In this document: piece by piece, positions 1-64,000 of the stretch | Position numbering within the stretch: position 1 is the first letter of the stretch | How the letters are laid out: the number at the start of each line of letters is the position of its first letter | Assembly: GCF_003391095.1 (NCBI RefSeq) | Contig: NZ_CP031447.1 | Span: 744,001 to 808,000 of the forward strand | DNA length: 64,000 bases | DNA from: Austwickia chelonae | GTDB lineage: Bacteria; Actinomycetota; Actinomycetes; Actinomycetales; Dermatophilaceae | Direction: 5' to 3' | Position numbers and translations under genes: made by a program | The notes under the pieces: model-generated | The model's input: the letters and a program-made list of their open reading frames with translations, nothing else | Database searches by the model: none | Told to the model about the DNA's origin: nothing

Positions 1-437
1 AAAGAACGCTGCCGGGCACCCAGACCCAACGGGCCGAACACCCGGAGAGTGAAGCGATCGGTCGACAGATCTCCTCGACGGGACGGGATCAGTTCCACGT
101 CCACCGGTAGGGAACGCCCCGGATGGAGGACCACCCGGTGACGGTCCATCACCGACCCGGCCGAAGGCTGCCAGGCATCACGGACGAGAGCACGGACCCG
201 ACGTCGCGTCGGATTGGTCAGAACCACTCGGCTACGCGTGGACTCACCCACCCGAGTCGGTGGGACCGCTTCCCGACGGGCGGCCAGCCCACCTGGTGAG
301 GGTGCCAGAGCCACGTCCACGAACAGCAAGGCCAGTGCGCCCACCCAGTAGATCCGCAGCACGGCTGCTTCCGGCCACCAGATCAGCGGGATCGTCCCTG
401 CCGCGACAAGAACCACGAAACGCCAGGTCACAGCCAT
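1..437 (-). CDS. DUF58 domain protein, N-terminal part (cut by window edge)
   Basis: About 145 codons are visible from an ATG at 437; the gene runs off the left edge. The N-terminus has two hydrophobic segments (roughly residues 5-20 and 25-40) followed by a soluble region containing the RVGESTRSRVVLTNPTRRR stretch typical of the start of DUF58 proteins. DUF58 proteins are usually encoded next to MoxR ATPases, and MoxR lies directly upstream with a 62-nt gap. An in-frame stop upstream and the absence of another in-frame start favour this ATG. By family knowledge, MoxR-DUF58 pairs are thought to act as chaperone or assembly systems at the membrane; the exact role here is unknown. Confidence 0.85.
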   Translation of the reverse strand, partial: MAVTWRFVVLVAAGTIPLIWWPEAAVLRIYWVGALALLFVDVALAPSPGGLAARREAVPPTRVGESTRSRVVLTNPTRRRVRALVRDAWQPSAGSVMDRHRVVLHPGRSLPVDVELIPSRRGDLSTDRFTLRVFGPLGLGARQRS

Positions 438-499
438 GCGATCACCCTGCCTCTTCGCCCATCGTCGCTTCGGTCACCCGAGAAGAAGGAGATCGGTAC

Positions 500-1569
<1,070 letters not shown>

Positions 1570-1573
<4 letters not shown>

Positions 1574-2706
1574 GTGCGTCGAACCTCTCCTTCGAGACTG
1601 GCAAGCGCCCCGGCGAGGGCCGCCAGATCGGCATCGTTCTGGGGGGCGCAGGTGAGAGTGTGCAAGATGTCATGGGGGGAACGTCCACAGACCTGAGAGG
1701 CGGCTTGCGCCACCACCGACGGGTCAGCGGACGGGGGGAGATCAAGAGTCATGGACAACCGTCGACAGGTTGCCTGCTGGAGGATCGTCGCGGCATAGCT
1801 CGGCTGGCGGGCGCGACGATACATGCGTCCCCGGGCGAGGGTGGTCTCCCCGGCCTGGACCACGACAGGCAGGGGCTCGCGGGAAAGTCTCCCGAGGCGT
1901 CGCCCTCGCCAGAACATCGCCACCACGACCGTCGCCGCCAACCCGAGGACCAGCGGCTGGAACCATTTCGGTTGCCACGCCGACCCGGCATCGGCCTTCT
2001 TCTCAGCCACCTTCGACTCGGGGGCCCCCGAGTACCATGTCACATGGGGATGCGACCCGGTCAGTCGAAGCGCGACCGCTGCATTCCCCTGAAGGCGGAG
2101 ATGCTGGTTGGTGAAGATGTCCAGGCTGCCGACGACGACGATCCGACGCCCGAGGTCATCCCTGATCACGACGGCCCCAGGCATCCCAGCGCCGCCGCCG
2201 ACCTGGGTGAAACACACCTTGTCCAGGCTCCGGGAAGAGCGGTAGAGCCGAGTTTCCCCGGTGATCTCGTCCCCTGCCCGGATGCCCTCAGCAGTGCATC
2301 GCGCTCCGAAGGACCCCTGGATCTTCTCCTGGACGCTGATGTCCCGTGCGAACATCTCGAGGGTCTCCCGATGCGGATTCACCAACACGAGAGTCTTCGC
2401 CCGGGCTGCATGGCTGCGTACCGAACCCAGCGCCTGGTCGGGAATCTTGCCGGGCGCAGCGATCACGAAGGTTCCTTCAGCCGGGTTGCCCAGGTCGGAG
2501 GAGGTCCTCGCCATCCGGACATCCACCTGAGCGCGTTCACGCAGCAGAACAGCCAGGGCGGCCCCGCCGTTCGACGTGGTCGAATCCAGGTTCCCCGGCT
2601 CGGACCCGATCCGATCACCGGCGACCCAGTAGGTACCGAGCAGCGCGGCGGCCACGAGAGCAAGGAGGACACCGACTGTTCCCAGCAGCCGTCCTATCGG
2701 ATTCAT
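1570..2706 (-). CDS. DUF4350 domain membrane protein
   Basis: The protein has 378 residues, with one N-terminal membrane helix (about 7-28), a large extracytoplasmic DUF4350 region, a second helix (about 250-266) and a cytoplasmic Arg-rich tail. A longer reading frame reaches 2868, but the ATG at 2706 overlaps the stop of the upstream DUF4129 gene by 4 nt and begins directly before the signal-anchor helix, so I chose it. DUF4350 proteins accompany DUF4129, MoxR and DUF58 genes in actinobacteria; function is unknown. The DUF4350 fold resembles a ThuA/glutamine-amidotransferase-like domain, but no catalytic claim can be made here. Confidence 0.85.
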
Positions 2707-3392
2707 CGAGGCACCGCCAGCGGAACCGCATTCGCATCTGGCCTGTTCAGGATCGGTTTCTCCGCACGCATCCGGGACTCCAAGGACAAGATCCGCTCCA
2801 CCGCACTCAGCTCGGGGACCAACCCTCCGTAACAGGCTTCCTCGAAGGTCGTCGCCGCGTCGCCGCACTCGACTCCGCAGACCGGATACGCGACAGCTGC
2901 TTGGACCGCGAACTCCCGAGCCGTTCTGCCCTGGTTCACGTTGACGACATATCGCTCCTGCAGACCTGCGGCGATCGCCCGGTAGGCCTCCACCGCAGCA
3001 GTGCGCGGATCGTCAGGGAGAGCAGCCTGCGCCCGTGCTCGGTACTCCGCGGCAGTCAGCGGGGCGAAGGGCAGCACCGCAGGCTCTGGAGAGCCCGCTT
3101 CCTCGGCATCCGGGTATTTCCTCTTCCAGACTTTGACGAACAACACCGTGAGCGCGAGGACCACGACCAGGACGGCCAGGATCGTCACGGCCGAGGGCAC
3201 CGGTGAACTGCCGCCTTTGAACGAGAACAGCTTGAGCAACAGCGCTTCCAGCTGATGAGCGAGATAAGCCAGGAACCTGGCGATCCACGGTTCCTGATAA
3301 GCAGATTTGGCGAGTTCCTCCTCGGCCCAACGGCGGGCCTCCTCCGGAGAAGGGTCGACCGCGGCCAGCGCACACCAGGAGCGGGCCCTCAT
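2703..3392 (-). CDS. DUF4129 domain membrane protein
   Basis: A 229-residue protein with an N-terminal amphipathic region, one clear transmembrane helix (about 68-88) and a C-terminal cytoplasmic DUF4129 domain (about 125-200, with AAVEAYRAIAAGLQER). A longer in-frame ORF extends to 3965 but runs antisense-like through the neighbouring gene. The ATG at 3392 overlaps the preceding stop in an ATGA arrangement and gives a normal DUF4129 protein, so it is the likely start. DUF4129 commonly occurs in transglutaminase-like membrane proteins and beside MoxR/DUF58 genes. No enzymatic function is evident. Confidence 0.85.
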   Translation of the reverse strand: MRARSWCALAAVDPSPEEARRWAEEELAKSAYQEPWIARFLAYLAHQLEALLLKLFSFKGGSSPVPSAVTILAVLVVVLALTVLFVKVWKRKYPDAEEAGSPEPAVLPFAPLTAAEYRARAQAALPDDPRTAAVEAYRAIAAGLQERYVVNVNQGRTAREFAVQAAVAYPVCGVECGDAATTFEEACYGGLVPELSAVERILSLESRMRAEKPILNRPDANAVPLAVPR

Positions 3393-4474
3393 CGGTCGGC
3401 TCCTCGTCGAGCCTCGTTGACCAGCAGAACGTCCAAGCCCTCGTTGCGCACTCGAAGATCGATGTAGAAGAGGGCGTACAGGACGGCCTCGAAAGGCAGC
3501 GAAAGGGAGTCGACCAGCAGGTCCAACAGGGTGTTCAGCGCCGGCGCCCAACTGGATTCCAGCAGGTTGTAACCGCTGGCCATCGACAGGATGGTGATCG
3601 CTATCAGCGAAGGCGTGGCGATCACCGTCATCATGACGGCCACCAACACCTTGCCGGTCAGCATCACCAGGAAAGCCCGGCCGAGAGAACCACGCATCAG
3701 ATCGAAGGAACGACGCAAGGCACGTACAGGACCGGCACCCTCGATGACCGACACCGCCGGTGCTGCGAAGAACGGGACCAACAGGACGAATTGAATCAGG
3801 CTCAGGACGGCCAGCACCATGGTGAGGTCGGTCAGCTGGGCATTTCGTCCGCCCGTCATGACCCAGATCGCCGATGCTGTGCTGCCGGTGACCACGGCGA
3901 TCACCGCGACGAGCCTCAACAGTGAGAACCGATGCGCGGACAGGGCCTCCTTGACACGAGGCCAACTGGGGCGACGCCCGAGAACGGCGTCGGCGGTGGG
4001 CACCGCGAGCAAACCGGCGATCAGGAGGGCCAATACCGGCTTGACCGCGAAACTGGGGGAAATCCGCACGATTTGACCGGGGCTGCTCAGCAAAGTGACC
4101 CCGACGGAGACATCGATGGCTGCCCGGACGACCGTGGCCACCGCGATCCCCAGGGCGGCCACGCCGATGAAGAGAGCCGGACGCCGACGGACGGTACGGA
4201 TCGCGCCGTCGATGATGTCATTGATCGACAACGGCCGTAATGTGACGACCCCCGGACGAAAAGTGAGCAGCCGTGCCCCTGCTCGGGGCGGGGCTGACAT
4301 GTCGGGAAGGCCGACTGGGCCGTCTGCCAACCGGCCTGGTCGTGCGGTGACGGACCCATCAGACAGCCCCCACTGGGCGTCGTAGACCGGATCTCCGTAA
4401 CGGGCCCCGTACACAGGGCCAGTCGTTTCTGCGGAGGGAGGACCAGGAACGGCCAGTGAGTCCCGCTGGCTCAT
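3389..4474 (-). CDS. Multi-pass membrane protein, first gene of MoxR operon
   Basis: This 361-residue protein has a Pro/Gly-rich cytoplasmic N-terminus (about 1-75), then the LRPLSINDIIDGAIRTVRRR motif and about six hydrophobic segments. The motif and layout match membrane proteins related to the glycerophosphoryl diester phosphodiesterase membrane domain that often head DUF4129/DUF4350/MoxR operons in actinobacteria. No phosphodiesterase catalytic domain is present. A GGGAAGG ribosome-binding site precedes the ATG. It overlaps the DUF4129 gene by 4 nt. Its role is unknown; context suggests a membrane partner of the MoxR system. Confidence 0.8.
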   Translation of the reverse strand: MSQRDSLAVPGPPSAETTGPVYGARYGDPVYDAQWGLSDGSVTARPGRLADGPVGLPDMSAPPRAGARLLTFRPGVVTLRPLSINDIIDGAIRTVRRRPALFIGVAALGIAVATVVRAAIDVSVGVTLLSSPGQIVRISPSFAVKPVLALLIAGLLAVPTADAVLGRRPSWPRVKEALSAHRFSLLRLVAVIAVVTGSTASAIWVMTGGRNAQLTDLTMVLAVLSLIQFVLLVPFFAAPAVSVIEGAGPVRALRRSFDLMRGSLGRAFLVMLTGKVLVAVMMTVIATPSLIAITILSMASGYNLLESSWAPALNTLLDLLVDSLSLPFEAVLYALFYIDLRVRNEGLDVLLVNEARRGADR

Positions 4475-4683
4475 GCGTTGCCTTCCCGCTCATGATGATC
4501 CGCTGTGAAAAATGCCTGCTCCTGCTGTAGTGACCATCATGCCCCACAACATGTCCCCGACAGATCAAGGTCGACACTTTCTGTCCGTGGGCTGGAGACG
4601 GCACACCTCGATGCTGAAGAGCACGGAAAGGTGGCCAGGACTATCCTCGAAGTCATCCGGTTCGTGACAGTCGAGGTAAACCC

Positions 4684-5334
4684 ATGGAATGCCGTAATTT
4701 TCGCCAATGGGGGCAGTTGATGGTGGGGGGAACCCTCGCTGCGGTGGCCGTCGCCGTCATGACCGCGATGATCGGAGGGTGGATCGACCGGTCGTTGGCC
4801 GGGATCACCTGGAGCGTGGCCTTGTCCGTACTGGGGTGGGTGGTCTTCGTCCGTCCGTGCGTGCGGGTCGACGACACCGGGGTGCGAGTCGTCAACATCC
4901 TGCGCGACATCCACCTTCCCTGGGAGCGCGTGGACGGGGCGCGTTCGTCGTGGTCCCTGGTCGTCGAATCAGAGACCGGACATTATTCGTCCTGGGCGAT
5001 CTCCGGCACAGCGAGCCCCGGACGGGACGCCCTCCTGCGCCGTACCGTGCCGTCCCGCCCCGGAGAGAACCCCACGACCACGCAGCTGAACCGCACCGCA
5101 GACGCCGGGCATGTGCTCACCGTCGAGGCCGATGACGTCCACGCAGGGATGACACCTCCCTCGCTCGGCGCCTCCGCTGCCGCGATCGCCGCGCTCATCG
5201 AGCGTCACCGCCTGGACCGGCCCTTGCCCGGCGAGGGATCCACTGCCGAGCAGGTCACCTCCAGGTGGGCGTGGCCCTCAGTGATCCTGCTGGCGCTGAG
5301 CCTCACCGCTGTGGTCGTCGTCTCGTGGGTGTGA
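4684..5334 (+). CDS. PH-domain-like membrane protein
   Basis: A 216-residue protein with two N-terminal membrane helices (about 12-33 and 38-56), a beta-rich domain starting with the VRVDDTGVRVVNILRDIHLPW stretch that resembles bacterial PH domains, and a C-terminal helix (about 198-215). The ATG is preceded by GAGGT at 7 nt. It stands alone between the divergent MoxR operon and the convergent phospho-sugar mutase. Its last codons and stop lie inside the left arm of a 23-bp perfect hairpin. Function is unknown. Confidence 0.7.
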   Translation: MECRNFRQWGQLMVGGTLAAVAVAVMTAMIGGWIDRSLAGITWSVALSVLGWVVFVRPCVRVDDTGVRVVNILRDIHLPWERVDGARSSWSLVVESETGHYSSWAISGTASPGRDALLRRTVPSRPGENPTTTQLNRTADAGHVLTVEADDVHAGMTPPSLGASAAAIAALIERHRLDRPLPGEGSTAEQVTSRWAWPSVILLALSLTAVVVVSWV

Positions 5335-5361
5335 CAGGCACACCCACGAGACGACGACCAC
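5311..5361. terminator. 23-bp perfect hairpin, bidirectional terminator
   Basis: The arms at 5311-5333 and 5339-5361 are perfectly complementary over 23 bp around a 5-nt loop (ACAGG). The element lies at the convergent junction of the PH-like gene and the phospho-sugar mutase, and the left arm includes the last codons and most of the stop codon of the former. No long U tract is obvious, as is common for actinobacterial terminators. Confidence 0.8.
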
Positions 5362-5382
5362 GTGCGGCGAAGAGGACATTCC

Positions 5383-7110
5383 TCAGACGAGGGTGAACGA
5401 CTCGAAAGCCGCCCGAAGCGCTGCTAGCCGGCGTGTCGCCTCGTCGCGGGCGGTGTAGAGCCCGGTGGTGTCCTGCGTGGCGACCACCGTCTCCAGATAC
5501 ACCTTCAGCTTCGGCTCGGTGCCGCTGGGACGGATCACCACGCGGGAACCGTCGGCGAAGGTGTAACGCATTCCCTCGGTCGCCGGGAGAGAGTCCTCCG
5601 GGTGCGAGAGATCCTCGGTCCGTTCCACCATGACTCCGGCGACCGTGCCACCGAAGGTGACTTCCGACTGCAAGCGGTGCATGATCCGCGCAGTCAGAGC
5701 AGGATCGGTCACCCGCACGGCGAAGGTGTCCGTGGCGTGCACACCGTGCGTGGTCTCCAACTCGTCGAGGACGTCGGTCAACGTACGACCCTGATCCTTC
5801 AACCGGGCCGCCAACGCCGCGATCAGCAAACCTGCCGAGATACCGTCCTCGTCCCGGACGACCTGAGGTGCCAGACAGAAAGCGGAGGACTCCTCGTAGC
5901 CCAGACGAAGACCCTCCACCCGGGAGACCCACTTCGACCCGGTCAAGGTCTCCTTGCCTGCGCAACCGGCGGCATCGACGATCTTGTCGAACAACCGGCT
6001 GGACACCAGCGAACGAGCGAAGACCTCACCAGGCTGGACGCCCCGTTGTACGGCGTCCCAGACGAGCAGGGCGCCCACCTCGTCACCCCGTAGCTTGCGC
6101 CAGCCCTCCTCGACGGTCAGATCCGGAACGGCGACCGCACAACGGTCACCGTCGGGGTCGTGCGCGAGGACGATGTCCGCACCCTTCGCCCGGGCCAACG
6201 TGATCGCCAGGTCCAAGGCTCCGGGCTCGTCCGGGCTGGGGTACTCCATGGTCGGGAAGGACGGATCCGGCGCGTCCTGTTCGGCGACCACGGCAGGCGC
6301 GGGGAAACCGGCCTCGTGCAGAACCGCCTTGAAGGTCTCCCCGGCGACACCGTGCAAAGAGGTGTGTACGATCCGCAGATCACGAGGTGCCCCCACCGGC
6401 ACCAGCGCCGACACGGCGTGGACATAGGAGGAAGCGACCTCGTCACCGAGGACCTCCCAGCCGTCGTCGGCCTGAGGAATGTCCACGACCCGACGCACTC
6501 GTTCGATGTGACGCCGGATGTCGCTGTCCATCGGAGGAGCGATCTGCGCCCCGTCGCCCGCATAGACCTTGTACCCGTTGTCCAACGCCGGATTGTGTCC
6601 GCCGGTCACCATGACCCCGGCGTCACAGCACAGATGACGCACCGCGTACGCCAAGACAGGAGTAGGCAGCGGGCGGGGCAGCACCAGAGCCCGACCACCC
6701 GCGCCGACCACCACCGAAGCGGTGTCCCGGACGAACTGGGAAGACGCCAACCGGGCATCGAAACCGACCACCACGGTCGGTAGACCGATCCGGCCGTTGA
6801 GATAACTCATGAGACCCGCAGCGGTACGCATGACCACGGAACTGTTCATCCGGTTCGGGCCGGCGCCCAGCGCCCCGCGCAGCCCAGCAGTGCCGAACTC
6901 CAGCAAACCGTGGAAACGGTGAGTCAGATCGGCCAGCGCCTCGGCCTCCCCGGCCTCGGTCGCTGCGATGAGCTCTTCGAGCTCCTCACGCAGGGCGATA
7001 TCGGGATCATCCTTGATCCACTCACGGGCGTAGGCGATGAGATCGTCCGCGGCTATCTCCACGGGGGTTTCTCTACGGCGGGAACGACGGGTCAACGTTG
7101 GTTCGGTCAT
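5383..7110 (-). CDS. Phospho-sugar mutase (PmmB-like) lacking the catalytic serine
   Basis: This 575-residue alpha-D-phosphohexomutase family protein would normally interconvert hexose 1- and 6-phosphates. The Mg-binding loop DPDGDR (318-323) and phosphate loop RPSGTEP (527-533) are intact. The serine loop, usually T-A/G-S-H-N-P, reads TGGHNP (169-174), so the phosphorylated serine is glycine (codon GGA at 6598-6600). The sugar-recognition loop, usually GYEEALGY-like, reads GYEESSAF (404-411). These changes suggest altered specificity or a non-catalytic paralogue. A strong AAGGAG site precedes the ATG. It follows the nucleoside phosphorylase by 51 nt, probably in the same operon; a similar pair exists in mycobacteria. 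Confidence 0.9.
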   Translation of the reverse strand: MTEPTLTRRSRRRETPVEIAADDLIAYAREWIKDDPDIALREELEELIAATEAGEAEALADLTHRFHGLLEFGTAGLRGALGAGPNRMNSSVVMRTAAGLMSYLNGRIGLPTVVVGFDARLASSQFVRDTASVVVGAGGRALVLPRPLPTPVLAYAVRHLCCDAGVMVTGGHNPALDNGYKVYAGDGAQIAPPMDSDIRRHIERVRRVVDIPQADDGWEVLGDEVASSYVHAVSALVPVGAPRDLRIVHTSLHGVAGETFKAVLHEAGFPAPAVVAEQDAPDPSFPTMEYPSPDEPGALDLAITLARAKGADIVLAHDPDGDRCAVAVPDLTVEEGWRKLRGDEVGALLVWDAVQRGVQPGEVFARSLVSSRLFDKIVDAAGCAGKETLTGSKWVSRVEGLRLGYEESSAFCLAPQVVRDEDGISAGLLIAALAARLKDQGRTLTDVLDELETTHGVHATDTFAVRVTDPALTARIMHRLQSEVTFGGTVAGVMVERTEDLSHPEDSLPATEGMRYTFADGSRVVIRPSGTEPKLKVYLETVVATQDTTGLYTARDEATRRLAALRAAFESFTLV

Positions 7111-7161
7111 GGTGCTCCTTACTCGTGCAGGGTGACCTGCGATCCGGCGATCTCGTGCGGC

Positions 7162-7986
7162 TCAGATCTGCGTCACGATGCTGGCGAGGAGGTTCCCGCA
7201 ACGGGTAGCCGCAGCCTTGCCCGCTGCGATGACCTCCTCATGAGACAACGGGGTGGGAGAGATGCCTGCAGCCGGGTTGGTGACGAGCGAAATGCCCAGC
7301 ACCTCCATTCCGGCCTGGCGTGCTGCGATGACCTCCAGGGCAGTTGACATGCCCACCAGGTCACCGCCGAGGGTCTTCGCCATCCGGACCTCGGCAGGCG
7401 TCTCGTAGTGCGGTCCACGGAACTGGACGTACACGCCCTCATCGAGGCTCGGGTCGACCTGGCGGGCCAGATCGCGCAGACGGGGGGAATAGGCATCAGT
7501 CAGATCGACGAAGTTCGCGCCCTCGATGGGGGAGGAAGCGGTCAGGTTGATGTGGTCGGAGATCAATACTGGCGTGCCGGGAGCCCACTCAGGGCGCAAA
7601 CCGCCACAACCGTTGGTAACTACGACAGTTTGACATCCGGCCGCAGCGGCCGTGCGGATGGGGTGGACCACCGCCCGCACCCCACGTCCTTCGTAGAAAT
7701 GCGTACGAGTGCCGAAGACGAGCGCGCGACGACCGGTGTCACCGATGGCGACCGACCGCATCGTGCCTGAATGACCAGCCACAGCCGCCGCCGCGAAACC
7801 GGGAACATCCTCATTGTCGATGGTCGTGAGGGTCTCACCGATGAGGTCGCCGGTCCGACCCCAGCCGGACCCGAGGACCAAGGCCACGTCATGGCGCGGC
7901 GCATCGGTGCGCTCGGCGATGACCGCAGCTGCCGCGGAAGCGAGCTCGAAGGGATCGATGTCAGATGAAGGGAGCAGAACCGCCAT
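7162..7986 (-). CDS. punA: Purine-nucleoside phosphorylase
   Basis: The 274-residue protein belongs to the trimeric PNP family, which phosphorolyses (deoxy)inosine and (deoxy)guanosine to base and (deoxy)ribose 1-phosphate. Family signatures are GSGWG (phosphate loop), GHSG, RTHFYEG, the TNGCGGL motif, and the MSTALEV / TNPAAG substrate region, where the Asn of TNPAAG contacts the purine. The product, a pentose 1-phosphate, is a possible substrate for the adjacent mutase, which is an inference from context. A TAGGCT box 6 nt before the ATG suggests a leaderless transcript. Confidence 0.95.
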
Positions 7987-7992
7987 GCACCG

Positions 7993-7998
7993 AGCCTA
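7993..7998 (-). promoter_or_regulatory. -10 box of punA, leaderless start
   Basis: On the minus strand TAGGCT ends 6 nt before the ATG at 7986. It fits the actinobacterial TANNNT -10 consensus, so transcription would begin at or next to the start codon. No Shine-Dalgarno sequence is possible in that spacing. Confidence 0.55.
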
Positions 7999-8089
7999 CG
8001 ACCTCCCACCCCACCGGCCGACGGTCCGGTAGGCATAAGCGCCCTTGCCACTCAGGCTACCCGGCCCGTCGAGGTGGTTGGATGGAGGG

Positions 8090-9502
8090 GTGAACGAAAC
8101 TCAGCAGCGGGTGACAGTGCTCGGCGGCGGCCCCGGGGGATACGAGGCCGCACTGGTCGCGGCCTCGCTGGGAGCCCACGTCACCGTGGTCGACACCGAC
8201 GGCATCGGCGGGGCCTGCGTCCTGTCCGATTGCGTCCCCAGCAAAGCACTCATCTCCACCGCGGCCTACGTCGGACGCGTCGGACAGGCCGAACAGATGG
8301 GAGTCCGGCTCGGCTCCTCCCCGGCCCGGCACGCCAACGACTCCGTCCTCGACGCCGACCTGCCCGCCGTGAACACCCGGATCAAAACACTCGCCAGACG
8401 GCAAAGCACCGACATCGCCACCGGCCTGCGTGACCGCGGCGTCGACGTCGTCCACGGACGAGGCCGACTCACCGGCCCCTCGACCGTCCAGATCCGACCC
8501 TTCGACGGCGACACCTACGAGAACCGCTCCGACATGATCCTGATCGCGACCGGAGCAGCCCCTCGCACCACCGACAGCGCCCGCCCCGACGGAGAACGCA
8601 TCCTCACCTGGCAACAGATCTGGGAACTGCCACAGATCCCCGAACACCTCATCGTCGTCGGCTCCGGAGTCACCGGAGCCGAACTCGCCCAGGCCTACCT
8701 CGGACTGGGGGCCCACGTCACACTCGTCTCCTCCCGAGACCGAGTGCTGCCCGGGGAGGACCAGGACGCAGCCCACGTCATCGAAGACGTCTTCCGCGAA
8801 CGAGGGATGACCGTCCTCAACCGCTCCCGGATGGCCGCCGTCCGGCGCACCGACGACGGCGTGCTCGTCCAGCTCGAAGACGGCCGGGAGATCACCGGGA
8901 GCCATGCACTCCTCGCCGTGGGATCAGTGCCCCGGACCACCGAACTCGGACTGGAGACCGCCGGAGTCGCCCTCACCGACCGCGGACACATCAAGGTCGA
9001 CCGGGTCTCCCGCACCACCGTCCGTGGCATCTACGCCGCCGGAGACTGCACCGGAGTCCTCCCCCTCGCCTCGGTCGCCGCCATGCAAGGACGTATCGCC
9101 GTGGCCCACGCCCTCGGCGACGCCGTCAGCCCCCTGGACATCCGCGGAGTCAGCTCCAACATCTTCACCGACCCCGAGATCGCCACCGTCGGCCTGTCCC
9201 AGTCACAGGCCGAGACGACGAACGACGTCCGGCAGATCCTCATGCCCCTGGCCACCAATGCGCGAGCCAAGATGGACGACGTCCAGGTCGGCTTCGTGAA
9301 GCTCTTCGCCCGCAACGGCAGCAACCAGGTCGTCGGCGGCGTCGTCGTCGCCCCTCGAGCCTCCGAACTGATCTTCCCGATCGCGCTCGCCGTCGGACAG
9401 CGTTTGACCGTGGACCAGGTCGCCGCCACCATCACCGTGTACCCCTCGTTGTCGGGTTCGATCGCCGAAGCGGCCAGGCGGCTGCACTCGGTGGAGGGAT
9501 GA
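8090..9502 (+). CDS. lpdA: NAD(P)H-quinone dehydrogenase, LpdA-type flavoprotein
   Basis: A 470-residue FAD/NAD disulfide-reductase family protein. The FAD motif is GGGPGG (12-17), the redox pair is C43/C48 in GGACVLSDCVPSK, the NAD(P) motif is GSGVTG, and a second FAD motif is IYAAGDCTG. The C-terminal motif reads VYPSLSGS where true lipoamide dehydrogenases have a catalytic His (HAHPT), which matches mycobacterial LpdA (Rv3303c), a quinone reductase rather than a complex E3 subunit. A frame start at 8045 exists, but the GTG at 8090 after GGAGG begins right at the Rossmann fold. The SD spacing is very short, so the exact start is uncertain. Confidence 0.85.
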   Translation: MNETQQRVTVLGGGPGGYEAALVAASLGAHVTVVDTDGIGGACVLSDCVPSKALISTAAYVGRVGQAEQMGVRLGSSPARHANDSVLDADLPAVNTRIKTLARRQSTDIATGLRDRGVDVVHGRGRLTGPSTVQIRPFDGDTYENRSDMILIATGAAPRTTDSARPDGERILTWQQIWELPQIPEHLIVVGSGVTGAELAQAYLGLGAHVTLVSSRDRVLPGEDQDAAHVIEDVFRERGMTVLNRSRMAAVRRTDDGVLVQLEDGREITGSHALLAVGSVPRTTELGLETAGVALTDRGHIKVDRVSRTTVRGIYAAGDCTGVLPLASVAAMQGRIAVAHALGDAVSPLDIRGVSSNIFTDPEIATVGLSQSQAETTNDVRQILMPLATNARAKMDDVQVGFVKLFARNGSNQVVGGVVVAPRASELIFPIALAVGQRLTVDQVAATITVYPSLSGSIAEAARRLHSVEG

Positions 9503-9548
9503 ACGGTCATCGGGTCGTCGAGGTCGACGGTCCGGGTGGAGAGGAGCG

Positions 9549-9848
9549 ATGACGATGGATTTCTCTAGCCTCGTGAACAAGGCCAAGAGTTTCGCGCAGG
9601 ACAACCCGGAGAAGGTTCGCGCCGGGCTCGACAAGGTCGAAGACGTGGTCAACGAACGCACCGGCGGGAAGTACGCCGAGCAGGTCGCCAAGGGTGCGGG
9701 CGTCGTCGAGAACGCCCTGGGCGTTCCCGGGCAGGCCAAGCAGGCCTTCCTCGACGAGATGGGCGCGGACGAGGGCGGAAAGCCCCGCCCGGTGCAGGTC
9801 GACCCGGTGCAGTCCTCCGGGCCGATCGACCCGCCGTCGAAGATCTGA
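9549..9848 (+). CDS. Small Rv0909/MT0933-like antitoxin-family protein
   Basis: A 99-residue, acidic, mostly helical protein. The pattern MDFSSLVNKAKSFAQDNPEK, KVEDVVNERTGGKYAEQV and a Pro-rich tail matches the MT0933-like antitoxin family. A GAGAGGAG ribosome-binding site precedes the ATG; a second ATG lies two codons in. No obvious toxin gene is adjacent, since the neighbours are lpdA and accA. Many members are orphans, so an antitoxin role is family inference only. Confidence 0.8.
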   Translation: MTMDFSSLVNKAKSFAQDNPEKVRAGLDKVEDVVNERTGGKYAEQVAKGAGVVENALGVPGQAKQAFLDEMGADEGGKPRPVQVDPVQSSGPIDPPSKI

Positions 9849-9857
9849 GAGCGGGCC

Positions 9858-11654
9858 CTACTCGGCGGACTCGCCTTTGATCTCGCACAGGACAGCACCG
9901 CTGGACACGGTCTCTCCTACGGCCGCGGACAGCCCGGAGACCGTACCGGCCTTGTGCGCATTGATGGGCTGCTCCATCTTCATCGCCTCCAGGACCACCA
10001 CGAGGTCCCCCTCGGCGACCTGATCGCCGTCGGACACTGCCAGCTTCACGATGGTGCCCTGCATGGGAGCGGTGAGGCTGTCGCCGCCGACCTTCGCCCC
10101 GGCCCGGCCTGCGGTACCGGCCCGGCGAGGCGCCTTGCGTCGAGGCCCGTTCGCCGTGCCTGCGCCACCTCCAGCGGCAGGAAGGCCACCGGGAAGGCTG
10201 ATCTCGACCCGTTTGCCACCGATCTCGACGACGACCCTCTGCCGTTCGGCCTCCGGGTCGCCGGCGTCGGCGGTGGGGCCGCTGTAGGGCTCGATGGTGT
10301 TGTCGAACTCGGTCTCCATCCACGTGGTGTACACGCTGAACGGTTGCTGCGGATCTGCGGGAGCGAAAGCCGGGTCCTCGACGACCGCGCGATGGAAGGT
10401 CAATGCGGTGGGCATCCCCTCGACCTCGAACTCGGCCAAGGCACGGCGGGCGCGTTGCAGAGCCTGCTGACGGTCGGCTCCGGTGACGATCAGTTTGGCG
10501 AGCATCGAGTCGAACTGTCCGGAGATGACGTCGCCCTGTTCGATACCGGAATCGAGCCGGACCCCGGGCCCCGACGGCGGCCGGAAGGTCAGCACGCTGC
10601 CCGGTGCCGGGAGGAAACCGCGCCCGGGGTCCTCGCCGTTGATACGGAATTCGATGGAATGGCCACGCAGTGGCGGGTCGTCGTAGCCGAGCTCTTCGCC
10701 GTCGGCGATCCGCAGCTGCTCCCGGACCAGGTCGATGCCGGTGACCTCCTCGGTCACGGGGTGCTCGACCTGGAGTCGGGTGTTGACCTCCAGGAAGGAG
10801 ATGAGCCCGTCCTGGGCGACGAGATATTCGCAGGTACCCGCACCGACGTACCCGGCCTCGGCGAGGATCGCCTTGGAGGCACGGACCAGTTCGGCGTTCT
10901 GCTCGTCGCTGAGGAAGGGGGCAGGTGCTTCCTCGACGAGTTTCTGATGACGGCGCTGCAGGGAACAGTCGCGGGTGGAGACGACGACCACATTGCCGTG
11001 GGCGTCGGCCAGACACTGCGTTTCGACGTGGCGCGGTTTGTCGAGGAAACGTTCGACGAAGCACTCGCCGCGGCCGAAAGCGGTGACCGCTTCACGGACA
11101 GCCGATTCGAAGAGTTCGGGGATCTCCTCGAGGGTGCGGGCGACCTTCAGGCCGCGTCCGCCACCGCCGTAGGCGGCTTTGATCGCGACCGGCAGGCCGT
11201 GCTCCTGGGCGAAGGCGATGATCTCCTCGGCGTCCTGGACCGGCTCCTTGGTGCCGGGCACGAGGGGTGCTTTCGCGCGGGTGGCGATATGCCGGGCCTT
11301 GACCTTGTCACCGAGGGCGTCGATGGCGGCGGGGGAGGGGCCGATCCAGGTGAGCCCGGCGTCGAGGACGGCCTGGGCGAAGGAGGCGTTCTCGGCGAGG
11401 AAACCGTATCCGGGGTGGACGGCGTCGGCACCGGAACGCTGGGCGACGTCGAGGAGTTTCTCCTGGACGAGGTAGCTGTCACCGGGCGTCGCTCCTCCGA
11501 GCGCGTAGGCCTCGTCGGCCACCTTCACGTGCAGGGCGTCGCGGTCGGGGTCGGCGTAGACGGCGACGGAACCGATTCCGGCGTCCTTGCAGGCGCGGGC
11601 GATGCGCACGGCGATCTCGCCGCGGTTCGCGATCAACACTTTGGAGATGGCCAT
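9858..11654 (-). CDS. accA3: Acyl-CoA carboxylase alpha subunit (biotin carboxylase + BCCP)
   Basis: The 598-residue protein combines an ATP-grasp biotin carboxylase (about 1-450; [10 protein letters not shown] nucleotide loop, [14 protein letters not shown] active-site segment) with a C-terminal biotinyl domain whose EAMKME motif places biotin on K559. A Pro/Gly/Arg-rich linker (about 480-530) joins them. It supplies carboxybiotin to AccD-type carboxyltransferases to make malonyl- or methylmalonyl-CoA. AccD, AccE and BirA are encoded at 27.4-30.2 kb. A longer ORF exists upstream, but the ATG at 11654 starts at the conserved [15 protein letters not shown]. It ends 10 nt from the convergent antitoxin-like gene. 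Confidence 0.95.
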
Positions 11655-11661
11655 GGCCCGG

Positions 11662-11667
11662 AGCCTA
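11662..11667 (-). promoter_or_regulatory. -10 box of accA, leaderless start
   Basis: TAGGCT on the minus strand, 7 nt before the ATG at 11654, fits TANNNT and implies leaderless initiation. Confidence 0.55.
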
Positions 11668-11753
11668 ATGTCCCCAGAGGGTCGGTGGCGGTTTGCCGAA
11701 CAGCCTAATTGACCGTGACATAGCCCACCTTCGGGGGGTGGGCGCTTGCAGCG

Positions 11754-11759
11754 TAATGT
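11754..11759 (+). promoter_or_regulatory. -10 box of aldo/keto reductase, leaderless start
   Basis: TAATGT ends 6 nt before the ATG at 11766. There is no room for a leader with a ribosome-binding site. Confidence 0.5.
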
Positions 11760-11765
11760 CGCATC

Positions 11766-12614
11766 ATGACTGGATCTTCGACTGTATCGACCCGCACCTT
11801 GGTCTCGGGGGAAAAACACGTCGAGATGCCCCGGCTGGGGTACGGCGTGTACAAGATCGATCAGGCGGATGCCGCCGACTGCGTCACCCGGGCTCTGCAG
11901 CTGGGTTATCGCAGCATCGATACCGCGTCCTTCTACGGCAACGAAGAAGGTGTCGGTCGGGCGGTCGTCGAGAGCGGACTGCCGCGCGAGGAGATCTTCG
12001 TGACCACGAAGGCGTGGAATGATGCGCACGGTTTCGACGAGACCCTCCGCGCTTTCGACGACTCCCTTTCCCGGCTCGGCCTGGACCAGGTCGATCTGTA
12101 TCTGATCCACTGGCCGTGCCCGGCCAAGGAGAAGTACGTCGACTCCTGGCGGGCTCTGCTGCGTCTGCAGGAGGAAGGCCGGATCCGGGCAGCCGGGGTC
12201 AGCAACTTCGAACCGGAGCACCTGCGCCGCCTGGTGGAGGAGACCGGCCAGGCACCAGCGGTGAACCAGATCGAACTGCACCCCTACCTGCAACAGCGGG
12301 AACTGAAGGCCTTCCACGGTGAACAGGGCATCGCCACCGAGGCGTGGAGCCCGTTGGCCCGGGGCAGTGAGCTCTTCGCCGAGCCGACGGTCGTGCGGAT
12401 CGCCGAGGAAACGGGGGCGACACCGGCGCAGGTGGTGTTGGCCTGGCATCTGGCACAGGGCAATATCGTCATCCCCAAGTCGGCCACGCCCCAACGGATG
12501 GCGGAGAATCTCGCCGCTGTGGACGTCACGCTGGACCCCGGACAGATCGACACCCTGGACGCGCTGGACCGCGGCGGACGAATGGGACCGGACCCCTGCA
12601 CCTTCAACGGTTGA
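11766..12614 (+). CDS. Aldo/keto reductase
   Basis: This 282-residue NADPH-dependent oxidoreductase has the AKR (beta/alpha)8 barrel signatures: D-T-A-S-F-Y-G-N-E containing the catalytic Asp and Tyr, K in TTKAWN, and H in LIHWP, plus the C-terminal [14 protein letters not shown] cofactor motif. It is closest in style to 2,5-diketo-D-gluconate reductase-like enzymes, but the substrate cannot be assigned. It diverges from accA with a 111-nt gap and is followed by a double hairpin at the junction with tryptophanase. Confidence 0.9.
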
Positions 12615-12642
12615 CCCCACCTCCCCATCTCCCCACCTTTGT

Positions 12643-12676
12643 GGAACCTGAGCACCAAGTACGGTGCTCAGGTTCC
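12643..12676. terminator. Hairpin 1 of a twin terminator
   Basis: Perfect 14-bp stem, GGAACCTGAGCACC against its complement, with loop AAGTAC. It lies between the convergent aldo/keto reductase and tryptophanase genes. Confidence 0.75.
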
Positions 12677-12714
12677 GGTTGTTGCGGTGTGTGGGGGTTT
12701 ATTCGGGGGTTAAC

Positions 12715-12750
12715 CGCGACCTGGGCACCGAGTACGGTGCTCAGGTCGCG
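12715..12750. terminator. Hairpin 2 of a twin terminator
   Basis: A 15-bp stem with one G-T pair and loop GAGTAC. Its inner part (CCTGRGCACC, NAGTAC, GGTGCTCAGG) repeats hairpin 1, but the outer stem bases differ. The two probably insulate convergent transcription from both sides. Confidence 0.75.
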
Positions 12751-12772
12751 GGGGTGGGGTGGGTGGGGTGCC

Positions 12773-14152
12773 TCAGAGCTGACCGAATTTCGCGGTGAAG
12801 TGCCGCAGCGCCGGGGGCTCCTCCACGATGCGGTAGCCGGGCAGGTCGCCGGCCATCGCCTTCACCTGCTCGCAGACCTCGATGACGTAGTCGATGTGGC
12901 TCTGCGTGTACGTGCGCCGCGGGATGGCCAACCGCACCAGGTCCATCGCGGCGGGTTTCTCACTGCCGTCGGGCTGCTTGCCGAACATGGCGGTGCCGAT
13001 CTCGCAGCTGCGCACCCCGCCGACCTCGTACAGGGCGACCGCGAGCGCCTGCCCGGGGAACTTCAACGGTTCGATGTGGGGCAGCATGGCGCGGGCGTCG
13101 ATGTAGACGGCGTGCCCGCCGGTGGGCTTGATGCAGGGGATGCCGAGCTGGTCGAGGGCCTTGCCGAGATAGGCGGTCGAGGTGATCCGGTAGTTGAGGT
13201 AGTCGTGGGTGACGGTCTCCTTCAACCCTTGGGCGAGGGCTTCGAGGTCACGTCCGGCGAGGCCGCCGTAGGTGGGGAAACCTTCGGTGAGGATCAGCAG
13301 GTTGCGGCATTCCTGGGCGAGGGCGTCGTCGTTGAGGGCGAGCCAACCGCCGATATTGCCCAGCGGGTCCTTCTTGGCGGACATGGTCATGCCGTCGGCG
13401 CAGGCAGCCATGTCGCGGACGATGTCGACGACCTCGCGCTCGCCCTGTCCCTCTTCGCGCATCCGAATGAACCAGGCGTTCTCACCGAAGCGGCAGGCGT
13501 CGAGGAAGAGCGGTTTGCTGTACTTGTGGGCGATCTCGGAGACGGCGCGCAGGTTCTCCAGGGAGACGGGTTGTCCGCCGCCGGAGTTGTTGGTGATGGT
13601 CATCATCACGCAGGGGACGTCGTCGCCGCGCTCGGACAGGAGGGTCTCGAGGCGGTCGAGGTTCATGTTGCCCTTGAAGGGGTGGTCGAGGGCGGGGTCG
13701 TGGCCTTCGTCGATGACCAGGTCGAGGGCGGTGGCGCCGGTGAATTCGATGTTGGCCCGGGTGGTGTCGAAGTGGGTGTTGCTGGGGACGACCTTGCCGG
13801 GGGAACAGATCGCGCCGAAGAGGATCTTCTCGGCGGCCCGTCCCTGGTGGGTGGGGATGACGTGCTCGTAGGGGAAGAGGTCGCGGACGGCGTCGCGGAA
13901 GAGGTAGTAGGAGGGGCTGCCGGCGTAGCTCTCGTCGCCGTGCTGGATGGCGGCCCACTGGTCGCGGCTCATCGCGCCGGTGCCGGAGTCGGTGAGCAGA
14001 TCGATCAGGACGTCGTCGGCGTGCAGGGAGAACAGGTTGTACGACGCCTCCGCGGCCTTCTGGCGGCGGTAGTCCGCCGTGGTCATCCGTAGCGGTTCGA
14101 CGGAGTGGATGCGGAAGGGTTCGATGACGGTGCGGAAGGTCGGTTCGGTCAT
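12773..14152 (-). CDS. tnaA: Tryptophanase (beta-eliminating lyase)
   Basis: A 459-residue PLP fold-type I enzyme that cleaves L-tryptophan to indole, pyruvate and ammonia. The PLP lysine is K261 in MSAKKDP; THQGRAAEK (101-109), TNNSGGGQP (188-196) and FLDACRFGEN (216-225) are family motifs. The C-terminal LRHFTAK contains the His that I recall as distinguishing tryptophanase from tyrosine phenol-lyase; that distinction is moderately sure. The frame is open to 14287, but the ATG at 14152 gives the usual start. No tnaB permease or TnaC-like leader is recognisable; it sits downstream of a peptide importer. Confidence 0.88.
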   Translation of the reverse strand: MTEPTFRTVIEPFRIHSVEPLRMTTADYRRQKAAEASYNLFSLHADDVLIDLLTDSGTGAMSRDQWAAIQHGDESYAGSPSYYLFRDAVRDLFPYEHVIPTHQGRAAEKILFGAICSPGKVVPSNTHFDTTRANIEFTGATALDLVIDEGHDPALDHPFKGNMNLDRLETLLSERGDDVPCVMMTITNNSGGGQPVSLENLRAVSEIAHKYSKPLFLDACRFGENAWFIRMREEGQGEREVVDIVRDMAACADGMTMSAKKDPLGNIGGWLALNDDALAQECRNLLILTEGFPTYGGLAGRDLEALAQGLKETVTHDYLNYRITSTAYLGKALDQLGIPCIKPTGGHAVYIDARAMLPHIEPLKFPGQALAVALYEVGGVRSCEIGTAMFGKQPDGSEKPAAMDLVRLAIPRRTYTQSHIDYVIEVCEQVKAMAGDLPGYRIVEEPPALRHFTAKFGQL

Positions 14153-14249
14153 GGGCTCAACTCTGCTGGATGGAAGCCCATCTCCGCGGGATTTTGGCAT
14201 AAGCCGCTTCGGCAAGTGGCCGGACAATTCGGGTGTCAGCGCCAGGAAA

Positions 14250-14293
14250 CGGACGATGAGGACGGTCTCGGGGAGAGCCGCACTCATCGTCCG
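14250..14293 (-). terminator. Hairpin between peptide ABC operon and tnaA
   Basis: Perfect 11-bp arms (CGGACGATGAG at 14250-14260 and its complement at 14283-14293) enclose a 22-nt loop. It lies 27 nt beyond the stop of the binding-protein gene and about 100 nt before tnaA, so it may end the transporter mRNA or attenuate read-through into tnaA. Confidence 0.5.
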
Positions 14294-14319
14294 TGTGCGG
14301 TCCTAGCCGGCGTCCGGGC

Positions 14320-16031
14320 TCACTTGTGGGTGCTGCCCTTCTCCCAGCCGACGTCCTGCCAACGGGGGTGCATGAAGGCGAAGGCGGCCGGACCGTAGTT
14401 CGCCAGGCCCTTACGGGTCGCGAGGATCAGCGGCGAGGTCGCGATCGGGAGCTGGCCGTACTGCTGGTTCCATTCCTTCTCGATGGCGTTCATCTCCTTG
14501 GCCTGGGCATTCGGGTCTTCGATGGCGCCGAGCTTGCGGATGCGTTCGTCGAGTTCCTTCGTGCCGGTCGAGGAGTAGTTGCTCTGGCTGTCGGTGCACA
14601 TCACCTGGCAGATGTTGGCGATCGGCCAGGCTGTGGTCGAACTCCATGCCATGGCGAGCAGGCCGAACTCCCGTTTGTTCACCGTGTCGCTGAAGGACGC
14701 CGCCGGACGCTGGTCGATCTGCAGGTCGATGCCGGCTTTCTTCATCTGGGACTGCACGGTCTGTGCGAGGGCACGAGCCATCGGGTCGTCGCCGAAGGTG
14801 GTGTATTTGACGGTGACCTTCTTGCCGTCCTTGGCGTAGAAGCCGTCGCCGCCCATCGTGTAGCCGGCACCTTCGAGGGTCTTCTTGGCGTCGTCGACGG
14901 AATGGGTGACCGGCATGGCTGGTTCGTACTCCGGCTGGAAGGTGAAGAAGTTCGTCGAGTCGGTGGGCTTCTCCGTCCAGTTCAGACCGTCGAAGCGGAC
15001 CTTCTTCCATTCCTCGCGGTCATAGGCCTGCCACATGGCTTTGCGGACGTTGATATCGGCCAGTCCTTCAGCCTTGGTGTTGAAGACGTTGACGCCGATG
15101 ACCAGTCGCTGGCTGCGGCGGATGTCCAGGTCCTTGGCGCCTTGGATCTGCTGGTAGCGGGACTTGTTACCGACCGAGGTGGCGTCGATCTCCCCGTTCT
15201 TGAACGCCGGGATGGTCGCCGAGTCCTCCATCTGCCGGAAGATGACCTTGTCCAGGAGCGGTTTGTCACCCCACCAGTTCGGGTTGCGTTTCAGGACGAA
15301 GGTCTTCGCCTGGTTGTCGATGTTCTCCAGAGTGAACGGTCCGGAGCGCCATTCGGGGTGGAACTCGGTCTTCATCGCCTCGTTGAAGGTCTTCGCATCG
15401 ACACCCAGTTTGGGGTGGATCAGGATCTGGAAGAGTTCCGGGGCCGGGTAGAAGGGTTTGTCCATGGTGACGACGACCTTGTTGTCGGCGTCGCCCTTCG
15501 CCACCGAGGCGATGTTCTCGAAACCGGTGGTGGAGATATTGCCGTAGCCGCCCTTGTCCATCGGGGCCCGGTAGGCCTTCCAGAAGGCTTCGAAGGCCGT
15601 CCAGTCGATCGGGGTGCCGTCGTTCCACTTGGCCTTCGGGTTCATCGTGTAGGTGATGACCTGTTTGCCGTCCTTGGTCTCGGACTTGGGCATCTCCTCC
15701 AGGTAGTCCTTGTTCGGTTTGATCTTGCCGTCCGGCTCCCACTCGAAGAGGACCGGATCGGTCGCATTGGTGATCTCGTGATACTCCGCGCCATTCCCGT
15801 CGATGTGGGAGCCGTTGTAGTTCGTCGGCCAGTCACCGATCTCTAAGGTCAGAGTGCCGCCCTGCTCCAAGGAGCCGCGGTCCTTCGGGTTGTTCGCCAC
15901 CAACTTGCTGGCCTGATTGATGTCCTGCTTCTCCGGGCCGGCTTTCCCGTCCTTGTTGCCGGAGGAACATCCGGCCAGGGTGAGTGAAGCGCAGACGCAC
16001 AGTGCGAAAGCCGTGCGGGACGGATTGCGGG

Positions 16032-16035
<4 letters not shown>
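14320..16035 (-). CDS. Peptide ABC transporter, solute-binding lipoprotein (family 5)
   Basis: A 571-residue secreted lipoprotein with a signal peptide ending at lipobox LAGCSS (cleavage before C22). The mature protein follows the DppA/OppA (SBP_bac_5) pattern, including WNDGTPIDWTAFEAFWKAYR and the RNPNWWGDKPLLDKVIF block. It captures oligopeptides or related substrates outside the membrane and delivers them to the two permeases encoded upstream. It is last in the four-gene operon, and its ATG overlaps the ATPase stop by 4 nt. Confidence 0.92.
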
Positions 16036-18196
<2,161 letters not shown>

Positions 18197-18200
<4 letters not shown>

Positions 18201-19249
18201 GCTCGTCCTCCTGACTTGCTGTTCGGGTCCAAGGCGTCACGCAGGCCGTCGCCGATCAGGGAGAGCGACAGGGTGAGCCAGAGCAGGCAGACCACCGGGC
18301 CCCAGAAGAGCCACGGGTACGCCGACAGCTGACTGGCGGCCTGCCCGATGAGCTGGCCCAGGGAGACGTCGGGGGCACGGACGCCGATGCCGAGGAAGGA
18401 CAGCGCGGTCTCGGAGATGATCGCCCCGAAGGTGCCCAGGACGATGTTGAGGATCAGGTAGGAGCCGATGTTGGGGATGATGTGGCGTCGGATGATCTGC
18501 CAGTCCGAGACGCCCAGATAGCGGGCCGAGGTGACGAATTCACGTTCCCGTAGCGACTGGGTGGTGGCGCGGACCACACGGGCCAGACCCATCCAGCCGA
18601 ACATGGTCAGGAAGATCGCCAGGTGGACGGCGCTGCCACCGGTGCTGCCCATGAAGACGGCGATCAGCAGGAAGTAGGGCATCAGCAGCAACATGTCGAG
18701 CACCCACATGCCGACCCGTTCGCGGGTGCCGCCCCAGAAAGCGATGGTGGTGCCATAGGCGGCACCCAGGATCGGGGCGCACACTCCGACGATGGCGGCG
18801 ATCATCAGTGATTTTCCGGTGCCGCGCACCAGCATCGCCCACAGGTCGACTCCGCCGCTGTTGGTGCCGAGGATGTGCCCGCCCTCGCCGGGAGGCGTCC
18901 CGATATTCATCAGGTCCTGTTGGTCGTAAGAAAATTCGTTGCCCAGGTTGCCCAGCAAGGTGAAGGCCACGGCAACGGTCAGCATGCCCATGCCGATGAC
19001 CGAGCCCTTGTTGCGCAGCAGCCGGCGCACGATCAGCCGGCTCTTCGAGGTGATCTCGACGGTCTCCGGGCTGTCGGCGTTCAGCGAGGGCGCGGTCTCG
19101 GTCTGTACCCGGGCGGGCATTCCCAGCGGGGTGGCGTCGATCCGTGCCGAGGAGGCCTCTGCGGCCAACGGGGTGGCGGGGAGGACCTCGCCTTCGCTCA
19201 GCGGTTCGGCGGCGGGCCCGGGACGGAGGGGTTCGCGAGGTTCGGTCAT
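18197..19249 (-). CDS. Peptide ABC transporter permease (DppC-like)
   Basis: A 350-residue inner-membrane permease. A long cytoplasmic N-terminus (about 1-80, Pro/Ala-rich) precedes the first helix, followed by a BPD_transp_1 domain with five more helices. The EAA-type loop is around SARYLGVSDWQIIRRHIIPN. It overlaps the ATPase gene by 4 nt and starts only 1 nt after the stop of the DppB-like gene, consistent with one operon. It pairs with the DppB-like protein to form the transmembrane channel. Confidence 0.92.
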
Positions 19250-19250
19250 C

Positions 19251-20240
19251 TCAGCTCACCCGCACCCGGGGGTCGACGACGGCGACGGACAGGTCGGCCA
19301 GGATTGCTCCGATGGCGAACATCACTCCACCGAAGGCGACGCCCGCGACGGTGGCATTGACGTTCTGGGTCATCACGATGGCGTCCAGGGTGTAGCGGCC
19401 CAGACCTTGCCAGGCGAACACGGTCTCGATGATGAAGGTCCCGGTGAACACCATCGGTATCTGGAAGGCGATGGACTGGGCTACCGGGATGAAAGAAGTA
19501 CGTAGGGCGTGTTTGCGAACGGCTTGGGCTTTGGTCAGGCCTTTGGCGCGTGCAGTACGTACATAATCCGCATTGATATTGTCCAACAGAAGTGATCTTT
19601 GCAACAGTTGGTAGCCGACATAGGCCACGATCGTCAAAGCGATGGTAGGGAGCACCAGATGTTGGATTTCATCGATGATCTGGGCTCCGGTTCCTTCCGG
19701 GGGGAGAGCTGAACGCATGCCGGTGACATAGAGGATGGTGCCGCCGGCGCTGTCATTGATCCGAATGCCGGTCATCTGCACGACCAGGTAGATCACCGGG
19801 GCGGGGACGCAGCTGATGACATAGCTCAGTGTGGTGACCGCCCGGTCGGAGAACTTGTACTGGCGAGCTGCGGCAAAGATGCCCAGAGAGACGCCGATGA
19901 TCACCGAGAGAATGGTGGCGAGGATGACCAACCGTCCGGAGATGAGCGCCCGGATGAAGAATTCGTCGTTGACCCGTGCCCCATCGGGCCCCATGCCCCA
20001 GTCGAAGTGCAGGACGATGTTCTGCAACCACTGGAAATACCGTTCGAACGCGCTGAGGGTGGGGTCGAGTCCGTTGGCCCGCAACTGGGCGTTGACCTGG
20101 TCGATGGTCGGCCGAGGAGTGCGCTCCAGGAGGCGCGACTGCGGTCTCATGAAGTTGACGGCGGCGAAATAGGCGATGGTGGTCGCGATGAAGATCATGA
20201 CCACGTAGTTGCCCAGACGGCGAAGCAGATATTTGGCCAT
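19251..20240 (-). CDS. Peptide ABC transporter permease (DppB-like), first gene of operon
   Basis: A 329-residue permease with an N-terminal helix (about 8-30) and the OppB/DppB-type domain. The EAA loop DYVRTARAKGLTKAQAVRKH is clear, as is the GTFIIETVFAWQGLGRY motif. An AGAGGGAT ribosome-binding site precedes the ATG. The 469-nt upstream region shared with the flagellin-like gene contains two palindromes that may be operators. GC falls locally and codon use is slightly more AT-rich around 19.5-20 kb than in flanking genes, a weak sign that could reflect acquisition. Confidence 0.92.
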   Translation of the reverse strand: MAKYLLRRLGNYVVMIFIATTIAYFAAVNFMRPQSRLLERTPRPTIDQVNAQLRANGLDPTLSAFERYFQWLQNIVLHFDWGMGPDGARVNDEFFIRALISGRLVILATILSVIIGVSLGIFAAARQYKFSDRAVTTLSYVISCVPAPVIYLVVQMTGIRINDSAGGTILYVTGMRSALPPEGTGAQIIDEIQHLVLPTIALTIVAYVGYQLLQRSLLLDNINADYVRTARAKGLTKAQAVRKHALRTSFIPVAQSIAFQIPMVFTGTFIIETVFAWQGLGRYTLDAIVMTQNVNATVAGVAFGGVMFAIGAILADLSVAVVDPRVRVS

Positions 20241-20493
20241 CAGTCGATCCCTCTGGGACCGCTTTCTGCCTGCTGTCGTCGTCTCTTCTCAGATGTTTCT
20301 GACATGGGCTTTCAACCTCATTGTTTTCCGGCGCCGTCCAAGCTGCTGTGCCCCCAGAGGAAGGGCGGCAGGTCGTTGTCTCAGATATGGCATGGCTTCC
20401 GTGCGCACCATCGCCGATGGCGCAAAAACTAGCACCCGGAAGATGCCCATAGCGGGAACTTGAAGAAGCCTTGTCTGTGTCGATGAAAAGGTC

Positions 20494-20510
20494 TTTCGTT
20501 GATAACGAAA
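20494..20510. promoter_or_regulatory. Candidate operator TTTCGTT-GAT-AACGAAA
   Basis: A 7-bp perfect inverted repeat with a 3-nt spacer in the divergent intergenic region. The shape suits a dimeric HTH regulator. No regulator is encoded next to it. Confidence 0.4.
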
Positions 20511-20546
20511 CCGGTCGGTCGTGCCTGTGTGAAGATCGACGAGGCA

Positions 20547-20560
20547 TGAACGTACGTTCA
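20547..20560. promoter_or_regulatory. LexA-like palindrome TGAACGTACGTTCA
   Basis: A perfect 14-bp palindrome. Its core GAAC-N4-GTTC matches the LexA/SOS box core of Gram-positive bacteria, but the outermost positions are T/A instead of C/G. It lies 150 nt upstream of the flagellin-like gene. It may be a coincidence. Confidence 0.4.
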
Positions 20561-20709
20561 CGGTTCTTCGTCCGTTCTTTCCTTGCAGGTGGCCCAGGTC
20601 ATCCGCTCAACTGTGCTTCGGCCCGGCCGATGGGAAGGTCAGGCATCCGTCCACGGCCCAGGCCGCCGGTCGCCACAGCGGAACATCTCGGGGCGAAGGA
20701 AGTGGCGGC

Positions 20710-21810
20710 ATGAGAATCGGTGTCGATGAGGACTCGTCGCGCAGGGTCGACCTCGAGACCTGGGCGGCACAGATCGCCGCGATGCATCTCACCGTGGCCC
20801 GGCTGACCCCGTCCGCCTCGGCACCGGACCGGGCTGAAGACCGTGGCACCGCGCCAGTCGTCGACATCGCGGCGGCACAAGGTGCCCGCGCGCACATGTT
20901 CGCTGCCCGAGAAGGTCAGATGACCGTCCAAGAAGGACTCGGCTATCTCCGTGTGGCCTCAGCCGACCTGCAACGCGCCCAGGAAGTGCTGGGTCGGATG
21001 AGCGTCGTGTCGGCGCAGGCGACCGATCAGAGCTATGACGCCGCACAACGGGCCGGGCTGCAGAAATACTTCGACCGGTCGGTGCAGGAGCTGGAAGGGA
21101 TCGCCGAACAGGCCCGCTATCACACCCTGCGGATGCTGGGTGGCAGCGCTTCCGCCTGGTCGCTGCCGGAAGGCGCGGTGATACCGACGGCGGCGCCGGC
21201 GATGGTGGACCGCCCCGGAACTCCGCGCCGGGAAGCCCGCCCGATGCCGACCCGAGAAGGTGCCGTTGATGCACCGGATCAGGGCCGACCCGAGTCGTAC
21301 CGGGAGACCTCGGCGCTGACGACGGAGCACGGTGAACGGACACGCTCCTCCCTGGCCTCACCGGCGCAGGCGCTTCTGGCCCTGGAACGGGTCGGTCATG
21401 CCGAGAACATCCTGGCGCAGATCTCCTCGGTGGTGAACGAGGCCGAGGCGAGCATGCACCGGATGATCCGGGACTGGGGATTGTCCGCCGGACGCCAGCC
21501 CGGAATGGACCATGACCATTCACCGGCCGCGGCGATGAACCGCCAACTGGCTCTTCACGAAGCCACCCGATCCGGTGCCTCGGTCCTGGTGGAGGCGACG
21601 CGCGCGCAGTTCCAGGCAGTGACGACCGTAGCTGGTGGTGTCGTGGTGGCGGCTGTGCTGGGTGCAGCGGCCTCGCCGGTACGTGAGCCCGCTGCCAGTG
21701 AAAAACCCTCGGTTGAACCGGTGGCCTCACCGGCCGGTTCGGCGCGGACGGCGACGGACGAGCGACGCGAGAGCGGACAGGGGCAGGGTTCTGGAGTGGC
21801 TCGCCGCTGA
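20710..21810 (+). CDS. Orphan flagellin-like coiled-coil protein
   Basis: A 366-residue protein of no assigned family in my reading. Residues about 72-144 follow the heptad and key positions of the flagellin N-terminal D1 helices: LGYLRVASADLQRAQEVLGR parallels the helix after the turn, then AGLQKYFDRSVQELEGIAEQA and a terminal RMLGG parallel the LQ-E-I-RIA and LLDG elements. Residues about 219-256 (ALERVGHAENILAQISSVVN) resemble the C-terminal flagellin helix. Between them is a Pro/Arg-rich linker, and the tail has one hydrophobic segment (306-321) and a low-complexity end absent from flagellins. No flagellar genes are adjacent. GGAAG precedes the ATG. Confidence 0.6.
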   Translation: MRIGVDEDSSRRVDLETWAAQIAAMHLTVARLTPSASAPDRAEDRGTAPVVDIAAAQGARAHMFAAREGQMTVQEGLGYLRVASADLQRAQEVLGRMSVVSAQATDQSYDAAQRAGLQKYFDRSVQELEGIAEQARYHTLRMLGGSASAWSLPEGAVIPTAAPAMVDRPGTPRREARPMPTREGAVDAPDQGRPESYRETSALTTEHGERTRSSLASPAQALLALERVGHAENILAQISSVVNEAEASMHRMIRDWGLSAGRQPGMDHDHSPAAAMNRQLALHEATRSGASVLVEATRAQFQAVTTVAGGVVVAAVLGAAASPVREPAASEKPSVEPVASPAGSARTATDERRESGQGQGSGVARR

Positions 21811-21940
21811 GAACCCGGGTGGAGCTCTCTGACTAGTTCTCGTGCATCGGTCTTTCACACGGGGACGCATGGCCCCTGTCGCCGACACTGTCGACCGTCC
21901 AGCCTGTCTGGGTGACCGTTGGTCGCTCAGGGGGTGGGTG

Positions 21941-21968
21941 ATTGGTCGTCCACCATTGGTCGTCCGCC
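21941..21968. repeat. Tandem 14-bp direct repeat upstream of acyl-CoA dehydrogenase
   Basis: Two head-to-tail copies of ATTGGTCGTCCRCC (21941-21954 and 21955-21968) differ at one base. Partial copies of the TTGGTC core lie at about 21919 and 21993. The repeat ends 101 nt before the acyl-CoA dehydrogenase start and could be a regulator-binding array. Confidence 0.5.
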
Positions 21969-22069
21969 CATCGTTCTGTACATCGATGCCCTATTGGTCC
22001 GGTTCGTCGACAGAGGGCCATCCGGCCGCTGCACACCGCGCACCCCTCCACGAGAAAACGGTGACCAGC

Positions 22070-23257
22070 ATGTATGAGCTCTCCGCCGATCACGAGGAGT
22101 TCCGTGCCCATATCCGGGACTTCGCTACCGCCGAGATCGCCCCCCACGTCGCCCGCTGGACCAAGGAACGCCGTTTTCCCAGCGAGATCATCCCCAAGAT
22201 GGGAGAACTCGGGCTCTTCGGTCTCGTCGTCCCCGAGGAGTACGAGGGTGCAGGCATGACGTCCCACGACGGCCCCTTCACCTACCTCTGCCTGGCCATC
22301 GAAGAACTCGGCCGCATCGACCAGTCCATCGGCATCACCCTCGAAGCCGGAGTCGGTCTGGGGATCAACCCGATCATGACCTACGGCACCCAGGAGCAGA
22401 AGGTCCGCTTCCTCCCCGACCTGGCCACCGGACGGGCACTCGCCGGTTTCGGACTCACCGAACCCGAAGCCGGGTCCGACGCCGGAAGCACCCGGACCAA
22501 GGCGGTCCTCGACGGCGACGAATGGGTTGTCGACGGCGCCAAGGCCTTCATCACCAACTCCGGGACCCCACTCACCTCCGTCGTCACCGTCACCGCCCGC
22601 ACCGGTACCCGTCTGGACGGCCGCGCCGAGATCAGCGCCATCATGATCCCTTCGGGCACAACCGGATTCACCGTCGAGCCCCCGTACGACAAACTCGGCT
22701 GGTGGATCTCCGACACCCACGGACTCACCCTCGACGCCGTCCGCGTCCCCCAGGACCATCTGCTCGGCACCCGGGGCAAGGGCTACGGTCAATTCCTCGC
22801 CACCCTCGACGACGGCCGCGTCGCCATCGCCGCCCTGGCCACGGGCTGCGTCCAACGCATGGTGGACGAATGCGTCGACTACGCCAAGAACCGGCAGTCC
22901 TTCGGCCGACCCATCGCCAGCTACCAAGGCGTCAGCTTCCAGATCGCCGACCTACAGGTCATGGCCGAAGCCAGCCGCCTACTCACCTACAAGGCCGCCG
23001 CCATGAAGGACGCCATGGACGCAGGCCGGGTCACCACCGCCGAGTTCAAACAGGCCGCCGCGCTCGCCAAGCTCTACACCAGCGAGTCCGCCGTCACCGC
23101 GACCCGCATCGCCACCCAGATCTTCGGCGGCAACGGTTTCATGGAGGACTATCCCGTGGCTCGTTTCTACCGCGACGCCAAGATCCTGGAGATCGGCGAA
23201 GGCACCTCCGAGGTGCAACGCATGCTCATCGCCCGAGGGCTCGGCCTGCCCGCCTGA
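22070..23257 (+). CDS. Acyl-CoA dehydrogenase
   Basis: A 395-residue FAD enzyme that introduces an alpha,beta double bond into an acyl-CoA. Signatures are GFGLTEPEAGSDAGS, the C-terminal FAD-binding QIFGGNGFMEDYPVARFYRD, and EIGEGTSEVQR, whose first Glu after EI-G is at the catalytic-base position of short/branched-chain enzymes. The frame is open to 21842, but the upstream part does not look like coding sequence; ATG at 22070 (or GTG at 22061) fits the family start. It is 40 nt from a carboxyltransferase gene, a pairing like fadE-accD in mycobacteria, suggesting branched-chain or odd acyl-CoA breakdown. Confidence 0.92.
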   Translation: MYELSADHEEFRAHIRDFATAEIAPHVARWTKERRFPSEIIPKMGELGLFGLVVPEEYEGAGMTSHDGPFTYLCLAIEELGRIDQSIGITLEAGVGLGINPIMTYGTQEQKVRFLPDLATGRALAGFGLTEPEAGSDAGSTRTKAVLDGDEWVVDGAKAFITNSGTPLTSVVTVTARTGTRLDGRAEISAIMIPSGTTGFTVEPPYDKLGWWISDTHGLTLDAVRVPQDHLLGTRGKGYGQFLATLDDGRVAIAALATGCVQRMVDECVDYAKNRQSFGRPIASYQGVSFQIADLQVMAEASRLLTYKAAAMKDAMDAGRVTTAEFKQAAALAKLYTSESAVTATRIATQIFGGNGFMEDYPVARFYRDAKILEIGEGTSEVQRMLIARGLGLPA

Positions 23258-23297
23258 ACCAGGCGCACCGGACTCGGGACACAGTCAAGGAGAACAG

Positions 23298-24890
23298 ATG
23301 ACCTCCGGCAGGAAGACCTTCGCGGAGCAGCGCACACCCGGCCCTGGGTCAGACCGCCGCGTCGGTGATATCCGGACCCGCCTGAATGCCGCACACGACT
23401 CCACAGCGGAGGTACCCCCTAGAGCACGAGCGAAACTGGACTCCCAGGGCAAGATATTCGTCCGCGACCGGGTCGCGATGCTCTTCGACGAGGGCAGTTT
23501 CGTCGAGGACGGACGGTACGCCAACGCCCTGGCCGGGGGAGCGCTGCCCGCGGACGGCGTGGTGACGGGCCGGGGCACCGTCGACGGCCGTCCCGCGATC
23601 GTCGTGGCGAACGACCCGTCGGTGAAAGCCGGATCGTGGGGGGCCCGCACGGTGGAGAAGATCGTCCGGGCCACCGAGGCGGCGCTGCGTGAAGAGTTGC
23701 CGATCTTCTGGTTCGTCGACTCCGCCGGGGCCCGGATCACCGACCAGGTCGAGCTCTTCCCGGGGAGACGCGGCGCCGGGCGGATCTTCCACAACGAGGT
23801 CGCCCTGTCGGGTCGGGTGCCGCAGATCTGCTGTCTGTTCGGACCGAGTGCGGCCGGTGGCGCCTATATCCCCGCCTTCACCGACCTGGTCGTCATGGTG
23901 GACGGCAATGCGTCCATGTACCTGGGCAGCCCCCGGATGGCCGAAATGGTCGTGGGGGAGAAGATCACCCTGGAGGAGATGGGCGGGGCACGCATGCACT
24001 GCACGGTCTCCGGCTGCGGCGACATCCTCGCCGAGGACGACGAGGAAGCCATCGAGCTTGCCAAGCTCTACTTCTCGTACCTGCCGTCGACCTGGCGGGA
24101 CATGCCCCCGATGTTCGCTGTCGAAGAGCCTTCCCGGCCGTTGCGCCCAGACACTGTTCCGGAGATCGAATCAGTGCCCTTCGACATCCGCGAGGTGATC
24201 GAGGGGCTGGTGGACGGGGACAGCTTCTTCGAGATCAAGGCGCTCTTCGCCCCTGAACTGGTCATCGGCCTGGCACGCCTCGACGGGCGGTCCGTGGGTG
24301 TGGTCGCCAATAATTCCGCTGTCAAGGGCGGGGTGCTTTTCGTCGACAGCGCAGACAAGGCTGCACGCTTCGTGCAGCTCTGCGATGCCTTCTCCATCCC
24401 GCTGATCTATCTGGCAGATGTCCCCGGCTTCATGATCGGTTCGCAGGTCGAACGGGCCGGCATCATCCGTCATGGCGCGAAGATGGTCAGCGCGGTCTCC
24501 GAGGCGACGGTGCCGCAGATCTGCGTGGTGGTTCGGAAGGCCTACGGGGCGGGGCTCTATGCGATGGCCGGGCCCGGCTTCGGCCCGGATGCCACCATTG
24601 CCCTGCCCACGGCCCGGATCGCCGTGATGGGGCCGGAAGCGGCGGTCAACGCCGTCTACGCCAATAAGATCGCCGAGATCACCGATCCCGATGAGCGGGC
24701 GGCCTTCGTGGCGGCCCGACGGGAGGAATACGAACAGGATGTCGACCTGGAACGTTTGGTGAGCGACCTCGTACTGGACGATGTCGTCGAGGCCGACCTG
24801 CTCCGTGATGATCTGATCAGACGGCTGTCGTACGCCTCCCGTCGGGAACGGGCCTTCAGCGAACGTCGGCATGGCATCTCGCCGGTCTGA
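23298..24890 (+). CDS. Acyl-CoA carboxylase beta subunit (AccD2/MCC-like)
   Basis: A 530-residue carboxyltransferase with the two crotonase-like halves of the family (about 30-290 and 290-525). The N-half oxyanion region is FGPSAAGGAYIPAF and the C-half region is RKAYGAGLYAMAGPGFGPD. The FPGRRGAGRIFHNEVALSGR segment is typical of methylcrotonyl-CoA/AccD2-type enzymes and unlike the propionyl-CoA type at 27688. An AAGGAG site precedes the ATG. It would need a biotinylated alpha subunit; the only one in the window is AccA at 9858. The acyl substrate is not determinable. Confidence 0.9.
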   Translation: MTSGRKTFAEQRTPGPGSDRRVGDIRTRLNAAHDSTAEVPPRARAKLDSQGKIFVRDRVAMLFDEGSFVEDGRYANALAGGALPADGVVTGRGTVDGRPAIVVANDPSVKAGSWGARTVEKIVRATEAALREELPIFWFVDSAGARITDQVELFPGRRGAGRIFHNEVALSGRVPQICCLFGPSAAGGAYIPAFTDLVVMVDGNASMYLGSPRMAEMVVGEKITLEEMGGARMHCTVSGCGDILAEDDEEAIELAKLYFSYLPSTWRDMPPMFAVEEPSRPLRPDTVPEIESVPFDIREVIEGLVDGDSFFEIKALFAPELVIGLARLDGRSVGVVANNSAVKGGVLFVDSADKAARFVQLCDAFSIPLIYLADVPGFMIGSQVERAGIIRHGAKMVSAVSEATVPQICVVVRKAYGAGLYAMAGPGFGPDATIALPTARIAVMGPEAAVNAVYANKIAEITDPDERAAFVAARREEYEQDVDLERLVSDLVLDDVVEADLLRDDLIRRLSYASRRERAFSERRHGISPV

Positions 24891-24930
24891 CGTCCGGGCC
24901 GCGGACCGTTCAGGACGGAGAATTCCAGAT

Positions 24931-25653
24931 TCAGCCCGGTTGCTCGACCGTCGACGGCCGTGCCGACCACAGCGCAGGCCAGGAGACACCGATCTCGACG
25001 AGCATCGTCCGCAGTTCGGGCAGGGACAGGCCGACGACATTGTGGTGGTCCCCACGCACCCCGGTCACGAAGGCTCCGCCCAGACCGTCCACGGTGAAGG
25101 CACCGGCGCAGGCGAGGGGCTCCCCGGTGGCGACATAGGCGTCGATCTCGGTGGGTTCGACCCTGGCGAAGGAGACCTCGGTGGTGACCGTCCGGCCCAG
25201 GGTGGCGCCGGTGCCCCCCGACTCCTCGTCCCGCAGGTCGATCAGCCAGTGACCGGTGTGCAACTGTCCGGTCTTCCCCGACATGGCCTGCCAGCGAGTG
25301 ACAGCATCCTGTACCGACGACGGTTTGCCGTGTGCCTGACCGTCGAGTTCGAAGAGCGAATCACAGCCCAGGACGATCAGATCGGCCTCCTTGTCGTCGA
25401 GGTCGCCCGCGACTGCTTCGCACTTGGCGCGGGCCAGGACCAGGGCAGCATCGGCCGGCTCCAGTGCTCCGTGGATCTCCTCGGCCCGGGCGAGGACGGC
25501 CTCCTCGTCCACGGAAGACACCACGATGCGGGGGACGACACCGGCGGCGCGCAGTGTTGCTGCTCGGGCCGGTGAAGCCGAGGCCAGTACCAAGGTGACC
25601 GGTCGGTCGCAGTTCTGGTCGGGGATAGGACGTCGATCTGTCGTAGCGTTCAC
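24931..25653 (-). CDS. maf: Maf-like nucleotide pyrophosphatase
   Basis: A 240-residue Maf/Ham1-superfamily protein that hydrolyses non-canonical or selected NTPs to NMPs. Family marks are LASASPAR near the N-terminus, the LARAKCEAV helix, GCDSLFELDG in place of the usual ADT motif, a GKP segment and the GAFTVDGLGG / GDHHNVVGL C-terminal region. The ATG overlaps the DUF885 stop by 4 nt. Maf downstream of accD-accE is conserved in actinobacteria; here a DUF885 gene is interposed. Confidence 0.9.
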   Translation of the reverse strand: MNATTDRRPIPDQNCDRPVTLVLASASPARAATLRAAGVVPRIVVSSVDEEAVLARAEEIHGALEPADAALVLARAKCEAVAGDLDDKEADLIVLGCDSLFELDGQAHGKPSSVQDAVTRWQAMSGKTGQLHTGHWLIDLRDEESGGTGATLGRTVTTEVSFARVEPTEIDAYVATGEPLACAGAFTVDGLGGAFVTGVRGDHHNVVGLSLPELRTMLVEIGVSWPALWSARPSTVEQPG

Positions 25654-27320
25654 GCCAGCACTGTACGGCGGAAGACGTCCAATCCGACGCCGCCGATGTC
25701 CAAGGAGCGTCGGTGGAAGCTCTTCAGGTCGAAGGCGTCCCCCTCACGTCGACGGACCTCCTCGCGCAGCTGCAGCCAGAGACGTTCCCCGATCTTGTAC
25801 GACGGGGCCTGGCCCGGCCATCCCAGGTAACGGTCCAGTTCGAAGCGCAGGACGGACTCGGGCATGGTGACATGCCTGACCAGGAAGGCCCAGGCCTTCT
25901 CGTAGTTCCAGGCACCGCCGCCGACCTCGCCGGGAGCTTCGAATTCGCAGTGCAGTCCGATGTCCAGGACGACACGGGCCGCGCGCATCGACTGGCCCTC
26001 GAGCATGCCGAGCAGATTGCCGGGGTCGTCCATGAACCCGAGTTCCTCCATGAGGCGTTCGGCGTACAGCGCCCAGCCCTCACCGTGTCCGGAGGTCCAC
26101 GACATCAGCCGTCGCCAACGGTTCAGCAGATCCGAACGGTAGACCGTTTGGCCGACCTGGAGGTGATGGCCGGGGACACCCTCGTGGTAGACGGTGGTCA
26201 GCTCACGCCAGGTACTGAAGGTGCTCACTCCTTTGGGCACCGACCACCACATCCGCCCCGGGCGGGAGAAGTCGTCGGACGGGCCGGTGTAGTAGATGCC
26301 TCCGGTCTGGGTGGGGGCGATGCAGCATTCGATCCGACGGACCGGGTCGGGGATGTCGAAGTGGGTTCCGGCCAGGGCGTCTATGGCAGCATCGGCGCGT
26401 TCCTGCATCCAGGCCTGGAGCGCGTCGGTGCCTTCCAATCGGTAGCGGGGGTCTGCGTCGAGCAGGTCGGCGGCTTCGGACGGGGTCAGGCCTTCGCGGA
26501 TCTGCCCGGCGACCTGGGTCATCCGGGCGTCGATGCGGGCCAGTTCTTCCTGGCCCCAGGCGTAGGTCTCGGCGAGGTCCACGGTGGCGCCGAGGAAGCG
26601 TCGGGAGAGCAGGGCGTAGGTGTCCTGGCCGACGGCGTCCCGTTCTGTGGCCCCGGGGAGGAAAGCTGTGAGTTTTTCGACGAGTTCGCTGTAACCGCGT
26701 CGGGCTTCGAGCGTGCCTTCGCGAAGGAGGTCGCGGGTCTGCTCGTCTTCTCCGGCGAGGTCGGGGACACCGGCGAAGTACCCGTCGTCCCCGGCGAGCT
26801 CTCGGGCCTGTTCCAGGCAGACTTCCACCTGGCGTCGGACAGGGGTGCGCCCATGCGTGGCGGCTTCGCTGACCGAGCTGTGCCATTGCTCGAGGGCCTG
26901 GGGGATGCGGTGCAGGCGCCGGGCGAGGACGGCGAGTTCTTCCCCGGTGGAGGTCGGCATGAGATCGAGGACGTCCCGAATGGCCTGCAACGGGCTGGCC
27001 AGGTTGTTCATCTCCGCCAGGTCGAGTTCGGCGGCGTGGATCTCTTCCTCGAGCCCGAGACGTTCCTGCATGGCATCGACGGTCACCTGGTCGACTGCGT
27101 CCTGGCAGGAAGCTCGACCGAGTGCGTTCAGAGTGTGGCGGCGCAGGTCGGAAAGCGCGGACCAGCCTTCGGGGGAGAAGTCGTCATAACCGTCGTGTTC
27201 GCCGGGGATGCCGAACTGGGTGGCGGTGAGGGGGCTCAGCTCGATGACCTTGTCGACGTATTCCTCGGCGATCCGGTCGACTTCGGTGGAGGGACGAGGT
27301 GAGGGGGTGGAGTGGATCAC
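25650..27320 (-). CDS. DUF885 family protein (putative zinc peptidase)
   Basis: A 556-residue, predominantly helical cytoplasmic protein. The HEGVPGHHLQ motif, an HExxxHH-like metal site, and the TYHEG-type context are diagnostic of DUF885. The domain is related to thermolysin/M2-M3-like helical metallopeptidases, but substrates are unknown. Its GTG start is preceded by a TAGGTT box 6 nt away, so it may have its own leaderless promoter although accE lies only 78 nt upstream. It is coupled to maf by a 4-nt overlap. Confidence 0.9.
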   Translation of the reverse strand: MIHSTPSPRPSTEVDRIAEEYVDKVIELSPLTATQFGIPGEHDGYDDFSPEGWSALSDLRRHTLNALGRASCQDAVDQVTVDAMQERLGLEEEIHAAELDLAEMNNLASPLQAIRDVLDLMPTSTGEELAVLARRLHRIPQALEQWHSSVSEAATHGRTPVRRQVEVCLEQARELAGDDGYFAGVPDLAGEDEQTRDLLREGTLEARRGYSELVEKLTAFLPGATERDAVGQDTYALLSRRFLGATVDLAETYAWGQEELARIDARMTQVAGQIREGLTPSEAADLLDADPRYRLEGTDALQAWMQERADAAIDALAGTHFDIPDPVRRIECCIAPTQTGGIYYTGPSDDFSRPGRMWWSVPKGVSTFSTWRELTTVYHEGVPGHHLQVGQTVYRSDLLNRWRRLMSWTSGHGEGWALYAERLMEELGFMDDPGNLLGMLEGQSMRAARVVLDIGLHCEFEAPGEVGGGAWNYEKAWAFLVRHVTMPESVLRFELDRYLGWPGQAPSYKIGERLWLQLREEVRRREGDAFDLKSFHRRSLDIGGVGLDVFRRTVLA

Positions 27321-27326
27321 GGGGCG

Positions 27327-27332
27327 AACCTA
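27327..27332 (-). promoter_or_regulatory. -10 box of the DUF885 gene, leaderless start
   Basis: TAGGTT on the minus strand ends 6 nt before the GTG at 27320. It suggests an internal promoter that separates DUF885-maf from accD-accE. Confidence 0.5.
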
Positions 27333-27398
27333 TCCCAGGCGTGGCATGACGTAGTGGACTTCGTGCAGATCAGCGCGTCGTCGGCGGTCACGGGGCGA

Positions 27399-27617
27399 TC
27401 AGCTCGTTCCGCCCCAGCCGACGCCACGGACTGCGCCCATGTTGAATGTCCTGGCCCGATGGGACCATCCTCGCCGGGCCAGGGGGGACTCCTGGGGTGC
27501 CCCGTTCACCAGCGCCATTATCACGACGGTCAGGGCGGCCAGCTCCTCCTCGGTGGGGCACCCGTACTCGACCCGGATCACAGGCGTGGACTGTGTGCTC
27601 GTGGTGTCCTCGGTCAT
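27399..27617 (-). CDS. accE: Acyl-CoA carboxylase epsilon subunit
   Basis: A 72-residue protein. The IRVEYGCPTEEELAALTVVI pattern is the core of the AccE/PccE family, which stabilises AccA-AccD complexes in actinobacteria. A much longer reading frame continues upstream inside accD and is spurious; the ATG at 27617 follows accD by 70 nt. The Arg-rich C-terminus (WSHRARTFNM) is also typical. It is too short for many gene finders. Confidence 0.85.
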   Translation of the reverse strand: MTEDTTSTQSTPVIRVEYGCPTEEELAALTVVIMALVNGAPQESPLARRGWSHRARTFNMGAVRGVGWGGTS

Positions 27618-27687
27618 CCTGTGCCCTCCGTCTGCGCTCGGTGGTCCGCCGCGCCTGGTCCGTGCCCGCCAACAGGTCGGCCGGCGT

Positions 27688-29304
27688 TCACAGCGGGATG
27701 TTCCCGTGCTTCTTCGCCGGCAGCTTCTCCTGCTTGGACCGCAGCGCGCGCAAGGCTTTGACGACCTGGACCCTGGTCTGCGCCGGTTCGATGACTGCGT
27801 CGATGTATCCGCGTTCGGCTGCGATATAAGGATTGGCCAAGGTCGTCTCGTACTGTTCGATGAATGCCCGGCGGGCGGCTTCGACGTCTTTGCCCTGTGC
27901 CGCGGCTTCGGCGAGTTGTTTGCGGTAGAGGATGTTGACGGCGCCTTGGGCACCCATCACCGCGATCTGTGCAGTCGGCCAGGCCAGGTTGACGTCGGCT
28001 CCCAGGTGTTTGGAGCCCATCACGTCGTAGGCACCGCCGTAGGCCTTTCGGGTGATGACGGTGACCAAGGGGACGGTGGCTTCCGCGTAGGCGTAGATCA
28101 GTTTGGCTCCGCGACGGATGATGCCATTCCACTCCTGGTCGGTGCCGGGAAGGAAACCGGGTACGTCCACGAAGGTCAGCACGGGGATGTGGAAGGCATC
28201 GCAGGTGCGGACGAAACGGGCTGCTTTTTCCGAGGCGTCGATGTCGAGGGTGCCGGCGAACTGCATCGGCTGGTTCGCGACCACGCCGACGCTGCGTCCT
28301 TCGACCCGACCGAAACCGCAGACGATATTCGGTGCGAACAGGGCGTGAACCTCGGTGAAGGCACCTTCGTCGAGGATGGTCTCGATGATGGTGTGCATGT
28401 CGTAGGGGGTGTTCGGGGAGTCCGGGATGAAGGTGTTCAGCGCCTCGTCCTCCGCCGTCACCTCGGGGTCGGGGTCGAAACCGTAGACGACGGGTTCCTC
28501 GAGGTTGTTCTGTGGCAGGTAGGACAGCAGTTCGCGCACGTACTCGATGGCGTCGTCCTCGTCGGAGGCCGCATAGTGCGCGGCTCCGGACTTCGTGTTG
28601 TGTGCCTGCGCGCCGCCGAGGTCTTCGAAGGCGACGTCCTCACCGGTGACGGTCTTGATGACGTCGGGTCCGGTGATGAACATGTGCGAGGTCTGGTCGA
28701 CCATCACGATGAAGTCGGTGATCGCGGGGGAGTAGACCGCGCCACCGGCGCAGGGGCCCATGATGAGGCTGATCTGGGGGACGACCCCGGAGGCACGGAC
28801 ATTCCGCCGGAAGATCTCGCCGTACATCGCCAGTGAGGCGACGCCCTCCTGGATGCGTGCGCCGCCGGAGTCGTTGATGCCGACGACCGGGCAGCCGATC
28901 TTCAACGCCAGGTCCATCACCTTGACGATTTTCTCCCCGAAGACTTCGCCGAGGGAGCCACCGAAGACGGTGAAGTCCTGGGCGAAGACACACACTGGGC
29001 GGTGGTCGATGGTGCCGTACCCGGTGATGACGCCGTCACCGTAGGGACGATTGCGTTCTTGTCCGAAGTTGGTCGACCGGTGCCGGGCCAGGCCGTCGAG
29101 CTCGACGAAGCTGCCTTCGTCGAGGAGCTGTTCGATCCGTTCCCGAGCGGTCTTCTTGCCCTTGGCGTGTTGTTTCTCCACGGCGCGGGCCGGCCCGGCG
29201 TGCAGCAGATCGTCGTTACGCCGGTGGAAGTCGGCGAGTTTGCCTGCCGTGGTGCGCAGGTCGGGGAGGTCCTGCTGGTCCTCGGAGTGGGCGACATCGC
29301 TCAT
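27688..29304 (-). CDS. accD: Acyl-CoA carboxylase beta subunit (propionyl/acetyl type)
   Basis: A 538-residue carboxyltransferase. Family motifs include [26 protein letters not shown] (N-half oxyanion region), [15 protein letters not shown], and [18 protein letters not shown] with [10 protein letters not shown] (C-half). The carboxyl end KKHGNIPL is the usual terminus. It transfers CO2 from biotin to acetyl- or propionyl-CoA, forming precursors of fatty acids. The ORF is open for over 1 kb upstream, but the ATG at 29304 fits the family and sits 7 nt after a TAGGCT box. It diverges from birA, the ligase that biotinylates its partner AccA. Confidence 0.95.
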
Positions 29305-29311
29305 GGGCGAG

Positions 29312-29317
29312 AGCCTA
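29312..29317 (-). promoter_or_regulatory. -10 box of accD, leaderless start
   Basis: TAGGCT on the minus strand, 7 nt before the accD ATG. It shares bases 29316-29317 with the -10 box of birA on the other strand. Confidence 0.6.
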
Positions 29318-29321
29318 GCCT
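29316..29321 (+). promoter_or_regulatory. -10 box of birA, leaderless start
   Basis: TAGCCT, 7 nt before the birA ATG at 29329. Only 24 nt separate the two start codons, so the two promoters must overlap. Confidence 0.6.
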
Positions 29322-29328
29322 TGGGAAC

Positions 29329-30177
29329 ATGCCGATGGCTTTGAGTGAAGATCCTTTGCGTGCAACCCTCGTCACACCTGACAGCTTCTGGCGTCAGGTC
29401 GACTGTTACGAGGAGGTCGGGTCGACCAATGCGGTTTCCGCTGCCGACCCGAGTGCCTGGCGGGTGGTGACCACCCGTCGGCAGACCCAGGGGCGGGGCC
29501 GCTACACGCGGGTCTGGGAGTCCCGGGAGGGCGCCTCGGTGGCGATGTCCTTGACCGTTCCGCTGGCGGATGATCCGCACAGTTGGGGATGGCTGCCGTT
29601 GACGGCCGGTCTGGCCGTTGCCGAGGCCTTGGGCGAATTGACCCGAGCTCCTGCGCGTTTCACCCTGAAATGGCCCAATGACGTCCTGATCTGCCTGGAC
29701 GACGGGAGCAAGGGGAAGGTGTGCGGGATCCTCTGCGAGACGGTGCCCGTCCAGGCGACCGGCGGTGTGCCACTGGTGGTGGTCGGGATCGGGATCAACA
29801 TTTCCCTCGCTCAGGAAGAGCTGCCCGTGCCCACGGCAACGTCCTTGGCCTTGGCGGGGCTGTCCGGTCCGGACGGGCAGCTCCCCGGAGGTGGGGACGT
29901 CGTGGTCGCGATCGCCCGTGCCTTCGCCGCGCGACACGCCCAATGGGCTCAGGGGGGTCAAGAGCTCCAGCGGCTGCGTTCGGCCTACCGCCAGTGTTGT
30001 TCGACCCTCGGGGCGGCGATCGAGGTCCATCTGCCAGGTGATCTCGTCGTACAAGGCCAAGGGGTCGAGGTCTCCGACGACGGGGAGATCGTGGTGGACA
30101 CCGCGGAGGGGCGTCGTGCCTTCGCGGCAGGGGATGTCGTGCATGTTCGCCCCGGAACGGGGAAGGATCAGGCATGA
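29329..30177 (+). CDS. birA: Biotin--[acetyl-CoA-carboxylase] ligase
   Basis: A 282-residue ligase that activates biotin with ATP and attaches it to the AccA lysine. The motifs are STNA (substrate), [11 protein letters not shown] (biotinyl-AMP loop), LKWPNDVL and GKVCGILCE, followed by a small C-terminal SH3-like domain (about 240-280). There is no N-terminal HTH, so it is a class I, non-repressor enzyme. The ORF is open to 29002 inside accD, but the ATG at 29329 gives the standard start. It is followed by the cyclase gene after 7 nt. Confidence 0.93.
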
Positions 30178-30184
30178 TCGGCCC

Positions 30185-31315
30185 ATGACCACCGGCAGCG
30201 GCGCCGGGCGCGCGCCTACGTCCCGAGGGCTCTTTGCGGCGGTACCGGCAACGGATCCGTCCGGCGAGCTGTCGGGTGCTGTCGCGGGATATGCCCGGGG
30301 CGAGGTGTGCGAGGCAGTGGGGATACCCCTGCCTGCGGCGCGGCGGTTCTGGCATGCCCTCGGGTTCCCGAGGGTGGGTGATGCCGAGGCCATCTTCACC
30401 GACGAGGATGTTCAGGCTCTGTCCCAGATCGTCGGGTTGATCCGCCGTGGCGTCCTCGATGAGGAGAGCGCCGTGGGCATGACCCGGGCGATCGGGCGGA
30501 GCGCGGACCGGTTGACCGCCTGGCAGACCCAGCTGATCCGGGAGATGGCTTCCGAGGAGGTCTCCGACCGGTTCGACACCGCGTCGACGGTGTCACCGCG
30601 TTCCGGGGAGCTGTCCACGGCCGGGCTGGCTGCTGAGCTGGCTGATGAACTCGAGCCCCTGCTGATCTATGCCTGGCGCAGGCACCTCGCTGCGACCGTA
30701 TCGCAAATGAGTACGGCGGCTGACGACCTCCGCGAGCGTTCTGCCAAGGAGATGACGGTCGGGTTCGCCGACATGGTCGGATTCACTCGAATCGTCCGCC
30801 GTCTCGACGAACACGAGCTCGGCTCACTGGTGCAGCGCTTCGAAGCAGCGGCCTCGGACACCGTGGCCGCCTACGGGGGGCGGCTGGTGAAAACGGTCGG
30901 TGACGAAGTGCTCTTCTGCTGTAGTTCCCCCGAGGCCGCCGCAGGCATCGCCCTGACTCTGATCGATGTCCATGCCAAGCAGGGGGACCTGCCCCCGTTA
31001 CGGGCCGGGTTGGCCACCGGACCGGTGACGGCGAGGTTGGGGGATCTCTACGGTGTCACGGTCAATCGGGCTTCCCGGCTGACCGGCCTGGCCCGTCCGG
31101 GGACAGCGCTGGCCGATGTCGAGTCCGGCGAACGGCTGCAGGAGCACCACGGGATCCGGCTGTCTGCGCTACGCGCCCGGGAACTGCGTGGTTTCGGGCC
31201 GACCCGGGCTTATGCGATTCGTCCCGGCAGCGAAGGTCCGCCGCGTCCGGCCCGGTCGCCGGTGCCTCATCTCCGCCATCATCTCCGTCGTCCCTTTCGT
31301 GGAGGCCTGTCATGA
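30185..31315 (+). CDS. Class III adenylate cyclase with MerR-like N-terminal domain
   Basis: A 376-residue cytosolic protein. Residues about 30-105 ([20 protein letters not shown], then [12 protein letters not shown]) resemble the MerR-like regulatory domain found in some actinobacterial cyclases. The catalytic CHD domain spans about 190-350 with metal aspartates D196 (FADMVGFT) and D240 ([10 protein letters not shown]), and K236 at the adenine-specifying position. It should make cAMP. The frame continues upstream through birA, but the ATG at 30185 is the first after the birA stop. Its stop overlaps the next ATG by 4 nt, coupling it to an enoyl-CoA hydratase. Confidence 0.85.
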
Positions 31316-32109
31316 CCGAGCACAGCCCGTTGGTGACCGTTCGTCGTCACGGCCCGCAGGACCGGGTGGCCGAGCTGGTCCTCGACCGGCCCGAGGCGAT
31401 GAATGCGGTGTCGACGGCGATGGCGGAGGCCATCGCCACGGCGACTGGCGAACTCGCCCGTGACCAAGGCATCTCCTGTGTGGTGTTGACCAGTACGCAC
31501 TCCCGTGCGTTCTGCGTGGGCGCCGATCTGAAGGAGCGCCGGACCTTCTCCGACGCCGATCTCTTCGCCCAACGTCCCGTGGCCCGGGCCGCTTACACCG
31601 GGGTTCTAGACCTGCCGATGCCCGTGGTGGCCGCGGTGGACGGTTTCGCGCTGGGCGGAGGCTGCGAGCTGGCGCTGGCCTGCGACCTGGTCGTGGCCGG
31701 AGCCGAGGCTGTCCTGGGCCTGCCGGAGGTTTCGGTGGGTGTCATCCCCGGCGGAGGCGGTACGCAGTTGCTGACCCGTCGGGTCGGCTGGTCGAAGGCC
31801 GCCCGGCTGATCTTCACCGCCCAACGACTGACCGCGGCGGAGGCTGTCGAGCACGGCCTGGTCGATCTGCTGACGCCAGCGGGTCAGGCTCGTGACCAGT
31901 CTTTGGACTTGGCTGGTCGGATCGCCGTGCACAGCCCGGTCGGTCTGCGACAGGCCAAGCGGGCCATGCGGTTGGGCGCTGACGTGGATCTGCGTTCAGG
32001 CTTGGAGATCGAGGATGCTTGCTGGCGGTCCACGGCGTTCAGTGCCGACCGGGCCGAAGGCGTGGCGGCTTTCGTGGAAAAGCGCGAGCCACGCTGGCCG
32101 GGATATTGA
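31312..32109 (+). CDS. Enoyl-CoA hydratase/isomerase family protein
   Basis: A 265-residue crotonase-fold enzyme. Oxyanion-hole segments are SRAFCVGADLKER and FALGGGCELALACDL; a catalytic Glu is present in GLPEVSVGVIPGGGG. The AUH/methylglutaconyl-CoA-hydratase-like spacing hints at a role in leucine or fatty-acid breakdown, but this is not certain. GGAGG precedes the ATG at 7 nt. It is translationally coupled to the adenylate cyclase, an unusual pairing. Confidence 0.9.
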   Translation: MTEHSPLVTVRRHGPQDRVAELVLDRPEAMNAVSTAMAEAIATATGELARDQGISCVVLTSTHSRAFCVGADLKERRTFSDADLFAQRPVARAAYTGVLDLPMPVVAAVDGFALGGGCELALACDLVVAGAEAVLGLPEVSVGVIPGGGGTQLLTRRVGWSKAARLIFTAQRLTAAEAVEHGLVDLLTPAGQARDQSLDLAGRIAVHSPVGLRQAKRAMRLGADVDLRSGLEIEDACWRSTAFSADRAEGVAAFVEKREPRWPGY

Positions 32110-32194
32110 TCCTCGGTCCACTTTTCGCTGCTCACACTGTGATTCATGTCCAATTTACTTGGCAGGTCATCCTACTGGGACCCATTTCGGACCC

Positions 32195-32200
32195 TAATAT
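32195..32200 (+). promoter_or_regulatory. -10 box of response regulator gene, leaderless start
   Basis: TAATAT, nearly consensus, ends 6 nt before the ATG at 32207. Confidence 0.6.
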
Positions 32201-32206
32201 GACGCC

Positions 32207-32887
32207 ATGATCAGAGTTCTGCTGGCCGAGGACGATCCGGCGATCAGCGAACCTCTTGCCCGAGCCCTGCGCCGTGAGGGATACACCGTCACGGTCTCCG
32301 ATGACGGCTTGCGGGCACTCGCTGCCGCGCAGGACAACCCCGACCTGGTGATTCTTGACCTGGGGTTACCGACCATGGACGGTTTGGAGGTCTGCCGACG
32401 ACTACGTGGTGAGGGTCGGACCGCGCCGATCCTGATCCTTACGGCTCGGGCGGACGAGGTCGACACCGTGGTGGGGCTCGATGCGGGCGCCGACGACTAT
32501 GTCACCAAGCCCTTCCGGTTGGCCGAGCTGCTGGCCAGGGTGCGGGCTCTGCTGCGACGGACTCCCGGGTCGTTAGGAGAGGACGAGGGCGGTATCCGGA
32601 TCGATGCCCAGGCACGTCGCGCTTACATGAATGACGAGGAGCTTCAGCTCACCGCGAAGGAGTTCGACCTTCTGCGGGTGTTGGTGCGGGAGCAAGGAAA
32701 AGTGGTTTCCCGGGAGCAGCTCATGCGGGAGGTCTGGGAGACCCAGTGGTTCGGGTCGACGAAGACCCTGGACATGCATGTGTCGGTATTGCGCCGCAAG
32801 CTGGGCGACGACGCGGCCCGTCCTCGTTACATCACGACTGTACGAGGGGTGGGTTTCCGCTTCGAACGCGCCGACGGAACGAGCTGA
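32207..32887 (+). CDS. OmpR-family response regulator
   Basis: A 226-residue two-component regulator. The receiver domain (about 1-115) has acidic residues ED at 8-9, the phosphoacceptor D51 (LVILDLGLP) and the conserved TKPF lysine. The C-terminal winged helix (about 125-223) contains the typical VVSREQLMREVW and TLDMHVSVLRRKLGDD segments. The cognate kinase gene starts 3 nt downstream. No signal can be named from the sequence. Confidence 0.95.
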   Translation: MIRVLLAEDDPAISEPLARALRREGYTVTVSDDGLRALAAAQDNPDLVILDLGLPTMDGLEVCRRLRGEGRTAPILILTARADEVDTVVGLDAGADDYVTKPFRLAELLARVRALLRRTPGSLGEDEGGIRIDAQARRAYMNDEELQLTAKEFDLLRVLVREQGKVVSREQLMREVWETQWFGSTKTLDMHVSVLRRKLGDDAARPRYITTVRGVGFRFERADGTS

Positions 32888-32890
32888 CCG

Positions 32891-33949
32891 GTGCGCCGGA
32901 TGCTGGTGCGGTCGACGATCTGGGCCGGTCTGGTCGGCCTGATCGTCTTCTTCGTCCCGGTCTCGGTCCTGACGGTGGTCTTCGTCCGTTGGCATGAGGA
33001 ACGGGTCGGGAGCTGTCGTGTCGAGCCGTGGCAGTACAGCCCGTGGTGGTTGTTCTTCGCGGGTTTTTCCTTGGCGGTGCTGGCCAGTGTCATCGGCCTG
33101 TGGCTGGCGATTCGGCAGGCTGATCGTTTTGTCGAGCCTCTGCAACGGTTGACCGATCAAGCGGAACGGTTGGGGTCGGGGGACGCCAGGTACGAGCGGA
33201 TCCAATCGGGGATCGAGGAGATCGACCGGGTTTCGGACGTGCTTTCGCGCAGTGCGCAGCAGCTGTTGACCTCCTTGTCGGTGGAGCGGGATTTCGCCTC
33301 TGATGCCTCCCACCAATTACGGACCCCGTTGACGGCGCTGTTGATGCGTCTGGAAGAGATCTCGGTGACCGATGACGTCACGGTCGCGCAGGAGGAGGCG
33401 AATATCGCCATCGAGCAGGTGGAGCGGCTGAACGCGACGGTGGATGCGCTTCTGACACGTTCGAGGGGGCACACGCCGACCTCGATGACGGCGCCCACTT
33501 CTCTCGACGCTGTGTTGGCACGTCTGCAACGGGAGTGGATGCCTGCTTTTGAGGCTGCTCAGCGCACGGTTCGGGTCAGCGGGGAGCGGGGCTTGCGATT
33601 GGTCACCAATCAGGTGGCCTTGGCGCAGATCTTGTCGACCTTGATCGAGAATTCGTTGGTGCACGGGCGGGGCCTGGTCCGGATCGATGCTCGTCGTTCG
33701 GGGCCGTCCGGGGTGATCGAGGTCTCTGACCAGGGTCCTGGGGTGTCTCCGGAACTGGCCCCGCATATTTTCGAGCGCAGTGTGTCGACGAAGAGCACCG
33801 GTCTCGGGCTGGGGCTGGCGCGTGATTTGGCGGAGAGTCATGGGGGTCGACTGGAACTGGTTCAGGGGTATCCGGTGGTTTTCGCACTCTTTCTCTCTGC
33901 GGCGGAGGTGGGGACGGACGGTGAACCGGAGCACGAGATCCTGGGGTAA
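32891..33949 (+). CDS. Sensor histidine kinase
   Basis: A 352-residue membrane kinase starting at GTG. Two helices (about 9-31 and 53-74) flank a very short extracytoplasmic loop (about 32-52, with one Cys), followed by HAMP, a DHp box DASHQLRTPLTAL with H141, and a HATPase domain with N box IENSLVHG and G boxes DQGPG and GLGLGLA. The tiny loop argues against a large ligand-binding sensor and for sensing at or in the membrane. It pairs with the upstream response regulator. Confidence 0.93.
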   Translation: MRRMLVRSTIWAGLVGLIVFFVPVSVLTVVFVRWHEERVGSCRVEPWQYSPWWLFFAGFSLAVLASVIGLWLAIRQADRFVEPLQRLTDQAERLGSGDARYERIQSGIEEIDRVSDVLSRSAQQLLTSLSVERDFASDASHQLRTPLTALLMRLEEISVTDDVTVAQEEANIAIEQVERLNATVDALLTRSRGHTPTSMTAPTSLDAVLARLQREWMPAFEAAQRTVRVSGERGLRLVTNQVALAQILSTLIENSLVHGRGLVRIDARRSGPSGVIEVSDQGPGVSPELAPHIFERSVSTKSTGLGLGLARDLAESHGGRLELVQGYPVVFALFLSAAEVGTDGEPEHEILG

Positions 33950-33997
33950 CTGTGGCAGTGGCAACGGCAGTGCAGGGTGATTCAGCTGGTGAACGAC

Positions 33998-34003
33998 TAG
34001 CCT
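33998..34003 (+). promoter_or_regulatory. -10 box of purK, leaderless start
   Basis: TAGCCT ends 7 nt before the GTG start codon at 34011, the same box and spacing as birA. Confidence 0.55.
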
Positions 34004-34010
34004 GGCCTGC

Positions 34011-35267
34011 GTGACTGATGTGGTGCGTGCTCCTGGTGGTTTTCCCGTCGTGGGTGTGATCGGCGGCGGTCAGCTTGCTCGGATGTGTCAACCGCCGGCG
34101 GTGGCCTTGGGGGTGCAGCTGTCGATTCTGGCGGAGAACGACAAGGCGTCGGCAGCCTTGGTGGTCCCTTCGTCGCCGGTGGGTGATCATGGCGACCTGG
34201 CGGCGGTGCGTGAATTCGCCAGGCATTGTGACGTGGTCACTTTCGATCACGAGCAGGTGCCGACTGAGGTCTTGGCTGCTCTGGAAGCTGACGGGGTGGT
34301 TCTGCAGCCCTCGCCGCAGGCGTTGGTCTTCGCTCAGGACAAGCTGCGGATGCGTCGCCGGTTGAGCGAGTTGGGGGTGCCTTGTCCGCGTTGGGCGCAG
34401 GTCACGACCCGGGAAGAAGTGCTCGCTTTCGGAGAAGAAGTGGGCTGGCCGTTGATCGTGAAGGCTCCTCGTGGCGGATATGACGGCAAAGGGGTCCTGG
34501 TCGCCGGCGGCATCGAGGAGGTCGACCCCTGGCTGTCTGAGGTGGCCCGGGACCGCGCGACAGTCGCGGAACAGGCTGGAGGAGTGGGCGCGAGCGGATC
34601 GCCGTCCGTTCCGGCGTTCGCCGATGGGCTTCTCGTGGAAGAGAAGGTCGACTTCGTGCGAGAGCTGGCGGTATTGGTGGCGCGGAGCCCGTCCGGTCAG
34701 GCGACGGCTTGGCCGGTGGTGGAGACGGTCCAGGTGGGCGGGGTGTGTGCGGAGGTCCTGGCTCCTGCCCCGGATCTGACGGAGGAGGTCGCTCTCGCGG
34801 CGACGCGCGACGCTTTACGGATCGCCGGTGAACTGGGCGTGACCGGGGTGCTGGCGGTGGAGATGTTCGAAGTACCCGCGACATCGGGGCGGGGGGGTTC
34901 TCGTTGTGTGGTGAACGAGCTGGCGATGCGTCCGCACAACAGCGGCCATTGGACGATCGAGGGGTCGGTGACGAGCCAGTTCGAGCAGCATCTGCGAGCT
35001 GTTCTGGACCTGCCTCTGGGCGATCCACGGCCCCGCTCCCGGTGGACGGTGATGGGCAATGTTCTCGGTGGCGACTATTCGGAGTTGTACTCGACCTATC
35101 GGCATCTCCTGGCGCGGGACCCGGGGCTACGGGTGCATTTCTACGGTAAAGAGGTGCGTCCGGGGCGCAAGGTCGGTCATGTGACCGTGTGCGGTGAAGA
35201 TCTGGCAGATCTGCGCGAGCGGGCCCGTCACGCGACCGAGTTCGTGACTGGTGTGATCACCGGGTGA
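34011..35267 (+). CDS. purK: N5-carboxyaminoimidazole ribonucleotide synthase
   Basis: A 418-residue ATP-grasp enzyme that carboxylates aminoimidazole ribonucleotide with bicarbonate and ATP in purine synthesis. Marks are [11 protein letters not shown] (N-terminal), the [13 protein letters not shown] nucleotide loop, and [14 protein letters not shown] near the active site. It initiates at GTG directly behind a -10-like box. purE follows after 46 nt and catalyses the next step. An insertion of about 15 residues with Gly/Ser/Pro ([14 protein letters not shown]) lies in the central domain. Confidence 0.95.
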
Positions 35268-35313
35268 GTTGTGCAGGACATCGATCGAGGAAGAACACGT
35301 GGAAAGGCGTCTG

Positions 35314-35826
35314 ATGAGTGATGGCCCCGTCGTAGGGATCGTGATGGGCAGCGACAGCGACTGGCCGGTCATGGAGGAGGCGGCTCAGGCCTTGACCGAG
35401 TTCGGGATTCCATATGAGGCCGATGTGGTCTCTGCGCATCGGATGCCGACGGCGATGATCGCCTATGGGCAGGAGGCGGCAGGACGAGGCCTGCGGGTGA
35501 TCATCGCCGGCGCAGGTGGCGCGGCACATCTGCCTGGGATGTTGGCGGCGGTGACTCCGCTGCCGGTGATCGGGGTGCCGGTTCCTTTGGCTCGTTTGGA
35601 CGGCATGGATTCTTTGTTGTCGATCGTGCAGATGCCGGCAGGGGTTCCCGTGGCGACGGTGTCGATCGGCGGTGCTCGTAACGCCGGTCTGCTGGCGGCC
35701 CGGATCGTGGGTTCGGGGACCAGTGAACAGGACGCGGGCGTTCGGGAACGCATGGTGGATTTCCAGGGCGACCTGGAGCGGGTGGCCCGGGAGAAGGGGC
35801 GCCGTCTGCGCGAAAGTTGCCGGTGA
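35314..35826 (+). CDS. purE: N5-carboxyaminoimidazole ribonucleotide mutase
   Basis: A 170-residue class I PurE that moves the carboxylate from N5 to C4 to give CAIR. Motifs are MGSDSDW, SAHRMP with the catalytic His, and [11 protein letters not shown]. The ATG at 35314, preceded by GGAAAGG, was chosen over an upstream in-frame codon. It forms the purK-purE unit. A small AGCACA-GGG-TGTGCT inverted repeat at 35866-35880 may end the transcript. Confidence 0.95.
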
Positions 35827-35980
35827 GACGGTCTTCGATCGGTGGATGAGCGTACTGCCGCCGGGAGCACAGGGTGTGCTTCGCAGAGGGACGGAGCCGT
35901 TCGCGTAGCGTGTGCCGTGGCGGGAGAACCTCGGAAACACTTCCGATAGTGTTGTGAGGCAGCGGATCTCAGGAGGCATG

Positions 35981-37030
35981 ATGCGTTTCGGAATGGTGAT
36001 TCCGCAGGGATGTCGGCTGGATCTGGCCGGTATCGATCCGCTGCAACACTGGGGCGTCATGGCGGGCCTGGCTCGCCGCGCCGACGCGGGCGACTCCTGG
36101 TCCGGCATCTGGCTTCACGACCACCTGCACACCTTTCCCACGGCCACCGACGAGGCCACCCACGAGCTCTGGGCGGTGACGGCCGCGCTCGCCGCAGTCA
36201 CTGTGCGAGTCCGTTTGGGGCAGGTGGGCACCTGCCTGGCCGGCCGGCCCCCGGCCATCCTGGCCAAGACGGCCGCCACTGTCGACGTGATCGCCGAGGG
36301 CCGACTGGACGTGGGACTCGGTGCGATCCACGACCCCGAGGAGTGGCGGGCCTATGGGCTGGTCGTCCCCGAGTTCGCTGATCAGGTGGCAGATCTACGG
36401 GAAGCCTCGCGGATCATGCGCCGCGCCTGGACCACGGGCCACCTGGATTTCGTGGGCGAACGCTATCTCGTCGACGGCGGGATCTGCAGGCCGCTCCCGG
36501 TGCAGACGACCGGTACCGGGAGAAGTCTGCCGTTGTGGTTGGCCTGCGACGGGGAGCCGGCGCTCCTCCGGGTGGCCGCCGAAGAGGCCGACGGTGTGCA
36601 TCTGTCCGGGGACCCGGATGAATTCGCTGCGCAAAGCGAGCTCCTGGCCCAGCGCTGTCATGAGGTGGGTCGGGATACGGCCGAGATTCTGCGCGCAGGG
36701 ATCTTCGACGTGGTGATCGGGGTCGACGAGGGCAATGTGCAGCGTCGTCTCGACTGGTATCGCGGGCATCTGTCCGCTGCCGGTGTCGGGGACGAAGTGG
36801 GCTTGCGCACGGTCGAGGAGCTGATCCGACAGCCACTCGTGGGCACACCGGAGACGATCGTGCAGACCTTACAAGGCCTGCACGCCCAGGGGATGGGATA
36901 TGCGATCTGCTATTTCCCTGAATCTGCCTATGACGTGAGCGGATTGGACCTGTTTGAACGTGCAGTGATCCCTCAATTACGGCAGAAGGAGAACTCCCAC
37001 CACCGCCATTGGCCTTTCCATCTTCCCTGA
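35981..37030 (+). CDS. LLM-class flavin-dependent oxidoreductase
   Basis: A 349-residue luciferase-like monooxygenase family protein (TIM barrel, FMN or F420 dependent). The N-terminal RFGMVIPQGCRLDL, the ATVDVIAEGRLDVGLGAIHD segment and the C-terminal VGTPETIVQTLQGLHAQGM block are characteristic. Two adjacent ATGs occur after AGGAGG; the second (35981) has better spacing. A TAGTGT box at 35946-35951 could be its -10. Substrate and cofactor cannot be settled; F420 use is common in this family in actinobacteria. Confidence 0.85.
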   Translation: MRFGMVIPQGCRLDLAGIDPLQHWGVMAGLARRADAGDSWSGIWLHDHLHTFPTATDEATHELWAVTAALAAVTVRVRLGQVGTCLAGRPPAILAKTAATVDVIAEGRLDVGLGAIHDPEEWRAYGLVVPEFADQVADLREASRIMRRAWTTGHLDFVGERYLVDGGICRPLPVQTTGTGRSLPLWLACDGEPALLRVAAEEADGVHLSGDPDEFAAQSELLAQRCHEVGRDTAEILRAGIFDVVIGVDEGNVQRRLDWYRGHLSAAGVGDEVGLRTVEELIRQPLVGTPETIVQTLQGLHAQGMGYAICYFPESAYDVSGLDLFERAVIPQLRQKENSHHRHWPFHLP

Positions 37031-37474
37031 TCGGAAGGGGGACCGGTCGCTGACCTGTGAGGCTACCCATGACAGCGATACGAGCCTCCGAGAGGAGAGA
37101 GAAATATCACGTCTTCGCGCACCGGGCTCTTCTCCTCCGTTGTCGATGCCCGTTGCCGGCAACGGAGTCACCTGCTGACCATGTCGGCGCCGGAGCACTG
37201 CCGGGGCACAAGAAGATCGGAATGCCTAGTCGAAAGACTTCGTCAAGGTTCTGACCTGCTCATGTTCACTTGTCATGGCTTTTCTCTCCTCCCTCGAACG
37301 GGCCGAAGAAGGCGTTCGACGGCTGCTCGAAGAGGGCAGACCCGACCCATATGTCATGAAGAACGTTCGAAGTTCCCTGGAGTTCTCCTGACCGGGAGTC
37401 GACTTGGACGTCGACGCTGATTAAGGGGGGGTGTGGATAAAATCCACAGACCTTCCCCCGATACTGGGATGATC
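37031..37474. other. 444-nt intergenic region before the LCP gene
   Basis: No convincing gene is present. The region has a 16-bp perfect palindrome at 37150-37165 (CCGTTGCCGGCAACGG) and a hairpin at 37432-37448 close to the LCP start, listed separately. Base composition is less GC-rich in places. A 65-codon frame at 37057-37254 has no ribosome-binding site or recognisable protein features. Confidence 0.5.
37432..37448 (+). promoter_or_regulatory. Leader hairpin upstream of LCP gene
   Basis: TGTGGAT-AAA-ATCCACA forms a perfect 7-bp stem with an AAA loop, flanked by a run of seven G on the left (about 37425-37431) and CCCCC at 37455-37459 that can extend it. It ends 26 nt before the chosen ATG, so it could affect translation of the LCP gene. 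Confidence 0.4.
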
Positions 37475-39211
37475 ATGAGTCGGCACAACTCCCGCGATCC
37501 CTACCGCGACCGCCAGGACGACGATGCCTCGATGGGTTCCCGTCGAGGCATCCGCGAAGTCCGCGGCGGCGGTGGCGCGCGCGCGAACGCTTATCGATCC
37601 AGGCGTCCAACGGAGCCACCGTCGGATTACGCCGATGACTACGACGACAGACCGCGCGCCCGCCCGGTCCCGCCTCGGCGTGCATCTGCCTCCGGACGTC
37701 CGCGTCCGCAAGGGGGCGCACCCGCTCGGCAGACGTTGTCCGACCCGGACCGGCTTCCGCCGCGATTACGCCGGCGGCGCGCGTACGCGCTGGTCGGGAT
37801 GACCTTCGTCGCTCCCGGGTCGGCCCAGCTGGTCGCGGGTAACCGCCGACTGGGTCAGTTCGGGATGCGTTTGTGGTTCACCGTTCTGGCCTTTGCGGTG
37901 GGTGTGGCCATCCTGGCGGTGGTCAAGCGCAGCTGGGTGCTCTCCTTCGCCACCAGGTCCTGGGCCTTGATCACCTTGGCCGTGGTCCTGGGTGTCCTGG
38001 GTTTCCTGTGGGCGATCACCTTCATCGACGCAGCCCGCTTGGCCAGCACTCGCCGGTTGAAGGCTTCGACACGTCGAGGGGTCGTCTTCCTCGCTGTGAT
38101 CGGCATGGTGGTCACCGCAGGTCCGCTCGGATGGGCAGCATCCACCTTGTACACCGGCAGTACGTTGCTCGACACGGTGTTCGACGCCGGGCAGAGCAAA
38201 GGACGCAGTAAGGGCAGGTACAACATCCTGCTCCTGGGCGGAGACTCCGGGACGGGCCGGATCGGGAACCGACCAGACACCATCATGCTGGCCAGTATCG
38301 ATGGCAACACAGGTAAGACGGTCACCTTCGGATTCGCCCGTGACACCGAGAACATCAACTTCCGGCCTGGATCGACGATGGCCCGTTTGATGCCCAAGGG
38401 CTGGAACTGTGGCGACGAGTGCCTGCTCAACGGCCTGTACATGTGGGCCACGGAGCGGAAGGACCGGTTCCCCAAGGACGTCAAGGACCCAGGCGCCCTG
38501 GCCATGAAGGAAGCGGTCGAATCGCTCTCAGGCCTGGACATCCAGTACTACGCCCTCATCGACCTGCAAGGCTTCCAGACGATGGTCGACGCCATCGGCG
38601 GGCTCGAAGTCGACGTCAAGAAGCGCACACCGGTCGGTGGCGGCACCTCCAAGATCCACGAGTGGATCGAGCCCGGCCGGCATCATTTCAACGGTTTCTA
38701 CGCCCTGTGGTACGCGAGATCCCGTGAAGGCGCGACGAACTACGAGCGGATGGCCCGCCAGAAGTGCGTGCTCCAGGCGGCGACCAAGCAGGTCGACCCC
38801 CAGAAGGTCCTGATGAAGTTCCGTGAACTGGCCTCAGCGGGTAAGCAGGTACTGAACACGGACATTCCCCAGGCGGAGCTGGGCGAGCTCGCTAACCTGG
38901 CGTTGCTCTCCCGATCACACCCGATGAAGAGCATCAACTTCACCCCGCCGTTGATCAAGCCGTGGAGCTACGACCCTCAGGTGATTCGCTCGACCGTTGC
39001 CGAGAGTCTGGGCACGGCGACGCCGTCCCCGTCGAGTACCTCCTCGAGTGCGTCCTCGGCACCGACCACCAGTTCGAAGAGCAGCCCGGGGCAGCGTCCT
39101 GGCGCCGGTGGCCGGACATCGAGCAGCAGTTCGAAGAGCAGCGCTCCGGCGAAGAGCTCGTCGAGTGCAGCGACACCTACCGATGGCACCGAGATCTGCA
39201 CGGTGCCCTGA
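37475..39211 (+). CDS. LytR-CpsA-Psr (LCP) family glycopolymer ligase
   Basis: A 578-residue membrane enzyme. A basic, disordered N-terminus (1-100) is followed by four helices (about 104-122, 130-150, 164-185, 202-221) and an extracytoplasmic LCP domain (about 245-480) with LLLGGDSGTGRIGNRPDTIML and GFARDTENINF. The C-terminus is a long Ser/Thr/Pro tail (about 500-570). LCP proteins transfer lipid-linked glycopolymers to peptidoglycan, which fits the polysaccharide genes that follow. Start choice: ATG 37475 with GGGA upstream; ATG 37469 and GTG 37433 are alternatives. Confidence 0.88.
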   Translation: MSRHNSRDPYRDRQDDDASMGSRRGIREVRGGGGARANAYRSRRPTEPPSDYADDYDDRPRARPVPPRRASASGRPRPQGGAPARQTLSDPDRLPPRLRRRRAYALVGMTFVAPGSAQLVAGNRRLGQFGMRLWFTVLAFAVGVAILAVVKRSWVLSFATRSWALITLAVVLGVLGFLWAITFIDAARLASTRRLKASTRRGVVFLAVIGMVVTAGPLGWAASTLYTGSTLLDTVFDAGQSKGRSKGRYNILLLGGDSGTGRIGNRPDTIMLASIDGNTGKTVTFGFARDTENINFRPGSTMARLMPKGWNCGDECLLNGLYMWATERKDRFPKDVKDPGALAMKEAVESLSGLDIQYYALIDLQGFQTMVDAIGGLEVDVKKRTPVGGGTSKIHEWIEPGRHHFNGFYALWYARSREGATNYERMARQKCVLQAATKQVDPQKVLMKFRELASAGKQVLNTDIPQAELGELANLALLSRSHPMKSINFTPPLIKPWSYDPQVIRSTVAESLGTATPSPSSTSSSASSAPTTSSKSSPGQRPGAGGRTSSSSSKSSAPAKSSSSAATPTDGTEICTVP

Positions 39212-39259
39212 CCAGGCGCCCTTCGAGGGATGCCTACCCCTCTCGTGGACGGAGAAGAG

Positions 39260-40309
39260 ATGTCTGTGGACGGTGGTCTGACTCGGGCCGGCACGCCGGG
39301 TCAGGATCTGGCAGCCTCGGCCGAGGAGTGGCCGAGTGTCAGCGTGATCATGCCGATCCTCAACGAGGAGAAGTACCTGGCAGATGCGGTGCGTCGGGTC
39401 CTGGCACAGCAGTACGAAGGCGCATTGGAAGTGGTGCTGGCGGTGGGGCCCAGCCAGGACGCGACCGCAGCGGTGGCCCAGACGTTGGCCGGAGCCGACG
39501 CCCGGGTCCGAGTGGTGGAGAACCCCAGCGGCCGGACCCCGGACGGCTTGAACGCCGCATTGCACGCGGCACAGCACGACGTGATCGTTCGGGTCGACGG
39601 GCATGCCGAGCTCTCGGACGGGTACATCCGGACAGCAGTCGCCGAGCTGGAACGTACTGGGGCGGTCAATGTCGGCGGGATCATGGACGCCCAGGGCACT
39701 ACGTCTTTCGAGCAAGCAGTGGCTTGTGCGATGAAGTCCCCCCTGGGCGTCGGTAACGCTCGCTTCCACTGTGGTGGTGGGGAGGGCGAAGCGGAGACGG
39801 TCTACCTGGGTGTCTTCCGTCGTGAAACGCTCTTGCAGATTGGCGGTTACGACAGCCACTTCACTCGGGCCCAGGACTGGGAGCTGAATCATCGGTTGCG
39901 GCAGTCCGGCGGGCGGGTCTGGTTCACGCCTGAGTTGAAAGTGACTTATCGCCCTCGGCCCACGGTGAACAAACTGTCCCGGCAGTACTTCGAGTACGGC
40001 CGCTGGCGTCGGGTGGTCTCAGCGCATCACGCCACGATCAACCCGCGCTATCTGGCACCTCCGGCAATGGTGCTGGGGACGGCGGCGGCCACGGTCGCTG
40101 GGCTGCGTCGGCCTGCTCTCCTCGCTGTTCCTGCGGCCTATCTCGCCGCAGTGGCTGCTGGCGGCCTTGCCATCAGTAAGGGACAGAAGACCAGTACCCG
40201 AGCGTTGGTACCGGTGGCTCTGGCAACGATGCACTGGTCGTGGGGGGTTGGCTTCCTGACGAGTCCTCGGCGGCTGCGTCGTCCGGTGCAGGAGAAGACG
40301 GAGGCGTGA
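39260..40309 (+). CDS. Glycosyltransferase family 2 (ExoA-like)
   Basis: A 349-residue GT-A enzyme with catalytic-domain motifs SVIMPILNEEKYL at the start, VRVDGHAEL (DxD-like DGH metal region) and the ED-type AQDWELNHRLRQSG acceptor site. Two hydrophobic C-terminal segments (about 255-320) suggest membrane association, as in ExoA, which extends lipid-linked saccharide. A GGAGAAG site fixes the ATG at 39260. It lies 48 nt after the LCP gene and overlaps the next glycosyltransferase by 4 nt, so these act together. Confidence 0.9.
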   Translation: MSVDGGLTRAGTPGQDLAASAEEWPSVSVIMPILNEEKYLADAVRRVLAQQYEGALEVVLAVGPSQDATAAVAQTLAGADARVRVVENPSGRTPDGLNAALHAAQHDVIVRVDGHAELSDGYIRTAVAELERTGAVNVGGIMDAQGTTSFEQAVACAMKSPLGVGNARFHCGGGEGEAETVYLGVFRRETLLQIGGYDSHFTRAQDWELNHRLRQSGGRVWFTPELKVTYRPRPTVNKLSRQYFEYGRWRRVVSAHHATINPRYLAPPAMVLGTAAATVAGLRRPALLAVPAAYLAAVAAGGLAISKGQKTSTRALVPVALATMHWSWGVGFLTSPRRLRRPVQEKTEA

Positions 40310-41436
40310 GCAGCTCCAGCCTGCCGATGGTCGATGTCACCGTCGTCACCAGCGGTCATGATGTCGCCGATGCCCGGCTCCATCGGGAGGTGGCCGCATT
40401 ACGCGCCCGTGGGCTCACCGTGGAGGTGCTCGGGCTGGGATCCGTGGACAACGGTCCGGCCGGGGCCGAGGTGCGTACCTGGCAGCGTTCAGGGATGGTC
40501 TCCCGGGCTTTCTTGGCCCTGCGCCAGCCTTTTCTGGCCAGGGGACGGGTGATCGTGGCACTCGATCCCGACTCCGGTCTCGTGACCTGTCTGGCTGCTC
40601 GGGTGCGGGGGCGCAGATCGGTTGCGGATGTCCATGAGGACTATGCGGCGCTGCTGGGCGACCGCGACTGGGCGAAACGGTGGGGCGGAGCTCCTGGCGT
40701 GGTCGGTCAGGCCTTGGTCAGGAGCGGGCTGAGGGTCTTCAAACATGCAGACCTGGTGGTGGTCGCCGATGATCACGTGCCGCCGTCGACCGCGCGGCAA
40801 CGTCTGGTCGTCCGGAACCTGCCGGACACCTCGATGCTGCCCGAGCCCGGCCCGCGTTCGCCGGTTCCCAGAGCCTTCTACATCGGCGATCTGCGACGGA
40901 GCCGTGGCCTGTTCGCGATGGTCGAAGCCATCAGACGGTCTCCCGAGTGGCAACTGGACCTGGTCGGTCCGGTGGCTGCTGCCGATGACGAGCCTCTGCG
41001 TCAGCTGCTGGCCCAGGATCCGGAGCTGTCCGCGAGAGTACGTCTGCATGGGCGCAGGCCACCGGCAGAGGCGTGGCGTCACGCCGAGGGGGCTTGGGTG
41101 GGGCTGATGCTCTTGGAACCGACTCCGGCCTTCAATGACGCCGTGCCGAGCAAACTGTACGAATACTTGGGGTGCGGTGTTCCGGTGATCACCACCGATC
41201 TGCCGCGTCCTGCTGATCTGGTGCGTCAGTCCCAGGCCGGGGCAGTGGTGGCCGGGGGGACCGATGTCCACGTCGGGGAACGGGTCGCCGAGGTCCTGCG
41301 GGCTTGGTCGGCAGACCCTGAGGAGATGGATCTCCTGCGAGCGAGGCTGGCGCAGGAAGCGCTGAACGCCAGATCGCGTCCCACCCCTTACGAAGAGCTT
41401 GCCGATCGGGTCATTGATCTGCTCGGACGCTCCTGA
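40306..41436 (+). CDS. Glycosyltransferase, GT4/GT-B type
   Basis: A 376-residue protein with a GT-B architecture: an N-terminal acceptor half (VTVVTSGHDVADARLHREV) and a C-terminal nucleotide-sugar half containing FYIGDLRRSRG and the FNDAVPSKLYEYLGCGVPVITTD segment, whose ExxxxxxGxP-type region binds the donor. The GTG start overlaps the previous stop (GTGA) and has GGAG upstream. Donor and acceptor are unknown; the context is surface polysaccharide assembly. Confidence 0.88.
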   Translation: MSSSSLPMVDVTVVTSGHDVADARLHREVAALRARGLTVEVLGLGSVDNGPAGAEVRTWQRSGMVSRAFLALRQPFLARGRVIVALDPDSGLVTCLAARVRGRRSVADVHEDYAALLGDRDWAKRWGGAPGVVGQALVRSGLRVFKHADLVVVADDHVPPSTARQRLVVRNLPDTSMLPEPGPRSPVPRAFYIGDLRRSRGLFAMVEAIRRSPEWQLDLVGPVAAADDEPLRQLLAQDPELSARVRLHGRRPPAEAWRHAEGAWVGLMLLEPTPAFNDAVPSKLYEYLGCGVPVITTDLPRPADLVRQSQAGAVVAGGTDVHVGERVAEVLRAWSADPEEMDLLRARLAQEALNARSRPTPYEELADRVIDLLGRS

Positions 41437-41469
41437 TCCCACATCCCTGGCTATCCCCTTGGAGGAGTT

Positions 41470-42063
41470 ATGTCCGTCCGTATCATCGACACTGCAGATG
41501 TGTCCGAACAGGCACAGATCGGTGACGGAAGTTCCATCTGGCACCTCGCCCAGGTCCGTGAGGACGCGGTCCTCGGGGAGAACTGCATCGTGGGCCGTGG
41601 CGCCTACGTCGGCTCGGGTGTCGTGATGGGCGACAACTGCAAGCTGCAGAATTACGCCCTGGTCTACGAGCCGGCGAAGCTGGGCAATGGCGTCTTCGTC
41701 GGCCCGGCCGTGGTCTTCACGAACGATCATTACCCGCGGTCGATCTCGCCGGACGGCAGCTTGAAGCGCGGTGACGACTGGGAGCATGTGGGAGTCACCG
41801 TCGAGGACGGCGCGTCGATCGGTGCCCGTTCGGTGTGTGTGGCTCCGGTGACGATCGGGAAGTGGGCCCTGGTGGCCGCGGGGTCGACCGTGGTCAAGGA
41901 TGTCCCGGCCTACGCTTTGGTGGCGGGGACGCCGGCGCGTCGGATCCGTTGGGTCGGCGAGGCGGGGGTTCCTCTGGAAGAAGCGGGTGACGATCTGTGG
42001 CGTTGCCCGCAGACCGGTCGCACTTACCTCCAGGAGGGGGAGAGCCTGCGTCCGCAGGACTGA
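41470..42063 (+). CDS. Hexapeptide-repeat acyltransferase (WlbB-like sugar N-acetyltransferase)
   Basis: A 197-residue left-handed beta-helix protein with tandem [LIV]-G-x-x-x-x repeats (for example IGDGSSIWHLAQV, LGENCIVGRGAYV, IGARSVCVAPVTIGK). The VFTNDHYPRS segment with its His, and the VVKDVPAYALVAGTPARRIRWV closing loop, match UDP-amino-sugar N-acetyltransferases of the WlbB type. An excellent TTGGAGGAG ribosome-binding site precedes the ATG. It probably acetylates an amino sugar made for the surface polymer. Confidence 0.88.
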   Translation: MSVRIIDTADVSEQAQIGDGSSIWHLAQVREDAVLGENCIVGRGAYVGSGVVMGDNCKLQNYALVYEPAKLGNGVFVGPAVVFTNDHYPRSISPDGSLKRGDDWEHVGVTVEDGASIGARSVCVAPVTIGKWALVAAGSTVVKDVPAYALVAGTPARRIRWVGEAGVPLEEAGDDLWRCPQTGRTYLQEGESLRPQD

Positions 42064-42084
42064 TCGTCAGCGACGTGGACCTTT

Positions 42085-42124
42085 CGGTGGGGTGCGGTCA
42101 CTGCCCAGTGACCGCACCCCACCG
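42085..42124. terminator. 19-bp perfect hairpin, bidirectional terminator
   Basis: Arms 42085-42103 and 42106-42124 are perfectly complementary, leaving nominally a 2-nt loop (in RNA the top pairs will open). It lies between the convergent acetyltransferase and TMEM165-like genes. Confidence 0.8.
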
Positions 42125-42129
42125 GCGTC

Positions 42130-42714
42130 TCAGGCGTGGAAGGCCCCGAACCCTTCGGCGATGAGTAGTAGCCCGAAGATCGCGAAGGCTGCTGCCGCGC
42201 CGATCTTGATGACCTTTTCGGGGAGCTTGCGGCCGAGAACGGCCCCTACGACGATGGCCAGGGCATCGGCAGCCACCATCCCCAGAGTGCTACCGATCCA
42301 TGTGCCGAACCATTCCTCCTTGGTGGCCAGTGCGACGGTGGCCAGCATCGTTTTATCGCCCAGCTCGGCGAGGAAGAAAGCGACACCGACGGCAACGATG
42401 GCAGCGCCGGTGCTGTGCTTGGCTTTGTCCGCCTCGGCGTCGGTGAGTTCGTCTCCACGAAGGGTCCAGGCAGCGAAGGCGAGAAAAGAGATCCCTGCCA
42501 CGATGGAAATGATCCATTGCCGGTCTGCGAAGGCATTGCCGACGACCCGCCCCAGGGCGACGGAGGCCAGATGCACCAGTGCAGTGGCTGTGGTGATCCC
42601 GATCAGGACGTCTCGCGGGCGGTAACGAGCGGCGAAGGTCATAGCCATCAACTGGCTCTTATCGCCCAGTTCAGCGGCGAAGATCACCGCAGTGGACAGG
42701 AGAAAGGCGTACAT
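42130..42714 (-). CDS. TMEM165/GDT1-family divalent cation transporter (Mn/Ca)
   Basis: A 194-residue membrane protein with six helices and the two duplicated family motifs, AELGDKSQLMAM (about 14-25) and AELGDKTMLATV (about 114-125), whose acidic residues bind the cation. Family members export or exchange Mn2+ or Ca2+. The leader carries a yybP-ykoY riboswitch, and that element senses Mn2+, so manganese efflux is the best inference. A GAGAG ribosome-binding site 6 nt from the ATG is buried in a leader hairpin. Confidence 0.93.
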   Translation of the reverse strand: MYAFLLSTAVIFAAELGDKSQLMAMTFAARYRPRDVLIGITTATALVHLASVALGRVVGNAFADRQWIISIVAGISFLAFAAWTLRGDELTDAEADKAKHSTGAAIVAVGVAFFLAELGDKTMLATVALATKEEWFGTWIGSTLGMVAADALAIVVGAVLGRKLPEKVIKIGAAAAFAIFGLLLIAEGFGAFHA

Positions 42715-42717
42715 GGC

Positions 42718-42750
42718 GGGGCTCTCGGTCAGGTGCCGACCGGAGAGCCC
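42718..42750 (-). promoter_or_regulatory. SD-sequestering hairpin before the TMEM165-like gene
   Basis: On the minus strand GGGCTCTCCGGT pairs with ACCGAGAGCCC with a single bulge. The second arm contains the GAGAG ribosome-binding site, so this stem would block translation when formed. It is the probable expression platform of the upstream riboswitch. Confidence 0.6.
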
Positions 42751-42794
42751 GCGCTGGGGAGTCTTCGGCCGACGCTAGCGTGTACACGGTTGCG

Positions 42795-42925
42795 CTTTCG
42801 GCCGAAAGTCTCGTCCGCCACCGAGCTGGCCTGAGGCCTGTCTGTCGGTGACCGCCCCCACCGGGTGCTGAGTTCATTCGGCACCAGTATGTCGACGAGG
42901 GCGCGGGGGACTACTCCCTTTCGCG
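42795..42925 (-). ncRNA. yybP-ykoY (manganese) riboswitch
   Basis: Reading the minus strand, the leader opens with GCGAAAGGGAGTAG, then has CTCGTCGACATACTGG in the middle and GGACGAGACTTTCG near the 3' side. These correspond to the conserved AAAGGGGAGTAG, TCGTCAACACGCTGG and GACAAGACTTT blocks of the yybP-ykoY aptamer. The 5' CGAAAG and 3' CTTTCG ends form helix P1. The aptamer is a known Mn2+ sensor that turns on export genes, and a TMEM165-type gene is a known class of target. It begins at the predicted transcription start. Confidence 0.85.
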
Positions 42926-42930
42926 TCTTT

Positions 42931-42936
42931 ATCTTA
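42931..42936 (-). promoter_or_regulatory. -10 box for the riboswitch leader
   Basis: TAAGAT on the minus strand fits TANNNT and would start the transcript about 7 nt downstream, at the first base of riboswitch helix P1. The leader is then about 210 nt. Confidence 0.55.
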
Positions 42937-42937
42937 A

Positions 42938-42953
42938 CCGGCTCCTCAGCCGG
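42938..42953 (-). terminator. Hairpin overlapping the stop of the O-antigen-ligase gene
   Basis: CCGGCT-GAGG-AGCCGG on the minus strand, followed by TTAAG. It includes the stop codon of the upstream gene and precedes the riboswitch promoter, so it likely ends the polysaccharide operon. Confidence 0.55.
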
Positions 42954-44409
42954 GGACACCAGTCTGTTCTGTCTGGCGAGATATGTGACTTTCGTCGGTG
43001 AGCTGTGACCTTTCCTTGCGGTCTGTTTCAGCACGCCAGCTCAGGGTGACGACATGTGCCAGCATGACGAACCACATCGGTAGCGCCAGCGAGGAGCTGA
43101 CCACGACCCCGGTCACGGTGAGAGCGATGAGCAGACAACCGATCTCAACTCGACGGGAGACGACCTCGGCGTCAGCCGCTGTGCTGTGGAGTCCCACGGT
43201 GTGTCGGCAGCAGTACGCCAGGAGTGCCAGAAAAGGAATGGCTACGAAAAGTCCGTATTGACTGAGGATTTCGATGAAACCGTTGTGGGCGTTGATGGTC
43301 AGGTCTTCGATCCCTACGGGTTTTTCCTGCCCCAGGCGATATTCGAAGGTGCCCGGGCCGGTGCCGAACAACGGACTGCTCTCCCAGTAACGCAGCCCAG
43401 CGCGGATCAGATTGATCCGCAGCCCGTCGGACTCCTCTTCACCAGCTTTGGGCGTCCGGAGTAAGGGGTTCTTGTCGGCCAGCGCCGGAACGAGGAAAGC
43501 TGCCGCGATCAGCAACCCCAGGGCGGACGCCAAGGAGATGGCGACCCACCGGGCCGTACGGGAACGACGGACCGCCGCCCACCACCCTCGACGGGCGGCA
43601 ATGCCGATCGAGACCACCACCAGCTGCAGGGCCACGGCGCCGACCGCGCCTCGGCTCAGTGTCGTCCAGATCAACCAGGTGGTGGCTCCTGCGGTGGCCA
43701 GGAAGACCACACCGACCCATCGGGGAACCCGGTCCAAGGACCAAGCCAGCAAAGTCCCGGTGACAGCGACGAGTACACAGGCGTAGTTGTTCGGGTTGGA
43801 GAAGGTTCCGGCTGGAATGTGCGGCTGGAAATACCACTCGACCCAACGGGTGACGACGATGTGCTCGTCGTACAGGATCTCCATGACGGCCACCGGGGCG
43901 GTGGTGGCCAGCACCAAGACCCACAAGGTGCGGAATCCGTACTGTCCGGCACGAGTTCCCCGGGAAAGCAGGATCATCGCTCCAGTGATCGCGGCTGATG
44001 CGGCCATCAGGGAGAGCTCACTACGAGCGGCTTTCCCGGTTGCTCCGGGCTGGGTGTTCCAGGTGACTGTCGCGCTGACGGCCCATGCCACCCAGAAAGC
44101 CACCCACAGGATCACCGAACGTGAACGCCACCAGGTCAGACGCCACAGACAGGCTGCTGTGACGACGAAGACTGCGAGGAGGAGGAGACCGATGGGTGCC
44201 AGCCAGAGACCTTTGACCCGCAAGGAGATCTGGCTGATCCATGTCAGCAGAAGCCCGGCGACCACGATCATCGTCGGACCAGCAGCCCACAGCGGAGAAA
44301 GAATCCGATGAAGCCGCTCACGCACGCCGATCAGCTCTGTGGAGCGGCGGCCGTCCTCCGCCGACTCCACAGGATTGTTCGTGGTCACGGCGTACGGATT
44401 CCCGACCAC
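42946..44409 (-). CDS. O-antigen ligase/polymerase-like membrane protein (Wzy_C)
   Basis: A 487-residue protein with about 11-12 helices and one large periplasmic loop (about 315-370) containing LIRAGLRYWESSPLFGTGPG and the IEDLTINAHNGFIEILSQYG motif, the WaaL/Wzy_C signature with Arg, Gly and His residues that handle undecaprenyl-linked glycans. It either polymerises repeat units or ligates the polymer. It overlaps the UDP-GlcNAc 2-epimerase gene by 25 nt and is the last gene of the minus-strand polysaccharide operon. Confidence 0.85.
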   Translation of the reverse strand: MVGNPYAVTTNNPVESAEDGRRSTELIGVRERLHRILSPLWAAGPTMIVVAGLLLTWISQISLRVKGLWLAPIGLLLLAVFVVTAACLWRLTWWRSRSVILWVAFWVAWAVSATVTWNTQPGATGKAARSELSLMAASAAITGAMILLSRGTRAGQYGFRTLWVLVLATTAPVAVMEILYDEHIVVTRWVEWYFQPHIPAGTFSNPNNYACVLVAVTGTLLAWSLDRVPRWVGVVFLATAGATTWLIWTTLSRGAVGAVALQLVVVSIGIAARRGWWAAVRRSRTARWVAISLASALGLLIAAAFLVPALADKNPLLRTPKAGEEESDGLRINLIRAGLRYWESSPLFGTGPGTFEYRLGQEKPVGIEDLTINAHNGFIEILSQYGLFVAIPFLALLAYCCRHTVGLHSTAADAEVVSRRVEIGCLLIALTVTGVVVSSSLALPMWFVMLAHVVTLSWRAETDRKERSQLTDESHISRQTEQTGVPG

Positions 44410-45527
44410 TGCTCGTGTCGACGGTGCGTCGACAGGATGAAGTTCACCGCTCGCTGTGAGCAGTTGTCGATGGCGTAATCGGCAGGAAGCACCGGGTGGA
44501 TGTCGCCCTGCTCGTCACAGGAAGCGAGGACGGTCCGGATGCCCTCGACCACATTCTCCGGATCCAGCCCGGTCATCACGATGGCACCGGTGTCCAGGGC
44601 CTCGGGACGTTCGATGGCATCGCGCAGAGTCACCGCGGGGAACCCCAGAATGGATGATTCCTCGCTGATGGTCCCGGAGTCGGAAAGGACGCACAGTGCC
44701 TCCTGCTGGAGGCGCACGTAGTCGACGAAGCCCAAGGGGGCATGGAAGATGATGTCCTTGGACAGTACACGTCCTGTGCCCTGCACCAAGGCGTCCAGAC
44801 GTTTACGGGTGCGGGGGTGGGTGGACACCAACATTGGTACGTTGTAGGCCCGTTGCGCTGCTTCGAGGCAGTTCAGAAGGGACTCGAGTCGTGCCGGGGA
44901 GTCGACATTCTCTTCCCGGTGAGCGCTGACCAGGAGGAACTTCCTTCGGGTCAGCCCCAGATCGGCCAATACGGTCGAAGCGGCGAACTGCCCTGCGTGG
45001 TGGTCAAGTACTTCCTTCATCGGGGAGCCGGTGAGCAGGACCCGACGAGGGTGCATTCCTTCGGCAAGCAGGTTCCGGCGGGCATGCTCGGTGTATACCA
45101 GGTTGTAGTCCGAGACATGGTCGACCATGCGCCGATTGGTCTCCTCGGGCACATTCAGGTCGAAGCAGCGGTTGCCGGCTTCCATGTGGTAGACCGGGAC
45201 GCGCATCCGGCGGGCCATCACGGCGGCGATACAGGAGTTGGTGTCCCCCAGGACCAGCAGCGCGTCCGGTGACTCTTCCTGGATGGCTTGTTCGACCTTC
45301 GTCAGTACGCCGCCGAGCACTGCACCCAGAGAACTGGTGTCGACGTCGAGGAAGTGGTCAGGCTTACGGATCCCCATCTCCTCGAAGAAGATCCCGTTCA
45401 GTTCGTAGTCATAGTTCTGCCCGGTGTGGACCAGGACGTGATCGACGGTCTCGTCGAGTCGGGACATGACCCGGGACAGACGGATGATCTCCGGGCGGGT
45501 GCCCACGACGGTCATCACCTTGGTCAT
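44385..45527 (-). CDS. UDP-N-acetylglucosamine 2-epimerase family (FnlC/CapG-type)
   Basis: A 380-residue non-hydrolysing 2-epimerase of the WecB superfamily. Motifs are GTRPEIIRLSRV, LVLGDTNSCIAA, HMEAGNRCFD, PEETNRRMVDHVSD, and SAHREENVDS, carrying the catalytic Asp/Glu/His set. Because it follows FnlA- and FnlB-type genes with a 4-nt overlap, its likely substrate is UDP-N-acetyl-L-pneumosamine or a related 6-deoxy hexose, giving UDP-N-acetyl-L-fucosamine, rather than UDP-GlcNAc. That assignment is inferred from gene order. Confidence 0.85.
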   Translation of the reverse strand: MTKVMTVVGTRPEIIRLSRVMSRLDETVDHVLVHTGQNYDYELNGIFFEEMGIRKPDHFLDVDTSSLGAVLGGVLTKVEQAIQEESPDALLVLGDTNSCIAAVMARRMRVPVYHMEAGNRCFDLNVPEETNRRMVDHVSDYNLVYTEHARRNLLAEGMHPRRVLLTGSPMKEVLDHHAGQFAASTVLADLGLTRRKFLLVSAHREENVDSPARLESLLNCLEAAQRAYNVPMLVSTHPRTRKRLDALVQGTGRVLSKDIIFHAPLGFVDYVRLQQEALCVLSDSGTISEESSILGFPAVTLRDAIERPEALDTGAIVMTGLDPENVVEGIRTVLASCDEQGDIHPVLPADYAIDNCSQRAVNFILSTHRRHEQWSGIRTP

Positions 45528-46693
45528 GGCTGCTTTCCTTCTCTCGAGCTCATCTCGGTGGACTGCGGGGGAAGTACTTTTTCCGGGTAGGTATCGGCGT
45601 CGGCCGGATCGTACATCTCGTTGATCCAGAAGAGGGTGAGCATCTCCTCATCGCCGGTGTTGGTGATCGAGTGCGTCCACGACGTCGGCATGTCCACGGC
45701 GAGAGGTGCTTCTCCGGTGACCTCGATCTCCACGATTTCGTCGGTGAGGACCTTGCGCAGCCGGATCACTCCCCGCCCGCGCACCACCACGAAACGCTCG
45801 ATCTTGCGGAAATGCAGATGATCCCCTCTGGTCACTCCGGGCACGGTCGTGGAGAAGGAACTCTGCCCGGATCCGCCATGCTGACGCAGTACCTCGACGA
45901 ACGAGCCGCGGGTATCAGCGTGTGGGGTCAACGGGAAGGACCTGACGCCCTGATCCCACATCGCAGCGCGCAGGACGTTGAACAGGTGGATGTCGACGGC
46001 ATCGGCCAGGACCGGGATCTGCCCGGTGCGATAACAGTCATGGAAGGAAGCGAGCCGGTCGGCCACCCAGGAGATGCGCAGGGGCACCACCGCAGTCGGG
46101 CGGAGCAGCGCCGGTGGGTCCTGCTCGAAAGCAGCAGCGAGTAGATCGGCCACGGCATCCTGCACATGAAGCAGCGGGATCTCACGATCGCCGGTGACCT
46201 GAGGAATCTGCCCGGAGGCGATCCGGTGGGCGAAGGTCGCCACGAAGCTGTTGTACTCCGGGCGCCCGTGCTCGCCGTACAGATTCGGCAATCTCACTTC
46301 GACGCAGCACAATCCGCGTTCTTCGGCGAAAGCAGTGAGTCGTTCGGCGGCCAAACGTTTGCCAACCCCGTAGGGGGTCTCCTCATCGCCTGTTCCGTCG
46401 GCCTGGAGGGAACCGGCCACCACGATGCGGGCTCGGGAGCCGCTGTTGTCCATCGCCTCGGCGAGCCGGTCGGCCAAGGCGACATTGCCGTCTCTGACTT
46501 CCTCCTGCGAGGCGCGATTGATTCCGGCGATGTGCAGGACCACATCGGCATCGGCCAGCGCCTCTTCCAAGTCCTGGGTCGCGAAAGCTGCCCGGTCGAT
46601 GCCCACGACCGTGTCCACCGAGGTCAGGGTCGACAGTCGCGCTCTGGTGTGCCAGCCGAGGAAACCCGCAGAGCCCGTGACGACGACCTTCAT
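45524..46693 (-). CDS. CapF/FnlB-type reductase with C-terminal cupin
   Basis: A 389-residue bifunctional-looking protein. The N-terminal SDR domain (about 1-245) begins VVTGSAGFLGWHTR and has the YGVGK catalytic Tyr/Lys. The C-terminal cupin (about 255-375) has TRGDHLHFRKIERFVVV, including the metal His residues. This SDR-cupin architecture is that of CapF/WbjC/FnlB, which epimerises at C3 and reduces at C4 the product of CapE. It overlaps both neighbours by 4 nt. Confidence 0.88.
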   Translation of the reverse strand: MKVVVTGSAGFLGWHTRARLSTLTSVDTVVGIDRAAFATQDLEEALADADVVLHIAGINRASQEEVRDGNVALADRLAEAMDNSGSRARIVVAGSLQADGTGDEETPYGVGKRLAAERLTAFAEERGLCCVEVRLPNLYGEHGRPEYNSFVATFAHRIASGQIPQVTGDREIPLLHVQDAVADLLAAAFEQDPPALLRPTAVVPLRISWVADRLASFHDCYRTGQIPVLADAVDIHLFNVLRAAMWDQGVRSFPLTPHADTRGSFVEVLRQHGGSGQSSFSTTVPGVTRGDHLHFRKIERFVVVRGRGVIRLRKVLTDEIVEIEVTGEAPLAVDMPTSWTHSITNTGDEEMLTLFWINEMYDPADADTYPEKVLPPQSTEMSSREGKQP

Positions 46694-47715
46694 CGGGCGC
46701 CCTCGACCAGGGCCTGGATCTCCGGGAGCATCATCAACAGGTCCTTGGTCCCGGCCAGGTCGAGACGATCGGTGTTCTCCGAGGTGTAGTCCCCGATCTG
46801 GGTGATCTCCTGGGTGCCCTCCTCGAAGTACTGTTCGTACTGCATGGAGCGGGCGTCGACCGGCACGCGGTAGTAGTCGCCGTGGTCCTCGGCCTTGACC
46901 ATCTCCTCACGGGAGAGCAAGGTCTCGTGCAGCTTCTCCCCGTGCCGCGATCCGATGACCGAGATGGGATGCCCCGGCTTGCCCAACAGGTCGGCAACCG
47001 CCCGGGCCAGGACCTCGACAGTGCAGGCCGGTGCTTTACGGACGAAGAGATCGCCCGGTTCGGCGTGCTGGAAGGCGTAGGTGACCAGGTCGACCGATTC
47101 CTCCAAGGACATGAGGAAACGGGTCATGCTGGGTTCGGTGATGGTCATGGGGATGCCGGCCATGACCTGCTGGACGAAGAGCGGGATGACGCTTCCTCGG
47201 CTGTACATGACATTGCCGTAGCGGGTCACCGAGATGGTGGTGGGGCTGTCGGGCTGCTGTCGGGCGAAGGCCTGAGCGGTCTTCTCCATCAGGGCTTTGG
47301 TCATGCCCATCGCATTGACCGGGTAGACCGCTTTGTCGGTCGACAGGCAGACCACGGAACGTACCCCGGAAGCTGCGGCCTGCTCGACGACATTGTGGCT
47401 GCCCAGAACGTTCGTCTTCACCGCCTGCTGAGGAAAGAATTCACAGCTGGGTACCTGTTTCAGCGCTGCGGCATGGAAGACGTAGTCGGCGCCGACAAAA
47501 GCTTTGCCCACGCTCTCGGCGTCCCGGACGTCGCCCAGGAAGAAGCGGAGACGGGAATCACTGAAGCGCAGCCGCATCTCGTGCTGTTTCGCCTCGTCGC
47601 GGCTGAAGATGTGCACCGCAGCGATGTCGTCTTCGAGCAGTCGACGGGCCATCGTGGAACCGAACGAACCGGTTCCACCCGTGATGGCGACAGTAGCGCC
47701 AGACAAGCTGGTCAT
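46690..47715 (-). CDS. UDP-GlcNAc 4,6-dehydratase/5-epimerase (CapE/FnlA-type)
   Basis: A 341-residue soluble SDR. The NAD loop is TGGTGSFGSTM; the catalytic set is Ser/Thr in LSTDKAVYP and a Met-x-x-x-Lys in NAMGMTKALMEK, the Met replacing the usual Tyr as in CapE/FlaA1-type enzymes. It makes UDP-2-acetamido-2,6-dideoxy-beta-L-arabino-hexos-4-ulose, the first step to UDP-L-FucNAc. An AAAGGAGAAG site precedes the ATG. It starts the coupled trio capE-capF-capG. Confidence 0.88.
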   Translation of the reverse strand: MTSLSGATVAITGGTGSFGSTMARRLLEDDIAAVHIFSRDEAKQHEMRLRFSDSRLRFFLGDVRDAESVGKAFVGADYVFHAAALKQVPSCEFFPQQAVKTNVLGSHNVVEQAAASGVRSVVCLSTDKAVYPVNAMGMTKALMEKTAQAFARQQPDSPTTISVTRYGNVMYSRGSVIPLFVQQVMAGIPMTITEPSMTRFLMSLEESVDLVTYAFQHAEPGDLFVRKAPACTVEVLARAVADLLGKPGHPISVIGSRHGEKLHETLLSREEMVKAEDHGDYYRVPVDARSMQYEQYFEEGTQEITQIGDYTSENTDRLDLAGTKDLLMMLPEIQALVEGAR

Positions 47716-47744
47716 GGGAGCGCTTCTCCTTTAAACAGGGCGGT

Positions 47745-49694
47745 TCAGGGTGCGGTGGCCTCGACATTGGGCAATGGGCCGTCAACGGCCTTCTGCCCTC
47801 CGTCCAGGGGGGTACCGCTGGTGGACACCGGGCGGCACCCTGTCGCGGGAATCACATGATCGGCATCTGAGCCGAGGGCGGCGCCACGCATCCATTCGTA
47901 GGCCGAGACCGGGTCGGCCAGAGCCGTTCCCAACACGAGCATGGGGTCCAACGCAGGGACGTCGACGGCATCCACCAGCGGGTGAGCGGTCGCACGACGT
48001 CCCTCTTCGTCGGAGAAGAGATCCTCGCCGAGCTTCTCGCCGGGACGGAGCCCGGTGAAGACGATCTCGACGTCCTTCTTGCCGGACATCCGGATGAGGT
48101 TGCGGGCCACTTCGACGATCTTGACCTGCTCGCCCATCTCCAGAACCATCACCTCGCCGTCATTGCCGATGGTCCCGGCCTCCAGCACGAGCTGACAGGC
48201 CTCGGGGATCAGCATGAAATAGCGGCGCACGTCCGGGTGCGTCACGGTGACCGGCCCGCCGGCTTTGATCTGAGCGGTGAAGGCGTGCAGCATCGATCCC
48301 CGTGAGCCGAGGACGTTCCCGAAACGGACCGAGACGAAACGTCCGGGACGATTGCGGGCGAAGTGGGAGGTGAGCCGCTCGGTACAGCGCTTGCTGTAGC
48401 CCAGGGTGGAGGTCGGGTCCGCGGCCTTGTCGGTCGACACGTTGACGAAGGTCTCCACCCCGACTCCGGCAGCGGCCTCCAGGACATTCAGCGTGCCACG
48501 GACATTCGTCTTCCAGGCCTCCAGCGGAAAGCTCTCCAACAGCGGTAGATGTTTCAGCGCAGCGGCGTGGAAGACCACCTGGGGTCGTGCTTGTTCGAAG
48601 ACCAGCCGTAGCCCTTCGGGGTCACGGATGTCGGCCAGGAGCAGATCGTCGCTGTCGAGCAGTCCTTGGCCGGTCAAACTCATCTGAGTGGCCTGAAGGC
48701 CCGACTCGTCACGGTCCAGGAGGAAAAGACGTTCAGGTGAGAACTTGGCGATCTGTCGGCACAGTTCAGAGCCGATGGACCCGCCTGCCCCGGTGACCAG
48801 TACCCGCCGACCCTGGATCTGGGCAGCGATCGCGGTGGTGTCCAGCTGTACCGGAGGACGGCTGAGCAGGTCGGTCAGGTCGAGGTCCCGCAGATCCCGG
48901 ACCCCGCCCTCGGCGGTGGCACTCGGATCGAGGACGTCGGAGAGCGAGGGCAGGATCTTGACCTTCAACCCGGCCTCGTTGGCACCTTCGGACAGGACCC
49001 GGAGATCGGCAGCGGTGGCATGAGGGGCTGCGACGATCAGCATGGTCGCCTTGGCGGACTCGGCGACCTGGACGAGGTCGTTCTTCGTCCCCCGGACGGG
49101 GACCCCTTCGATCCGCAGCCGCTGGCGCTCTCGGGTGTCGTCGAGCATGGCCACCGGCAGGATGCGGGCCTCCTGCTCCCGCAATGCACTCTTCACCAGT
49201 CGGCGCCCGGTGTCCCCGGCGCCGTAGATGATGGCTCGTTCCTCGGCATCGGCGCGTTCACGCAATTCATGGGTGCGGAAGATCCGGAAGAACAGTCGCA
49301 TCCCGAAGCCGCCCAGCATGGCGAAGCCACCGCCCTGGGCCGGGGTGGCCCGGGGCAGATAGTCCGGATGCCACAGGAAGAAGACGACGAAACTGGCGAT
49401 GATGATCGTGATGAACATCGACCGCATCAGGTCGAAGGTCTCCTCGTAGGAGCCGCGGGTGTGGCTGACCCGGTACGGGCCGAGCAGGGTGCCTACGGCG
49501 AGCTGGCACAGGGCACATCCCAGGGCCAAGGTCAGGGTGATGCCGAACAGGCTCGCTGGAGCCACCTGCCCATTGAGGACGTCATAGCGAAGATAGGCCG
49601 TGGCGAAAACGGCCACGACCCACATCAACATGTCCATCGCGGCCCAGAACCAACGGCGCAGGCGCGCTCGGCTCGTCGGCGACTGCGTCAGCAC
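47745..49694 (-). CDS. Membrane nucleotide-sugar dehydratase (CapD/PglF/FlaA1 family)
   Basis: A 649-residue protein. Four to five N-terminal helices (about 14-135) are followed by a first Rossmann region (IYGAGDTGRRLVKSAL) and a second catalytic SDR domain (about 300-600) with VTGAGGSIGSELCRQI, NVSTDKAADP and LGYSKRCTERL. PglF/CapD-type enzymes 4,6-dehydrate UDP-GlcNAc on the D-series route, so the cell may make two different 6-deoxy amino sugars. GTG start with AAGGGAGG upstream. It lies 29 nt before the capE-type gene. Confidence 0.9.
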   Translation of the reverse strand: MLTQSPTSRARLRRWFWAAMDMLMWVVAVFATAYLRYDVLNGQVAPASLFGITLTLALGCALCQLAVGTLLGPYRVSHTRGSYEETFDLMRSMFITIIIASFVVFFLWHPDYLPRATPAQGGGFAMLGGFGMRLFFRIFRTHELRERADAEERAIIYGAGDTGRRLVKSALREQEARILPVAMLDDTRERQRLRIEGVPVRGTKNDLVQVAESAKATMLIVAAPHATAADLRVLSEGANEAGLKVKILPSLSDVLDPSATAEGGVRDLRDLDLTDLLSRPPVQLDTTAIAAQIQGRRVLVTGAGGSIGSELCRQIAKFSPERLFLLDRDESGLQATQMSLTGQGLLDSDDLLLADIRDPEGLRLVFEQARPQVVFHAAALKHLPLLESFPLEAWKTNVRGTLNVLEAAAGVGVETFVNVSTDKAADPTSTLGYSKRCTERLTSHFARNRPGRFVSVRFGNVLGSRGSMLHAFTAQIKAGGPVTVTHPDVRRYFMLIPEACQLVLEAGTIGNDGEVMVLEMGEQVKIVEVARNLIRMSGKKDVEIVFTGLRPGEKLGEDLFSDEEGRRATAHPLVDAVDVPALDPMLVLGTALADPVSAYEWMRGAALGSDADHVIPATGCRPVSTSGTPLDGGQKAVDGPLPNVEATAP

Positions 49695-49730
49695 GAATGC
49701 CTCCCTTGCTGCCCTGCGGATTGCCGCTCT

Positions 49731-49736
49731 AGCCTA
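49731..49736 (-). promoter_or_regulatory. -10 box of the polysaccharide (capD-type) operon
   Basis: TAGGCT on the minus strand, about 37 nt before the GTG, giving a short leader that includes the AAGGGAGG ribosome-binding site. Confidence 0.45.
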
Positions 49737-49823
49737 TCCCCGCCGAAGGCCTTCCAGAACCGCGGTCGAGGACAGGGAGCTTCACCGCCGTCAGCCTTGC
49801 CGTCCAGAGATTCCCCCACTCGA

Positions 49824-49829
49824 TAGTGT
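49824..49829 (+). promoter_or_regulatory. -10 box of the MDR reductase gene, leaderless start
   Basis: TAGTGT ends 6 nt before the ATG at 49836. Confidence 0.5.
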
Positions 49830-49835
49830 CGACCC

Positions 49836-50804
49836 ATGCTTGCCGTTTACTGCGCCAGCCAGTCCGCCACCGACCCCCTGTCCGGTCTTGTCGTGGGGGA
49901 GCGACCTGAACCTGAACCACGCCCGGGGTGGACGGTCGTCGACCTTCGTGCGGCCACGTTGAACCGCCACGATCTGTGGTCCCTCCACGGCGTGGGCTTG
50001 CCTGCTGAACGACTGCCGATGATCCTGGGCTGCGATGGAGCCGGAGTCACTTCGGACGGACGGGAGGTGATCCTGCACGGGGTCATCGCCTCGCCGGGAT
50101 GGTCCGGGGACGAGACCCTCGACCCGCGTCGTTCGCTCTTCTCCGAGGTCCATCAGGGGACTCTCGCGGAGAAGGTCCTGGTGCCGGACACCAACCTGGT
50201 GCCCAAACCGGCCGGGATGAGCTGGGAGACAGCTGCCGCCTTGCCCACCGCCTGGTTGACCGCCTACCGGATGCTCTTCACCAACGCCCAGGTCACTCCG
50301 GGTTCATTGGTGTTGGTGCAGGGAGCCGGAGGCGGAGTGGCCACCGCCTGCATCCGGTTGGGCGTCGCCGCCGGTCTACGGGTCTGGGTCACGAGCCGCT
50401 CTGAACACAAACGGGGACAAGCGCTCGCTCTCGGCGCCGAGGCGGCTTTCGAACCGGGGGCTCGGCTCCCGGAGAAGGTCGACGCCGTCATGGAGACCGT
50501 CGGTGCAGCGACCTGGTCGCACTCGGTGAACGTGCTGCGTCCTGGCGGGACCATCGTGATCTCGGGTGCAACCAGCGGCGACGCTCCGCCCCGGTCCGAG
50601 CTGACGAAGATCTTCTTCCGCCAGCTCAAGGTCGTCGGCTCGACGATGGGGAACCGGCACGAGTTGGAACGCCTGGCGACCTTGGTCGACCGGCATGACC
50701 TCAAACTCCCGGTCGAGGCGACCCTGCCACTCCCCGAAGCACGAGCTGGTTTCGAGAAGCTCCTGTCGGGAGATGTCTTCGGGAAGATCGTTCTTACCGT
50801 GTGA
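49836..50804 (+). CDS. Quinone-reductase-like MDR-family oxidoreductase
   Basis: A 322-residue medium-chain dehydrogenase/reductase. The N-terminal GroES-like domain (RPGWTVVDLRAATLNRHDLW, GCDGAGVTSDG) is followed by a Rossmann domain with VQGAGGGVATACIRLG. The structural-zinc four-Cys lobe is absent and the usual catalytic Cys is replaced, so it probably uses NAD(P)H without zinc, as in quinone oxidoreductases. The substrate is unknown. It diverges from the polysaccharide operon. Confidence 0.87.
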   Translation: MLAVYCASQSATDPLSGLVVGERPEPEPRPGWTVVDLRAATLNRHDLWSLHGVGLPAERLPMILGCDGAGVTSDGREVILHGVIASPGWSGDETLDPRRSLFSEVHQGTLAEKVLVPDTNLVPKPAGMSWETAAALPTAWLTAYRMLFTNAQVTPGSLVLVQGAGGGVATACIRLGVAAGLRVWVTSRSEHKRGQALALGAEAAFEPGARLPEKVDAVMETVGAATWSHSVNVLRPGGTIVISGATSGDAPPRSELTKIFFRQLKVVGSTMGNRHELERLATLVDRHDLKLPVEATLPLPEARAGFEKLLSGDVFGKIVLTV

Positions 50805-50854
50805 CCGGCGGGTCTCCCTGCTGCGCAGGTTCCGGCTCGTCGACTGAGTGAAGG

Positions 50855-50903
50855 CCGGGTTCGGGGTGTCCGGAGCGGAAGCCAACGGACGCCCCGAACC
50901 CGG
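50855..50903. terminator. 18-bp hairpin, bidirectional terminator
   Basis: Arms 50855-50872 and 50886-50903 pair over 18 bp with one G-T pair; the loop is 13 nt. It lies between the convergent MDR reductase and SGNH hydrolase genes, ending 10 nt before the latter's stop. Confidence 0.8.
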
Positions 50904-50913
50904 GCGACAACGC

Positions 50914-51594
50914 TCAGGGCGCGATCTGCAACCAGTGCTCCCAGCCACCGTGCAGAACCAGCCAGGCCAACAACCCGTAACCGGCCTGTCCGGGATGGCG
51001 CTGGTCCTCGGTGGCGCTCAGCTCGGCCAGCCACTGCTCGTGCTCCAGCAACGGGTAGTAGCAGTCGACGTAAGGGATGCTGCGGCGGCTGCACACATCG
51101 GACTGGGCCTCGACCAACGGCTCCAGGGCATGGTTGAAGTCGGCGTCGAGGGTCGGCGGTGGACCGACCACGAAGGGTGAGATGCCCCGTGCCGTCGCCT
51201 CGTCCAACATATTCGCCATGTTGAGCCGGGAACGGGCGATCGTCAGCTCCTGGTCGATGTCGCCGTGCCCGACCCCCATCACGAGCCGACGTTCCCGTCG
51301 ACCCTCCCAACGGGGTGCGCCCTCCTGCCGCCATCGGTTCAGCAGATCGGCGGACGACTGTCCCCGGATGCCCAGGTTGTAGCTCGTCACATTGAGGTCG
51401 GGGTGTGCGGTGCGGGCCGTTACCCGGCTCACCCACCCCAGTGCCTTGGGGTCGCCGTAACCGGCGACGAAGGAATCCCCCATGAAGACCAGGCCGACGT
51501 CACGTGGCCCGTCTGCAGCGAGCGCGTCCGCGCTGGCGATGAACTCCATCGGGGCTGCCCCCGCGCCGCTGGGCTTGCTCTCTTCGTTGCTCAC
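50914..51594 (-). CDS. SGNH/GDSL hydrolase family protein
   Basis: A 226-residue putative esterase or lipase without a signal peptide. Block I is VFMGDSFVAGYGD with the nucleophilic Ser; the GIRGQSSADLLNRW segment supplies the Gly block; the C-terminal DQRHPGQAGY holds the catalytic Asp/His pair (D-x-x-H). The fold hydrolyses ester bonds in many compounds, so no substrate is suggested. It lies 8 nt after the DUF6104 gene on the same strand. Confidence 0.88.
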   Translation of the reverse strand: MSNEESKPSGAGAAPMEFIASADALAADGPRDVGLVFMGDSFVAGYGDPKALGWVSRVTARTAHPDLNVTSYNLGIRGQSSADLLNRWRQEGAPRWEGRRERRLVMGVGHGDIDQELTIARSRLNMANMLDEATARGISPFVVGPPPTLDADFNHALEPLVEAQSDVCSRRSIPYVDCYYPLLEHEQWLAELSATEDQRHPGQAGYGLLAWLVLHGGWEHWLQIAP

Positions 51595-51602
51595 AGGCCT
51601 AC

Positions 51603-51779
51603 TCAGTCCTCGTCGTCGTCGAGCCGTGCAAGCCAGGTCGCGAACCTCTCGATCGGAATCTCAAATTCCGGATTCAGATCAACGAAGGTGCGTAGCTGCT
51701 CGGCCAGCCAGTCCAACGTGATCTCCTCATCGCCGCGACGGGCCGACAACTCCTCAATTCCACGGTCGGTGAAGTACAC
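51603..51779 (-). CDS. DUF6104 family small protein
   Basis: A 58-residue acidic protein. The sequence YFTDRGIEELSARRGDEEIT and the ending ERFATWLARLDDDED match the small DUF6104 proteins I know from Streptomyces and relatives, usually starting MYFTDRG. GTG at 51779 reproduces that start; ATG at 51788 and 51806 are upstream alternatives in the same frame. Function is unknown. It is next to kgd, as is often seen in actinobacteria, though I recall that only loosely. Confidence 0.75.
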   Translation of the reverse strand: MYFTDRGIEELSARRGDEEITLDWLAEQLRTFVDLNPEFEIPIERFATWLARLDDDED

Positions 51780-51804
51780 GAGATGCATTCTGCCGCACAT
51801 CAGC

Positions 51805-51845
51805 ACTCACCGGGGACAGGGGCACGCGCCCCGTCCCCGGTGAGT
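51805..51845 (-). terminator. Terminator of kgd
   Basis: An 18-bp stem (ACTCACCGGGGAC arm plus GGGGC) with one bulged A and a 4-nt loop ACGC, 45 nt downstream of the kgd stop. Confidence 0.75.
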
Positions 51846-51889
51846 TGAGGGAAAGCCGTCGGTTGGTTGACCGGAAGGGAACCGGTCGA

Positions 51890-54800
51890 TCAGCGGTCGA
51901 AGGACTCCCGCATCAGCGCAGCCCGCTCGATCTCGTGCTGCTTGTGCGAGCCGGTGGACGGAGATGCCGAAGCAGCCCGGGAGACCACCCGGATCGGCCG
52001 TTGTTCACCGTTCTCGGCCAAGGACTGCGGAAGATTCACCATCATGAAGGGCCAAGCACCCTGGTTCGCGGGTTCATCCTGCACCCAAACCAGTTCGGCG
52101 TTCGGGTAATGCTTCACGATCTGGGCGATCTCTCGGCCAGGAGTCGGGTAGAGCTGTTCCACCCGGACGATGGCGGTCGCACCGTCCTGGCGCTGCTCGC
52201 GTTCCGCCTCCAAGTCGTAGACCACCCGCCCGGAGGCGAGCAGCACCCGGGTCACCGCGCCCCCGTCCAGCGGTGCCTTGTCATGGATCGCCGGTTCGAA
52301 GGTTCCGCTGGTGAAATCTTCGACTGCGCTGGTCGCCGCGCGTAGGCGCAACAACTGCTTCGGGGTGAACACGATCAGGGGTTTGCGCGGCCGGGAGTAG
52401 GCCTGGCGACGTAGCAGGTGGAAATAGCTGGCCGGAGTGCTCGGATTGGCAACGGTCATGTTGTCCTGGGCGCACAACTGGAGGTACCGCTCGATCCGCG
52501 CCGAGCTGTGGTCCGGCCCCTGCCCCTCATAACCGTGGGGGAGGAGGAGCACGACGGAACTACGCTGACCCCACTTCTGTTCGGAACTGGAGATGAACTC
52601 GTCGACGATGGTCTGAGCGCCATTGGCGAAGTCACCGAACTGGGCCTCCCAGCAGACCAGCGCGTCAGGACGTTCCACCGAGTACCCGTACTCGAAGCCC
52701 ATGGCGGCGAATTCGGACAGCAAGGAGTCGTACACCCAGAAACGGGCCTGGCCGTCGCCCAGGTAGAGCAGCGGCGTCCATTCCTCGGCACTGGTGCGGT
52801 CGATGAGCACGGCATGCCGTTGCACGAAGGTGCCCCGTCGGGAGTCCTGACCGGCCAGCCGCACCGGAGTCCCCTCGCTGAGTAACGACCCGAAGGCGAT
52901 CAGCTCGCCCATTCCCCAGTCGATCCCGCCCTCGCGTGTCATCTGGGTGCGCTTCTCCAGCATGCCGCGCAGCTTCTTGTGCGGTTCGAAGCTCTCCGGC
53001 CAGCTGGTCCACAGGTCACCGATCTTGTGCAACAACCCGGTGCTGATCGCGGTCGAATGACTGCGATGCGCCCGGACCTCGTCCTCGACCTGTGCTTCGG
53101 GCCGCTCCAAACCGTCGATCTCGGTGGTTGCTCCCACCGACGGAGCCGCAGGCTTGGCCTTGGCTGCTTCCTTGGTCTCCAGGAAGACCTGCTCCAGCCG
53201 TCCCTGGTAGTCCTGCAAGGCGGCCTGGGCGTCCTCCAGGGTGATGTCGCCGCGACCGACCAACGCTTCGGTGTACAGCTTGCGGACACTGCGCTTGGCC
53301 TCGATGAGCTTGTACATCAGTGGCTGTGTCATCGAAGGGTCGTCGCCCTCGTTGTGGCCGCGACGCCGGTAGCAGATCAGGTCGATGACGACGTCCTTGG
53401 CGAACTTCTGACGGAACTCGTAGGCCAGCTCGGCGACCCGGACACAGGCCTCGGGGTCGTCGCCGTTGACGTGGAAGATCGGCGCCTGGATCGTCCGGGC
53501 CAGGTCGGTGGAGTACACCGAACTGCGTGAGCTCGTGGGGGCAGTGGTGAATCCGACCTGGTTGTTGACCACGACGTGAACGGTTCCGCCGGTGCGGTAA
53601 CCTCGCAGCTGGCTCAACTGCAAGGTCTCCAAGACGACACCCTGGCCGGCGAAGGCCGCATCACCGTGCAGAAGCAGCGGCAGAACGGTGAACTCCTCAC
53701 CGTGCAGGTCCAGCCGGTCCTGCTTGGCCCGCACGATGCCTTCCAGCACCGGGTTGACCGCTTCCAAGTGGCTGGGGTTCGCCGCCAGGTAGACCTTCGT
53801 GGTTTTCCCGTCCTCGGACTCGAAAACGCCTTCGGTACCCAAGTGGTACTTCACATCGCCCGAACCCTGGACGCTGCGCGGGTCCTGGGTTCCTTCGAAC
53901 TCGCGGAAGATCTGCGCATAACTCTTCCCGGCGATATTGGCCAGGACGTTGAGCCGGCCGCGGTGCGGCATGCCGATGCACACCTCGTCCATGCCGTCCT
54001 CGGCGGCCCGGCACAACACCCGGTCGAGCAAGGCGATCACGGACTCGCCACCCTCGAGACTGAACCGCTTCTGCCCGACGTACTTCGTCTGCAGAAAAGT
54101 CTCGAAAGCCTCAGCAGCATTGAGCCGGCGCAGAATACGCATCTGCTCGTCCCGGCTGACCTTCTCCGCCTTGACCTCGATCTTCTGCTGCATCCACAAC
54201 CGCTGATCCGGGTCCTGAATGTGCATGTACTCCACGCCGATGGTGCGGCAGTAGCTGTCCCGAAGCACATCCAGGATCGCCCTGAGCGTGGCTCGCTCGG
54301 TGCCACCGAAACCACCGGTGGCGACTTCCCGGTCCAGATCCCACAAGGTCAGCCCGTACGTCTCCAGTGCGACGTCGTCGTGCCGTCGCATCCGGTACTC
54401 CAACGGGTCGGTGTCCGCGAGCAGATGACCGCGGACCCGGTAGGCGTGGACCAGCTGCTGCACCCTCGCTGCCTTGGACAGGTCGTCCTCATGGCTCGCC
54501 ACCAGGTCGCGCTTCCACCGCACCGGCTCGTACGGGATACGCAGGCTGCGATAGATCTCCTCGTAGAAACCGTCTTCGCCGAGCAACAGACGGTGGATGA
54601 TCCGCAGGAAATCGCCCGAAGCCGCACCCTGAATGATGCGGTGGTCATAGGTGCTGGTCAGCGTGATGATTTTGCTGATCCCCTGGCGGGCGACGGTCTC
54701 CAGACTCGCACCCTGCCACTCCGCCGGATAGTCCAGCGCGCCGGCACCGATGATGCACCCCTGGCCCTGCATCAGCCGAGGCACCGACTGCACGGTGCCG

Positions 54801-55789
54801 ATCCCACCAGGGTTGGTCAACGAGATCGTCGTCCCGGCGAAATCATCGACCGTCAGCTTGTTGCCGCGAGCCTTGCGGACCAGCTCCTCGTAGGCATTCC
54901 AGAATTGGAAGAAGTCCATCGTCTCGGCCGCTTTGATCGACGGCACCACGAGGCTTCGCGTGCCATCGGGCCGCGGAAGGTCGATCGCCAACCCGAAATT
55001 GACATGGGCAGGGCGGACCAACTGTGGCTTGCCCTTCTCGTCAACCCGGTAGCTGCAGTTCATGTCGGGCAGTTCGGCGAGCGCCTTCACGATCGCGTAC
55101 CCGATGATGTGGGTGAAGCTGATCTTCCCACCGCGAGTGCGCTGGAGATGCTGGTTGATCTGGATCCGGTTGTCGATCATCAACTTCGCCGGGATCCCAC
55201 GAACGCTGGTCGCGGTAGGTACCTGCAGCGAAGCATCCATGTTCGTCACGATGCGAGCAGCCGGGCCCTTGATCGCTTTGATCTTCTCGGCATCCTGCAC
55301 CTGAGGGGGGCTCACCTGAGGGGTGTCGCGAGGGGTCGGGGTCTTGCCCATCGGCACCGCAGGCGCGGCCACCGGCTCCTTCTGCTGAGCAGGAGGACGT
55401 TGAACCGTCGTACTCCGAGGCGGAGAAGCAGGTTTTCCCTTACCGTCCTTTTCCACGGGTTCCTTCTGATCGGAAGCGGCCTGGGATGTCGCCGTGGCTG
55501 ACGATGGCCTGACCGTGCTCTCGGAGGTTCGCGCACCGGCCTCGGTCCGGGGCGCGGCCTGGCCGTCCGCGCTCGCCGTCGGAGGGGTGGACTCGGGGGC
55601 GGACGCCGCAGTGGCCGCAGCCGTGGGAGCGCTGTTCTCACGGCGAGGGGCATACCCGTCGAAGAAGGCCCACCATGCTTTGTCGACGGACTCCTTGTCC
55701 TGCAAGTACTGCTCGTAGAGCTCGTCGACGAGCCACTGATTGGGCCCGAAGCTGGCGGTGGGATCGTTCGGAGCGGGCAATTCTGCCAC
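51890..55789 (-). CDS. kgd: Multifunctional 2-oxoglutarate decarboxylase/dehydrogenase E1-E2 (KGD)
   Basis: A 1299-residue actinobacterial SucA. Order of domains: a short N-terminal SucA helix (SFGPNQWLVDELYEQYLQDK), an Ala/Pro/Ser-rich linker (about 45-165), an E2-type acyltransferase core (about 180-400) ending in the catalytic YDHRIIQGAASGDFL, and a ThDP E1 domain with VCIGMPHRGRLNV, GDAAFAGQGVV and the transketolase C-terminal part. There is no lipoyl domain, as normal for KGD, which works with a separate E2. The GTG at 55789, preceded by AGAGGCGAG, was chosen over 55846 because family proteins begin just before this helix. Confidence 0.95.
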   Translation of the reverse strand: MAELPAPNDPTASFGPNQWLVDELYEQYLQDKESVDKAWWAFFDGYAPRRENSAPTAAATAASAPESTPPTASADGQAAPRTEAGARTSESTVRPSSATATSQAASDQKEPVEKDGKGKPASPPRSTTVQRPPAQQKEPVAAPAVPMGKTPTPRDTPQVSPPQVQDAEKIKAIKGPAARIVTNMDASLQVPTATSVRGIPAKLMIDNRIQINQHLQRTRGGKISFTHIIGYAIVKALAELPDMNCSYRVDEKGKPQLVRPAHVNFGLAIDLPRPDGTRSLVVPSIKAAETMDFFQFWNAYEELVRKARGNKLTVDDFAGTTISLTNPGGIGTVQSVPRLMQGQGCIIGAGALDYPAEWQGASLETVARQGISKIITLTSTYDHRIIQGAASGDFLRIIHRLLLGEDGFYEEIYRSLRIPYEPVRWKRDLVASHEDDLSKAARVQQLVHAYRVRGHLLADTDPLEYRMRRHDDVALETYGLTLWDLDREVATGGFGGTERATLRAILDVLRDSYCRTIGVEYMHIQDPDQRLWMQQKIEVKAEKVSRDEQMRILRRLNAAEAFETFLQTKYVGQKRFSLEGGESVIALLDRVLCRAAEDGMDEVCIGMPHRGRLNVLANIAGKSYAQIFREFEGTQDPRSVQGSGDVKYHLGTEGVFESEDGKTTKVYLAANPSHLEAVNPVLEGIVRAKQDRLDLHGEEFTVLPLLLHGDAAFAGQGVVLETLQLSQLRGYRTGGTVHVVVNNQVGFTTAPTSSRSSVYSTDLARTIQAPIFHVNGDDPEACVRVAELAYEFRQKFAKDVVIDLICYRRRGHNEGDDPSMTQPLMYKLIEAKRSVRKLYTEALVGRGDITLEDAQAALQDYQGRLEQVFLETKEAAKAKPAAPSVGATTEIDGLERPEAQVEDEVRAHRSHSTAISTGLLHKIGDLWTSWPESFEPHKKLRGMLEKRTQMTREGGIDWGMGELIAFGSLLSEGTPVRLAGQDSRRGTFVQRHAVLIDRTSAEEWTPLLYLGDGQARFWVYDSLLSEFAAMGFEYGYSVERPDALVCWEAQFGDFANGAQTIVDEFISSSEQKWGQRSSVVLLLPHGYEGQGPDHSSARIERYLQLCAQDNMTVANPSTPASYFHLLRRQAYSRPRKPLIVFTPKQLLRLRAATSAVEDFTSGTFEPAIHDKAPLDGGAVTRVLLASGRVVYDLEAEREQRQDGATAIVRVEQLYPTPGREIAQIVKHYPNAELVWVQDEPANQGAWPFMMVNLPQSLAENGEQRPIRVVSRAASASPSTGSHKQHEIERAALMRESFDR

Positions 55790-55991
55790 GGCGGACTCGC
55801 CTCTTTCGTATGTCGCCGGTGACGGCCAGGACACATGACGAACCACCCGACGACATCGCTGGTCCGCCGGTGCCAGGCTACCCCGCGCCGGGCGGCTGGT
55901 GCGGTTCCGGAAGAAGGCGAACGAGGTCGAAGGGCTGCTGATCCCACTGATCGGGACATGTTCTCCCCCCCGTGTCCGCTTTGGGGCGGAT

Positions 55992-55997
55992 TAGGAT
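55992..55997 (+). promoter_or_regulatory. -10 box of the CNNM operon, near-leaderless start
   Basis: TAGGAT ends 10 nt before the ATG at 56008, giving a leader of only about 3-4 nt. This supports 56008 as the start rather than upstream in-frame codons. Confidence 0.45.
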
Positions 55998-56007
55998 GGC
56001 GACCACT

Positions 56008-57360
56008 ATGACCGAGTGGCTCCTCGTCGGCGCGGGGGTCCTGTTGACCCTGGGAACGGCCGTCTTCGTCGCGGCCGAGTTCTCGCTGGTGGCTCTCGAC
56101 CGCTCCAGCGTGAGTCATGCGGCCGAGAACGGGGACGCTGCTGCGCGTGCGGTACTGCCGTCGTTGACGGCCTTGTCCACACAGCTGTCCGGTGCCCAGG
56201 TGGGGATCACTCTGACGACGCTGGCCCTGGGATATGTCGCCACCCCCTCGGTGGGGGCCTTGCTGGCCGGTCCGGTCGCGACTGTGGGGGTGCCCGTGGA
56301 GAATGCGCCGGCGGTGGCCTCCGGGGTGGCGCTGGCCGTGGCGACGTTGTTCTCGATGGTCGTCGGAGAGCTGGTGCCCCAGTTCCTGGGAATATCCGTT
56401 CCCTTGGCGACGGCGAAGGTGGTGGCGGTCCCGGTCCGGTTCTTCACCGCGATGGTTCGTCCGTTGATCGTGGCGTTGAACGGTTCGGCCAATGCTGTGC
56501 TGGAGTCCTTCGGAGTGCGTCCGCAGGAGGAGCTTTCCGGTGCCCGTACCCCTCAGGAGCTGGCGTCGATCGTGCGGCGCAGTGCGCAGGTGGGCACTTT
56601 GGACGAGGACCTGGCCACCCGGGTGGCCAGGTCCTTGGATTTCGGCTCCCGCACTGCGGCGGATGTGATGACGCCGCGGGTGCGCTGCGTGGCGGTGGAA
56701 CGTACGGATTCGGCGGCCGACGTGGTGGCCACTGCGTGGAGAACCGGACATTCCCGTTTTCCGGTGCTCGGCGACGACTGGGACGACGTGGACGGCGTGG
56801 TGCACGTGAAACAAGCGGTGTCGGTGCCTCACGAGCGGCGGGAGTCGGTTCCGGCGTCTGGGCTGATGAGTTCCCCGGTTCTGGTTCCCGAGACGATCGG
56901 TTTGGAGCCACTGCTGGGTCTATTGCGTGGTGGTGGCCACCAGTTCGCTGTGGTCGTCGACGAATACGGCGGTACTGCAGGGGTGGTCACCTTGGAGGAC
57001 GTGGTCGAGGAACTGGTGGGGGAGGTTGCCGACGAACATGACCGGCAGTTGACCTCGGCCCGTCGTGATGTGCGTGGGTGCTGGACGGTCCCGGGGTCCT
57101 GGCGGGTGGACGAGGTCCGTGAGCGGGTAGGCGCAGACCTACCGGAAGATGCGTCCTACGAGACGGTGGGCGGCTTCATGATGGCGCTGCTGGGCAGGAT
57201 CCCTTCGGTGGGGGACGAGGTCGAGATCGTGGGCTGGCACATCCGGGTGGAGGGGATGGACGGACGTCGGGTGGAGCGGGTACGTCTCCTGCCGGTCGAT
57301 CCCATCGCCCAGCAATCCGACGAGGCAGCTTTGCCTCGAGAGACCGGAGACCCACGGTGA
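56008..57360 (+). CDS. CNNM/CorC (HlyC-type) family membrane protein 1
   Basis: A 450-residue protein. An N-terminal DUF21 membrane domain (about 1-190, starting MTEWLLVGAGVLLTLGTAVF) has four helices and the GELVPQ motif; a CBS pair follows (about 205-335), then a CorC_HlyC domain (about 350-435, FMMALLGRIPSVGDEV). Family members influence Mg2+/Co2+ transport. Its stop overlaps the GTG start of a paralogue by 4 nt; tandem CNNM genes are common in actinobacteria. Confidence 0.92.
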   Translation: MTEWLLVGAGVLLTLGTAVFVAAEFSLVALDRSSVSHAAENGDAAARAVLPSLTALSTQLSGAQVGITLTTLALGYVATPSVGALLAGPVATVGVPVENAPAVASGVALAVATLFSMVVGELVPQFLGISVPLATAKVVAVPVRFFTAMVRPLIVALNGSANAVLESFGVRPQEELSGARTPQELASIVRRSAQVGTLDEDLATRVARSLDFGSRTAADVMTPRVRCVAVERTDSAADVVATAWRTGHSRFPVLGDDWDDVDGVVHVKQAVSVPHERRESVPASGLMSSPVLVPETIGLEPLLGLLRGGGHQFAVVVDEYGGTAGVVTLEDVVEELVGEVADEHDRQLTSARRDVRGCWTVPGSWRVDEVRERVGADLPEDASYETVGGFMMALLGRIPSVGDEVEIVGWHIRVEGMDGRRVERVRLLPVDPIAQQSDEAALPRETGDPR

Positions 57361-58394
57361 CCCCGGGGATGGCCTTGGCGATCTCCGTGCTGCTTCTGAT
57401 GGGGAATGCCTTCTTCGTGGGCGCGGAGTTCGCGGTGATGACGGCCCGGCGGAGTCAGCTTGAGCCTCTGGCACAGGAAGGACGGCGGTCGGCTCAGCTG
57501 GCTCTGGTCGCTGTGGAACATGCGTCGAGCTTGCTGGCCTGTGCGCAGTTGGGTATCACGGTCTGTTCGCTCTTGTTGGGAGCCTTGGCCGAGGACGCCA
57601 TCCATCATCTGGTGGCGCCGATGATTGCCCGGACGGGGCTCCCCGAGGGTGTGGCCCATGTGGTGGGGCTGTCGATGGCTTTGCTGATCGTGGCGTACTT
57701 CCATGTGGCCCTGGGGGAGATGGTGCCCAAGAACCTGGCCATCGCTGGGCCGGACCGAGCAGCCTTGTGGCTGGCACCGGCGTTGTTGTACGTCACCCGG
57801 GCCTTGGGGCCGGTGATCCGGGTTCTGGAATGGGTGGCCAAGTCCTTGGTCCGTGTCCTGGGGGTGGAACCTCAGGACGAGGTGAGTAGCGCGTATACGG
57901 CCGAGGAGGTCGACCGTATCGTCGTGGAATCCGCCAAGGAAGGACTTCTCGGGTTCGACCAGCATGGTCTTGCCCGGCGGGTGCTGGCCTTCGGGGAGCG
58001 CGTCGCGGCTGATGTCGCGGTTCCCTCGACCGACCTGGTGACCCTTGCCCGCGGGTGTACTCCGGAGGATGTGGAGCGGGTCGTGGCGAAGCACGGGTTC
58101 AGCAGGGTGCCCATCACGGACCTTTCCGGTGACCTGGCGGGCTATGTGCATCTGAAGGATGTGCTCTACGCCGATGAGGTGGAGCGGTCACAGACTCTGC
58201 CGTGGAAGAGGGTGCGCCCGCTGGCGACGGTGTCACCTCATGACGAGATCCAGGATGTCTTGGTGAGTATGCAGCTCAGCGGGGCTCATCTGGCCAGGGT
58301 CGTCGATCGTGACGGCGTGGTGACCGGGGTGGTCTTCCTGGAGGACGTCTTGGAGGAACTGGTGGGTGAGGTCACCGACTCGACCCGTCGGTGA
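57357..58394 (+). CDS. CNNM/CorC family membrane protein 2
   Basis: A 345-residue paralogue of the upstream gene with the DUF21 domain (about 1-190, FFVGAEFAVMTARRSQLEPL, GEMVPKNLAIA) and a CBS pair (about 210-335), but no C-terminal CorC_HlyC domain: it stops at VEDVLEELVGEVTD-like sequence. It probably acts with, or as a dimer partner of, the upstream protein. GTG start in a GTGA overlap. It converges on the SorC regulator gene with a 56-nt gap. Confidence 0.92.
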   Translation: MTPGMALAISVLLLMGNAFFVGAEFAVMTARRSQLEPLAQEGRRSAQLALVAVEHASSLLACAQLGITVCSLLLGALAEDAIHHLVAPMIARTGLPEGVAHVVGLSMALLIVAYFHVALGEMVPKNLAIAGPDRAALWLAPALLYVTRALGPVIRVLEWVAKSLVRVLGVEPQDEVSSAYTAEEVDRIVVESAKEGLLGFDQHGLARRVLAFGERVAADVAVPSTDLVTLARGCTPEDVERVVAKHGFSRVPITDLSGDLAGYVHLKDVLYADEVERSQTLPWKRVRPLATVSPHDEIQDVLVSMQLSGAHLARVVDRDGVVTGVVFLEDVLEELVGEVTDSTRR

Positions 58395-58450
58395 GTACGT
58401 CTGTGAGGAGGGAGCGATCCGAGGCCGTGGTGGAGACGGCGAGGCGTCGG

Positions 58451-59416
58451 TCAGGGCAGGGCGAGGACTGCTTGAGCGGTCGCGGTGTCGGTCACGAGCA
58501 GATCGACGTAGCCGCCGCGGAGCGCGCCCTGGATCGCCTGGGCCTTCTCTGTCCCGGCGGCGACGGCGACGACCTTGTCTATGGACTTCAACCGGGCCAA
58601 GGGGACGGCCATCACCCGGTCGCACAAGGAAGCCTGGATGTGGCGCCCGTTCGCATCGAAATGATGTCCGGAGATGTGGCCGACTGCGCCTAGCCCGGCC
58701 AAGTAGTCGCCTTCGGCGGGGGCCAACCATCCTTGGAAGATCGGGCCGGACACTCCGGCGCGGTCGATCGCCCCGATCCCGACGATGGCCACGTCGGCGT
58801 GGGAAGCCAGCGCCAAGGCATTGGCCACGGACTCCTCCCTGCGCAGCGCTTGGGCGAGCCGGGGCGAGCCGACCAGCAGCGGCGCAGGCATGAGTCGGTA
58901 GGTCGCGCCGAAACGTTCGGCGATGCGCCGGGTCACGTCCGGGGAGTCGGTGACCGGGCTGTCCTTCGACAGCGCGCCGATCATCTGGACGACGCACAAG
59001 TCGTGCAGCGACTGGTGCGGAAGCTGTTCGACCACGGCGCTCAAGGTGGTACCCGAGGAAGTGGCGAGCACAGTGGCTTGCCGACACACATCGACGAGGA
59101 CCTCTGCGGCGGTGGACGCGACAGCGGTGAGCGGGTTCATTCCTTCACCGCATTGGGCGACCCGGGCGTCACGCAGACCGAACCGGGAGCAGAGCGACTC
59201 CTCGAGGGCCATGGCGCGTTCGAGTGGGTGGCCGATGACGAAACGGACGATCTTCCGGCGCCGGGCCTCGGAGAGCAGCCGGGAGATCCGGGAACGGGAG
59301 AGGCAGATCCTCTTCCCGATCTCGTCCTGACTGAGCCCGTCCAAGTAGTACCACCGGGACACCTGGGCGAGGAGAGAGAGATGTTCACGAGCTTCCTGCA
59401 CGGGCCAAGTGTGCAC
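58451..59416 (-). CDS. SorC-family sugar-binding transcriptional regulator
   Basis: A 321-residue regulator. The HTH (about 25-60: LSQDEIGKRICLSRSRISRLL) precedes a SorC effector domain related to sugar-phosphate isomerases, with GTTLSAVVEQL, VVQMIGAL and LVTDTATAQAVL motifs. SorC proteins bind phosphorylated sugars and regulate sugar catabolism. It diverges from the lactonase-kinase operon, so it is the obvious local regulator. The GTG at 59416 lies inside a candidate operator (59412-59424); GTG 59401 is an alternative start. Confidence 0.92.
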   Translation of the reverse strand: MHTWPVQEAREHLSLLAQVSRWYYLDGLSQDEIGKRICLSRSRISRLLSEARRRKIVRFVIGHPLERAMALEESLCSRFGLRDARVAQCGEGMNPLTAVASTAAEVLVDVCRQATVLATSSGTTLSAVVEQLPHQSLHDLCVVQMIGALSKDSPVTDSPDVTRRIAERFGATYRLMPAPLLVGSPRLAQALRREESVANALALASHADVAIVGIGAIDRAGVSGPIFQGWLAPAEGDYLAGLGAVGHISGHHFDANGRHIQASLCDRVMAVPLARLKSIDKVVAVAAGTEKAQAIQGALRGGYVDLLVTDTATAQAVLALP

Positions 59417-59424
59417 GAATGTGC
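59412..59424. promoter_or_regulatory. Candidate SorC operator 1
   Basis: TGCACGAATGTGC, an imperfect inverted repeat (GCAC-N4-GTGC) at the start of the regulator gene. It matches operator 2 at 11 of 13 positions. Confidence 0.6.
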
Positions 59425-59507
59425 TTTTTAGAAGAAGAGCAGGATGACCACTGATCTTGTAAACAGCATCTTTTTGGTTATTTATCCGGGCCTATCTCCG
59501 CTAAATA

Positions 59508-59520
59508 TGCACAGATGTGC
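59508..59520. promoter_or_regulatory. Candidate SorC operator 2
   Basis: TGCACAGATGTGC, with GCACA/TGTGC arms. It lies 96 nt from operator 1 and 95 nt before the lactonase gene, in a locally AT-rich intergenic region. The pair suggests cooperative binding or looping by a SorC tetramer. Confidence 0.6.
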
Positions 59521-59615
59521 TTCTGCGGGTTGTGTCGACTCCTCTTTCCCGGCGTACATCTGAGAGCAGGCGGGCCGCATCTCTCGGGGGCCCTGGCACA
59601 AAGGAGTGACGGAAT

Positions 59616-60608
59616 ATGTCGTTCGTCCGCACCATCAAAGGTGACGTCGACCCTTCGACCCTCGGCGTGGTCAATGCCCACGACCATCTCATCCGCGTTG
59701 GTGCCGGTGAGGTCTACATCGACGGCGATCACATGCTCGACGACGTCGACAAGGCAGCACAGGAGGCCACCTACTTCGTCGAGGCCAGCAAGAACTGGTC
59801 CACCGGCGGCACCGTCATCGACATGTGCCCGGCCGCCTGCGGGCGTTCGATCACCAAGCTCAACGAGGTGGACGACAAGGTCGAGGACCTGCAGGTCGTC
59901 GTCGCTTCCGGGTTCCACCAGCAGAAGGTCTACCTCGAGGTCCACACCACCTGGGTGTACCAGTACACCGTCAACCAGATCGCCGATCTCCTCATCGCCG
60001 ACATCTGTGAGGGCGTCGACGAGTACGACTACATGGGCCCCTTGGTGAAGCGCAATGCCTCCAAAGCCGGCGTCCTGAAGTGGGCCACGGCCTACGGGAG
60101 GATCACCGACTGGGAGAAGAAGACCGGTGAAGCGGTCGTCATCGCCCACAAGGAGACCGGCTGCCCGATCAACACCCACACCTCGGCCGGAACCGCGGCC
60201 CTCGAGCAGGCCCGGTTCCTCCTCGGATTGGGTGCCGTCCCGGAGAAGACCGCCATCGGGCACGTCCAGCGCAATGCTGATGTCTGGTACCTCGAGCAGA
60301 TCATGAAGCTCGGTTGCTACCTCGAGCTCGATGGCACCAACCGCATCAAGTACCTACCCGACCACCACCGGGTCAACCTGGTCCGTTCCTTCGAGGCGGA
60401 CGGCTTCGGCAAGCAGGTCCTCCTGGGTACCGACTCCGGAAAAGCTTCGTACCAGAAGGTCTACGGGTCGGTCACCGGCATCGACTTCGACCCGGCCGTC
60501 TTCGCCCCCCGCCTCATCGACGAGGGCGTCGACCGCGAGTACGTCCAGGACCTCCTGGTCGGCAACGCCCGTGAGTTCTTCGCCTTCGCCGATGGGAAAC
60601 AGCAGTGA
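59616..60608 (+). CDS. Phosphotriesterase-family lactonase
   Basis: A 330-residue TIM-barrel metalloenzyme. The metal site is complete: HxH at H22/H24 (VNAHDHLI), bridging Lys K155 (GVLKWATAYGRI), H188 (NTHTSAG), H216 (GHVQRN) and D273 (GTDSGKASY). The pattern AGV-K-YGRIT is shared with the lactonase branch of COG1735, which opens five- and six-carbon sugar phospho-lactones. In the ascorbate pathway the equivalent step uses the unrelated UlaG. AAAGGAG precedes the ATG. It overlaps the UlaD-like gene by 4 nt. Confidence 0.88.
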   Translation: MSFVRTIKGDVDPSTLGVVNAHDHLIRVGAGEVYIDGDHMLDDVDKAAQEATYFVEASKNWSTGGTVIDMCPAACGRSITKLNEVDDKVEDLQVVVASGFHQQKVYLEVHTTWVYQYTVNQIADLLIADICEGVDEYDYMGPLVKRNASKAGVLKWATAYGRITDWEKKTGEAVVIAHKETGCPINTHTSAGTAALEQARFLLGLGAVPEKTAIGHVQRNADVWYLEQIMKLGCYLELDGTNRIKYLPDHHRVNLVRSFEADGFGKQVLLGTDSGKASYQKVYGSVTGIDFDPAVFAPRLIDEGVDREYVQDLLVGNAREFFAFADGKQQ

Positions 60609-61264
60609 CCTCCCCGAGGTTGCAGATCGCGCTCGACACTCCGGACCTCCCCAGCGCACTGCGGCCACTGCAGCAGGCCGCGCCGGCCATCGACGTCATC
60701 GAGGTCGGGACGGTGCTCTGCCTGGCCGAAGGGATGTCCGCAGTGCGTGCCGTCCGAGCAGCCTTCCCCGAGACCCCCGTCCTGGCGGACATCCGGATCG
60801 CGGAGGCCGGGAAGATCCTCTCCACGATGGCTTTCGAGGCCGGTGCTTCCCTGGTGTCGGTCGTCGCCGGAGCCAGCCTGGAGACGGTCCGCCAGGTCGT
60901 CGCCGTGGCCCGGACGCACGGCGGTGAGGTGCAGGTTGAGCTCGCCGATGAGTGGTACGACCCCGAGCGGGCCCGCACCTGGCGGGAACTCGGTGTCGAG
61001 CATGTCATCGTCAAACGTTCCCGGGACCGGGAAGCCTCCGGCGACCTCTCCTGGGGAGCGGAGGATCTCGCCCGGGTCGACGAACTGGCCCAGATGGGTT
61101 TCACCGTCACCATCACCGGCGGGATCACCGCCGCTGATCTGGCCACCTTCGCCGGGCATCCGGTCGGTATCGTCATCGCCGGACGCTCTGTCGTCGGCGC
61201 CGCCGATCCACTTGCAGCCGCCCGCACGCTCAAGGACGAGATGACCAGGGTGTGGGCCGGATGA
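60605..61264 (+). CDS. ulaD: UlaD-like decarboxylase (3-keto-L-gulonate-6-phosphate type) with altered motif
   Basis: A 219-residue OMP-decarboxylase-superfamily barrel that aligns almost without gaps to E. coli UlaD as I recall it: QIALD (D11), IEVGT (E33), VELA (E112), VTITGGI and IAGRS. The canonical D-x-K-x-x-D motif (D62, K64, D67) reads D-I-R-I-A-E here, so K64 is Arg and D67 is Glu, and the residue at H136 is Lys (K137). Metal ligands are kept. It probably acts on a 3-keto sugar-acid phosphate or performs a related enolate reaction, but the exact chemistry is in doubt. Confidence 0.85.
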   Translation: MTSPRLQIALDTPDLPSALRPLQQAAPAIDVIEVGTVLCLAEGMSAVRAVRAAFPETPVLADIRIAEAGKILSTMAFEAGASLVSVVAGASLETVRQVVAVARTHGGEVQVELADEWYDPERARTWRELGVEHVIVKRSRDREASGDLSWGAEDLARVDELAQMGFTVTITGGITAADLATFAGHPVGIVIAGRSVVGAADPLAAARTLKDEMTRVWAG

Positions 61265-62862
61265 GCGCACTCGCAGCTGTCACCGATCTTCCGGAGGACG
61301 CAGGCTCTGCCGCGGTTCCCTGCGTCGAGCTCGGTATCTACGAGAAGGCGCTGTGCTTCAACGGCTCCTACGACGACCTCTTCGCCCAGGTGGCGAGGGG
61401 AGGTTTCGCCTTCATCGACCTGTCCGTCGACGAGAGCGCCGAGCGCGCGGCCCGGCTGAACTGGACGATGGCCGAGCGTGTGGCCGTCCGTCAGGCAGCA
61501 GCCCGCGCCGGTATCGCCTTGGGCGGTCTGTGCCTGTCCCTGCACCGCAGGGTCGGACCAGGTAGTAGTGACCCGGTGGTTCGCGAGGAAGCCCGTACGG
61601 TGCTCTTCCAAGGGATCGACCTGGCTGCGGACCTGGGCATCCCCGTGGTGCAACTCGCCGGTTACTACAACTATTACGAGAAGGCGCATCCTCAGGCACG
61701 CGAGTTCTACGTCGACTGTCTCCGCAAAGGGGCCGAGCACGCAGCCCGTCGCGGGATCCTCCTGGGTATCGAGAATGTCGACGGTCACGACATCGACTCG
61801 GTCTCCGAGGCGCTGGCCGTGGTCGAACAGATCGATTCGCCGTGGTTGCAGTTGTACCCGGATGTCGGCAATATCGCCGAGCAGGGGCTGCCGATGGAGG
61901 CCGAGCTCGCCCGGGGCGAAGGCCGGATGCTGGCGATCCATGTCAAGGACGTTCGCCGTGGCGAGCCGCGTCGAGTGCCGATGGGCGGCGGGATCGTCGA
62001 CTGGGATGTCGCCTTCGCCGAGTTGGCACGGCAGGGCTGGTCCGGTCGGATGATGATCGAGATGTGGAATGACGACGCCGAAGGTGGCCTCGAGCGGGCG
62101 GTCTGCGCGCGGGAGTTCATCGAGGGTCGGCTTGCTCATGCCGGGGTCGTCGTCTCCACCACGCGGGTACCTGCGGGCCAGGAACTCCCGGCTTCGGTCG
62201 TACGCCTTCGTGAAGAGGTCTGCCGGGGCAACCTGGAACTGCCCAAGCACGGTCTGGTGGCCTGGACCGGGGGCAATCTGTCGGCGCGTGACCCACAGAC
62301 CGGTCTGATCGCGATCAAACCTTCGGGGATGCTCTACGACGACATGAAACCCACCGACATGGTGGTGGTCGATCTCGACGGCAAGGTGGTCGCTGGGGAT
62401 CGCGGTCCCAGCTCGGACACCGCATCCCATCTCGCGGTGTACCGGGAACGACCGGACGTGATGTCGATCGTGCACACCCATTCGCGGTATGCCACGGCCT
62501 TCGCTGCCGTGGGAGAGCCGATCCCGTGCTGTCTGACCGCCATCGCCGACGAGTTCGGCGGTGACATCCCCTGCGGAGGATATGCCTCCATCGGCGGGGA
62601 CGAGATCGGCGCCGAGATCGTCCGTTCCATCGGACGTTCCCCGGCCATCGTGATGCGCCAGCACGGCGTCTTCACGGTCGGACGTAACATCGACAAGGCC
62701 CTGCAAGCTGCCGTCATGGTCGAGGACGTCGCGGCGACCGTGGCGATCGCGCGTGGTCTTGGCGCGGTCACCCGGCTGCCCGAGGAAGAGATCGAAGCGA
62801 ACTGGGACCGCTACCAGAACCGCTATGGCACCGCGAACGCGAGCAAGGGCGTGACACGATGA
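61261..62862 (+). CDS. Fused UlaE-like 3-epimerase and UlaF/AraD-like 4-epimerase
   Basis: A 533-residue two-domain enzyme. Residues about 20-295 match L-xylulose-5-phosphate 3-epimerase (ELGIYEKAL, CLSLHRR, GIPVVQLAGYYNYYEK, LYPDVGN, AIHVKD, IEMWN). Residues about 312-525 match L-ribulose-5-phosphate 4-epimerase/class II aldolases: GNLSARD, IKPSG, SSDTASH, zinc site H405-T-H407 plus H468 (RQHGVF), and AD-EFGGDIPC. A 15-20 residue Val/Thr/Pro linker joins them. Together they convert L-xylulose 5-P via L-ribulose 5-P to D-xylulose 5-P. The frame has no internal stop; the ATG at 61261 overlaps ulaD. Confidence 0.88.
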   Translation: MSALAAVTDLPEDAGSAAVPCVELGIYEKALCFNGSYDDLFAQVARGGFAFIDLSVDESAERAARLNWTMAERVAVRQAAARAGIALGGLCLSLHRRVGPGSSDPVVREEARTVLFQGIDLAADLGIPVVQLAGYYNYYEKAHPQAREFYVDCLRKGAEHAARRGILLGIENVDGHDIDSVSEALAVVEQIDSPWLQLYPDVGNIAEQGLPMEAELARGEGRMLAIHVKDVRRGEPRRVPMGGGIVDWDVAFAELARQGWSGRMMIEMWNDDAEGGLERAVCAREFIEGRLAHAGVVVSTTRVPAGQELPASVVRLREEVCRGNLELPKHGLVAWTGGNLSARDPQTGLIAIKPSGMLYDDMKPTDMVVVDLDGKVVAGDRGPSSDTASHLAVYRERPDVMSIVHTHSRYATAFAAVGEPIPCCLTAIADEFGGDIPCGGYASIGGDEIGAEIVRSIGRSPAIVMRQHGVFTVGRNIDKALQAAVMVEDVAATVAIARGLGAVTRLPEEEIEANWDRYQNRYGTANASKGVTR

Positions 62863-63809
62863 CGACCTACGACCTGGCCACTTTCGGTGAGGGACAGATC
62901 AGGCTGACCGTCGGCAAAGGCGACCGGTTGAGCACAGCGACCCAGCTACGGATGACTGCGGCGGGTTCCGAGGCCAATGTCGCCGGCTTGCTGGCCCAGC
63001 TTTCCCGGCGTACGACCTGGGCGTCGGTGATCCCGACGACTGATCTGGGTACTCGGGTGATGGGGGAGTACCGATCCGTCGGAGTCGACCTGTCCCATGT
63101 CATCCGGACCGGTGATGAGCGGATCGCTCTGTACTTCATGGAGCCCGGTGATCCGCCCATGCCGGCTCGGGTGACCTACGACCGGTTGCACACCAAGTTC
63201 CGGGAGATCACTCCGGAGACTTTCGACTGGGACGGATTGCTGGATACCCGGGTGCTCTTCGTCACCGGTATCACGGCCTCGCTGACCGAGCAGACTGCAG
63301 CCGTGGTCACCCATGCGGTGGAGCAGGCGGCAGCTCGGGGGGTCGATGTGGCTCTGGATGTCAACTATCGCAGCTTGCTGTGGAGTCCTGAACAGGCGCG
63401 TTCGGTGTTGGAACCGCTGCTGGACAAGGTGTCGATCCTCTTCTGCTCTCGGGCCGACGGTACGAAGGTCTTCGGGATCGATGGGGACGGGCCCACGGTG
63501 AACCGCCTCCTGTACGAGTGGAGCGGAGTGCGCCATGTGGTGTCGACCGATGCCACTGCGGGCGTCTACTACTGCGGTGTCGAGGGCCAGGAGATCTACG
63601 AGGTGCAGCCGGTGCCGGTGATCGACCGTCCTGGAGCGGGAGATTCCTTCGTGGCGGGTTGTCTGCACGGCTATCTGGACGGAGAGGTGAAGGCCGGGAT
63701 CGGTTATGGCCTGCGGACCTCGAAGTTCGCGCTGACCCATCACGGTGATCTCACCCATGTCTCGGCGACCGAGTTGGCGATCCCGACGACCACGGACATC
63801 GTGCGCTGA
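62859..63809 (+). CDS. PfkB-family sugar kinase
   Basis: A 316-residue ribokinase-type kinase. The N-terminal GEGQIRLTVGKGDRL and SEANVAGLLAQL regions bind substrate; the C-terminal DRPGAGDSFVAG signature has catalytic base D262. The TDATAGVYYCG loop contacts ATP. It resembles 2-keto-3-deoxygluconate kinases in its substrate region (AGSEANVA, LGTRVMGEYRSVGVDLSHV). It may phosphorylate the sugar acid or lactone that enters this pathway. It overlaps the fusion gene by 4 nt and ends the operon seen here. Confidence 0.9.
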   Translation: MTTYDLATFGEGQIRLTVGKGDRLSTATQLRMTAAGSEANVAGLLAQLSRRTTWASVIPTTDLGTRVMGEYRSVGVDLSHVIRTGDERIALYFMEPGDPPMPARVTYDRLHTKFREITPETFDWDGLLDTRVLFVTGITASLTEQTAAVVTHAVEQAAARGVDVALDVNYRSLLWSPEQARSVLEPLLDKVSILFCSRADGTKVFGIDGDGPTVNRLLYEWSGVRHVVSTDATAGVYYCGVEGQEIYEVQPVPVIDRPGAGDSFVAGCLHGYLDGEVKAGIGYGLRTSKFALTHHGDLTHVSATELAIPTTTDIVR

Positions 63810-63886
63810 CCCTGCAGCACGGGGTGTCCTCTCGAGGCGAAGTCTTTTGCGGTGGGACGGCCGGCGTTGTCCGGGCGCCGCCGTCA

Positions 63887-63930
63887 CCTCGGAGCCAGTG
63901 ACGGGTCCTGTTCCTGTGCTGGCTCCGAGG
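63887..63930 (+). terminator. Possible terminator of the lactonase-kinase operon
   Basis: Perfect 12-bp arms (CCTCGGAGCCAG at 63887-63898 and its complement at 63919-63930) enclose a 20-nt loop, about 80 nt after the kinase stop. No gene start was found in 63810-64000. Confidence 0.5.
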
Positions 63931-64000
63931 TCGGCCGTATCGATTCGCCTTCACGCGGCTCCGGGTCATGTGGCCGCGCTATTTTCCACAACGATGTGAA

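Follow-up and report, generated by a model that had tools for sequence, protein, structure and literature searches.

A serine-less phospho-sugar mutase homologue in Austwickia chelonae, a candidate phosphosugar-binding pseudoenzyme

Among described proteins, those closest to the one considered here are the PmmB/PGM2-type mutases, represented by the phosphopentomutase PGM2 and the glucose-1,6-bisphosphate synthase PGM2L1. The α-phosphohexomutases are commonly defined by a phosphoserine, which, going by passages of the literature, even the inactive PGM5 retains. The sugar-binding loop differs among these proteins. According to the passages of PMC5570346 that deal with it, the first Glu and the Ser of the PGM1 loop GEESF contact sugar hydroxyls; PGM2L1 is similar and PGM2 is without the Ser. 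The homologue described below, the product of a pmmB-type gene in a 64,000-nucleotide stretch of A. chelonae DNA (the window), has neither the phosphoserine nor the sugar loop of its subfamily.

The pmmB locus and the loss of its phosphoserine

The chromosome of the host, A. chelonae LK16-18, measures 3,628,119 bp; the assembly, obtained from PacBio reads with Illumina correction, totals 3,631,970 bases including a plasmid of 3,851 bp (PMC6256576). The window pmmB protein is a four-domain α-D-phosphohexomutase of PGM2/PmmB type, in which all four domains, PGM_PMM_I to IV, exceed their Pfam cut-offs (Table 1). The interval 5878–6606 given in a preliminary description of this DNA places the loops correctly but spans only part of the gene (5383–7110). 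A scan of positions 5200–8200 for promoters and terminators found none.

Table 1. Features of the pmmB locus and of its paralogue; window positions unless a contig is given
Feature	Position	Strand	Basis or comparison
pmmB-type phospho-sugar mutase homologue, serine-less, 575 aa	5383..7110	-	ORF, Pfam and model
Catalytic loop TGGHNP, residues 169-174; Ala-Ser replaced by Gly170-Gly171	6589..6606	-	
Codon GGA, Gly171, at the phosphoserine position	6598..6600	-	Sister genome: GGG
Metal-binding loop DPDGD (318-322), three Asp retained	6145..6159	-	Alignment
Ser392 within TLTGSKW; Phe in 61/61 relatives	5935..5937	-	Alignment
Sugar loop GYEESSAF (404-411); GYEEALGY or GYEEAIGY in relatives	5878..5901	-	Alignment
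Glu421 within VRDEDG; Lys in 61/61 relatives	5848..5850	-	Alignment
Phosphate-binding loop RPSGTEPK (527-534), intact	5509..5532	-	Sequence
AAGGAG, likely ribosome-binding site preceding the pmmB ATG	7115..7120	-	Read from sequence
Purine-nucleoside phosphorylase (PNP), 51 bp upstream of pmmB	7162..7986	-	NCBIfam TIGR01698, above cut-off
pmmB2 (TASHNP, GYEEAIGY)	G000:C1:1510782-1512512		48% identical to window protein

In the predicted structure the mutase fold is complete, with a pTM of 0.80 and a mean pLDDT of 79.2; the model was built from five aligned sequences, and residues 171–177 have pLDDT values below 50. It matches a Thermococcus phosphoglucomutase (9du5) with a Z of 41.4 over 440 aligned residues (rmsd 3.0) and a Thermococcus phosphopentomutase (9ix8) with a Z of 37.6. 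The Pfam matches, the pTM and the 9du5 alignment all indicate the four-domain fold (PGM_PMM I to IV) of the superfamily. Moreover, the D-x-D-x-D metal-binding motif and the phosphate loop of domain 4 are present; neither the phosphate loop nor the Asp residues at the metal site have changed, and His172 and Lys181 are likewise retained.

The superfamily hallmark T-x-S-H-N is absent. Gly171 occupies the phosphoserine site of the family and is preceded by Gly170, where relatives have Ala. Its codon (GGA, 6600–6598) is two substitutions from every Ser codon. The sister genome, A. chelonae NBRC 105200 (G002), encodes a protein 94% identical to that of the window, with the same Gly specified by GGG. 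Since this second genome was sequenced separately and uses a different Gly codon, and since the LK16-18 assembly is PacBio-based and Illumina-corrected, an error can be excluded; with about a dozen further changes common to both genomes, we regard a sequencing or assembly artefact as practically inconceivable. The preliminary description had claimed both that the catalytic Ser is replaced by Gly171 in TGGHNP and that a sequencing error could not account for it, and the sister genome bears it out on each point.

The replacement is narrowly confined. Ser is coded in 142 of 144 motif matches in the family (139/149 family genomes), the two exceptions being the A. chelonae orthologues, and the non-Ser residue is therefore not a matter of chance. 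Conservation of TGGHNP across a clade, for which a search had been proposed, is among these matches limited to the two A. chelonae genomes. No wider serine-less mutase clade was found with exact-pattern searches: two non-Ser patterns, each with C or G as the first base of the codon at the Ser position and one of them spelling out H-N-P-x-x-x-N-G-x-K after it, both matched a single genome among 396 Actinomycetota, that of the window, in a sample that consisted of Actinomycetota other than the sister genome and with patterns of a kind that miss diverged motifs. A Ser-permitting control pattern matched in 50 of 50 sampled genomes, and all 105 matches read as Ser codons. A search of the open-licence PMC literature likewise found no natural serine-less phosphohexomutase.

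Extent and history of the active-site changes

The phosphoserine is one of many residues replaced. Comparison with 61 relatives (48 canonical pmmB, 12 family pmmB2-type and one Gleimia sequence) reveals that 14 of 122 columns invariant among them are altered in A. chelonae LK16-18 and NBRC 105200 alike: A170G, S171G, V191A, G256A, V288M, F290Y, N292S, E294D, A321G, F392S, A408S, G410A, Y411F and K421E. The next most deviant sequence has changes in 4 of 126 invariant columns, and the median is 0; the alignment holds two serine-less rows and leaves out L064, L065 and L067, the last a truncated duplicate. Most of the changes fall in the catalytic, metal and sugar loops or in conserved motifs nearby in sequence. 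The sugar loop departs from the subfamily pattern G-Y-E-E-A-[LI]-G-Y, in which A408, G410 and Y411 are invariant in the 61 relatives, and has gained an E-E-S pattern in place of their E-E-A. Both genomes have Ser at 292, 392, 408 and 409. A diverged sugar loop had been recognised before, together with intact metal and phosphate loops, and both observations stand; the earlier list of changes was right but incomplete, having missed invariant-site changes such as F392S and K421E.

By descent and by gene order, following PNP, the gene belongs with PGM2/PmmB. Both serine-less proteins group in the tree with the canonical pmmB of the congener G084 (support 100/100). The stem that they share is long, at 0.78 changes per column where the G084 branch has 0.30, and the tips beyond it are short (0.034 and 0.036). 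Mean identity of PNP to 15 outgroups is 78.0% for A. chelonae and 69.2% for G084, whereas the corresponding values for pmmB and the same 15 outgroups are 55.2% and 61.6%. Because the A. chelonae PNP is closer to the outgroups than that of G084 and its pmmB is farther, the acceleration is specific to pmmB.

Between the two A. chelonae genomes, pmmB has a dN/dS of 0.088, which ranks 23rd among 52 ORFs with a median of 0.099; the ORFs at ranks 50–52, which seem to be spurious, antisense or mismatched, were kept in the ranking. The two proteins differ at 35 residues, only one of them in an invariant column where 7.4 would be expected (p 0.002). From the long stem, the short tips, the dN/dS value and the avoidance of invariant columns, we conclude that a burst of change on the stem was followed by ordinary purifying selection. 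A decaying pseudogene is rejected on account of a dN/dS below the median and the placement of the differences. Loss of a catalytic residue combined with purifying selection, the mark of a pseudoenzyme, is what is found here.

Elsewhere in the window, the comparison of the two Austwickia genomes shows PNP to be under very strong constraint (dN/dS 0.011, rank 2/52), whereas two ORFs, at 20533–21807 and 30925–32106, diverge fast (72.8% and 73.6% identity; dN/dS 0.23 and 0.33).

The paralogue pmmB2 and the possible function of pmmB

The host genome encodes four further phosphohexomutases, all with Ser: GlmM, PMM/PGM and PGM, each above its own NCBIfam cut-off, and pmmB2. The second canonical mutase that the preliminary description suggested looking for elsewhere in the genome is hence at hand. 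The pmmB2 gene lies downstream of the genes for thymidine phosphorylase (deoA) and deoC in a deoA-deoC-pmmB2 cluster, surroundings that are a phosphopentomutase setting. A classical DeoB was considered and rejected, the sole PF01676 match being partial (27.1 bits, cut-off 24.3) and lying on a 436-aa ORF judged by eye not to be DeoB.

PNP adjoins pmmB in all 24 loci examined and is near pmmB2 in one of 13; deoC adjoins pmmB2 in 10 of these 13, seven of which also have deoA. Across the family, about 127 genomes have pmmB only, 10 have pmmB2 only and three have both (G000, the host; G002; and G035). The two genes are mostly mutually exclusive, as expected if both do the same job. The congener G084, with its canonical pmmB, is without pmmB2, and the congener G054 has pmmB2 and is missing pmmB from its PNP locus. 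In G054 (L069:7779-7942), PNP is directly followed by a converging PH-domain gene, with no pmmB between. G103 carries two canonical pmmB genes (L077 and L078), each adjoining a PNP, and two IMG/VR viral contigs (L123 and L124) have PGM2-type mutases of 35–37% identity near a contig end, perhaps host DNA beside a provirus.

As judged from sequence and gene order, pmmB2 probably took over pentose-phosphate mutation in A. chelonae. A single shared replacement event is not demonstrated, because the tree does not unite the pmmB2 of G054 with that of A. chelonae as sisters; and since G035 has the canonical Ser in both genes, the presence of pmmB2 alone does not cause the loss of Ser.

On balance we think it probable that pmmB of A. 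chelonae, replaced by pmmB2 and no longer capable of serine-dependent mutation, has been kept as a phosphosugar-binding pseudoenzyme whose sugar loop is possibly retuned toward hexose phosphate or bisphosphate. Its ancestor is the PNP-linked PmmB (PGM2-like), a phosphopentomutase or phospho-sugar mutase found in this family of actinobacteria. On the way to A. chelonae the phosphoserine was lost and most active-site motifs changed in one burst, with the fold and the metal and phosphate loops kept. Mutation of ribose-1-P and deoxyribose-1-P would have passed to pmmB2, freeing pmmB, which would no longer carry out serine-dependent mutation and would persist as a binder of phosphosugars, in the role of sensor, partner or buffer.

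The experimental analogue is AGM1. In the passages of PMC6096347 devoted to it, activity of the Ser-to-Ala protein could not be detected on any of the substrates tried, yet the protein binds Glc-1,6-bisP, without metal. By this analogy, the serine-less pmmB would have no serine-dependent cycle and could still bind phosphosugars. The E-E-S pattern, resembling that of PGM1, suggests that the sugar loop has possibly shifted toward hexose phosphate ligands. The pairing with PNP noted in the preliminary description is observed, but the pentose 1-phosphate ligand deduced from it is weakened, because the adjacency is inherited from canonical orthologues (24/24) and the loop has acquired a pattern like the PGM1 hexose contacts. 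Against a binding role, K421E exchanges a Lys common to all relatives for an acidic residue, and the protein may thereby have lost the ability to bind a second phosphate; moreover, conserved columns also reflect fold, and their retention is no proof of ligand binding. Of the three options that had been offered at the outset, pseudoenzyme is the best, given the dN/dS of 0.088 and the changes common to both genomes.

More doubtful is the wider proposal that the concerted burst turned the scaffold into a sensor or an enzyme for hexose phosphate or bisphosphate that needs no phosphoserine, possibly through a relocated nucleophile; if true, such serine-free handling would, as far as the literature passages tell, be a first for the superfamily. 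In its enzymatic form, with the mutase scaffold performing phosphoserine-free chemistry on a phosphosugar, we consider it unlikely. The retained metal Asp residues, H172, K181 and phosphate loop, the concentration of the changes in active-site motifs rather than at scattered sites, and the normal purifying selection on the gene would all accord with a new enzyme, but the literature passages offered no precedent, no neighbouring gene points to a new pathway, and K421E and F392S could equally mean loss.

Loss of the Ser need not mean zero activity, since some residual activity is reported for Pseudomonas PMM/PGM Ser108Ala in passages of PMC6096347, which, citing other papers, ascribe it to another phosphorylated residue. 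A protein that is still a mutase, either a weak one or one with a relocated nucleophile, the phosphate being carried by a new Ser (292, 392, 408 or 409) or by the bisphosphate cofactor, could draw on N292S, F392S, A408S and Ser409, which both genomes share. We hold this to be distinctly improbable: the catalytic serine also coordinates the metal, and the same passages describe not only the inactive Ser-to-Ala AGM1 but also a human AGM1 intolerant even of Thr. A pseudogene not yet broken, or a purely structural role without ligand, would suit the presence of a canonical paralogue and the lack of pmmB in G054, but is very improbable for a full-length open frame in two genomes that ranks 23/52 in dN/dS and whose differences avoid invariant columns.

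Comparison with known systems

Returning to the pseudoenzyme that we favour, the window protein shares with the PmmB/PGM2-type mutases the same four Pfam domains, the length and the metal and phosphate loops, and with canonical PmmB orthologues of its family (n=15) a mean identity of 55% and the position after PNP. It differs in that these mutases have the catalytic Ser and E-E-A, whereas the window pmmB has no Ser, E-E-S, K421E, F392S and other changes. Overall, it is a member of the superfamily by descent and fold that lacks the serine and the sugar loop of its kin.

Another parallel is PGM5 (aciculin), a vertebrate pseudo-phosphoglucomutase; according to passages of PMC5570346, it is a phosphohexomutase fold reported to be inactive and retained in a different role. 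PGM5 structures match the window model, and one of them, by its title, contains glucose-1-phosphate. PGM5 keeps TASH (PMC5570346, same passages), unlike the window pmmB, and it represents an unrelated lineage of a different subfamily. The Slr1334-type glucose-1,6-bisphosphate synthase was set aside, as it belongs to another subfamily, cd05800, in the passages of PMC9426568 concerned. Within the same genome, pmmB2 is of the same subfamily but has TASHNP, GYEEAIGY and deoA-deoC neighbours, as against PNP.

GlmM is an active canonical mutase, unlike the serine-less pmmB. The complex of GlmM with the diadenylate cyclase CdaA, known here from PDB titles, is a precedent for a phosphohexomutase bound to another enzyme. 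With a natural serine-less member, a canonical congener, a gene-less congener and a replacement paralogue, the transition from enzyme to pseudoenzyme becomes observable in A. chelonae and its relatives, and the system allows testing of what a mutase scaffold serves for without catalysis.

Follow-up and report, generated by a model that had tools for sequence, protein, structure and literature searches.

The two consecutive epimerases that lead from L-xylulose 5-phosphate through L-ribulose 5-phosphate to D-xylulose 5-phosphate are normally separate proteins. UlaE of Escherichia coli (3cqh/3cqi, L-xylulose-5-phosphate 3-epimerase) is a stand-alone dimer, and the 4-epimerase AraD is a tetramer. 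In the E. coli ula operon (UlaG, UlaABC, UlaDEF), decarboxylase, 3-epimerase and 4-epimerase are encoded in that order, with a one-base overlap of ulaE with ulaF.

The locus described here lies in a 64,000-nucleotide stretch of Austwickia chelonae DNA (contig NZ_CP031447.1, positions 744,001 to 808,000; hereafter called the window). It has predicted counterparts of these three enzymes in the same order, but the two epimerases are fused. A single 533-codon frame encodes both domains, with a short flexible linker between them (Table 1). The original prediction, made from the sequence alone, knew of no described example of such a fusion, and we found none in the open-access literature.

Table 1. 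The fused epimerase gene, its parts and its neighbours (window coordinates)
Feature	Position	Strand	Basis or detail
SorC/DeoR-type regulator with sugar-binding domain, divergent	58451..59416	-	profile matches
Phosphotriesterase (PTE)-family lactonase-like protein	59616..60608	+	profile matches
UlaD-like decarboxylase (OMPdecase/HUMPS family), DxRxxE replacing DxKxxD	60605..61264	+	profile matches, alignment
Fused L-xylulose/L-ribulose-5-phosphate 3-epimerase and L-ribulose-5-phosphate 4-epimerase (predicted)	61261..62862	+	533 aa; domain profiles, structure matches, relatives
UlaE-type 3-epimerase domain, aa about 20-298	61318..62154	+	metal ligands E171, D201, H227, E267
Interdomain linker, aa about 299-311	62155..62193	+	no in-frame ATG/GTG/TTG; coding constraint
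4-epimerase domain of class II aldolase fold, aa about 312 to 530-533	62194..62862	+	conserved D386, H405, H407, H468, D430; Y522 probably the acid
PfkB-family sugar or sugar-acid kinase	62859..63809	+	profile matches
MFS sugar/acid transporter, first codons only; runs past the window	63969..64000	+	G000:C1:807968-809368

Two complete domains in one frame

Called mechanically, the open reading frame begins at a GTG at 61252 and encodes 536 residues. The likely start is instead the ATG at 61261, as originally proposed. This ATG shares the four bases ATGA with the stop codon of the upstream gene, and the frame that it opens runs for 533 residues until its own stop ends at 62862.

Pfam and NCBIfam both bear out the division of this frame into a UlaE-like and an AraD/UlaF-like half. 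AP_endonuc_2 matches residues 41-276 (8e-44) and Aldolase_II residues 318-492 (1.3e-53), each over nearly the full length of the profile. At the subfamily level, the N-terminal half scores 320.6 bits against PRK13209 (L-ribulose-5-phosphate 3-epimerase), just over the cut-off of 317, and the C-terminal half scores 317 bits against PRK06557 (L-ribulose-5-phosphate 4-epimerase), far over the cut-off of 251. Both halves fall short of the stricter equivalog models (TIGR00542 for the 3-epimerase, 233.6 versus 272; TIGR00760, the AraD equivalog, for the 4-epimerase, 152 versus 389). Among 4-epimerases, the second domain, originally labelled UlaF-like, sits closest to the PRK06557 subfamily and not to UlaF of E. 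coli.

The closest structures tell the same story. By sequence, the N-terminal half has its best PDB match in E. coli UlaE (1.3e-60) and the C-terminal half in AraD of the same species (4e-35), and a structure search was led by the same two folds (3cqi, UlaE, TMt 0.96; 1jdi, AraD, TMt 0.84). The Austwickia protein shares with UlaE the whole N-terminal domain, its fold and its four metal ligands, but carries a C-terminal partner. With AraD it shares the fold, the zinc histidines and the counterparts of D76 and D120. It differs from AraD in a shorter middle loop, which lacks the E142 region, in its C-terminal tail (RYGT.AS.GV) and in being joined at its N-terminus to a 3-epimerase.

Are both active sites intact? 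Alignment places UlaE E155, D185, H211 and E251 at E171, D201, H227 and E267 of the fusion, and AraD K42, D76, H95, H97, D120 and H171 at K353, D386, H405, H407, D430 and H468. Every one of these residues is kept; their functional roles we take from established knowledge of the two enzymes. The fuculose aldolase FucA has a glutamate, E73, at the position of AraD D76, so the aspartate at this position (D386) favours an epimerase over an aldolase. AraD E142 and H218 have no clear counterpart; in AraD, H218 and the acid Y229 are contributed by the adjacent subunit. The YG motif of the tail pairs AraD Y229 with Y522, although the automatic alignment placed S528 there and the C-terminal alignment is ambiguous; Y522 is most likely the counterpart of the Y229 acid. 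With metal ligands and main acid/base residues conserved, the view that both halves are catalytically competent is well supported at the sequence level. The original prediction of two complete active sites essentially holds at the level of residue conservation, and neither half looks like a dead domain.

An AlphaFold model of the fusion, built with 30 related sequences, has two confident domains (mean pLDDT 86.7). Residues 301-307 of the linker have pLDDT values below 50 and the whole-model pTM is 0.60, so that no fixed joint arrangement of the domains is predicted. This bears on the earlier suggestion that L-ribulose 5-phosphate is channelled directly from one active site to the other. In its favour, the fused activities follow one another in the pathway, and three genera have kept the fusion. 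True channelling would, however, need a fixed geometry that the flexible linker and the model do not supply, and separate proteins suffice in most relatives. We consider channelling very unlikely.

Recurrence and descent of the fusion

The fusion is genuine and inherited. Five more distinct sequences have it, each time as a single frame uninterrupted by a stop: two other genomes of the genus Austwickia (95% and 81% identity), two from a second genus in the same family (67%) and a Micropruina metagenome-assembled genome (72%). The near-identical named matches are from Austwickia chelonae and Austwickia sp. At 1e-30, a fourth genome of the Austwickia genus gave no match.

The linker itself is translated and under constraint. 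Between the window and its 95% relative (Austwickia chelonae), 9 of 14 linker codons differ, and all of the differences are at third positions, with none at first or second positions. Moreover, no ATG, GTG or TTG occurs in the window from codon 285 to codon 332, that is, up to the conserved 4-epimerase core at codon 333. We therefore rejected the idea that the window genome makes the 4-epimerase separately from an internal start. At two loci (L003 and L032) GTG or TTG codons do lie near the junction, and an internal start is possible there. A search of the window's own genome at E 1e-3 brought up neither domain a second time. Given this, and given that the second domain has no start of its own, the fusion protein is probably the sole source of both activities.

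A sequencing or assembly error, or a chance in-frame readthrough, could in principle have joined two genes. The relatives lend this some plausibility: they have two adjacent genes, and in several a single TGA interrupts a frame that both genes share (L006, L033, L034 and L078). An error does not explain a frame that recurs in five other distinct sequences from independent assemblies, a linker that has changed only synonymously, or a second domain that has no start from which to be made. The frameshift or assembly fault named at the outset as a danger to the prediction is, on this evidence, vanishingly improbable.

In the split relatives, the same two domains are encoded by adjacent genes, and no more than about 140 bases separate the stop of the first from the start of the second. 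This arrangement is found in Propionibacteriaceae, in Actinobaculum, in some Actinomyces and in two genomes of the window's own family. The split operons of Cutibacterium, Propionibacterium, Acidipropionibacterium and Actinobaculum have the same gene content and order as the Austwickia operon, with about 52-77% identity per domain, and differ in having the 3- and 4-epimerase as two genes where Austwickia has one. In the four same-frame loci named above, a start follows the TGA by 3-36 bases, an arrangement resembling the stage that would precede fusion.

The fused state is derived, since the closest relatives have this operon with the epimerases on two neighbouring genes. In maximum-likelihood trees built independently for the 3-epimerase and the 4-epimerase domain, all six distinct fused sequences fall together (support 96/97 and 98/89), and a single fusion event is the simplest reading. 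The Micropruina genome lies inside the fused group, which makes transfer of the fusion between families likely.

We saw no further, independent fusion among samples of 396 genomes of the order, 396 of the phylum and 213 of the family to which the Actinobaculum genome belongs. A set of 301 genomes of Chloroflexota, the phylum of genome G192, gave no match of any kind and is little informative. In a search of plasmids, the best 25 places all had the two pieces as separate genes.

An operon that departs from ula

The PTE-family gene, the UlaD-like gene, the fusion and the PfkB gene run in one direction with successive four-base overlaps. The MFS transporter gene starts about 160 bases past the PfkB gene, and the SorC-type regulator gene is divergent and upstream. 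The same genes surround the epimerases in nearly all relatives; in the operons of Micropruina and of the second genus (L032 and L072) the PTE-family gene is missing and the fusion is retained. Further out in the window, on the minus strand at 51890-55846, a 1318-residue frame resembles by eye the multifunctional 2-oxoglutarate decarboxylase/E1-E2 fusion of actinobacteria, and CBS-type membrane proteins, also recognized by eye, neighbour it at 55972-58394.

Compared with the E. coli ula operon, a PTE-family protein, a PfkB kinase, an MFS carrier and a SorC regulator stand here in place of UlaG and the UlaABC phosphotransferase system (PTS). All three marks of a classical ula operon are missing: UlaG (NF008688) has no match in the genome at E 1e-3, the UlaABC PTS is not in the operon, and the decarboxylase lacks the UlaD motif DxKxxD. 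Elsewhere in this genome, an ascorbate-type PTS IIC gene lies about 165 kb before the start of the window and away from the operon (G000:C1:578063-579286; L110:4249-5814), with an IIA-like gene and an HPr-like frame nearby.

The decarboxylase bears on what enters the pathway. It is 44% identical to E. coli UlaD and, like the PTE-family protein, scores under the NCBIfam cut-offs for named functions. In every operon member examined, about 50 distinct sequences, DxRxxE replaces DxKxxD, so that K64 and D67 of the known 3-keto-L-gulonate-6-phosphate decarboxylases are absent; H136 of UlaD is mostly lysine across the operon family. The conserved Arg/Glu pair suggests an altered chemistry or substrate. 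Literature searches on the UlaD motif and on PTE-family phospho-lactonases returned nothing useful. The change of motif leaves the entry substrate uncertain, and L-xylulose 5-phosphate may not be supplied at all. Convention would point to ascorbate or 3-keto-L-gulonate; a different keto-acid is a serious rival.

In an alternative reading, the two domains act on other phosphorylated ketoses, in an operon that breaks down not ascorbate but another sugar acid or a lactone and whose altered UlaD-like enzyme sets the specificity. The DxRxxE motif and the usual lysine at H136 across the family fit such a pathway, as do the MFS carrier and PfkB kinase in an operon without the ula PTS, and the sub-threshold scores of the UlaD-like and PTE-family proteins. 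In both domains, nevertheless, the residues of UlaE and AraD are retained and the scores exceed the subfamily cut-offs, and we regard this alternative as rather unlikely.

A probable bifunctional pentose-phosphate epimerase

Our preferred reading, to which we give a probability of about 70%, is that the fusion is a bifunctional enzyme that arose once, by the joining of neighbouring genes, and that runs both epimerisations in sequence. A 3-epimerase gene followed by a 4-epimerase gene would have lost the stop codon and the gap between them. In the product, the N-terminal TIM barrel would bind a divalent metal through E171, D201, H227 and E267 and interconvert L-xylulose 5-phosphate and L-ribulose 5-phosphate. 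Zinc bound through H405, H407 and H468 would serve the C-terminal domain in interconverting L-ribulose 5-phosphate and D-xylulose 5-phosphate, together with D430 and probably with a tyrosine, Y522, of a neighbouring subunit. Overall, L-xylulose 5-phosphate would pass by way of L-ribulose 5-phosphate to D-xylulose 5-phosphate and so into the pentose phosphate pathway. The SorC-type regulator would control the operon. The likeliest benefit would be a fixed 1:1 dose of two consecutive activities and their closeness to each other.

Since AraD is a tetramer and UlaE a dimer, the fusion may assemble through both kinds of contact into a larger particle. A bolder proposal builds on this. The fusion would complete a hitherto undescribed route, free of a PTS, for degrading a sugar acid or lactone (MFS carrier, PfkB kinase, PTE-family lactonase and the Arg/Glu relative of UlaD). 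It would form a large assembly, held together by dimers of its 3-epimerase half and tetramers of its 4-epimerase half, in which L-ribulose 5-phosphate is concentrated or channelled. Taken as a whole, this is a distinctly unlikely combination.

On the preferred reading of a bifunctional enzyme, Austwickia and its fused relatives would possess a natural enzyme that carries out two successive pentose-phosphate epimerisations on one chain. The comparison further reveals an operon, conserved in actinobacteria, with a decarboxylase that differs from UlaD in the known catalytic motif. Moreover, an ancestor-like, unfused arrangement survives in close relatives, so that the effect of the fusion can be tested by direct comparison.
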